Of a stretch of DNA of 32,879 bases, positions 1 to 32,879 are shown piece by piece (position 1 is the stretch's first letter; each line of letters opens with the position of its first letter). The stretch is taken from contig CANLIL010000033.1 in NCBI GenBank assembly GCA_947491305.1, forward strand, positions 1-32,879, read 5' to 3'. This stretch comes from Flavobacteriales bacterium. GTDB lineage: Bacteria; Bacteroidota; Bacteroidia; Flavobacteriales_D; Crocinitomicaceae. Under the pieces are notes generated by a model that was not told where the DNA came from, ran no database searches, and saw only the letters and a list, made by a program, of their open reading frames with translations. The position numbers and the translations under genes were made by a program.

Positions 1-258
1 CCAAAATCAGAACTTGATTTAATCCAAATTGGAATTTTTGCAGGTTATTTATTACCATTGGATCAATTTCATTTTGTTCTCGGAATGGGTGCGTATGTGC
101 GCGATAAATTCAATACCGACGGTAGATTGTATCACCGAATTGGGATGCGTTATTACTTTAAGAATGGTATAAATGCGCAACTCGTTTTGCATTCACATTG
201 GGGGAGGGCAGATTTTGCTGAATTAGGAATCGGTTACACATTTAATCAAAAGAAATGA
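1..258 (+). CDS. Acyloxyacyl hydrolase-like outer-membrane protein, C-terminal fragment
   Basis: The gene is cut by the left edge of the window; the reading frame is open from base 1 and gives 85 residues before the stop. The visible part is a run of amphipathic beta strands ending in GIGYTF, as in an outer-membrane beta-barrel. The segment HSHWGRADFAELGIGYTF resembles the C-terminus of the Bacteroidota proteins annotated as acyloxyacyl hydrolase, related to the lipid A 3-O-deacylase PagL, in which a His and a downstream Glu of the last strands belong to the active site. If right, it removes an acyl chain from lipid A in the outer membrane. The stop overlaps the start of the following lipoprotein gene by four bases (ATGA), so the two are probably co-transcribed. 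The assignment rests on a short segment from family memory. Confidence 0.55.
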   Translation, partial: PKSELDLIQIGIFAGYLLPLDQFHFVLGMGAYVRDKFNTDGRLYHRIGMRYYFKNGINAQLVLHSHWGRADFAELGIGYTFNQKK

Positions 259-992
259 AGCTAATTCTAACATTGCTAGTGCTAGTGATTTTTTCATCGT
301 GTAAAAAAGAAGAAAATCGTTCTTGTTTTAAATCTATTGGAGAAAATTCTTCAATAGAAATTAATCTTTCACCCGTAGATGAACTTGTTTTAAAATCAGA
401 CATTACCTATGTTTTATTCATAGATACGTTGGATAAAGTTATCATAAAAGGAGGAAAGAATTTATTGAATTTCGTAACGATTGATCAATCTGGAAAGCGA
501 TTAGCAATTGAAAATGGGAATGATTGTTCTTTTTTAAGAAATTATGAAGATGATATTATTGTAGAAATACATGCCTCTAATTTGAAAAAAATAGCTTTTG
601 CGGGCACGAAAAAATTGATTAATTCAACGCCACTGCAATTAGATAGTCTTTGGATTGATGCGTTTGATGGTTCGGGTATCATTCAATTAAATGTTCAAAC
701 TAACTTTTTAAAACTGAGTTCTGATTTTGGGTACACCGATTTTATAATCAATGGAACTTCTGATTATTTATTGTGCAATTTAGGTGGAAGTTCCTATGCT
801 AATTTATATAACTTGGTCGTGAATGATTCCATTACAGTTGTTTCGAATACCCAAAGGGATATTTTAGTTAAACCAGCCGCTATAAAGCTAAAAGCGCAAT
901 TGAATCAAAGTGGAAATGTGCTTTACAAAGGAATTCCAAGTTCTATTTTTTATATGCGCTATGGAAAAGGTGAGTTAATAAATAAAAATTAA
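255..992 (+). CDS. Lipoprotein with DUF2807-like (head GIN) beta-helix domain
   Basis: A 245-residue protein that starts with a short hydrophobic signal peptide and a lipobox (FSSC, Cys16), so it should be lipid-anchored. The rest is a repetitive beta-rich sequence with alternating hydrophobic residues and turns such as LKKIAFAG, LDSLWIDAFDGSG and FLKLSSDFGYTDF, the pattern of DUF2807, a putative adhesin beta-helix common in Bacteroidota. No catalytic motif is visible and its function is unknown. It overlaps the preceding gene by four bases, so an operon is likely. Its stop codon interlocks with that of the convergent ACT-domain gene. I am sure of the lipoprotein call and moderately sure of the domain. 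Confidence 0.7.
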   Translation: MKLILTLLVLVIFSSCKKEENRSCFKSIGENSSIEINLSPVDELVLKSDITYVLFIDTLDKVIIKGGKNLLNFVTIDQSGKRLAIENGNDCSFLRNYEDDIIVEIHASNLKKIAFAGTKKLINSTPLQLDSLWIDAFDGSGIIQLNVQTNFLKLSSDFGYTDFIINGTSDYLLCNLGGSSYANLYNLVVNDSITVVSNTQRDILVKPAAIKLKAQLNQSGNVLYKGIPSSIFYMRYGKGELINKN

Positions 993-1651
993 TTACCTCT
1001 TTTTATTTGCATTAGTATTTTAAATGCTTTGTCAACGTCGTCTTGTTTTACTACAACAGTAAATTCATTTGATGTAGACATTATCTCTACAATATTGATT
1101 CCTTCCCAAGCCAAATGCTTCAAGATATAGTAATAAATACCATAGATTTCAGTGTTGATTTTTGGAAGTTTAACGGTGATTGAAGATAAGTCTGGTGTAT
1201 GAGAGCGCAATTTTTCTGTTTTGAAAATTGTTTCTAATACCTCACTTTGATTTGTACTTATGATAAAAGTTGTTTCAGAAACGCCTTTACAAAGCGTAAA
1301 AAAACTATCGTTGTCCTTATTGATTTCTCGGATTAATTCTGTTTGTTTTGCTTTTAATGATTCAGAATTTTCAAACGTATAATCGGTTAAGTTGCTTCGT
1401 ACTAAAAAGTCACCTAAATCACCTAAAACGTTCGTTATTTTGATGTTTAATTTATGGTACAAACCTGGCGCCATTCGTTTAATTGCCATTACAATAGCTC
1501 CTTCTTTGACTTCTTTGCCAATAATTTCTTCTAATTCAGGCTTTAATTTTCGCGCTAATGCAGAAATATTAATTAAATCTTCTGTCATTGCCTCGCGAAG
1601 GAAAGGACTCTTATTTATTAGTTCTTCAGTTGTTTTACCAATAGATTGCAT
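989..1651 (-). CDS. ACT-domain protein, aspartokinase-regulatory-like, no kinase domain
   Basis: A 220-residue soluble protein. The C-terminal half, about residues 125-220, looks like two ACT-type folds: FTLCKGVSETTFIIS, then a segment around KLPKINTEIYGIYYYILKHL, and EGINIVEIMSTSNEFTVVV, which closely resembles the regulatory ACT modules of aspartokinase. The N-terminal part, about residues 25-75 (ISALARKLKPELEEIIGKEV, then KEGAIVMAIKRM), is helical and could be a winged-helix-like region. No nucleotide-binding or kinase motifs are present, so this is not an enzyme of aspartate phosphorylation even though relatives are sometimes labelled aspartate kinase. A ligand-sensing regulator is a plausible role but is inference. 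It lies 78 bases downstream of cmk on the same strand and interlocks stop codons with the convergent lipoprotein gene. Confidence 0.6.
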   Translation of the reverse strand: MQSIGKTTEELINKSPFLREAMTEDLINISALARKLKPELEEIIGKEVKEGAIVMAIKRMAPGLYHKLNIKITNVLGDLGDFLVRSNLTDYTFENSESLKAKQTELIREINKDNDSFFTLCKGVSETTFIISTNQSEVLETIFKTEKLRSHTPDLSSITVKLPKINTEIYGIYYYILKHLAWEGINIVEIMSTSNEFTVVVKQDDVDKAFKILMQIKRGN

Positions 1652-1729
1652 AGTAGCTTTTGTTTAGTTTTGTCGTAAAATTAAACAATCTGTTGAAATA
1701 AATTCTATTTTGTTAAATTTTTAATTAAT

Positions 1730-2419
1730 TCAATCTATTGCTTTTTGGTATAAGTGATAGGCTAAATTCAATTGTTCTTCTCTCGTTAAATGACTTGTGT
1801 CTATTACAATTGCATCGCTTGTTTGGATCAATGGACTTTCAATTCTATTGGAATCTAATTCATCGCGTTGCACTAAATTATCGTATACTTCTTGAAACGT
1901 TGTTTGTACACCTTTATCAATTAATTCGTCAAATCTTCTTTGCGCTCTGATTTCATTGCTTGCAGTTACGAACAGTTTTAATTCTGCAGCAGGAAAGACA
2001 ACCGAGCCGATATCGCGACCATCCATGATGATTCCACCATTAACGCCCATTTTTTGTTGTTCTTCTACTAATCTTTGGCGAACTTCTTTAATCGTTGCTA
2101 TTTTTGAAACATTGGCAGCTACATCGGGCATACGAATTAATTCTTCGACATTTTCGTTATTTAAAAACAAATCTGCTTTGTCTGTTTTAGTATTGTATTC
2201 AAATGAAAGGTTGATTTCATTCAAGAGATTAATTATCTTCTCCGTTGAAGGTGTTCCATTTTCTATCAATTGATTGCGCATGCAATAAAGCGTAACGCCA
2301 CGATACATTGCTCCGCTATCAATAAAAATGTAATTTATTTTTTTTGCCAATGATTTTGCTAATGTGCTTTTCCCACAAGATGAATATCCGTCAATGGCGA
2401 TGGTAATCTTTTTTTGCAT
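1730..2419 (-). CDS. cmk: Cytidylate kinase ((d)CMP kinase)
   Basis: Cytoplasmic nucleoside monophosphate kinase that phosphorylates CMP and dCMP with ATP, part of pyrimidine nucleotide salvage and recycling from RNA turnover. The 229 residues match the usual length. The P-loop IDGYSSCGKST lies at residues 9-19, DSGAMYRG, the conserved CMP-binding start, follows at about 35, and the catalytic segment MDGRDIGSVVFP sits near residue 135. The start ATG directly precedes the family's N-terminal strand. Its neighbour on the same strand is an outer-membrane protein gene and then porQ; I recall cmk and porQ being close together in other Flavobacteriia. A hairpin terminator lies between cmk and the upstream gene, so cmk needs its own promoter; a 7 of 8 match to TAnnTTTG on the minus strand at 2428-2435 is a candidate. 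Confidence 0.95.
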   Translation of the reverse strand: MQKKITIAIDGYSSCGKSTLAKSLAKKINYIFIDSGAMYRGVTLYCMRNQLIENGTPSTEKIINLLNEINLSFEYNTKTDKADLFLNNENVEELIRMPDVAANVSKIATIKEVRQRLVEEQQKMGVNGGIIMDGRDIGSVVFPAAELKLFVTASNEIRAQRRFDELIDKGVQTTFQEVYDNLVQRDELDSNRIESPLIQTSDAIVIDTSHLTREEQLNLAYHLYQKAID

Positions 2420-2427
2420 GCAACGAA

Positions 2428-2435
2428 ATTAAGTA
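2428..2435 (-). promoter_or_regulatory. Candidate -7 element of cmk
   Basis: On the minus strand the sequence is TAATTTCG, one mismatch from the Bacteroidota -7 element TAnnTTTG, nine bases upstream of the cmk start. A TTTG lies 14 bases further upstream, shorter than the usual spacing, and overlaps the terminator of the preceding gene, so the call is weak. Confidence 0.3.
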
Positions 2436-2446
2436 CTTTTTGGCAC

Positions 2447-2478
2447 AAAAAAAAGGGGAAATTTTCATTTCCCCTTTT
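2447..2478 (-). terminator. Rho-independent terminator of the outer-membrane barrel gene
   Basis: A perfect 12-bp inverted repeat (AAAAGGGGAAAT and ATTTCCCCTTTT) with a four-base loop; on the minus strand it is followed by eight T. It lies 17 bases after the stop of the barrel gene and separates that gene from cmk. Confidence 0.9.
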
Positions 2479-2495
2479 CGTGTAAAAATCAACTA

Positions 2496-3209
2496 TTAGA
2501 ATCTCCATCCTAAACGTAATGCAGCATTTCCAGCAGCAGTAGAAAGGTAAGATTTAGAATAACCTGGCTCTGTAGTATTAATAGCTCCAGCTGGAGTTGT
2601 TCCAGTAGTATTAATATCACTCATCGATTTAGACATGTAAGAAATCCCTAACTCTAAACCTACGTAGATATTTTCAGCAACATAGTAATCCATACCAGCG
2701 CCTACTTGTACACCGAACATGTCGAATCCACTTTTTTGAACAACATCAACACCATTAACATAAGCACCAGTATTAGAAACTACATCATAAAGCGCATTTT
2801 TTGAGGTTCCTGTTTCGCTTCCGCTACCAAAGTTAATTCCTAACATGAAGTATGGAGACATACGATCTGTTCCAGCTAAATGGTACTCACCACCAATTTG
2901 TGCGTTCCAAGAAGATCTGCTAATTTCTAGTGTTCCAGTAGATCCACTTCCATCTGTGTTTTCAGCGTAGGTATAAGACTCTGATCTTGGAGTTCCCAAA
3001 CCATCACCCAATCCTAATGAAGCACGAATTGCAATGTTTTCTTTAACGAAATAACGCGCACGAACTGTAGGAGCTGTCCAAGTTACACCTGATGCGCCAC
3101 CAAAAGCAACAGCACCCTCTAAAGACCATGGATTGTCCATCGTCGCTTTTTGGCCAAATGTTGCACCTGACAACAAAATTGCACCAACTAAAATAGCTAA
3201 TTTTTTCAT
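2496..3209 (-). CDS. Outer-membrane beta-barrel protein (porin family)
   Basis: A 237-residue secreted protein. A clear signal peptide (MKKLAILVGAILLSGATFGQ) is followed by about eight amphipathic strands separated by Gly/Ser/Thr/Asn-rich loops, and the protein ends in ALRLGWRF, with the terminal Phe expected for recognition by the Bam machinery. This is the generic eight-stranded outer-membrane barrel of Bacteroidota (OMP_b-brl type). Ligand and role cannot be read from the sequence. The gene has one of the best promoter matches in the window and its own strong terminator, so it is probably a highly expressed single-gene unit between porQ and cmk. Confidence 0.8.
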   Translation of the reverse strand: MKKLAILVGAILLSGATFGQKATMDNPWSLEGAVAFGGASGVTWTAPTVRARYFVKENIAIRASLGLGDGLGTPRSESYTYAENTDGSGSTGTLEISRSSWNAQIGGEYHLAGTDRMSPYFMLGINFGSGSETGTSKNALYDVVSNTGAYVNGVDVVQKSGFDMFGVQVGAGMDYYVAENIYVGLELGISYMSKSMSDINTTGTTPAGAINTTEPGYSKSYLSTAAGNAALRLGWRF

Positions 3210-3232
3210 AATTTGTTTTGTTTAAGTTTATT

Positions 3233-3263
3233 CAAATGTATAAAAGTAAAATTATAAAACAAA
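3233..3263 (-). promoter_or_regulatory. Bacteroidota-type promoter of the barrel gene
   Basis: On the minus strand TTTG (3260-3263), a 19-base spacer and TACATTTG (3233-3240), a perfect match to the TTTG-N19-TAnnTTTG pattern of the Bacteroidota housekeeping sigma factor. The predicted start of transcription is near 3227, giving a leader of roughly 18 bases. Confidence 0.8.
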
Positions 3264-3265
3264 TA

Positions 3266-3291
3266 AAAAGAGTTAACAATTCAATGTTAAC
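3266..3291 (-). terminator. Possible porQ terminator, or an upstream operator palindrome
   Basis: A perfect 7-bp inverted repeat, GTTAACA and TGTTAAC, with a six-base loop (3272-3291). On the minus strand it is followed by TCTTTTTATTTG, which would suit a weak terminator 25 bases after the porQ stop. It also lies about 10 bases upstream of the -33 element of the next promoter, so a regulator-binding site is an alternative. Confidence 0.4.
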
Positions 3292-3316
3292 AAGTAGCGC
3301 TTAAAGATTTTCTTTT

Positions 3317-4348
3317 TTATTTTTTCCAATCGGAAATGCACGATGAAAGACTGAGCATATTGTTGTATCCAGCTCTTGAGAACACAGATAAACCGTAGTC
3401 TATTTTGATTTTCTTGAATTTAAATCCAATTCCAAAAGTAAAGCCTGCTAGGCCAGGAAGTTGTTCTAGTTTTAATTCTTGTCTTCTGTGATAATCAAAC
3501 CCAGCTCTTACGTGAAGATTTTTACTCATCAATATTTCCGCTTGAAAAATAAAATGATTGGCTAACTTTTCAATAAAACTTGAAGATGCAACTGGAACGG
3601 TTTCACCAGTTAATGGGTCAATAGTTGGTTTTGCATTGGGATCGGTGTATGTTAAATCCCATTTGTTTAAATGATGCGTTAAAATAGAAAATCGAAATGG
3701 AGCGTGCGCTAATTTGTAAGATGCACCTAATTGAAAATCGATTGGCAAAGGTTTACGGGCTTGACCATCATATCCGTTTAATTGTACACCCGCATTTTTA
3801 ACCATAGCAGTAACTAATAAGTTCCCATCTTTGCTGACATAAGTCCCTGCTAAATCCAACGAAAGTCCGAAAGATGAATACGCTTCCAATTGCGAATAAA
3901 TAAAATTCATTGTTCCTCCAACGGAAATGCGTGGATTCAATTGTTTTCCATAACTAGCGCCAACAACGCATTCAAATGGGTTAAACGTTCCAATTTCTTC
4001 GCCTGTAATAGTAGTGCGTTTGAATTCTCCGTAATTAATATAGCGCATCGATAATCCTAATACACCCTTTTTAATTGCTTTTCCGTATGCCAATTGTCCA
4101 TAATTGATTCCGCCAGCTAAAAATGCTTGATTGATGGAAATCATTTTGTGCATCTCCTTATTTAATAGAGATGGATTTGAAATTCCAATGTTAATGTCGT
4201 TGTCTTTTGCGGTAATAAATTGATTTCCTAATCCAGCTGCACGCGCATTGTAGGTTAAGTTTAAAAATGGAAAGGCATACGTTCCTCCAATTTGAGCAAA
4301 CGTATAACTAGTAACGCAACATATTAATAGTAGACTTATTTTTTTCAT
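3317..4348 (-). CDS. porQ: Type IX secretion system protein PorQ
   Basis: A 343-residue outer-membrane protein of the PorV/FadL-like barrel class. In the T9SS, PorQ belongs with PorU, PorV and PorZ to the surface attachment complex that receives cargo after translocation. The start at 4348 (MKKISLLLICCVTSYTFAQ) gives a clean signal peptide; an upstream in-frame start would add six residues before it. The mature N-terminus GGTYAFPFLNLTYNARAAGLG and the following ITAKDNDINIGISNPSLLN are characteristic of the family, and the C-terminus ends in strands around FGIGFKFKKIKIDYGLS. cmk lies downstream on the same strand beyond one other gene. The rest of the core T9SS is not in the window, but two cargo proteins and a PorE-like protein are. 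Confidence 0.85.
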   Translation of the reverse strand: MKKISLLLICCVTSYTFAQIGGTYAFPFLNLTYNARAAGLGNQFITAKDNDINIGISNPSLLNKEMHKMISINQAFLAGGINYGQLAYGKAIKKGVLGLSMRYINYGEFKRTTITGEEIGTFNPFECVVGASYGKQLNPRISVGGTMNFIYSQLEAYSSFGLSLDLAGTYVSKDGNLLVTAMVKNAGVQLNGYDGQARKPLPIDFQLGASYKLAHAPFRFSILTHHLNKWDLTYTDPNAKPTIDPLTGETVPVASSSFIEKLANHFIFQAEILMSKNLHVRAGFDYHRRQELKLEQLPGLAGFTFGIGFKFKKIKIDYGLSVFSRAGYNNMLSLSSCISDWKK

Positions 4349-4417
4349 CGTGTAATCGTAACGCAAAGAAATACTAAAAATTTTATTTAATGCTTGAATT
4401 TGTTTTATTTTTTGCGT

Positions 4418-4915
4418 TTAAACTCGTTTACCTAATTCTATTGCTTCTAAATCGTGGATTCGATCATCAGTAATGGAAAAACGCAACAATGTTTTTACAG
4501 CATGAAAGCCTTTGTATCCGCATGCACCAGGATTCATGCACAACATGTTAAACTGTGGATCCATTTTTACCAATAAAATGTGTGAATGCCCACAAATGAA
4601 TAGTTTTGGTGGTTGTCGCTTGATTTCTGCAAATGCAGTTGGAATGAATTTCCCTGGTCGCCCGCCAATGTGTGTGATCAAAACTTCAACTTCTTCACAG
4701 TTAAAACGATTGAATTCGGGTACTTCTTTTCGAATGGAATAATCGTCAATGTTACCATAAACACCTCTAAATGGTTTGAATTTTTTTAATTCATCAATGA
4801 CTTCAATTGTTCCAATATCGCCTGCATGCCATATTTCATCTACATCTTTAAAGTAGTCATAGATTTTTGGGTCGATGAATCCATGTGTATCAGAAAGTAA
4901 ACCAATTCGTTTCAT
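4418..4915 (-). CDS. YfcE/MJ0936-type metallophosphoesterase
   Basis: A 165-residue calcineurin-like phosphoesterase, probably a cytoplasmic metal-dependent phosphodiesterase of the YfcE family; the natural substrate is unknown. All metal-binding motifs are present: SDTHG (Asp9, His11), GD (Asp33), GNID (Asn55), a His at 82 (LITHIGG) and the paired GHSH (His110, His112), followed by MNPGACG. The start is fixed because MKRIGLLSDTHG begins exactly like family members. It is divergent from meaB with 82 bases between the two start codons. Its promoter matches the consensus perfectly and places the start of transcription at or within a base or two of the ATG, so the mRNA is predicted to be leaderless. 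Confidence 0.9.
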   Translation of the reverse strand: MKRIGLLSDTHGFIDPKIYDYFKDVDEIWHAGDIGTIEVIDELKKFKPFRGVYGNIDDYSIRKEVPEFNRFNCEEVEVLITHIGGRPGKFIPTAFAEIKRQPPKLFICGHSHILLVKMDPQFNMLCMNPGACGYKGFHAVKTLLRFSITDDRIHDLEAIELGKRV

Positions 4916-4919
4916 GCAT

Positions 4920-4950
4920 CAAAATTACTATTTCTAATGTTTACATCAAA
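4920..4950 (-). promoter_or_regulatory. Promoter of the YfcE-like gene (predicted leaderless)
   Basis: On the minus strand TTTG (4947-4950), a 19-base spacer and TAATTTTG (4920-4927), a perfect match to the Bacteroidota pattern. Only four bases separate the -7 element from the ATG at 4915, so transcription should begin at or next to the start codon. Confidence 0.75.
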
Positions 4951-4962
4951 CTATTGGAATTG

Positions 4963-4992
4963 TTGTTCGATTCTTTACATTGTTTATATTTG
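4963..4992 (+). promoter_or_regulatory. Promoter of meaB (predicted leaderless)
   Basis: TTG (4963-4965), a 19-base spacer and TATATTTG (4985-4992) match the Bacteroidota promoter pattern. The meaB ATG at 4998 begins five bases after the -7 element. The -33 elements of this promoter and the divergent one are 12 bases apart, back to back. Confidence 0.75.
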
Positions 4993-4997
4993 TAGGT

Positions 4998-6053
4998 ATG
5001 GAACAAGGCCATTTATCAAATTGGATTGCAAAAAGAAAAGCACGTAAGGAAGATTTACATGCTGCTTCTTTGTTTGAGCAACTAAAGAATGGTGATAGAA
5101 CGGTATTGAGTCAATGCATCACCTTGATTGAATCGAGTTTACAATCTGATCAATTAATAGCAAATGAATTGATAAAATACTGTTTACCATTTGCTGGAAA
5201 TTCAATTCGAATTGGAATAACGGGTGTTCCGGGAGTTGGGAAGAGTACGTTTATTGAATCGTTTGGTGCAACTTTGGTTGGAAAAGATAAAAAAGTTGCT
5301 GTTTTAGCAATCGATCCATCCAGTTCGTCAACAGGAGGAAGTATTTTAGGAGATAAAACACGCATGCAGGAATTATCAACCAATCCTAATGTGTACATTC
5401 GACCTTCAGCAGCAGGAACTACCTTAGGCGGTGTTGCTCGAAAAACAAGAGAAGCTATTATTTTGTGTGAAGCAGCTGGTTTTGATACAATAATTATTGA
5501 AACTGTTGGTGTTGGTCAGTCTGAAACGCTTGTGCATTCGATGGTTGACTTTTTTTTACTATTAATGTTAGCTGGTGCGGGAGACGAGTTACAAGGCATC
5601 AAACGCGGGATCATGGAAATGGCCGATGCTTTAGTAATTACAAAAGCGGATGGAGAAAATCAATTGAAAGCAGAACAAGCGAGTCGCCAATATGCGAATG
5701 CAATGCATTTATTTCCACCGAAACAAAGTCAATGGGTGGTGCCAAGTTTTACGTGTAGCGCTTACACTAATTCCAATATTGATAAGGTTTGGGAGGTAAT
5801 TGCATCTTTTGATAATCAAACCAAAACAAATGGGTGGTTTGCACAACACCGTAAAATACAAGATAAATATTGGTTGTTGGAAACGTTAAAAGAAAAGATA
5901 ATCGGACATTTTTTCTTGGATGTTACCTTACAAAATGCGCTTAAAGAAGTTGAAAGTGCTGTTGAAAATGGCGAAAAAAGTTCGTTTCAAGGGGCAGATG
6001 AATTATATTACTTATTTACACAAAAGAAATCATCAGATGGTAACGGAATTTAA
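4998..6053 (+). CDS. meaB: MeaB/ArgK-type GTPase, methylmalonyl-CoA mutase chaperone
   Basis: A 351-residue G3E-family P-loop GTPase. MeaB proteins protect and reload the adenosylcobalamin enzyme methylmalonyl-CoA mutase. The P-loop ITGVPGVGKST is near residues 74-84, followed by the family signatures AIDPSSSSTGGSILGDKTRM, RPSAAGTTLGG and IIIETVGVGQSE. The base-recognition motif reads ITKADG rather than NKAD. I chose the ATG at 4998 over an upstream TTG, because the TTG lies within the spacer just upstream of the -7 element. The mutase itself is not adjacent, so the partner must be elsewhere or the protein may serve another B12 enzyme. The 3' end overlaps the S4-domain gene by 17 bases in another frame. 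Confidence 0.9.
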   Translation: MEQGHLSNWIAKRKARKEDLHAASLFEQLKNGDRTVLSQCITLIESSLQSDQLIANELIKYCLPFAGNSIRIGITGVPGVGKSTFIESFGATLVGKDKKVAVLAIDPSSSSTGGSILGDKTRMQELSTNPNVYIRPSAAGTTLGGVARKTREAIILCEAAGFDTIIIETVGVGQSETLVHSMVDFFLLLMLAGAGDELQGIKRGIMEMADALVITKADGENQLKAEQASRQYANAMHLFPPKQSQWVVPSFTCSAYTNSNIDKVWEVIASFDNQTKTNGWFAQHRKIQDKYWLLETLKEKIIGHFFLDVTLQNALKEVESAVENGEKSSFQGADELYYLFTQKKSSDGNGI

Positions 6054-6249
6054 AATTGAAGGAGAATACATTGAATTAATTCAATTGTTGAAAGTGTTGG
6101 GGATTGCAGCAACTGGTGGACACGCAAAGTTTATTGTTGACGAAGGAGAAGTATTCCGAAATGGCGAAGTTGAATTGCGTAAACGTGCCAAATTAGTTCC
6201 TGGTGATGTGATTGAAATGGAAGATTTTAGAGTGAAATTAATTGCTTAA
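6037..6249 (+). CDS. S4-domain RNA-binding protein (YaaA/RlbA-like)
   Basis: A 70-residue protein that is essentially one S4 RNA-binding domain. The core is FKIEGEYIELIQLLKVLGIA, then GGHAKFIVDEGEVFRNGEVE and LRKRAKLVPGDVIEM, which matches the small YaaA/RlbA family of free-standing S4 proteins; some members act in ribosome assembly. The ATG at 6037 is chosen because it directly precedes the conserved strand; a longer frame upstream runs entirely inside meaB. It starts within the last codons of meaB, so the two are translationally coupled. A cytoplasmic role at rRNA or another structured RNA is inferred from the family only. Confidence 0.85.
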   Translation: MVTEFKIEGEYIELIQLLKVLGIAATGGHAKFIVDEGEVFRNGEVELRKRAKLVPGDVIEMEDFRVKLIA

Positions 6250-6266
6250 TTGCTAAAACGCTTTTA

Positions 6267-6788
6267 TTAAAACAATCCTTGTAACTCACTTTTCAATTGT
6301 TCTACAACAATTTCGTTAGGTAACTCACCGATTTCAGCAACTAGTTCTAATATTTTACTCGATAAATCCATGCCTGTAGCGGTTGCTTCAAGTTGATTTC
6401 CAGCGATGTTAATGATTTTGATAGTTTCTTCTTTCGCATCGCGTACCATTTTCCATCCCAATGGAGAGATGAACAATTGTTGTGCAACATTGTGATCGTA
6501 TTCTTCCCGAATAGCTTTTAAAAATTCACCTTGTAACATTTTTGCTGGCATACCTGGGTTGTGCAAGCGCATAACTAAACTATTTGGATGGATGCGCTCT
6601 AAAAGCAAAATTGCTCGTTGGTATGCTTCTAAGCGAGAAGGAAGAAAAAATTCTTGACGTTGTTTTTTTAATTCAAGTTTTAAATAGTTGGTTTCTTTTT
6701 GCCCTTCTTTTTTTAAGAAAAGAAACGTTATTACTAAAACAGCTGTAACAGGAATTAATCCAAGTAAGATAATTAGAAGCGTATTCAT
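6267..6788 (-). CDS. DUF7935-family membrane-anchored protein
   Basis: A 173-residue protein of unknown function found across Bacteroidota. An N-terminal transmembrane helix (about residues 4-24, LLIILLGLIPVTAVLVITFL) is followed by a charged, helical cytoplasmic part. Its hallmarks are LPSRLEAYQRAILLLERIHP, SLVMRLHNPGM, LKAIREEYDHNVAQQLFIS and a C-terminal LKSELQGLF, which I recognise from this family. The ATG at 6788 is preferred over an upstream GTG at 6803, since that GTG lies inside the -7 element. It is convergent with the S4-domain gene at a distance of 17 bases and divergent from the symporter gene. No enzymatic motif is visible. Confidence 0.75.
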   Translation of the reverse strand: MNTLLIILLGLIPVTAVLVITFLFLKKEGQKETNYLKLELKKQRQEFFLPSRLEAYQRAILLLERIHPNSLVMRLHNPGMPAKMLQGEFLKAIREEYDHNVAQQLFISPLGWKMVRDAKEETIKIINIAGNQLEATATGMDLSSKILELVAEIGELPNEIVVEQLKSELQGLF

Positions 6789-6802
6789 AAATTTATTTTT
6801 CA

Positions 6803-6810
6803 CAAAGATA
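6803..6810 (-). promoter_or_regulatory. -7 element of the DUF7935 gene
   Basis: On the minus strand TATCTTTG, a perfect TAnnTTTG match, 14 bases upstream of the ATG. No convincing -33 element is seen at the usual distance. Confidence 0.5.
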
Positions 6811-6907
6811 AAAACAAGCGGCTTAAATTAACGGAAACTACTTTTTATTTGAAATAAAAATAAGTCGTTTCAGTAAAAAATTGTAATTTCAGCCTTCAAA
6901 ATTTAGT

Positions 6908-8389
6908 ATGAGTACAGCACTTATTGTATCGATATTGGTCTTATATTTTGCAGTGTTAATTGCAATTTCATTGATTACTTCAAAGAATGCAGATGCTGCT
7001 TCTTTCTTTTCTGGAAATAAAAAAAGTTCTTGGTATTTGGTTGCATTCGGAATGATTGGCACTTCATTGTCTGGAGTTACATTTGTTTCTGTTCCAGGTG
7101 GAGTAGGCGCTGGAGCTTGGCATTATTATCAATTAGTACTTGGGTTTTTTATTGGCTATTTTGTAGTGGCTTATGTGTTATTACCTTTGTATTACAAGTA
7201 CAATTTAACATCAATTTACCGCTATTTAGAAATTCGTTTAGGTTTCAAAGCATATCAGTGGGGCGCAGGCTATTTTTTACTTTCAAGAACGTTAGGTGCC
7301 ACCGTTCGTTTGTACCTTGTTATTAATGTGTTGCAATTGTTTGTATTGGATGAATTGCATTTTCCGTTTTGGGCGACAACTTTAATCATAATGCTGATGA
7401 TTGTGATTTACACTTTAAAAGGCGGGGTTAAAACCATTGTTTGGACGGATACCTTGCAAACGTTGTTCATGTTATTAGCATTGGTTGTTTGTATTATTTC
7501 AATTCAACAAACGTTGGGCTGGGATTGGTCAACAATTTGGTCGGAAATGGAACACAAAAACATGACACATTTGTGGAGTTTTGACCCGATGAAAAAAGAT
7601 TTTTTCTTAAAACACATTATTGGAGGAGCATTTATAACCATCACTATGACTGGAATGGATCAAGAAATGATGCAAAAAAATATCAGTGTGAAAACCTTGA
7701 AAGATGCACAGAAAAACATTGTTACGTTTAGTTTTGTGTTGTTGTTGGTAAATGCATTGTTCTTGTTTTTAGGTGGTATTTTATATATTTATGCCCAACA
7801 AAATGGTTGGGAATATGCTCCTGATGATGTGTTTCCTTCCATCGTTCGAGATCATTTGCCTCAAGGAATTTTCTTGATTTTTATCATTGGTTTAATTTCT
7901 GCCTTGTTTCCTTCTGTAGATGGAGCAATTACAGCTTTAACTTCTTCTTTTTGCATTGATATTCTTGGCTTTCAACGCAATGAAAAATTAAACGAACAGC
8001 AACAAACACGCTTACGAAAACAAATTCATATTGGATTTGCAGTGTTATTTACACTACTTGTTTTTTATTTTAAATGGAAAAATGATAAAAGTATTGTAGA
8101 TTTAATTTTTATAATTGCTGGTTACACATATGGTCCATTGTTAGGATTGTTTTCTTTTGGAATTTTAACCAAGCGTTCGATTCAAACAGCTAAAATTCCA
8201 ATTGTTCCAATCGTTTGCATTGTTTCTCCGCTTATCTGCTATTTATTAGATAGTAACGCAGCAACGTTGTTTGGAGATTATAAATTTGGAAATGAAATAT
8301 TAATTATAAATGGTGCGTTAACTTTTTTAATGTTATACGCATTTAGTAAGAAAAACTTGACTACTGCTGATGAAAATAGTATTGTTTGA
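6908..8389 (+). CDS. Sodium:solute symporter (SSS family)
   Basis: A 493-residue inner-membrane transporter with about 13 hydrophobic helices. The N-terminal GNKKSSWYLVAFGMIGTSLS, then GVTFVSVPGGVGAGAWHYYQ, is typical of the sodium:solute symporter family, as are the SRTLGATVRLYLV segment and the SALFPSVDGAITALTSSFCI helix, where conserved Ser/Thr residues bind sodium in this family. The substrate cannot be told; relatives carry sugars, amino acids, or organic acids. The stop lies inside the following GlmU-like gene with an overlap of 20 bases, so the two are expected to be co-expressed. That pairing could hint at a sugar or sialic-acid-like substrate, but that is only a guess from the neighbour. 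Confidence 0.85.
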   Translation: MSTALIVSILVLYFAVLIAISLITSKNADAASFFSGNKKSSWYLVAFGMIGTSLSGVTFVSVPGGVGAGAWHYYQLVLGFFIGYFVVAYVLLPLYYKYNLTSIYRYLEIRLGFKAYQWGAGYFLLSRTLGATVRLYLVINVLQLFVLDELHFPFWATTLIIMLMIVIYTLKGGVKTIVWTDTLQTLFMLLALVVCIISIQQTLGWDWSTIWSEMEHKNMTHLWSFDPMKKDFFLKHIIGGAFITITMTGMDQEMMQKNISVKTLKDAQKNIVTFSFVLLLVNALFLFLGGILYIYAQQNGWEYAPDDVFPSIVRDHLPQGIFLIFIIGLISALFPSVDGAITALTSSFCIDILGFQRNEKLNEQQQTRLRKQIHIGFAVLFTLLVFYFKWKNDKSIVDLIFIIAGYTYGPLLGLFSFGILTKRSIQTAKIPIVPIVCIVSPLICYLLDSNAATLFGDYKFGNEILIINGALTFLMLYAFSKKNLTTADENSIV

Positions 8390-9506
8390 TAACGGATTAC
8401 ACCTACGCTTTGCTCCTTTGAGTTTAACGCGTCCAATTGGTGATTTGAGAATTGGGATTATGACCAATACGGAACGCTGGAAATTAGTGGAACCTATTGC
8501 AGAAATTTTCTACGAATCAGAAGTGTATTTGAAAGAAAAATTTCCAGCAACCAAAAAGGCTGACCTATTTGTAAATGGTGCGTTGATTCCAAATGATGAG
8601 GTAATTGCAGCAATTTTGGCGCTTTCAGAAAATGAAAAATTAGTTTTTGAAAGTCATGAGCTGGCATACAAAGGTACTGGATCTGAATTGGTTAAATACA
8701 CAGGTAAAACGCCACTTTTGTTAGAAAATAGATGGGATATATTCCAGAAAAATGAAATAGCAATTCAATCAGATTTCGATTTAATTAGTGTGGGAAGAAC
8801 TTCTCAACCAATTTCCACTTCAAATACAGTAATTGGTGATGCTTCTTTGATTTTTGTTGAAGAAGGAGCGCAAGTAGAAGCGGCAATTTTAAACACAACC
8901 GAAGGTCCAATTTATATTGGAAAGGATGCGGAAATAATGGAGGGTTCAATCGTGCGTGGTCCTTTTGCCATGTGCGAACACAGTGTCTTAAAATTGGGAA
9001 CGAAAGTTTATGGAGCAACGACCTTAGGACCCTATTGTAAAGTTGGTGGAGAAGTATCAAACGTTGTTTTCCAAGCATACTCAAATAAAGGACACGATGG
9101 TTTCTTAGGTAATGCAACAATTGGTGAATGGTGTAATATTGGCGCAGATACAAACGCATCCAATTTGAAAAACAATTACGGTAAAATCGCCGTATTTTCA
9201 TACGAAACGAAACAAGAAGAACAAACTGACTTGCAATTTTTAGGTTTATGCATGGGCGATCATTCCAAATGTGGCATCAACACCATGTTTAACACAGGAA
9301 CGGTTGTCGGAGTTAGTTCAAACGTTTTCGGAAGCGGTTTTCCTGCAAAATACATTCCTTCTTTTTCATGGTGTGATGTGGATACAATTGTTCCTTTTCG
9401 TTTTGAAAAAGCAGTTGAATATGCAAATAATATGATGCTGCGCAGAAAATTAACTTTATCAAATGCTGAAATTGACATTTTGAAACACGTTCAATCTTCA
9501 AATTAA
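8370..9506 (+). CDS. GlmU-like putative sugar nucleotidyltransferase
   Basis: A 378-residue cytoplasmic protein of the Bacteroidota GlmU-like family. The N-terminus (DNGLHLRFAPLSLTRPIGDL, then RIGIMTNTERW) corresponds to a modified nucleotidyltransferase domain. From about residue 150 the sequence turns into a left-handed beta-helix of hexapeptide repeats (GPIYIGKDAEIMEGSIVRGP), with the signature GHDGFLGNATIGEWCNIGAD, then TNASNLKNNYG. Such proteins are predicted to make or handle a UDP- or other NDP-sugar for the cell envelope; the canonical GXGTRM motif of true GlmU is absent. The start overlaps the symporter gene by 20 bases. It is not the main GlmU of the cell by sequence, and the exact reaction is unknown. 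Confidence 0.75.
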   Translation: MKIVLFDNGLHLRFAPLSLTRPIGDLRIGIMTNTERWKLVEPIAEIFYESEVYLKEKFPATKKADLFVNGALIPNDEVIAAILALSENEKLVFESHELAYKGTGSELVKYTGKTPLLLENRWDIFQKNEIAIQSDFDLISVGRTSQPISTSNTVIGDASLIFVEEGAQVEAAILNTTEGPIYIGKDAEIMEGSIVRGPFAMCEHSVLKLGTKVYGATTLGPYCKVGGEVSNVVFQAYSNKGHDGFLGNATIGEWCNIGADTNASNLKNNYGKIAVFSYETKQEEQTDLQFLGLCMGDHSKCGINTMFNTGTVVGVSSNVFGSGFPAKYIPSFSWCDVDTIVPFRFEKAVEYANNMMLRRKLTLSNAEIDILKHVQSSN

Positions 9507-9665
9507 GACAAAATTTCAGTTACTTTTCAATGGCACATGATTTGTCTTACTTGCCGTGATTGAGTTTTTAGGTAATTAGTATAGTGCCACTGACAACTTG
9601 ACGCAAAAATATGAAGTAGTTTAACATCAAATTACTAGTTCATAATAACATTTACAAAATAGAGA

Positions 9666-12113
9666 ATGAGCGATATATTTAATACAGATTTATTTGAGTT
9701 TACACAGGCATTTGATGCAGACGCTGAATTTATTCCTTTGATAACTTCTGAAGAAGAAGAATCTATGAATAAAGAAGAATTTCCTGAAGATTTAGCAATT
9801 TTGCCTTTGCGTAATAACGTCTTATTTCCTGGAGTAGTCATCCCGATTACCGTTGGAAGAGACAAATCCATCAAACTAATTCAAGAAGCGAATAAAGGTT
9901 CTAAAATTATTGGAGTAGTATCTCAAAAAAACCAAGAAGAAGAAGCGCCTGAATTTGCTGATTTACATACAGTTGGAACAGTTGCTCAAATTATTCGCAT
10001 GTTGAAAATGCCTGATGGAACGTCAACAGTAATTATTCAAGGAAAAAGAAGGTTTGAAATTGTTACTCCGACTCAAACTGAACCATACATGCGTGCCAAC
10101 GTTAAAATGTTGGTAGAAAAAGAGTTTGACAAAGACACGACAGAAATGGATGTGTTGTTTAAGACGATCAAAGATTTAGCACTTCAAATCATCAAAGAAA
10201 GTCCAAATATCCCATCAGAGGCTTCTTTTGCGATTGGGAACATTGATTCTCCTACATTCTTGGTGAACTTTATTTCGTCTAACATGAATGCTGATGTCGC
10301 ACAAAAACAACAAATGTTGGAAGAGTTAGACATGAAAAAACGTGTCATGATGGTGATGGAGCATTTGACGCTAGAAATCCAATTGTTGGAGATGCGCAAC
10401 GAGATTCATTCGAAAGTCCGCAAGGATATGGACAAGCAACAACGGGATTATTTCTTGCACCAACAAATCCGAACAATACAAGATGAACTGGGTGATAATC
10501 CACAAGAGCAAGATGTAAGAGATTTACGCGAACGTGCTGAAAATATGCTGTGGGATGAAAAAGTTCAAAAATTGTTTTACAAAGAATTGGATAAATTTCA
10601 ACGAATGAATCCGCAAGGAGCTGAATATTCGGTGCAATTGAATTACTTGGATTTATTGTTGGATTTACCTTGGGGAGTTTATTCAGTTGATGATTTAGAT
10701 TTAAAACGTGCTGCTCAAATTTTGGAACGCGATCATTACGGATTGGAAAAAGTGAAGCAACGTATCTTAGAATATTTAGCGGTTTTAAAGCTGAAAGGCA
10801 ATATGAAATCGCCTATTTTGTGCTTTTATGGTCCTCCTGGAGTTGGTAAAACTTCATTAGGAAAATCAATTGCTGAAGCATTGGGAAGAAAATACATCCG
10901 TATGTCGTTGGGTGGCTTACACGATGAATCAGAAATTCGTGGTCACAGAAAAACATACATCGGTGCAATGCCAGGTCGTATCATGCAAAACATGAAAAAA
11001 GCGGAGATTTCTAATCCAGTTTTTGTGTTAGATGAAATCGATAAATTAGGTAAAAGTAACCACGGTGATCCATCTTCTGCGTTATTAGAAGTGTTAGATC
11101 CGGAACAAAACAATGCGTTTTACGATAATTACGTTGAAACAGAATTTGATTTATCGCGCGTGATGTTCATTGCAACAGCAAATAGTTTGAATTCAATTCA
11201 AGGACCTTTGTTGGACCGAATGGAAATCATTGAAGTAAATGGTTATACCATTGAAGAGAAAATTGAAATCGCTAAAAAACACTTATTACCCAAACAAATT
11301 GGGGAACATGGAATTTCTAAAAAAGACATATCAATTGATAAAAAAGTCTTGGAGAAATTAGTGGAAGAATACACCAATGAATCGGGAGTTCGTGGCTTGG
11401 ATAAGATGATTGCAAAATTGGTACGTAACCGTGCGCGTCAAATTGCCATGGAAGAAGAATTTCAAGTGAAAATTTCCGCAGAAGATTTATTCAAGTTCTT
11501 AGGAGCGGGTAGGGGTCGCACAAAATACGAAAACAATGAAGTTGCTGGAGTTGTAACTGGTTTGGCTTGGACAAGTGTTGGCGGTGATATTTTATTCATT
11601 GAGTCATCGATTACTAAAGGAAAAGGGAAATTAACCTTGACAGGTAACTTAGGAGATGTCATGAAAGAATCTGCTGTTATTGCGCTCGAATTTTTAAAAG
11701 CACACAGCGATTGGTTGGAATTAAAACAAGAAATATTTGATCAATTCAATGTGCATGTTCACGTTCCTGAAGGTGCTACGCCAAAAGATGGACCAAGTGC
11801 TGGTATTACGATGTTGACATCATTAGCTTCTTTGTTTACGCAACGTAGGGTTAAAAAGAACTTAGCGATGACAGGTGAAATTACTTTAAGAGGCGAAGTT
11901 TTGCCAGTTGGTGGAATCAAAGAGAAAATATTGGCAGCAAAACGAGCAGGAATCAAAGAAATCATCTTGTGTGAAAAAAACCGAAAAGACATCGAAGAAA
12001 TCAAGCAAGATTATTTAAAAGGATTGACGTTTCATTTTGTAAATCAAATGAAAGAAGTATTGGATTTGGCATTGACCAATGATAAAGTGAAACATCCTGT
12101 TGAAATAAATTAA
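9666..12113 (+). CDS. lon: ATP-dependent serine protease Lon (endopeptidase La)
   Basis: A cytoplasmic AAA+ protease that degrades damaged and regulatory proteins; 815 residues, the usual size. The N-terminal substrate-binding domain starts near residue 43 (LAILPLRNNVLFPGVVIPIT). The ATPase has Walker A GPPGVGKT (389-396) and Walker B FVLDEID (Asp456, Glu457). The protease domain holds the catalytic dyad Ser711 (PKDGPSAGITML) and Lys754 (GIKEKILAAKRAG), 43 residues apart as in the family. The 159 bases upstream hold no clear housekeeping promoter, which fits an alternative or stress-controlled one but does not prove it. A strong terminator follows. I recall lon, porQ and cmk lying together in other Flavobacteriia; here lon is about 5 kb from porQ on the other strand. 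Confidence 0.97.
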   Translation: MSDIFNTDLFEFTQAFDADAEFIPLITSEEEESMNKEEFPEDLAILPLRNNVLFPGVVIPITVGRDKSIKLIQEANKGSKIIGVVSQKNQEEEAPEFADLHTVGTVAQIIRMLKMPDGTSTVIIQGKRRFEIVTPTQTEPYMRANVKMLVEKEFDKDTTEMDVLFKTIKDLALQIIKESPNIPSEASFAIGNIDSPTFLVNFISSNMNADVAQKQQMLEELDMKKRVMMVMEHLTLEIQLLEMRNEIHSKVRKDMDKQQRDYFLHQQIRTIQDELGDNPQEQDVRDLRERAENMLWDEKVQKLFYKELDKFQRMNPQGAEYSVQLNYLDLLLDLPWGVYSVDDLDLKRAAQILERDHYGLEKVKQRILEYLAVLKLKGNMKSPILCFYGPPGVGKTSLGKSIAEALGRKYIRMSLGGLHDESEIRGHRKTYIGAMPGRIMQNMKKAEISNPVFVLDEIDKLGKSNHGDPSSALLEVLDPEQNNAFYDNYVETEFDLSRVMFIATANSLNSIQGPLLDRMEIIEVNGYTIEEKIEIAKKHLLPKQIGEHGISKKDISIDKKVLEKLVEEYTNESGVRGLDKMIAKLVRNRARQIAMEEEFQVKISAEDLFKFLGAGRGRTKYENNEVAGVVTGLAWTSVGGDILFIESSITKGKGKLTLTGNLGDVMKESAVIALEFLKAHSDWLELKQEIFDQFNVHVHVPEGATPKDGPSAGITMLTSLASLFTQRRVKKNLAMTGEITLRGEVLPVGGIKEKILAAKRAGIKEIILCEKNRKDIEEIKQDYLKGLTFHFVNQMKEVLDLALTNDKVKHPVEIN

Positions 12114-12126
12114 ATGAATTTTTAAG

Positions 12127-12160
12127 GACGCAACCAATAGAAGATTGATTGCGTCTTTTT
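12127..12160 (+). terminator. Terminator after lon
   Basis: A 12-bp stem, GACGCAACCAAT pairing with ATTGATTGCGTC (one wobble pair), a five-base loop and a T-rich tail. It begins 13 bases after the lon stop. Confidence 0.9.
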
Positions 12161-12186
12161 ATTTTACAAGTACAAAAACGATTATT

Positions 12187-13815
12187 ATGAAAAAACTCTT
12201 AACACTTCTATTAATTACTTTAATTAGTAATTCAATTTTTTCACAAACCATTCAATTTTCACCGATTTCTAATCTTAACATGATGATTGCCAATATTTTT
12301 GGTGTGCAATGTGATGGTGTTTCGAATGTGCAAATGATTGCTGTACCGCAACAAATTGGACGTTTTGAAAATGGTGGAATCTTAGGTTTGAATAGTGGAT
12401 TGGTTTTGTCAACTGGAATTATTACAGGTTCTCAACAGCCAAGTTCAGTTTTTAATAATACATTCTTAGGCACATCCGGTGATGTTGATATCGCTAATTT
12501 TGGGTCTCTTGCTGGTCAAAATCCAACCAACTATGATGCGTGTATCGTGGAATTTGATTTCACGCCAACCTTATCTGATACCATTAGTTTTACATATGTG
12601 TTGGCTTCTGAAGAATACCCAGAATTTGCCAATTCTTCTTTTACTGATCGTTTTTTGTTTTTAGTTTCATCTAATAACGGGCCCTATACCAATATTGCAT
12701 TTTTACCAGGCACAACGATTCCTGTTGAAATTAATTCTGTTAATGCAACTGTGAATTCTCAGTATTATATTGATAATTTAACAGGACCTAATGCTGGGAA
12801 TTTTGTATTTGATGCTTATACAACGCCATTTTTAGCTAAATTTTTCGCACAAACAGGTATTTCTTACCATATTAAGTTGGTAATCGCAGACGTCGCTGAT
12901 AGTGCTTTTGATTCAGCAATTTTCTTAGATGAACAAGAATCTTATAACGACATCAATGGTTTGTTAACGGTGAATAATTCACCAGCTGAAGGAATTTTAG
13001 AAGTCTTTAATTTTGCAACAGATACACTTTTAGCACAACCTGTTCAAACCATAACTGTAACGAATGGAACGTATTTAGCAGATAGTTTGCAAACAGGAAT
13101 GTACCATGTTCGCTTTACACCAAATCCAATTCTTTATCCTGGAGTTGCACCGTTGTATTATACGAATGGTGATACGTGGGCAACAGCAACAGCAATTGGA
13201 TTGCCTTGTTTCTTAAACAATGGAAACATTAATTCAGATACATTGAATGCAATGAGCGGTTCAGGGGTTATAACTGGTAACATCATTATTGATACATCCT
13301 ATTTAAAATCGCCAACTGTTGCTTTTGCGAATGCTTTGGTAAAGTTATACAATCAATCTAATCAGGTAATTGCGTTTACATATTCTGACGCTAATGGGAA
13401 CTACCAATTTACATCTGTTCCATCAGGAGTTTATGCAATCAAATTAGATGTTCCTTATATTCCTCAAGTGAACGCACATTCCATTTCATTGGTAGGAAAT
13501 GACGTAATTATTGGTGCTGATTTTGCAATTTTAACAGATGGAATTTTTGCTTTAGATAATTTAGAATTAGGAATTGATGCTATTGTCCAGCAACACGTTG
13601 AAATGTATCCAAATCCAGCGAAAGAAAAAGTGATTTTCACAAATGATTCTAATTCACCACTTTCTTTTGAATTGCTAACCATCAATGGTGTTGTTGTTCA
13701 AACTGGAATTATTGGAGTTGGAATGTCAATATTAGACGTTCAACATTTATCGGAAGGAATGTATTTTGTTAATTTGGGAGGAAAAGAACTAAGAAAATTA
13801 ATCGTTAAAAAATAA
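12187..13815 (+). CDS. T9SS cargo protein with choice-of-anchor L domain and type A sorting domain
   Basis: A 542-residue secreted protein. The start at 12187 gives a signal peptide (MKKLLTLLLITLISNSIFSQ). Residues about 25-255 are a choice-of-anchor L domain, seen in NSGLVLSTGII, the segment DACIVEFDFTPTLSDTISFTYVLASEEYPEF (split by DTISF) and IKLVIADVADSAFDSAIFL. A prealbumin/SdrB-like carboxypeptidase regulatory domain follows near 370-440 (ALVKLYNQSNQVIAFTYSDA, then NGNYQFTSVPSG). The last 75 residues form a T9SS type A sorting domain, with the YPNPAKEKV motif and a LIVKK end, so it should cross the outer membrane by T9SS and be attached or released. Function probably adhesive or structural; no catalytic motif. 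It is flanked by terminators on both sides, so it is a single-gene unit. Confidence 0.85.
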   Translation: MKKLLTLLLITLISNSIFSQTIQFSPISNLNMMIANIFGVQCDGVSNVQMIAVPQQIGRFENGGILGLNSGLVLSTGIITGSQQPSSVFNNTFLGTSGDVDIANFGSLAGQNPTNYDACIVEFDFTPTLSDTISFTYVLASEEYPEFANSSFTDRFLFLVSSNNGPYTNIAFLPGTTIPVEINSVNATVNSQYYIDNLTGPNAGNFVFDAYTTPFLAKFFAQTGISYHIKLVIADVADSAFDSAIFLDEQESYNDINGLLTVNNSPAEGILEVFNFATDTLLAQPVQTITVTNGTYLADSLQTGMYHVRFTPNPILYPGVAPLYYTNGDTWATATAIGLPCFLNNGNINSDTLNAMSGSGVITGNIIIDTSYLKSPTVAFANALVKLYNQSNQVIAFTYSDANGNYQFTSVPSGVYAIKLDVPYIPQVNAHSISLVGNDVIIGADFAILTDGIFALDNLELGIDAIVQQHVEMYPNPAKEKVIFTNDSNSPLSFELLTINGVVVQTGIIGVGMSILDVQHLSEGMYFVNLGGKELRKLIVKK

Positions 13816-13833
13816 TGATTCTATAAATTTTTA

Positions 13834-13862
13834 AAAGCTATCGTTATCGGTAGCTTTTTTTT
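13834..13862. terminator. Bidirectional terminator between the T9SS cargo gene and hxlR
   Basis: A 10-bp stem, AAAGCTATCG with CGGTAGCTTT (one wobble pair), loop TTAT, followed by a run of T on the plus strand and flanked by A on the other side. It sits between two convergent genes and can serve both. Confidence 0.85.
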
Positions 13863-13887
13863 GCTTTTTATTGTTGTAATTCCTGTT

Positions 13888-14214
13888 TTAAACAGCGTAT
13901 TCTTTTCCCCATTGGTATAACGAAACGATACTCGGTAATAATTTCAACCCTTTTTCTGTTAATGTGTATTCAACTGTAGGTGGAACAGTCGCAAAAATAG
14001 CACTGGTTAAAATGCCATTTTCTTCCATGTTTTTCAATTCTTTTACTAACATTCGGGTATTGATCCCATCCACATTTCTTTCTAATTCTTTGAAGCGCAT
14101 TTTACCTTTTGATAGGTGATAAATAATTGGCATTGCCCACTTTCCTCCAATAATATCTAAGACATCTTTTAAACTACATGAGTTTTCAAATTCATTAAAA
14201 TTATTTTTGTTCAT
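13888..14214 (-). CDS. HxlR-family transcriptional regulator
   Basis: A 108-residue single-domain winged-helix DNA-binding protein. The core IIGGKWAMPIIYHLSKGKMR, then FKELERNVDGINTRMLVKEL, is the HxlR/DUF24 signature. It has one cysteine, Cys13, just ahead of the LKDVLDIIGGKW motif, the same place as the redox-sensing cysteine of YodB and HypR relatives, so a thiol-based response to quinones or aldehydes is possible but unproven. It is divergent from a small secreted protein gene, with 114 bases between them that carry a large nested inverted repeat; it probably represses that gene and perhaps itself. Confidence 0.9.
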   Translation of the reverse strand: MNKNNFNEFENSCSLKDVLDIIGGKWAMPIIYHLSKGKMRFKELERNVDGINTRMLVKELKNMEENGILTSAIFATVPPTVEYTLTEKGLKLLPSIVSLYQWGKEYAV

Positions 14215-14232
14215 CGTTTATTGTTTTTGCTT

Positions 14233-14292
14233 ATTACTTTACTTTAGGTTACTACTATACAATCATGTAACTACTTGCAAATGTAAAGTAAT
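14233..14292. promoter_or_regulatory. Nested inverted repeat, probable HxlR operator
   Basis: An outer perfect 10-bp inverted repeat, ATTACTTTAC (14233-14242) and GTAAAGTAAT (14283-14292), encloses an inner one, GTTAC (14248-14252) and GTAAC (14267-14271). The centres differ by three bases. The right outer arm lies between the -33 and -7 elements of the divergent target gene, so bound protein would block transcription. Dyads of the TTAC/GTAA type fit HxlR operators in general; the binding itself is inferred. Confidence 0.65.
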
Positions 14293-14305
14293 GAGGTTAA
14301 TTTTG
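14275..14305 (+). promoter_or_regulatory. Promoter of the secreted small protein gene
   Basis: TTG (14275-14277), a 20-base spacer and TAATTTTG (14298-14305), a perfect -7 match. The predicted start of transcription is near 14311, about 18 bases before the ATG. Confidence 0.75.
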
Positions 14306-14328
14306 CAATTCAATTAATACTATAAATC

Positions 14329-14697
14329 ATGAAATTACTCGCATTAATATTAGTATTGAATTGGTCAACTACAATTTTTTCACAAACTAATAAATCAAAT
14401 ATGGAACAAGCAAAAATAAAAACAGTTGAATACAACATTCAGGTAATTTTAACACTTGATATGGATAATATACCTTCTAATTTTGAAGAAATCATCAAAC
14501 ATGAACAAGAAATTGTTGCAAAATGGAAAGCTGAAGGAATTTTAGAACATTTATTCCTTCGAAAAGAACGAAATGGTGCAATTTTGATTTTTAAAAATCA
14601 AATTGATGAAGAGCAAGCCAAAGGGTTAATGTTAACGCTTCCTTTGTATGAGCTTAAAAAAAATGTCGAATATTTTACGTTAATTAAACAGTTTTAA
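14329..14697 (+). CDS. Secreted muconolactone-isomerase/YciI-like small protein
   Basis: A 122-residue protein with an apparent signal peptide (MKLLALILVLNWSTTIFSQ) followed by a ferredoxin-like alpha/beta domain of about 95 residues. The pattern QVILTLDMDNIPSNFEEIIK, EGILEHLFLRKERNGAILIF and LMLTLPLYELKKNV resembles the muconolactone delta-isomerase/DABB class, including the LPLY segment near the C-terminus. It is an unusual place for such a domain, as relatives are mostly cytoplasmic; an internal ATG at 14401 would give a cytoplasmic form lacking the signal. Divergent from an HxlR regulator and preceded by its operator-like repeat, so it is probably induced by reactive small molecules. Substrate unknown. 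Confidence 0.6.
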   Translation: MKLLALILVLNWSTTIFSQTNKSNMEQAKIKTVEYNIQVILTLDMDNIPSNFEEIIKHEQEIVAKWKAEGILEHLFLRKERNGAILIFKNQIDEEQAKGLMLTLPLYELKKNVEYFTLIKQF

Positions 14698-14728
14698 AAC
14701 TATAAATTAGTGTAAAATTTAGCCTATT

Positions 14729-14768
14729 AAAAAGCCTGTCTTCAATCGAAAACAGGCTTTTTATTTTA
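14729..14768. terminator. Bidirectional terminator
   Basis: Perfect 11-bp stem AAAAAGCCTGT with ACAGGCTTTTT, a 12-base loop and T-rich tails in both directions, between two convergent genes. Confidence 0.92.
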
Positions 14769-14802
14769 ATCTAATGTAAGAATAATCTTGAAAATTCTCA
14801 GG

Positions 14803-17800
14803 TTAATCCTTTTTCCAATTTTGATCCTTTCCTTGAATGTATGGAATGTGTAAATTGTCTAATTGAATTTCAACTTTTTTCGTTCGAATAAGCAACTCAT
14901 TTAATTGCGTGCGCATTTCATTGAATGCTTCTTCAGCTATTGCTTTATTGTTTTGCTGTGATTTTGTAACATCAGTTGTGTTGTCATTCAGCATATATTC
15001 AACAAGCGATAAACGACTCATGATACTTGGTGGAGTTTCAAATTCTCTAGCTGTTTTTATACCATCTCCAAATAAAGCTAAAGCACAATTATCATGCACA
15101 AGATACAATTGCTTGATTTCGTTCAATAAATTTAAATCTGTAGATGGGTAGTGCTTTATCGCGTGCTCATAAAGACTTAATTTTTCTTTCGTTTCTCCTA
15201 ATAAAGCGCTTGCACCGTTCACTTTTCGATTCAATTCAGCCAATTCAGTTCTAAATGTTACTAAAGCTTCAGGGTTTTTAGCAACCAACGTTTGATTGTT
15301 CAAAGCCTTAACAATAAATGGTGTTTTTTCAGCTACTACTATTGCTGTTCCGTTGTGAATCAAATAAGCCTCAATTGAATAGTTTCCTGGTGGAACTAAG
15401 AATCCATTATTCTTATTGTTTCCATTGTTCATCGAAATTTGATTCGTTGCTTCTCCGCGTAAATTCCAAGTTATCCTTGAAATCCCTTTGGATGGAGCAG
15501 CTGTCAAGCGTCGAACTTCAATTCCTTTTTCAGTACGAATGCTAAATATTAGTTGAGCAGCAATTTCTTGTTCCTCTAATCGCAAAGCATCAAAAGTTGG
15601 GTAGTCAACTGCTTTTTTATCTTTTTCTAAAGCAGTTTCTTTTTCTTGACGAATGTCTTTTAGTGTTTTGTATTCATCTTTGATGTAATACGTAAATGTT
15701 GCTCCAAAATCTGGATTTGGTGTTGCCCATAAATTTGCTCCTTGGAAACCTGTCCCTTCTAATCCTAAAGGATCCGACTGAACATACAATAAAGCAGTTT
15801 CAATTGGAAAAATATGTGCTTTTTTGTCTAAGTTTTCTTTCGTTAAATTGCGTAGCGGACTGTAATTGTCTAATACATAAAAACCTCTACCAAATGTAGC
15901 CGCTACTAAATCATGTTCGCGTTTTTGAATGTCTAAATCATAAACAGCAATTGTTGGTAAACCATTGATTTTAGTCCAATTTACACCTCCATCATTGGTG
16001 AAATAAGCACCAAATTCTGTTCCAACAAATAATAAATTTGGATCGATAAAATCTTGTTTGACACAGTAAACAGAACCACGCTCTGGTAAATTACCAACAA
16101 TTGATTTCCATGTTTTACCTTTATCATTACTTCTGAATAAATAAGGTTTAAAATCTCCTGCACGGTGGTTGTTAAATACTGCAAAAACGCTGTTTTCATC
16201 AAACGAAGAAGCGGTTAACATGTTTACACGTGTATTTGTTGGTACACCTGTAAATGAACTGATCTTAGTCCATTTTTCACCATCGTTTTCTGAAATTTGA
16301 ATCAATCCATCATCTGTTCCAGCAAACAATAATCCTTTCTTAACCGGCGATTCATCCAATGCAACGATGTTTCCATAAATTGTAGTGGATGCATTTTTCA
16401 TGACTGCATCAATCGACCAAACTTGTCCCATTACAGGCAATTTGTTACGATCAATTTGTTGTGTTAAATCCGGTGAAATTGTAGCCCAATCATCGCCTCG
16501 ATTAATTGTTTTAAATACTTTATTGGCTGCAAAGTACAAGGTTTTATGATTATGCGGAGAAACTAAAAGAGGTGCATCCCAATTCCAACGGTAAGCAGGT
16601 TCATTTTTACCTGGCATTGGTTGAATGTAAACTTTTTCTCCAGACGCTTTGTCGTGTCGTACTAAAAATCCATATTGTGCTTGCGCATACGCAATGTTAG
16701 GATCTGTTGGGTCGCAAGCTGATTCAAATCCATCACCACCATTTGTGATGAACCAATCTTCATTCATGATTCCACCAACATTTGTTGTTTGTGATGGTCC
16801 TCCCATCGAATTATTGTCTTGAGTTCCACCGTAAATATTGTAGAAAGGACTAGCATTATCGGTTGCAACTTTGTAAAATTGAATAATCGGTAAATTGCTG
16901 TAAAATTTCCATTCTTTTGCATGATTAAAAGTTTCATAAATTCCGCCATCACAACCAGAAATCCAATGATCTGTATTGTTCGGGTCAATCCAAATAGCAT
17001 GATTGTCAACATGTTTTTGGTGTTCTCCTGTTGGTTTAAATGTTTTTCCACCATCAATGGTATGGTGCATGTAGGTGTCCATTGCAAAGACTTTGTTTTT
17101 ATCGATTGGATCGCAAAAAATTTCTTGGTAATAATTTCCACTAGTGTTGAAATCCGACATTTTAGAGAAATTTTCTCCGTAATTGGTTGATTTAAAAAAT
17201 CCACCACTGCCATTTTTTCCTTCAACAATTGCATACACAAAAGAAGGATCTACAGGTGAAACAGCAATTCCAATTCGTCCCATTTGTCCTTTTGGAAGTC
17301 CAGAATTTACTTCTCTCCACGTTTCTCCTCCATCAATTGATTTGTACAAAGTTGATTCGGGTCCTCCTCCAATGTATGTCCATTCATGTCTGCGACGTTG
17401 GTGTGCACTTGCGTATAAAACAGATGGATTACTTGGGTCAATTGCGATTTCCGCGATTCCTGTTTCATCTGAAACAAATAACGTTTTATTCCAAGTTTTT
17501 CCTCCATCAGTCGTTTTGTAAACACCACGTTCGCCTCCAGCACTCCAAACAGGACCATAAGCTGCAACCCAAACAATGTTTTCATTTGTTGGATGAATTA
17601 TGATGTTGCCAATGTGTTCCGATTTTTTCAATCCCATGTTGACAAAGCTTTTCCCACCGTCCAACGATTTATAAACGCCATCACCGTATGAAACAGAACG
17701 TTGGTTGTTGTTTTCACCAGTTCCAACCCACACTGTTGATGGATTAGAAGGTGCTAATTCTACACAAGAAGTGGAAAAAGAACCATAATTATCAAAAATT

Positions 17801-18060
17801 GGAGTAAAGGTTGTTCCATGATTTGCCGTTGTCCAAATTCCACCACATGCAGCAGCAATGTACCATTTATCGGCATTTTTTGGATGAACAGCTATATCGA
17901 CAACCCTACCAGAAGTTAGCGCTGGACCTGCCAATCTAAAATTTAGTCCACTAACCATGCTTTCATCAAATAGTGGTTTTGATGTTGGTGTTTTCTTTTG
18001 AGCAAAAAGCGCTATTGAGAAGAATAAAATTGAGCTAAAAAGTAATAATGTTGATTTCAT
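14803..18060 (-). CDS. Secreted BNR/sortilin-like beta-propeller protein
   Basis: A 1085-residue exported protein. A signal peptide (MKSTLLLFSSILFFSIALFA) is followed by about 700 residues of beta-propeller with at least six Asp-box repeats of the S-x-D-G-G-x-T-W type (KSLDGGKSF, KTTDGGKTW, KSIDGGETW, HTIDGGKTF, FTNDGGVNW), arranged as in the VPS10/sortilin and BNR glycosidase superfamily. Relatives are usually named glycosyl hydrolase, but no sialidase Arg-triad can be assigned, so enzymatic activity is unproven. The remaining C-terminal 300 residues hold a beta-sandwich-like part (ITWNLRGEATNQ) and helices. There is no T9SS sorting domain, so it should stay in the periplasm or on the inner face of the outer membrane. 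The 158 bases upstream hold no convincing promoter. Confidence 0.75.
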   Translation of the reverse strand: MKSTLLLFSSILFFSIALFAQKKTPTSKPLFDESMVSGLNFRLAGPALTSGRVVDIAVHPKNADKWYIAAACGGIWTTANHGTTFTPIFDNYGSFSTSCVELAPSNPSTVWVGTGENNNQRSVSYGDGVYKSLDGGKSFVNMGLKKSEHIGNIIIHPTNENIVWVAAYGPVWSAGGERGVYKTTDGGKTWNKTLFVSDETGIAEIAIDPSNPSVLYASAHQRRRHEWTYIGGGPESTLYKSIDGGETWREVNSGLPKGQMGRIGIAVSPVDPSFVYAIVEGKNGSGGFFKSTNYGENFSKMSDFNTSGNYYQEIFCDPIDKNKVFAMDTYMHHTIDGGKTFKPTGEHQKHVDNHAIWIDPNNTDHWISGCDGGIYETFNHAKEWKFYSNLPIIQFYKVATDNASPFYNIYGGTQDNNSMGGPSQTTNVGGIMNEDWFITNGGDGFESACDPTDPNIAYAQAQYGFLVRHDKASGEKVYIQPMPGKNEPAYRWNWDAPLLVSPHNHKTLYFAANKVFKTINRGDDWATISPDLTQQIDRNKLPVMGQVWSIDAVMKNASTTIYGNIVALDESPVKKGLLFAGTDDGLIQISENDGEKWTKISSFTGVPTNTRVNMLTASSFDENSVFAVFNNHRAGDFKPYLFRSNDKGKTWKSIVGNLPERGSVYCVKQDFIDPNLLFVGTEFGAYFTNDGGVNWTKINGLPTIAVYDLDIQKREHDLVAATFGRGFYVLDNYSPLRNLTKENLDKKAHIFPIETALLYVQSDPLGLEGTGFQGANLWATPNPDFGATFTYYIKDEYKTLKDIRQEKETALEKDKKAVDYPTFDALRLEEQEIAAQLIFSIRTEKGIEVRRLTAAPSKGISRITWNLRGEATNQISMNNGNNKNNGFLVPPGNYSIEAYLIHNGTAIVVAEKTPFIVKALNNQTLVAKNPEALVTFRTELAELNRKVNGASALLGETKEKLSLYEHAIKHYPSTDLNLLNEIKQLYLVHDNCALALFGDGIKTAREFETPPSIMSRLSLVEYMLNDNTTDVTKSQQNNKAIAEEAFNEMRTQLNELLIRTKKVEIQLDNLHIPYIQGKDQNWKKD

Positions 18061-18218
18061 TTTAAATAGTTTTTATAAAAATATAGAATAAATTGGCACA
18101 CGAACTATTTGTGCTTCTTTTATTTGTTAAAATGACCAATTTTCATTAAAATTGATGTAACTTTTCGTCCAATTTGAGGTATAGGAAAATAGAATATTTA
18201 GCAATAAAATATAATCAA

Positions 18219-20264
18219 ATGAATTTTAAGCATACTTTTTTAGTTCTTTTATTTGGAAGCTTCTTTTCACCTATTTACGCGCAAGAAGATGAAGCATGTT
18301 TGCCACCAGATAAAAAAACTGTTAAGTTATTGGAAAACGCCAATAAAAGTCAAGATGCACGCGTTGCAGCTACCAACTTTGCAAAAGCAATCGAAGCAGC
18401 TCCTGATAATGCAATGGTATCGTATGAATATGCGATGTATGTTTACTTTACAGGCTTAGATTTATACGAAACCCAAGCGAGTACTCAACTAGGCGATCGA
18501 AGTTTTAAAAAAGCCGAAGAATTGTTTGAACAAACGTTACAACTTTGTAACGATTACCATGCCAATTGTAGTTATTTTTTAGGCGTCATCAATTACATGC
18601 AAAAAGACAATGAAGCTGCACTAAAATGGTTCAAGCAATTTATTGATTACAAGCATGCTGATAATAAACGATATCCCGATGATTACGATGAAAAATTACA
18701 AAAAGCAAAATTGGTACTAAAAGACAATGAGAAAGCTATAGAGCTGGAAGCGTCGAAAGTTCCGTTTGAACCTAAAAAAGTCAAAAATGTCTCTACGAAC
18801 AACGATGAATATTTCCCAATGATCTCTCCGGATAATGAATTTATTTTTTATACTCGAAAATTAAACCGTGCCAATTTAGGTGATTTAACAGGTAATATCG
18901 TGGAAGAATTTACAAGCTCCCATCGAACGGATGTATTCACAGATTTTACAACTGGTGAACCTTTAGCGTTTCCTTTTAATGATGGTTCATTTTCCAATTA
19001 TGGAGCTGCGACAGTTTCAGTAGATAATAAAGAAATGATTATTTGTGCCTGTAAAAAAGAAAAAGTTTACAATCAAGATTACTTAAATTGTGATTTGTAC
19101 GCCACCACTTTTATGCGTTCAGAAAAAGATAAAAATCGTTTTGTTTGGACACCTTTGAGAAATTTAGGGGATGCCATTAACACCAAAGATGGATGGGAAG
19201 CACAACCGTCACTTTCAGCAGATGGAAACACCTTGTATTATACGGTTGCTCGACCAACTTCGCGCGACAATGATATTTATATTTCCAAAAGAAGAGAAGA
19301 TGGAACGTGGGAAAAAGCGCGACCATTTGATGAAATTAATACAGACGGAAAAGATAAAAGTCCTTTTATGCACCAAGATAGTGAAACTTTGTACTTTGTT
19401 TCTTCAACTTCTGAAACAAGAAAAGGTACTGGAGGCTTGGATATTTTTTACGTTCGTAAAGAAAATGGTAAATGGGGAACACCAAAAAACATTGGTTATC
19501 CAATTAATTCTAAAGAAGATGAAATCGGTTTATTTGTTTCAACCGATGGAAAAGTGGCCTATTATTCTTCTTATTTAGGTGGTGATTGGAATATTTATTC
19601 ATTTGAATTGTATGAAGATGCGCGACCAAAATCTGTTGCCATTGTTCAAGGTGATTTAACGAATGAAAAAGGTGAGACTGTCGAAGGTGCTACAATTGAA
19701 ATTGCGTATGAGGGTAGCGACGAAATCACGAAAGTAAAAGTTAACGGTGATGATGGTAAGTATGCTGCAGTTGTCAGAACAGACAAAAAACAAGACGTGA
19801 TGGTTACTGTAAAAAAAGAAGGAGCAGCGTTTGATTCAAAATTACTCACAAAAGAATCTTTCTCTAAAGATACCGTTGTGATGAAAGATGTTAAATTGGC
19901 CGTTAAGGCATTAAAAGTTGGAGCGTCCTATACCATCAATGATATTTTATACGCAACCAATTCAGCAGAATTGACGGGTCGAACAAAATTTATTTTATCT
20001 GGCTTTGTGCGATTTTTAGAAGAAAACCCAACAATTAAAGTCGCTATCCAGGGGCATACCGATGATTTAGGAGACGACGCCACTAACCTTCAGTTATCTG
20101 AAAAAAGAGCGAAGGGTGTGGCAACTTATTTGCAGTCAAAAGGAATTACAGCAGATCGCTTGCTTTCTAAAGGATACGGTGAAACAAAACCTAAAGTGGC
20201 TAATGATTCAGAGGACAATCGCGCCAAAAATCGAAGAACAGATTTTGTGATTCAAGCACTTTAA
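18219..20264 (+). CDS. PorE-like OmpA protein (TPR, propeller, CRD, OmpA domain)
   Basis: A 681-residue envelope protein with the four-part layout known from the T9SS peptidoglycan-binding protein PorE. In order: signal peptide (FKHTFLVLLFGSFFSPIYAQ), a TPR region (about 30-165), a PD40/WD40-type propeller (about 185-465; FPMISPDNEFIFYTRK, AQPSLSADGNTLYYTV, EIGLFVSTDGKVAYYSS), a carboxypeptidase-regulatory-like domain (about 475-550; GDLTNEKGETVEGATIEI) and an OmpA C-terminal domain (about 560-681) with GHTDDLGD, LSEKRAKGVATYL and NRRTDFVI for diaminopimelate binding. The ATG at 18219 is chosen since it directly precedes the signal peptide. It is predicted to link an outer-membrane complex to peptidoglycan. 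It could be PorE itself or a paralogue of which Bacteroidota carry several. Confidence 0.75.
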   Translation: MNFKHTFLVLLFGSFFSPIYAQEDEACLPPDKKTVKLLENANKSQDARVAATNFAKAIEAAPDNAMVSYEYAMYVYFTGLDLYETQASTQLGDRSFKKAEELFEQTLQLCNDYHANCSYFLGVINYMQKDNEAALKWFKQFIDYKHADNKRYPDDYDEKLQKAKLVLKDNEKAIELEASKVPFEPKKVKNVSTNNDEYFPMISPDNEFIFYTRKLNRANLGDLTGNIVEEFTSSHRTDVFTDFTTGEPLAFPFNDGSFSNYGAATVSVDNKEMIICACKKEKVYNQDYLNCDLYATTFMRSEKDKNRFVWTPLRNLGDAINTKDGWEAQPSLSADGNTLYYTVARPTSRDNDIYISKRREDGTWEKARPFDEINTDGKDKSPFMHQDSETLYFVSSTSETRKGTGGLDIFYVRKENGKWGTPKNIGYPINSKEDEIGLFVSTDGKVAYYSSYLGGDWNIYSFELYEDARPKSVAIVQGDLTNEKGETVEGATIEIAYEGSDEITKVKVNGDDGKYAAVVRTDKKQDVMVTVKKEGAAFDSKLLTKESFSKDTVVMKDVKLAVKALKVGASYTINDILYATNSAELTGRTKFILSGFVRFLEENPTIKVAIQGHTDDLGDDATNLQLSEKRAKGVATYLQSKGITADRLLSKGYGETKPKVANDSEDNRAKNRRTDFVIQAL

Positions 20265-20346
20265 ATTCATTTAGTAAAAATGATTTAAACATAACCTTTC
20301 AATAACATCGTTCACTAAGAATTCCAAGAACTTTGTAAAAAAAAAC

Positions 20347-20982
20347 ATGGAACTTTTTATTGGTATTTTTGCAGCGTTAATTTCAGTTGTCAATCCTTTG
20401 GGAACGATACCTGTATTCATTAGTTTAACAAAAGAAGAAACAAAAAGAAACCGCAATAAAACAGCAATTTGGACATCTTTCAACGTTGCTGTGATTTTAT
20501 TAATTTCATTTTTTATTGGAAATTACGTCTTGCAATTTTTTGGTGTTTCAATTAATTCATTGAGAATAGCCGGTGGTTTAATTATTACTGCTGCAGGTTT
20601 CTCGTTATTAAACGGCTCCTTTACAAAACACAAAGGAATGAAACGTTCAAGTGTTCAAGTTGATATAGAAACACGCGCCGAAGTTTCGTTAACGCCTTTA
20701 GCAATTCCAATGTTGGCTGGACCAGGATCAATTTCATTGTTGATAGCATACAATCAGACGGCTAGCTCTTTTTATGATTTTTTATGGGGAACTGCAGCTA
20801 TAATTGCAACATCGTTAGTTGTTTTTTTGGTACTTAAATCATCTCAATTTATTGTCAAATTATTGGGTGGATCTGGTTTAAATGCTGTTTCTAGAATAAT
20901 TGGTTTTATTGAAATTGCGATTGGTATAGAATATGTAACGTCTGCCATCCAAGCAATGTTATTGAGTTGGAAGTTAATTTAA
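20347..20982 (+). CDS. MarC-family inner-membrane protein
   Basis: A 211-residue protein with six hydrophobic helices, of the MarC (UPF0056) family. Family marks are FAALISVVNPLGTIPVFISL at residues 7-26, GGLIITAAGFSLLNG near 75-90, and LTPLAIPMLAGPGSISLLI near 115-135. The family was once thought to be multidrug transporters, but its substrate is unknown. A GAACTTTG seven-of-eight match to the -7 element lies 11 bases before the ATG. Its stop codon interlocks with that of the convergent lysozyme gene. Confidence 0.85.
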   Translation: MELFIGIFAALISVVNPLGTIPVFISLTKEETKRNRNKTAIWTSFNVAVILLISFFIGNYVLQFFGVSINSLRIAGGLIITAAGFSLLNGSFTKHKGMKRSSVQVDIETRAEVSLTPLAIPMLAGPGSISLLIAYNQTASSFYDFLWGTAAIIATSLVVFLVLKSSQFIVKLLGGSGLNAVSRIIGFIEIAIGIEYVTSAIQAMLLSWKLI

Positions 20983-21749
20983 TAAAACGCAATTTTTGAA
21001 ACATTAAAATCCAAGCGAGTATCACAACCAGGCAAAGATCCTTTTTCGCTAAATTGCCAATGTATGATGCGACTGTCTTCAATTTTTTCAGGACGTTTGC
21101 TATAGGCAGCAATCCAAAACTTGTAATTTTTAAAATCATTCTGAAATTTAGAATCGAAGTAGTAGTAAGATGTATAAATAATTGGTCGCATCCCTGTTTT
21201 TGACTCAACGTAAATTAACCATTTTTTCATTGCGGCAATTAATTCTTGGTCATTGCGTGCATTGCGTTCAACGTCTAAAACTGGTGGTAAATCGTAATCT
21301 GATTTCTTCCACGTATTTAAAAAATGCTTTGCTTGAAGAATAGGGTCTTTCTTAGGTAAGAAAAAATGATAAGCTCCGTGTGGCACTTTTAGTTTTAATA
21401 GCGTGTTACGGTTGTATTCCCATTGTGTATCACAGTGATCGCCGCCTTCTGTAGCCTTACAATAAACAAAATGAATAATGGAATCGTAACCTTCTTGCTG
21501 AAATATTTTATACCAATCAACTTTTCCTTGGTGGTGAGAAACATCAATGCCAAATGCTGGAAATCCTTCAGGAATCGAGTAGAGAATTTCTTTTTTCACT
21601 GCTATTGCTTGTTGCTTGTTTAGAAACACGTTTATTTTATAAAAAATAAAACCTCCAAAACCTAAGGCAACTAATACTAAAACAAGCCAAATGTAGGTTG
21701 TTTTCTTTTTTCTGCGTTTAACTGTTTTTTTGATACGTTTTTTCGCCAT
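20979..21749 (-). CDS. Membrane-anchored GH25 lysozyme (muramidase)
   Basis: A 256-residue glycoside hydrolase family 25 enzyme that cleaves the N-acetylmuramic acid to N-acetylglucosamine bond in peptidoglycan. A strongly basic N-terminus (residues 1-17) and one transmembrane helix (about 19-38) anchor it in the inner membrane with the catalytic domain in the periplasm. The GH25 motifs are all present: FGIDVSHHQG (Asp69), VYCKATEGG, GAYHFF and the catalytic pair in PPVLDVE (Asp159, Glu161). Such an enzyme in the cell's own periplasm suggests wall remodelling rather than attack on others. The gene starts 10 bases after the rplS terminator and may be read by leak-through or from a weak promoter inside it. 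Confidence 0.88.
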   Translation of the reverse strand: MAKKRIKKTVKRRKKKTTYIWLVLVLVALGFGGFIFYKINVFLNKQQAIAVKKEILYSIPEGFPAFGIDVSHHQGKVDWYKIFQQEGYDSIIHFVYCKATEGGDHCDTQWEYNRNTLLKLKVPHGAYHFFLPKKDPILQAKHFLNTWKKSDYDLPPVLDVERNARNDQELIAAMKKWLIYVESKTGMRPIIYTSYYYFDSKFQNDFKNYKFWIAAYSKRPEKIEDSRIIHWQFSEKGSLPGCDTRLDFNVSKIAFY

Positions 21750-21759
21750 ATTTAAACAT

Positions 21760-21789
21760 AAAAAAGGCTTCCTCTAAAGAGAAAGCCTT
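21760..21789 (-). terminator. Terminator after rplS
   Basis: AAGGCTT and AAGCCTT flank a short loop region, with six T downstream on the minus strand. It begins 20 bases after the rplS stop and ends 10 bases before the lysozyme start codon. Confidence 0.85.
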
Positions 21790-21809
21790 CATCCAAAAAA
21801 TGGAATATC

Positions 21810-22166
21810 TTAATTTGTAAATCTTCTTTTTTCTTTGATACGAGCTGCTTTTCCAGTTCTTTCTCTGAAGTAGAAAATACGCGCACGACGTACACGACCT
21901 TTTTTCGTTACTACGATTTCATCAAGAAATGGTGAAGAAATAGGGAAGATACGCTCTACACCAACATTTCCTGACATTTTACGAACTGTAAACGTTTCAG
22001 TTGTTCCTGAACCACGACGTTGTAAAACAACACCTTGGTATTGCTGAATTCGCTCTTTGTTACCCTCTTTAATTTTATACGAAACAATTACAGTATCTCC
22101 TGCACCAAATTTTGGGAAATTTTTAGTTTCAACTAATTCGTTCTGAATTTCTTTAATAATATCCAT
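21810..22166 (-). CDS. rplS: 50S ribosomal protein L19
   Basis: A 118-residue structural protein of the large ribosomal subunit, located at the interface with the small subunit. The sequence [40 protein letters not shown] and [20 protein letters not shown] is the L19 signature. I use the ATG at 22166 (MDIIKEIQ); an upstream in-frame ATG would add 14 unconserved residues and would lie past the likely promoter. It stands apart from the usual rpsP-rimM-trmD cluster. A near-consensus minus-strand promoter (TTG, 16-base spacer, TAATATTG at 22207-22214) lies about 40 bases upstream. The rimB-rimK operon starts divergently, 176 bases away. Confidence 0.97.
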
Positions 22167-22274
22167 GACTCTTTTTTTCTGTGTTCGACCGTGCAAAACG
22201 GGGTGCAATATTACGAATTATTTCTAAAACAATTGAATTTTATTAGAAATATTTTACTTTTTTTTATTCATTAT

Positions 22275-22326
22275 GGAATTTCATGTCTTAATTCCTTAAT
22301 TTCTAAGGTAAAATTAATAGTTTTAC
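22275..22326 (+). other. Three adjoining hairpins upstream of rimB
   Basis: GGAATT/AATTCC (22275-22295), CCTTA/TAAGG (22294-22308) and GTAAAA/TTTTAC (22308-22326) follow each other and share edge bases, so neighbouring helices exclude each other in part. Stems are only 5-6 bp and AT-rich. They lie 17 bases before the rimB start; a role in the leader is conjecture. Confidence 0.35.
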
Positions 22327-22342
22327 TCACTAAAATTAACAA

Positions 22343-22786
22343 ATGTCAAAATCTAAACGCGAAAAAATTACTATTGGACGAAGAGAAGTGGCTAATTTAC
22401 CACAATTTGGGTTGATGCATGTTGCGGTAAAAGTTGATTCAGGTGCTTATACTTCTAGTATTCACGTTTCTTCATGTCAAGAGATTGATATGGAAGGTGC
22501 AACATTATTAGAGGTTGTTTTTTTAGATGCAAATCATCCATCGTTTGACAATGAAAAACATTATTTCTCGAATTATAGAATGAAAAAAGTTCGAAGTTCT
22601 ACGGGACAAGAACAACTGCGTTATTTTATATTTTGTACCTTAGATATTTTAGGACAGCACATCAAAACAGAATTTTCATTAACTGAACGAAAAGGCATGC
22701 GCTTTCCAATTTTATTGGGTAGAAAATTACTTAATAACCGTTTTATCATTGACACATCCTTAAAAAATACCTATAAAACCATTTAA
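22343..22786 (+). CDS. rimB: RimB-like retropepsin-fold aspartic protease (ATP-dependent zinc protease family)
   Basis: A 147-residue soluble protein of the family first named ATP-dependent zinc protease and now known to have a retropepsin fold. The active-site motif is [14 protein letters not shown] (Asp32-Ser33-Gly34), with the family ending [20 protein letters not shown]. In Pseudomonas the RimB protein acts with the glutamate ligase RimK, cleaving glutamate tails added to ribosomal protein S6. Here it stands first in an operon, ten bases ahead of rimK, which supports the same partnership. It has no signal peptide and should be cytoplasmic. The catalytic motif here reads DSG, with Ser replacing the more usual Thr, a common variant in aspartic proteases. 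Confidence 0.85.
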
Positions 22787-22796
22787 TATTTTTAAC

Positions 22797-23675
22797 ATGA
22801 AAATTGGAATTTTATCTCGAAATAGTAATTTATATTCAACAAAAAGATTAGTTGAAGCAGCCGTTGATCGTGGACACGAAGCGCATGTAATTGACCATTT
22901 AAAATGTACGATTGAAATCGAACAAAACGGTCCGTCTTTGTTTTATGGTGGTGAATATTTGTTAGGTTTTGATGCTGTGGTTCCTAGAATTGGAGCTTCT
23001 GTTACGTTTTATGGAACAGCAGTTGTTCGTCAATTTGAAATGATGAACGTATTTTCTGCCGTTGGCTCTCGAGGTATTGTCCATTCGCGCGATAAACTTC
23101 GTTGCTTGCAAGTTTTATCGAAAGAAGGTATTGGCTTACCGAAAACAGTTTTTACAAATTATTCAAAAGATGTTGCGCACGTTGTAGATTCTGCTGGCGG
23201 TGCTCCTGTTGTGTTGAAATTGTTGGAAGGAACACAAGGATTGGGAGTTGTGTTAGCTGAGAATCAAAATGCTGCTCAATCTGTTTTAGAGGCATTTAAT
23301 GGACTTCGAGCACGTGTGATTGTGCAAGAGTTTGTAAAAGAAGCAAAAGGTGCAGATATTCGTGCGTTTGTTGTCGACGGTGAAGTTGTTGGCGCCATGA
23401 AACGTCAAGGTAAACCGGGCGAATTTCGTTCAAATTTGCACCGCGGTGGCACATCTCAGATAATAGAATTGTCCGTAGAAGAAAAATATACGGCAATTTT
23501 AGCAGCTAAAGCGCTAGGATTAGGAATTGCAGGCGTTGATATGTTGCAATCGGAACGTGGACCTTTGGTTTTGGAAGTCAATTCTTCACCAGGTTTAGAA
23601 GGTATTGAAAAAACGACGCATCAAAATATCGCAGACAAAATAATACAATACATAGAAAAAAATGTCAATCGTTAA
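22797..23675 (+). CDS. rimK: RimK-type ATP-grasp ligase (ribosomal protein S6 L-glutamate ligase family)
   Basis: A 292-residue cytoplasmic ATP-grasp amidoligase, close to the length of E. coli RimK (300). It uses ATP to join an amino acid, in RimK glutamate, to a C-terminal carboxylate, forming poly-glutamate tails on S6. The N-terminal [20 protein letters not shown] is highly typical; the ATP-grasp core shows [65 protein letters not shown] and the metal site [13 protein letters not shown]. It lies between the RimB-like protease and an AstE-like zinc enzyme, overlapping the latter by 14 bases. Whether S6 or a free metabolite is the substrate cannot be told from this window. Confidence 0.92.
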
Positions 23676-24633
23676 ACACAAGAAATTTGTCATTTTAGGG
23701 AAAGAAATTTTACCGGGAAAAAGTGCGCAGTTAAATTTAGATGTAGCAAAATTACATACAACAACGCCTATTTTAGTTCCTGTAATTGTTGAACGTGCAA
23801 AAGTAGATGGACCTGTTGTTTTGTTAATGGCTGGTTTACATGGCGATGAAATCAATGGCGTTGAAATCGTTCGAAGAATTATTCGCAAAGGTTTTAATAA
23901 ACCTTTGGTGGGTACAATTATTTGCATCCCTGTTTTCAATATTTTTGGTTTTTTAAACTTAAAACGTGAGTTACCTGACGGTCGTGATTTGAATCGAAGT
24001 TTTCCGGGCACAAACAATGGATCCTTAGCTTCGCAGTTCGCATTTCACTTTATGAAAGAAATTGCGCCTCACGTTGATTATATCATCGATTTTCATACGG
24101 GTTCTGCTCAAAGAAATAATTTTCCTCAAATAAGATGTGCTTTCAAAGATTCGGAAAGCCTAGAATTAGCCACTATTTTTAATCCTCCAATTGTATTAAA
24201 CACGGCTTATATTTCTAAAACAATTCGAGAAGCGATTATAAAAAAAGGTAAAAAAATGTTGCTATTCGAAGGCGGTAAATCCAATAATATTGAGGAATTT
24301 GTCATCGAAGAAGGATTGAACGGTGTTAAACGTTTCTTAAACCATTTAGGAATGCGAGCGTTTAAAATGGAAAATGTTAGAAGCAACGAAACAAAATTTT
24401 TAGCTGAAAGCAAATGGATGCGTGCCCCACACTCTGGGATGTTTCAAACGTTGGTCGGAAATGGGTCGGCTGTTATTAAAGGTGATATTATTGGAATTGT
24501 AACAGATCCATTTGGTATGTCTGAACGAAAAGTAAAAGCCCCAAACGATGGTTATATTCTTTGTTTAAATGAATCTCCAGTTGTTTACAAAGGTGATGCA
24601 ATTTTTCACATTGGTAAAAAACAACACTTATAA
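23662..24633 (+). CDS. AstE/aspartoacylase-family zinc deacylase or carboxypeptidase
   Basis: A 323-residue zinc enzyme of the succinylglutamate desuccinylase/aspartoacylase family, M14-like fold. The zinc ligands are His60 and Glu63 in GLHGDEING and His145 in DFHTGS; the Arg/Asn substrate motif is RDLNRSFPG (about 108-116), and Glu203 in LLFEGG is the likely catalytic base. The C-terminal 80 residues form a small beta domain ([20 protein letters not shown]). It begins 14 bases inside the end of rimK and is the third gene of the operon. Since no arginine-catabolism genes are nearby, it is more likely to trim or unlock the RimK product than to act on succinylglutamate; that is inference. Confidence 0.85.
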
Positions 24634-24666
24634 AGTATAGAATTTAGTTAAATGCGTTAGTTTTTC

Positions 24667-24674
24667 TACATTTG
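24667..24674 (+). promoter_or_regulatory. -7 element of panB
   Basis: TACATTTG, a perfect TAnnTTTG match, 17 bases before the panB ATG. The -33 region holds only TTTAG (24643-24647), a weak match at about the right distance. Confidence 0.6.
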
Positions 24675-24691
24675 TTAATAATATAGAAGTT

Positions 24692-25507
24692 ATGTCAGTG
24701 CACAAACAAATAAAAAAGGTAACAACACATACCTTACAAGAAATGAAAAATGCTAATGTGAAAATAGCTATGTTAACTGGCTATGATTTCTCAATGGCAC
24801 GTATCATTGATGAAGCTGGAATTGATATCATTTTAGTAGGCGATTCTGCTTCGAATGTGATGGCTGGACACGAAACTACCTTGCCAATTACATTAGATCA
24901 AATGATTTACCATGCTTCGTCCGTAGTTAGAGCGGTGAAACGTTCGTTAGTTGTTGTCGATTTACCATTTGGAACGTATCAAGGAAACTCTAAAGAGGCC
25001 TTGTCTTCTTCGATTAAAATTATGAAAGAATCGGGTGGACACGCTGTGAAAATGGAAGGTGGAATAGAAATTATTGAATCTGTTAAACGAATTTTAACAG
25101 CAGGAATTCCAGTGATGGGACATTTGGGTTTAACGCCTCAATCGATTTATAAATTTGGAACATATACTGTTCGCGCAAAAGAAGAAGAAGAAGCGCAACG
25201 CTTGATAGCAGACGCACTAGCTTTAGAAGAGGCAGGTTGTTTTGCAATTGTACTGGAAAAAATACCTGCTAAATTAGCAGAGTTGGTTGCGAAAAAATTA
25301 ACAATCCCAATTATTGGAATTGGTGCTGGAAATGGTGTCGACGGTCAAGTATTGGTTGTACACGATATGCTAGGGATTAATAACGAATTTAGTCCCCGTT
25401 TTTTAAGAAAATACGCCAATCTTTATGAGTTAATGATGCAAGCTTTTCAGCAGTACATTGTTGACGTAAAAGCGGGTGATTTCCCAAATGAAAAAGAGCA
25501 ATATTGA
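24692..25507 (+). CDS. panB: 3-methyl-2-oxobutanoate hydroxymethyltransferase
   Basis: A 271-residue cytoplasmic enzyme that transfers the hydroxymethyl group of 5,10-methylenetetrahydrofolate to 2-oxoisovalerate, giving ketopantoate, the first committed step to pantothenate and coenzyme A. Magnesium ligands are Asp51 ([14 protein letters not shown]), Asp90 ([11 protein letters not shown]) and the Glu of KMEGG; the catalytic Glu lies in [11 protein letters not shown]. Also conserved are [12 protein letters not shown] and [19 protein letters not shown]. It has its own -7 element, so it is probably not part of the rimK operon. No other pan gene is adjacent. A heptanucleotide array begins on the base after its stop codon. 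Confidence 0.95.
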
Positions 25508-25563
25508 TTGTAGATTGTAGATTAAAGATTAAAAATTGCAGATTACAAATTACAAATTCTGAA
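25508..25563. repeat. Tandem heptanucleotide array, eight units
   Basis: Eight consecutive 7-base units in exact phase: TTGTAGA twice, TTAAAGA, TTAAAAA, TTGCAGA, TTACAAA twice and TTCTGAA, roughly TTRYARA, followed by a broken TTCGAA. The array starts on the first base after the panB stop and ends 10 bases before the next start codon. I recall degenerate 7-bp arrays between genes in other Flavobacteriales; no function is known to me. Confidence 0.8.
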
Positions 25564-25573
25564 TTCGAATTAA

Positions 25574-26266
25574 GTGAGTGAATTAGAAATTTTATACGAA
25601 GACAATCATTTACTCATTGTCAATAAAAAGGCATCTGATATTGTGCAAGGTGACAAAACCGGTGATGAAACAATGCCGGATAAAATCAAAGCGTATTTAA
25701 AAGAAAAATACCAAAAACCAGGAAATGTCTTTTGTGGCGTTGTTCATCGTTTGGATCGCCCAACAAGTGGCGCAGTTGTTTTCGCGCGCACATCTAAAGC
25801 ATTGGAACGCTTGAACGCACAATTTCGCGATAAAAATACATCTAAAGTTTATTGGGCAATTGTAGCTACAAAACCACCAAAAAATTCAGATTCCTTAGTT
25901 CATTTTCTAAAAAAAAATGAAAAACAAAATAAATCGTACGCCACATTAACTGAAGTTGCGGGTTCCAAAAAAGCAATTTTAACCTATCGTTTGTTGGTTT
26001 CTTCCGATAAGTATCACCTGTTGGAAATCGAATTAGAAACGGGACGCCACCATCAAATACGTGTTCAGTTGGCAACAATCGGATGTGAAATTAAAGGTGA
26101 CGTGAAATATGGCGCACGAAGATCTAATTCCGATGGTTCGATTGGTTTGCATGCTCGATTTTTAGAAATTGATCACCCAACAACGAAAGAACGCATTAAA
26201 ATTGTAGCACCAGTTCCGGACGATTCGTTGTGGAATGTATTTGAAAAACAGGTGAATAATAAGTAA
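25574..26266 (+). CDS. RluA-family rRNA/tRNA pseudouridine synthase
   Basis: A 230-residue enzyme that isomerises uridine to pseudouridine in RNA. The catalytic aspartate is Asp61 in VHRLDRPTSG. Other family motifs are ILYEDNHLLIVNK at the N-terminus, KVYWAIV, LETGRHHQIRVQLA and IGLHARFLEIDHP. There is no S4 domain, and the size matches the compact RluA/RluC-like Bacteroidota members; the target base cannot be assigned. The start is a GTG at 25574: an in-frame stop directly precedes it, and no ATG comes before the conserved strand, so no other start would keep the domain whole. The start lies ten bases after the heptanucleotide array. Confidence 0.92.
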   Translation: MSELEILYEDNHLLIVNKKASDIVQGDKTGDETMPDKIKAYLKEKYQKPGNVFCGVVHRLDRPTSGAVVFARTSKALERLNAQFRDKNTSKVYWAIVATKPPKNSDSLVHFLKKNEKQNKSYATLTEVAGSKKAILTYRLLVSSDKYHLLEIELETGRHHQIRVQLATIGCEIKGDVKYGARRSNSDGSIGLHARFLEIDHPTTKERIKIVAPVPDDSLWNVFEKQVNNK

Positions 26267-26304
26267 TTGTAACTTTTGATACATACCAGTAGTTTTAAAC
26301 AACT

Positions 26305-26312
26305 TATTTTTG
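26305..26312 (+). promoter_or_regulatory. -7 element of the DUF6132 gene (predicted leaderless)
   Basis: TATTTTTG, a perfect TAnnTTTG match, only four bases before the ATG at 26317. The best -33 candidate (TTTTG ending at 26278) is 26 bases away, longer than usual. Confidence 0.5.
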
Positions 26313-26316
26313 TTGC

Positions 26317-26550
26317 ATGAAAAACAAGATCACTTCATTCTTAAAAGCTAAAAAGTTCATTTTATTGGGAGCTATTTTGGGTGCAATTGGAGGATACGCT
26401 TACTATTATTACATAGGATGTGTTTCTGGTACTTGCGCCATTACTTCAAGTCCAATTAATTCAACGTTGTATGGCATTTTTATGGGTGGATTGTTAGTAG
26501 ATTTAATAGAAACAATAAGTACCAAAAAGACAAAAAATGGAAAACAGTAA
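26317..26550 (+). CDS. DUF6132-family small membrane protein
   Basis: A 77-residue inner-membrane protein with two hydrophobic helices (about 14-33 and 50-66) joined by a loop that carries the family motif GCVSGTCAITSSP, including Cys35 and Cys40. The protein family is common in Bacteroidota and of unknown function; the paired cysteines suggest redox or sulfur handling. The gene overlaps the first of two rhodanese genes by 14 bases and thus heads a three-gene operon, which supports a link to sulfur transfer. It has a -7 element four bases upstream of the ATG. Confidence 0.75.
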   Translation: MKNKITSFLKAKKFILLGAILGAIGGYAYYYYIGCVSGTCAITSSPINSTLYGIFMGGLLVDLIETISTKKTKNGKQ

Positions 26551-26797
26551 TTTTACAGTAGTAGATGTTAGAACACCTGGAGAATTTGCAGGAGGTAACG
26601 TAGCAGGATCAATTAATATTCCGTTACAGGAAATCGTTGACAGAGCAGGTGAGTTAGATAACATGGTGAAACCAATTATTTTCTGTTGTGCAAGTGGCAA
26701 CAGAAGTGGACAAGCTGCAGCTTATTTCAAAGCACAAGGTTTGGATTGTGAAAATGGTGGTTCTTGGTTAGATGTAAACTATAATTTTTCTAAATAA
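26537..26797 (+). CDS. Single-domain rhodanese (sulfurtransferase), first of two
   Basis: An 86-residue cytoplasmic rhodanese domain. It begins with VVDVRTPGEFAGGNVAGSIN, the usual DVR motif, and has the active-site loop CCASGNRS with the catalytic Cys51 preceded by a second cysteine at 50, and Arg56 closing the loop. Such enzymes carry a persulfide sulfur on the cysteine. It overlaps the DUF6132 gene by 14 bases and the second rhodanese by one base (TAATG), so all three are translationally coupled. Confidence 0.88.
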   Translation: MENSNFTVVDVRTPGEFAGGNVAGSINIPLQEIVDRAGELDNMVKPIIFCCASGNRSGQAAAYFKAQGLDCENGGSWLDVNYNFSK

Positions 26798-27099
26798 TGG
26801 GATTTCTAAGTAGTTTATTCGGACCAAAAGTTGACATGAAACAATTAGTTAATGAAGGTGCTGTCATTGTTGACGTGAGAACACCAGGTGAGTACCAAGG
26901 TGGACACATCAAAGGATCTGTAAATATTCCATTACAAGCTTTGAGCAACGGACTGTCGAAGTTAAAAAAGGACAAAGTTGTTATCACGTGTTGTGCATCA
27001 GGTATGAGAAGTGCTTCTGCAAAATCTATTTTAAAGTCAAATGGATTTGTAGCGCACAATGGTGGAGCATGGATTAGTTTGCAATCAAAAATTAGATAA
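26797..27099 (+). CDS. Single-domain rhodanese (sulfurtransferase), second of two
   Basis: A 100-residue rhodanese homologous to the preceding one. After a 20-residue N-terminal extension (MGFLSSLFGPKVDMKQLVNE) come IVDVRTPGEYQGGHIKGSVN and the loop CCASGMRS (Cys65, catalytic Cys66, Arg71). The identical CCASG loop start and shared NIPLQ motif point to an old tandem duplication, though overall identity is modest. Last gene of the operon; a terminator follows 20 bases downstream. Confidence 0.88.
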   Translation: MGFLSSLFGPKVDMKQLVNEGAVIVDVRTPGEYQGGHIKGSVNIPLQALSNGLSKLKKDKVVITCCASGMRSASAKSILKSNGFVAHNGGAWISLQSKIR

Positions 27100-27119
27100 G
27101 TAATTGTTTACTTTATAGC

Positions 27120-27148
27120 ATGCGATTCCTGTTGGGGTCGCATTTTTT
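27120..27148 (+). terminator. Terminator after the rhodanese operon
   Basis: Ten-bp stem ATGCGATTCC with GGGGTCGCAT (two wobble pairs), loop TGTT, followed by six T. Confidence 0.88.
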
Positions 27149-27164
27149 GTTGCCTTAACTTTTG

Positions 27165-27172
27165 TACCTTTG
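27165..27172 (+). promoter_or_regulatory. -7 element of the methyltransferase gene
   Basis: TACCTTTG, a perfect TAnnTTTG match, 14 bases before the ATG. A TTG 15 bases upstream, inside the T-run of the preceding terminator, is the nearest -33 candidate. Confidence 0.55.
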
Positions 27173-27186
27173 TAAAAACAAAAGCG

Positions 27187-27786
27187 ATGCCTCTAAATGA
27201 ATTAAAACTAAACGGAACCATATACGATGAAACGTTTGATTTAATCTTTCCAGCAGCTTATCGTTTGCATTCCAATCGTCATTTTACTTCCGTTTACATT
27301 GCCCAACGAGCCGTTCAATTTTTGAGCGAGCACGGCGCTAATACAGTTTTAGATATTGGTTCCGCTACTGGAAAATTTTGTTTAGTTGGCGCCGTAACTA
27401 AACCAGCAATTCACTTTACAGGAGTTGAATACCGTGCAGATCAAGTCGCAATTGCCAATGCATGTGTCCAACAATTTGAATTAACAAATGTTAGGTTTGA
27501 ATGCGCCAATATCTTAACGACTTCATTTGCTGCTTTTGATGGTTTTTATATGTTTAACCCGTTTTTGGAAAACAAAGACGCATCGGCAAACATGGACGGT
27601 GAAAAATTGAATACAGATGCAGCAGCTAATCATTTTGTTGCGCATGTAATGCATGAATTAGAACAAAGACCAATTGGCACGCCATTAGTGACTTATTGGA
27701 CGCCCATCGAGCAAATTCCATCTTCCTATGAATTGCAACAATCCAACTTTGGTGACACCTTGAAGTTTTGGTTGAAAAGTTGCTAA
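27187..27786 (+). CDS. Class I SAM-dependent methyltransferase
   Basis: A 199-residue cytoplasmic protein with a Rossmann-type methyltransferase fold. Motif I is VLDIGSATGKFC (residues 54-65), followed by HFTGVEYRADQVAIA, where the acidic residue ending strand 2 binds the ribose of S-adenosylmethionine, and by FYMFNPFLENK in the motif IV position. The N-terminal 30 residues (IYDETFDLIFPAAYRLHSNR) are conserved-looking but not assignable. The substrate is unknown. The NPF sequence recalls the NPP[YF] motif of amino-methylating enzymes acting on planar nitrogen, without being that motif. The stop codon interlocks with that of the convergent response regulator gene. Confidence 0.8.
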   Translation: MPLNELKLNGTIYDETFDLIFPAAYRLHSNRHFTSVYIAQRAVQFLSEHGANTVLDIGSATGKFCLVGAVTKPAIHFTGVEYRADQVAIANACVQQFELTNVRFECANILTTSFAAFDGFYMFNPFLENKDASANMDGEKLNTDAAANHFVAHVMHELEQRPIGTPLVTYWTPIEQIPSSYELQQSNFGDTLKFWLKSC

Positions 27787-28418
27787 TCTTGTCTTAATTT
27801 TTGTTCCAATAATTTAGCCAATGCTTTCGGTGCTTCATTTATTTGCATTTTTAAATGAATGTTATTTATTATTTTGCGCACGTCTAATTCTGAAATCTCT
27901 AGATGATTTGCAATTTGAGAATACGTAAAACCAACGATCGTTAATTCTAAAACAGCTGCTTCTTCTTCGTTCAAATTGAATTCAATTTTGTTTTTTTTAT
28001 CTTTAAAATTATTAAGAACACGTAGCGCAATTCCCGGACTAATAGAAGTGCCGCCAATAAGCGATTCTTTTAACGATGGAATCAGTTGCGTTCCGATAGA
28101 ATTTTTCAATAAATAGCCGTCTGCACCTGCTTTAAATGCATGAAAAATCTTTTCATCATCTTCAAAAACAGTCAGAATAATCACACGCACTTGAAAATGA
28201 TTTTCTTTCAGTAGTTTTAATCCCTCAATTCCATTTATTTCAGGCATATCAATATCCATTAATATTATTTCAGGCTGATATTCTATCGTGTTTTGAAGAA
28301 CATTTTTACAATTTGGGTGCGTTGAAACTACTTCAAAAATATCCGTTGAATCGAGCATCATTTTTAACGATTCCCTCAAGCTTGAATGGTCTTCGTAAAT
28401 TGTTATCTTTGTTTTCAT
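27783..28418 (-). CDS. NarL/LuxR-type response regulator
   Basis: A 211-residue two-component regulator. The receiver domain (1-120) has the acidic pair Glu9-Asp10, phosphoacceptor Asp55 in EIILMDIDMPEINGIEGLKL, the Thr of VIILTVFEDD and the Lys of DGYLLKNS. The C-terminal domain (about 145-205) is a LuxR-type helix-turn-helix, EAAVLELTIVGFTYSQIANH followed by LEISELDVRKIINNIHLKM. It begins four bases inside the end of the upstream kinase gene (ATGA), so the two form a translationally coupled pair. Target genes are unknown. The helix-turn-helix is somewhat degenerate against classical members, but the pairing makes the call safe. Confidence 0.93.
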   Translation of the reverse strand: MKTKITIYEDHSSLRESLKMMLDSTDIFEVVSTHPNCKNVLQNTIEYQPEIILMDIDMPEINGIEGLKLLKENHFQVRVIILTVFEDDEKIFHAFKAGADGYLLKNSIGTQLIPSLKESLIGGTSISPGIALRVLNNFKDKKNKIEFNLNEEEAAVLELTIVGFTYSQIANHLEISELDVRKIINNIHLKMQINEAPKALAKLLEQKLRQD

Positions 28419-31375
28419 TTTAGTACAAGTATTATTTTTGTTCCGTTGTTTGGTGCTGTTTCAATAGTCAATTTCCCATGAATTGCTAACGCCCTTGTTT
28501 GCATGTTTAGCAAACCATTTCCATTATTTTTTTTTGTTTCAAGATCAAAACCAATTCCATCATCTTTAATTTCATAATAAATCCATTTTCCAACTGAATG
28601 TATTTTTATCGAAACTGCGGTTGCGTTTGAATATTTTGCACAATTGTTGATGCTCTCTTTAATTAATAAGTATAAATTGTATTTTATATGTTGTTCAATT
28701 ACATTGTTTTCATCTGTTAGTTGAATATCATAAGTGACTTGAATACAAGCGCTTTCTAACAAAGGACTCGCATAGCGCTTCACCCGTAAAACAATATCGT
28801 TTAGTTTATCAAAACGAGGATTTACATTCCAGATTATATCGTTAATTGTCTCGTTTATTGAACTCGAATTTTCTTTTAATTGTTGCATGAATTTTTGAGT
28901 AGGACTATCCACTGAAAGCACATTGCTAATTAGATGCGTAAGGATGTTTATACTAGAAATGTTTGCGCCCAATTCGTCATGTAAATCACGTGAAATTTGT
29001 AAACGTGTGGCTAAAATTTGCTCTTTTGTTTTTATTTTCATCTTATAGATAATGAACAGAACAAAACTTATTCCTAATGACACCATTAAATAAAACCACC
29101 ATTTTAAGTAAAATGGACTATTAATGGTTATTTTTTTCAGTAAGAGTTTACTTGTTTTATTGGTTGATAAATCACGCCACCTAATTTTTAGTATGTAGTT
29201 TGAGGGTTCCAATTCTATAAATTCTAATGATCCATTATTTATTTCTATCCAATGTTTATTGATAGGACCAAGTTGGTATTCCAAAATCATTTTTTTATTT
29301 TTCAAGTAACTAGTGGCATTAAACAATAGTTCAAGGTGTCTATTCGAATAATTTAATTGAATCTCATCTGTGTTTAACGGCATTGATTTACTTCCAATTA
29401 CCAAGGAATTCAATTGCGGCTGATTAATTTTTGTAGGTGATGGAAATTGTTCGAAATATTGAATGTAATAATTAGATATTGGAATAAGTATCGTATGCTT
29501 GTAAATTTCAAACAATGGGTTTTCTTTTCGCTCATATTGTCCAAAATTGAATAATGTTTTACTTTTACGATGTTTGAATTGATAAGCATACAAGCCGTTT
29601 ATAGTTGAATAATAAAGTTCACCATTGTTTCTCAACGCGGCGTAATAAATAAAATCCCCATTTAATCCATTTTTTGAGTTTAACACGATCAAATCTTTTG
29701 GATTGTAAATTGAATGTATGAATATACTGGAGGAACTTGCGACTACAAGTTTGTTTGTTTTTTTATCAAACGACATAGAGTGAAAATCAATGCCATTTTT
29801 AAAATACTTTTCGGGAGTCGTTTTTGTATATTTTGTATTTTTCAAATTGTATTTAAATAGGCCATTGTGTTTTCGTAAAACCCACAGATTATTGCTGGAA
29901 TCCTCAATGAAATCTAAAGTAATATGGTTCGAATTTTTTAGTTCGTCCTTTTGAATTGGTTCTTTGAAAATTATTTTTTGCGACAAATAATTATAAATTA
30001 ATACACCATAATCGCTTGATAAACCGATGTTATTTGATTCTAATTCTCGTATTTTTAAACAGTTTTTAACAGGAAGATTTAACCATTGTAACTGGTTTGA
30101 TTTCCGATTGTAACAATAAACAGAACGTGCTGTTGCGATGAAATAATGCCCTTGAATCAATGGAGAAATGAAATTAATTGTTGCTCGATCTCTCAGCGGA
30201 ATTTTGTGTGTTTTTAAGGTATTCGAATTTGATAAAAAAACACCATTTTGTTTTGTTCCGATGAGTAATTCTTGCTCATTAATGGGTTGTAGTGCAGTTA
30301 TTAATGCATCGTCAGGAATAACCTTGTTTTGGTAAAAATAAGTTGTTCTAGTAAGTTGATTTTCAGGAGAAAAATAGGATAATCCTTTATCTGTCGCAAT
30401 CCAAATTCCATTTTTTGAATCGCGAAAAAGGTGGTGAACTTTTTTGGATGCTATAGTTTGTTCTTTTAGTTCTGGAATTGGTAAACAGTTGATTTGTTTG
30501 TTTTTTTTTAAGTCAACGATTACGATTCCATGATCGTTGGTTCCGATAACAATAAAATTCTGATGCTTGAATTTGTAGGGTAACAAGCAAGTTGGCGTGA
30601 ATTTTTTTAATTCTGCAGCTTGAATAATCGTTTTGTACACGCGTGTTTTAGGATCTATTATTACAATTCCATTTTTTTCTGTTACTGCTAGAATGTGTGA
30701 ATTGTATGCTAGTGCGTTTATTATTTTTAAAGTACTTTTTTTGTTTTGTTTACCGTAAACAAATTGATGGTGAACAAAGATTTTCTTTTTTCTATTATAC
30801 GAATAAAATCCATCGGTATAGGTGTTGTACGTGTAAATTTCACCATTAATTGTTACAAATTCTTTGCATTCATCATACAATTCATCGCTTACTTTTTTCC
30901 ATTTTTTTTTGTTATATTTTATGATGCCTTTCCATGTAGATACAAATACGTCGTTTTTATTTGAAGTTAATTTACCCCATCCATTACTGATTGTTGAAAT
31001 AGGAATTGTTTTGAATTTTTTCAAATCAATATAGCCAACATCTTTATCCGTATGGTACCAGATTTTAGAACTTGTAGGAAAAATATCCATTACCCAATTA
31101 CTCCCAATTCTCTTTGATTTCGAACTGCTTTCTTGCTGAAAATAGTCCCATTTAAATCCATTGAATTTTGCAATTCCATGCATGGATGCTACCCAAATTG
31201 AATGATCAAAAGATTCACACGTTTTTAAACAAAAATCGGATGGTAGTCCATTTTCAATCGTAAAATTCTCAAATTTTGCATTTTCGAATACTTGAAAATC
31301 TTGCTGCATCTTTTGGGTAAAGGCGCAAGAACAAATAAAAATAGAAATTAGTAGAATACTGTATGATGGTTTCAT
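28415..31375 (-). CDS. Beta-propeller sensor histidine kinase (HisKA_3 type)
   Basis: A 986-residue inner-membrane sensor kinase. An N-terminal signal sequence (YSILLISIFICSCAFTQ) exports a periplasmic sensor of about 720 residues made of Reg_prop propeller blades (SLPSDFCLKTCESFDHSIWV-like repeats, FRDSKNGIWIATDKGLSYFS, EDSSNNLWVLRKHNGLFKYN), then a Y_Y_Y domain (LEYQLGPINKHWIEINNGSL). One transmembrane helix follows (about 755-778), then a HisKA_3 domain with the phosphorylated His799 in RLQISRDLHDELGANISSIN and an ATPase domain with KESINNCAKYSNAT, DDGIGFD and NGNGLLNMQTRA. It resembles Bacteroidota polysaccharide sensors but has a separate regulator. No carbohydrate-use genes lie nearby, so the ligand is open. 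Confidence 0.92.
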   Translation of the reverse strand: MKPSYSILLISIFICSCAFTQKMQQDFQVFENAKFENFTIENGLPSDFCLKTCESFDHSIWVASMHGIAKFNGFKWDYFQQESSSKSKRIGSNWVMDIFPTSSKIWYHTDKDVGYIDLKKFKTIPISTISNGWGKLTSNKNDVFVSTWKGIIKYNKKKWKKVSDELYDECKEFVTINGEIYTYNTYTDGFYSYNRKKKIFVHHQFVYGKQNKKSTLKIINALAYNSHILAVTEKNGIVIIDPKTRVYKTIIQAAELKKFTPTCLLPYKFKHQNFIVIGTNDHGIVIVDLKKNKQINCLPIPELKEQTIASKKVHHLFRDSKNGIWIATDKGLSYFSPENQLTRTTYFYQNKVIPDDALITALQPINEQELLIGTKQNGVFLSNSNTLKTHKIPLRDRATINFISPLIQGHYFIATARSVYCYNRKSNQLQWLNLPVKNCLKIRELESNNIGLSSDYGVLIYNYLSQKIIFKEPIQKDELKNSNHITLDFIEDSSNNLWVLRKHNGLFKYNLKNTKYTKTTPEKYFKNGIDFHSMSFDKKTNKLVVASSSSIFIHSIYNPKDLIVLNSKNGLNGDFIYYAALRNNGELYYSTINGLYAYQFKHRKSKTLFNFGQYERKENPLFEIYKHTILIPISNYYIQYFEQFPSPTKINQPQLNSLVIGSKSMPLNTDEIQLNYSNRHLELLFNATSYLKNKKMILEYQLGPINKHWIEINNGSLEFIELEPSNYILKIRWRDLSTNKTSKLLLKKITINSPFYLKWWFYLMVSLGISFVLFIIYKMKIKTKEQILATRLQISRDLHDELGANISSINILTHLISNVLSVDSPTQKFMQQLKENSSSINETINDIIWNVNPRFDKLNDIVLRVKRYASPLLESACIQVTYDIQLTDENNVIEQHIKYNLYLLIKESINNCAKYSNATAVSIKIHSVGKWIYYEIKDDGIGFDLETKKNNGNGLLNMQTRALAIHGKLTIETAPNNGTKIILVLK

Positions 31376-31417
31376 TCAATTAATTTCATCTAAGTTACTA
31401 GATAAAATTTAGTTTGC

Positions 31418-31448
31418 AAAAAAAAAGGTTGCTAAACTAGCAACCTTT
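31418..31448 (-). terminator. Terminator after the OmpA gene
   Basis: Perfect 10-bp stem AAAGGTTGCT with AGCAACCTTT, five-base loop, followed on the minus strand by nine T in all. It lies 17 bases after the OmpA stop. Confidence 0.92.
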
Positions 31449-31465
31449 CTCTAACCTGAGGTTAA

Positions 31466-32560
31466 TTATTTTTGAGTAATGGTAACCATTCTGAACATTC
31501 CAGTTTGACCATTTGCTAATGTTATTGGTGTTTTACCTAAACCTTTTGTTGTGATTCTAGCAGCAGATACACCTTTAGATACGATGTATGTTTTAACTGC
31601 ATTAGCACGATTTCTAGATAAGATAATGTTAGCATCTATTCCACCAACTTCATCTGTGTATCCTGTTACCAAGATATTCATTGTTGGATCCGCTTTTAAT
31701 TGGCTAATAACATTGTCTAATTCTGCTTTGTAGCTATCACTAACTGCATAACTTGCGAATAAGAACTCAACGTTGTTTGCAGAAAGAACTGCTGGAGCTG
31801 GAGTAGTAACTACTTCTTGAACTGGCTCAGGAACTGTTTCAACAACTGGTTCTGGAACTGTTTCAACTTTAACTTCTTCAACCACTTTAACTTCTTCAAC
31901 CACTATTGGCATAACATCTTTAGATGGCCAATCAAAGTGACGGTCGTTTGCACCAATGTAATATGTTAAACCAACTGAAGCTGTGTAAAATGAACCTCTA
32001 TTGTTTTCTGTAACATATGACCAATTGAAAGAACGATCTTGTTCTAAGTTAAAAGCGTAAGCTAAATCAATGTTAACTGAAAAACGGTCGTTGATTTTAA
32101 ATTGTGGTGTTAAACCTACGTTTAAAGTAATGATATCGTCATTTCCTTTGATGTATGGATCTGTTGCATTGTCAGAACCAAAATCTTTGTTCCACATTGT
32201 TGCAATACCACCACCAGCGTGTACTAATAAACCAAAACGTTTAGATGGTAATTTAAACAAAGATCCAATATTGTAAACACCTTGAATGTTTAAACTTGCA
32301 TATTGATTAGTTGTTGCTGTACCTTCTGCTGTAGGGAAAAGATCGTAACCTAATCCTAACATTAATCCTAAATTTGTGTTGAACATGTAACGTGTGTTCA
32401 GTCCAATATGGTGAGAATTAGATGTGTTTACGTCAACAGGAGCGCTAATAACGCCATTGATTCCATAATTTAATCCTACTGATAATTTGTTTAACGAAGT
32501 TTGTCCAAAACTGATTGAACTTGTTAAAACTACTACTATTAAAAGACCTTTAAATTTCAT
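31466..32560 (-). CDS. OmpA-family outer-membrane protein
   Basis: A 364-residue outer-membrane protein that ties the outer membrane to peptidoglycan. The ATG at 32560 gives the signal peptide MKFKGLLIVVVLTSSISFGQ; an upstream ATG would add eight residues before it. An eight-stranded barrel covers about 25-205 and ends in VGLTYYIGAN. A Val/Glu/Pro-rich linker with short repeats (VVEEVKVVEEVK, VPEPVVETVPEPV) follows, then an OmpA C-terminal domain (about 255-364) with NILVTGYTDEVGGIDANIIL and LSRNRANAVKTYIV. It has its own -7 element and a strong terminator, so it is a single-gene, probably well-expressed unit. Confidence 0.9.
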   Translation of the reverse strand: MKFKGLLIVVVLTSSISFGQTSLNKLSVGLNYGINGVISAPVDVNTSNSHHIGLNTRYMFNTNLGLMLGLGYDLFPTAEGTATTNQYASLNIQGVYNIGSLFKLPSKRFGLLVHAGGGIATMWNKDFGSDNATDPYIKGNDDIITLNVGLTPQFKINDRFSVNIDLAYAFNLEQDRSFNWSYVTENNRGSFYTASVGLTYYIGANDRHFDWPSKDVMPIVVEEVKVVEEVKVETVPEPVVETVPEPVQEVVTTPAPAVLSANNVEFLFASYAVSDSYKAELDNVISQLKADPTMNILVTGYTDEVGGIDANIILSRNRANAVKTYIVSKGVSAARITTKGLGKTPITLANGQTGMFRMVTITQK

Positions 32561-32581
32561 TACTACGTGGTTTAGTGTATG

Positions 32582-32589
32582 CAAATGTA
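32582..32589 (-). promoter_or_regulatory. -7 element of the OmpA gene
   Basis: On the minus strand TACATTTG, a perfect TAnnTTTG match 21 bases upstream of the ATG, identical to the elements of the barrel gene and panB. No clear -33 element is seen. Confidence 0.6.
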
Positions 32590-32684
32590 GTGTTTATTTT
32601 GATATGAATAAGAAAACTGACATTTTTTTTGAAAAAACACCGCCATTTTTTATGTTATTGCTTTAATAGTTAATCAGATACGTA

Positions 32685-32879
32685 TCAATCTTTTATAATT
32701 TTCACTACTTCTTGCTTATTTCCAGCTGTAATAGTTAAAAAGTAAACGCCTGCTTTCGCTGTTCCTAAACTAAATTTAGCAGCTTTCGGATCGAGTTCTT
32801 TGATTGTTTTGCCGTTTAAATCTTTGATGGTCATGGATGAAATCGAATTGAATAATTCTAAACCACTTAGCGTGAAATC
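32685..32879 (-). CDS. T9SS cargo protein, C-terminal sorting domain (partial)
   Basis: The gene is cut by the right edge; 64 residues up to the stop are visible in an open minus-strand frame. They read as a type A T9SS C-terminal sorting domain: LELFNSISSMTIKDLNGKTI, then FSLGTAKAGVYFLTITAGNK and the ending EVVKIIKD. The G-x-Y-F-L pattern near the end and the basic last strand match the family and the other cargo protein in this window. The passenger domain lies outside, so its function is unknown. The 124 bases between this stop and the OmpA start hold the OmpA -7 element and no clear terminator. Confidence 0.82.
   Translation of the reverse strand, partial: DFTLSGLELFNSISSMTIKDLNGKTIKELDPKAAKFSLGTAKAGVYFLTITAGNKQEVVKIIKD

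Follow-up and report, generated by a model that had tools for sequence, protein, structure and literature searches.

A candidate poly-alpha-glutamate module with an AstE-like third enzyme encoded beside rimK in Bacteroidota

Introduction

In Pseudomonas, the ligase RimK and the retropepsin RimB are encoded in one operon (RimABK or RimBK), and poly-alpha-glutamate is made and cleaved by their products, according to the accessible sections of two papers (PMC11957791, PMC10092738). The same sections of the former report that the RimB of P. fluorescens cuts stretches of at least about five or six contiguous glutamates, that it stimulates poly-alpha-glutamate synthesis by RimK, that free polyglutamate is present in vivo at a low level, and that Flavobacteriales and Rhodobacterales carry a hybrid RimBK in which the same two domains are fused (PMC11957791). 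RimK makes alpha-linked glutamate chains in Pseudomonas and in E. coli. In the RimB/RimK literature that we word-searched on the Pseudomonas system, rimB (and rimA) are named and AstE is not, so the cycle there runs either without AstE or with another enzyme; the words succinylglutamate, aspartoacylase and peptidase M14 are absent from the hybrid-RimBK paper (PMC11957791). The rlo operon of P. aeruginosa likewise combines a retropepsin with an ATP-grasp protein, polyglutamate cleavage and an osmotic phenotype, but it differs in the signal peptide of RloA and in the partner RloB, an inactive transglutaminase, and no AstE is named in the available sections of the report (PMC12239564).

Another parallel is the cyanophycin cycle, which likewise consists of an ATP-grasp polymerase (CphA), a depolymerase (CphB) and a finishing dipeptidase of the AstE fold (CphZ); in the accessible sections of one report, CphZ finishes the cyanophycin dipeptides (PMC12661447). 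Compared with the Pseudomonas system, the locus described here has an AstE-like third gene, an S6 protein without a terminal glutamate and a RimB-like protein below the RimB equivalog cut-off. Compared with the cyanophycin cycle, the polymer would be poly-alpha-glutamate and not one of Arg and Asp, the depolymerase would be a retropepsin, and the ligase adjoining the AstE-like gene is RimK and not cyanophycin synthetase. Gene contexts of RimK were reportedly discussed by Iyer et al. in 2009 in their work on amidoligases. Our literature search, which had most subscription papers outside its scope, found no description of a rimB-rimK-astE trio, and an earlier mention is possible. Relative to the word-searched RimB/RimK literature the third enzyme is new, whereas the pair of ligase and protease is already known.

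Results

The window analyzed here is a stretch of 32,879 nucleotides from a Flavobacteriales bacterium (contig CANLIL010000033.1). Its forward strand carries a rimB-like gene (22343..22786, 147 aa), rimK (22797..23675, 292 aa) and an astE-like gene (23662..24633, 323 aa), with a 10-base gap between the first two (22787-22796) and a 14-base overlap between the last two (23662-23675), in exact agreement with the initial annotation, which had described three same-strand genes spaced in this way. The divergent neighbor rplS, encoding L19 (21810..22163, reverse strand), and panB (24692..25507, forward strand, 58 bases downstream of astE) probably lie outside the module. Among 80 named loci, which are the best by similarity and not a random draw, panB is a neighbor in 2 and rplS in just 5 (both recognized by sequence), and the argument that the initial annotation had drawn from the divergence of the genes from rplS is weakened accordingly.

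The product of the first gene is predicted to be a retropepsin-like aspartic endopeptidase: it scores 68.7 bits against PF05618 (cut-off 27) and has the D-T/S-G motif in the form DSG, with the catalytic Asp32 in 'VDSGA', and D32, K30, G34, R93 and R116 are invariant in 19 aligned homologs. The name RimB, given initially, stands at the level of this family but not at that of the RimB equivalog model NF052261, and because the score against the latter is 72.2 bits with a cut-off of 200, RimB-like is the safer name. RimK, a predicted ATP-grasp alpha-L-glutamate ligase, passes the cut-off of the curated S6--L-glutamate ligase equivalog NF007764 with 372 bits (cut-off 331) but reaches only 61.1 bits with the cyanophycin synthetase model cya_phycin_syn (cut-off 850). 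Its closest solved relatives are 7qyr and 7qys, each a 'probable alpha-L-glutamate ligase', and its active-site residues are conserved in the homolog alignment.

The third protein, a putative zinc-dependent hydrolase of N-acyl amino acids or dipeptides with an M14 fold, matches PF24827 (AstE_AspA_cat) at 115.9 bits (cut-off 25), a match that is insufficient alone, as numerous further proteins of the same genomes match this model too. H60, E63, H145, N111-R112 and E203 are conserved in the alignment, and the HxxE...H site, the NR pair and the catalytic Glu are invariant in 44 of 44 orthologs; the individual roles of these residues are assigned from family knowledge, and we take the N111-R112 pair to be carboxylate-binding. 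Alignments of all three proteins thus bear out the initial statement that their active sites are intact. The protein stays below the curated cut-offs of the DoeB model TIGR02994 (86.9 bits, cut-off 402.7) and of the aspartoacylase model NF002601 (20.7 bits, cut-off 180), and its nearest named relatives are found in Crocinitomicaceae, Flavobacteriales and Fluviicola-like MAGs, which points to a host that probably comes from this group.

The predicted structure of the AstE-like protein (pLDDT 92.9, pTM 0.90) has 3cdx as its first structural neighbor (Z 35.0). DoeB/EutE, the N-acetyl-L-2,4-diaminobutyrate deacetylase, is the closest solved relative of known activity, also by sequence, and its structure 6twm aligns at Z 34.2 with an rmsd of 2.6 over 305 residues, while 3na6, 2qj8, 3fmc and 3lwu (Z 33.6-28.5) are annotated by family only. 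The fold of the cyanophycin dipeptidase CphZ (8eip/8ein) covers the whole protein (Z 26.6, rmsd 3.2-3.3, 297-298 residues) at a sequence identity of 18-19% and ranks before a true succinylglutamate desuccinylase (Z 19.0 for 2g9d) and an aspartoacylase (Z 18.3 for 2gu2), although a shared fold shows no function. Carboxypeptidases including Csd4 align at Z about 17-19 over about 185-207 residues.

Five residues of the AstE-like protein, N153, R158, R189, W252 and R254, are invariant in the 44 orthologs and in all 80 named loci, two sets that may overlap in species, and also in 7 of 7 full-length AstE proteins from Vibrionaceae, Phaeobacter and Acaryochloris. Eight paralogs keep R158 in four cases, R189 in four and R254 in two, and none of these three arginines is kept in seven weak homologs. 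According to an ungapped count back from the catalytic Glu, made manually on the alignment, R189 faces an Asp in DoeB. Since the DoeB substrate has a cationic side chain, the arginine opposite this Asp suggests that the substrate of the AstE-like protein may be acidic. From the alignment we infer a role for the extra arginines (R158, R189, R254) in this subfamily.

In a set of 148 Bacteroidota genomes, a profile of the trio AstE gave orthologs in 44 genomes at 370-514 bits, well separated from the next-best proteins scored, eight paralogs at 109-218 bits. All of the 44 genomes with an ortholog have RimK, and AstE adjoins it in 35. The RimB-like protein and an above-cut-off RimK share an identical distribution over 42 genomes, and in each of these the two are adjacent or fused. 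A second type of RimK (285-315 bits) is present in six genomes in which RimB was found nowhere, and AstE adjoins RimK in four of these six. Two genomes of the set, G095 and G135, seemed to have AstE without RimK, and their proteins turned out to be paralogs, with trio-profile scores of 163 and 123 bits.

When 395 Bacteroidota genomes, a set that includes the earlier ones, were searched for RimK and with the AstE profile at E-values up to 1e-60, an AstE ortholog was detected in 106 and RimK in 118, with all 106 inside the 118, and not one of the 277 genomes without RimK carried the ortholog. Genome-level p-values are inflated by relatedness, and the more sober tally by genus gives AstE in 42 of 48 genera with RimK versus 0 of 123 without. 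The AstE scores in this table run from 514 down to 246 bits (lowest in G408). The threshold also lets through six weaker proteins, at 208-219 bits, each in a genome with a stronger match. RimK can do without AstE, because in 12 of the 118 genomes with RimK no ortholog passes the threshold. These counts confirm that AstE and RimK are associated far more than by chance, and in the sampled Bacteroidota the AstE-like subfamily occurs only together with RimK. The initial annotation had named scattering of the trio in close relatives as a refutation, and this test did not refute it; the co-occurrence supports the initial view that the rimB-like, rimK and astE-like genes form one functional unit; the coupling is much stronger than the sequence of a single window could show.

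Of the 80 named loci, 55 carry the complete trio, 8 contain RimK and AstE only, and 17 contain AstE alone. A six-frame search of the eight RimK-AstE loci gave no RimB-like piece in seven and a 58-aa piece in one, and when the genomes of three of these eight were searched throughout for RimB, none was found in L164 and L185 and a fusion was found elsewhere in L205. In all 17 of the named lone-astE genomes, RimB and RimK lie elsewhere in a single frame of 454-495 aa, which matches the hybrid RimBK, so gene moves preserve the link between AstE and RimK. The trio of many Flavobacteriaceae is flanked by uvrC and the 5-formyltetrahydrofolate cyclo-ligase gene, and 15 of the 17 lone-astE loci have one or both of these genes within two genes of astE, without rimB-rimK (both names were recognized by sequence and not by family search). 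A second sample comprised 50 new loci, drawn from another 62 genomes with AstE; the remaining 12 genomes all belong to genus g8 and all have RimK. It contained the trio in 35 loci (23 by open reading frames, 12 more by six-frame search), RimK and AstE only in 6, and AstE only in 8, all eight of the latter with RimK elsewhere in the genome; in L397, RimB and RimK were called and AstE was not, and an AstE match lies 474 bases from RimK. Clustering of the neighbors revealed no fourth gene or acceptor constant near the trio, only housekeeping-looking genes, most clusters being recognized by eye or unnamed and ten neighbor proteins having had a Pfam search.

The trio is also found outside Bacteroidota, on plasmids or secondary replicons, in the order rimK-astE-rimB in Vibrio europaeus and V. 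nigripulchritudo and in the order rimB-rimK-astE in Salinivibrio, the roseobacter Phaeobacter and the cyanobacterium Acaryochloris. That the gene order differs between lineages suggests that selection keeps the three genes together. In Photobacterium DA100 a RimB match immediately precedes the rimK of a rimK-astE pair, and Photobacterium GJ3 has rimK-astE with no RimB match found. The rimK-rimB genes of V. campbellii and Vibrio THAF190c have no adjoining AstE, and no annotated AstE stands alongside rimK of Leisingera and Allocoleopsis, for which the plasmid gene tables are incomplete. In the fetched plasmid stretches of Haloferax larsenii and Legionella lytica, whose AstE homologs are 31% and 34% identical, respectively, there was no annotated RimK, and the V. 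parahaemolyticus stretch holds an AstE homolog in two pieces and no RimK. Plasmid homologs outside the trio were excluded from the Bacteroidota counts.

The initial annotation had proposed a ribosome-directed role and had pointed to the C-terminus of S6, with or without a Glu-Glu end, as the place to look. A terminal Glu on S6 may be a strict requirement of RimK. The single S6 match of this genome ends ...KKVTATPAPTAEAEA, its tail being EAEA, and neither Glu-Glu nor a terminal Glu is found there. We compared S6 tails in 31 genomes, 16 with the trio (our own included, out of 31 trio genomes in the set of 148) and 15 without, and S6 ends in Glu in one of the 16 versus one of the 15. An Asp or Glu end is seen in 6 of the 16 trio genomes, and an acidic last residue in 0 of the 9 trio genomes that belong to the class of the window. 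The form of the S6 tail is thus unrelated to the presence of the trio, which makes S6 a weaker candidate substrate and weakens the ribosome-directed role with it; the main substrate in this organism is probably something other than S6.

Genes for ion transporters and channels recur beside the trio on the plasmids. MgtE, CorA and MscS genes directly follow the V. europaeus trio and the rimK-astE pair of Photobacterium GJ3, MscS stands beside the trio of V. nigripulchritudo, and MgtE and MscS beside that of Salinivibrio, the families being Pfam-confirmed for V. europaeus and V. nigripulchritudo. In Phaeobacter a ZntB gene lies two genes upstream of the trio on the opposite strand, in Acaryochloris an antiporter lies four genes from it, and near rimK-astE of Photobacterium DA100 no CorA, MgtE, MscS or antiporter gene was seen. 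In the first Bacteroidota set, transporters of these families, which were chosen post hoc after inspection of the Vibrio plasmids, occupy 9 of 260 immediate same-strand slots versus 1 of 771 further ones (p 3e-5), four of the nine (L155, L156, L171 and L315, the last a rimB-rimK locus without AstE) being search seeds picked as neighbors, which favors the near slots. Counted by lineage, with six lineages distinguished by our own judgment, the comparison is six versus one (p 0.0014). Detection relied on similarity to a few seed proteins, so that misses are likely, and the second set of 50 loci gave 1 of 99 near versus 0 of 499 far slots (p 0.17), which is no significant replication. The pooled counts are 10 of 359 near and 1 of 1270 far, with frames shorter than 100 aa dropped, among them an MscS-like piece of 72 aa at offset 6 in L148. 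Because the second sample gave one versus none, the link to transporter neighbors is a lead and unproven.

Discussion

We lean towards reading the trio as a module for the synthesis and turnover of poly-alpha-L-glutamate with a dedicated third enzyme, a view that we hold with moderate confidence. RimK would ligate glutamate into alpha-linked chains, either free or on an acceptor, and the RimB-like retropepsin would stimulate RimK and cut the long chains. As RimB needs about five or more contiguous glutamates, this cutting would leave short oligoglutamate. The AstE-like zinc enzyme would then hydrolyze the short glutamate peptides or trim C-terminal glutamate to give free glutamate, in parallel with CphZ, which acts on the beta-Asp-Arg dipeptide released from cyanophycin. 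All three activities are predictions in this organism, the ligase and protease steps being published for relatives, and the AstE step is a prediction in any organism.

In favor of the polyglutamate module, AstE adjoins RimK also where RimB is missing, as in four of the six genomes with the second type of RimK and in seven of the 80 named loci, plus the one with the 58-aa piece, and this fits an AstE that acts on the RimK product itself. The resemblance to the CphZ fold and the extra invariant arginines likewise suit a finishing role on short glutamate peptides. Sitting less easily with the module are the 12 RimK genomes without an AstE ortholog, the Vibrio rimK-rimB pairs without an adjoining AstE, the position of the RimB-like protein under the equivalog cut-off and the paralogs that keep R158 or R189. 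The initial annotation had envisaged a cycle of writing, trimming and erasing, with removal of a cap or of the terminal residue by the AstE-like enzyme. Action on the RimK product is plausible, but nothing that we found points to a cap, nor does the cycle require one. The peptide metabolite that it had offered as an alternative fits better than the ribosome, in the form of free poly-alpha-glutamate.

A small N-acyl amino acid is a possible substrate of the AstE-like enzyme, because DoeB, its closest solved relative of known activity, is a small-molecule deacetylase. RimK could accordingly make an N-acyl-glutamate or a glutamate dipeptide that AstE hydrolyzes, much as the mammalian RIMKLA/B make NAAG and beta-citrylglutamate, and the AstE-fold relatives DoeB, ASPA and aminoacylase 3 all act on N-acyl amino acids; the adjacency of AstE and RimK in the places where RimB is missing suits such a pathway as well. 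But it would have no job for the RimB-like enzyme, the partner of RimK in 42 of 42 above-cut-off genomes, and we noticed neither an acyl-transferase nor a second ligase in the neighbor clusters that recur, most of which had no family search, so we regard this pathway as unlikely. That AstE is a housekeeping deacylase and a mere hitchhiker on rimBK would be in keeping with the many metabolic deacylases of its family, but within Bacteroidota the co-occurrence counts contradict it: the ortholog is absent from the 277 genomes without RimK, even though a paralog is present in two of those genomes from the set of 148, and astE persists where rimB-rimK is a fusion elsewhere. We consider hitchhiking very improbable.

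The curated S6-ligase cut-off that RimK exceeds, and the divergent rplS in the window, would agree with a ribosomal cycle in which RimK polyglutamylates S6, RimB trims the chain and AstE takes off the last residues, and the available sections of one report have RimK and RimB acting on RpsF in Pseudomonas (PMC11957791). The same sections note that RpsF lacks a terminal Glu in some bacteria (PMC11957791). With the S6 tails described above, including those of the class of the window, and with the rarity of rplS beside other loci, we judge a cycle on the ribosome to be quite unlikely here. The misfit of the S6 tails would instead suit a different polyglutamylated protein, with AstE as its C-terminal deglutamylase. 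On tubulin, the TTLL/CCP pair consists of an ATP-grasp-like ligase and an M14 peptidase, and AstE would be the counterpart of the latter. The alignment of the AstE model with carboxypeptidases and the N111-R112 pair speak for this. Yet enzymes of this class are known for small substrates and would have to admit a protein tail into their pocket, and no constant neighbor was noticed as an acceptor, which need not adjoin the trio, so that a protein target other than S6 has little probability in our view.

The usual annotation of RimK is that of a ribosomal S6 ligase. Should the trio prove to be a module that makes and recycles polyglutamate, many annotations of 'ribosome modification' would be wrong or partial, and the trio would represent an intracellular biopolymer cycle analogous to that of cyanophycin, testable with three purified proteins.

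Such a cycle might serve ionic or osmotic balance, working together with Mg2+ and mechanosensitive channels, a suggestion that we regard as tentative and rather doubtful at present. By polymerizing glutamate, the cell would conceal many osmotically active anions within a single polyanion, from which RimB and AstE would set them free again. We take K05844 to be rimK and K03284 to be corA. In the available sections of one genome comparison, K05844, listed among the KOs for glutamate modification, is commoner in brackish than in marine relatives, as are one KO for magnesium uptake and one for a mechanosensitive channel, and its authors explain the rimK-type KO by changed protein charge (PMC10219603). 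The Rlo retropepsins of P. aeruginosa show a hypo-osmotic phenotype, as stated in the accessible sections of that report (PMC12239564).

A second AstE subfamily and related pairings

A second subfamily of AstE, scoring 195–218 bits against the profile built from the AstE of the rimB-rimK-astE trio, was seen at two loci fetched from other genomes, L028 (1–2295) and L221 (genome G064), and its gene surroundings differ from those of the trio AstE. At L221 an ATP-grasp-like ORF lies near the AstE gene and scores 34 bits against the RimK profile. At L028 the nearby gene encodes an uncharacterised protein of 447 aa for which a Pfam search returned no match. When all eight AstE paralogs are counted together, the extra arginines R158 and R189 of the trio protein are each kept in four. 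This second subfamily and its neighbours possibly represent a parallel ligase/hydrolase system. A further pairing of this kind was found at L213 (G053:C30:197000-201500), where the frame of 366 aa beside a distant AstE-fold protein (26 bits) encodes an ATP-grasp protein related to RimK (63 bits).

Loci with fused RimBK

In genome G167, the RimK-AstE pair at L205 is preceded by a RimB-like piece of just 58 aa, and a 460-aa frame holding RimB together with RimK is located away from this locus; the two together look like a replacement in progress. Six fused rimBK loci were fetched from genus g8 (L292–L294, L296, L297 and L299), and in all six the fused gene is adjoined by a same-strand ORF of 848 aa, ClpC-like by eye; a gene of the DUF421 (YetF) type follows in four (Pfam search on one).

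Other genes in the window

Between rplS and a gene judged MarC-like by eye lies a minus-strand gene (20979–21749) for a lysozyme-like protein, assigned to GH25 by family search, in which a basic N-terminal stretch and a hydrophobic anchor-like segment can be recognized by eye. Elsewhere, a small membrane-protein-like ORF (26317–26550) immediately precedes two short tandem plus-strand ORFs (26537–26797 and 26797–27099), rhodanese-domain-like by eye (motif CCASG).
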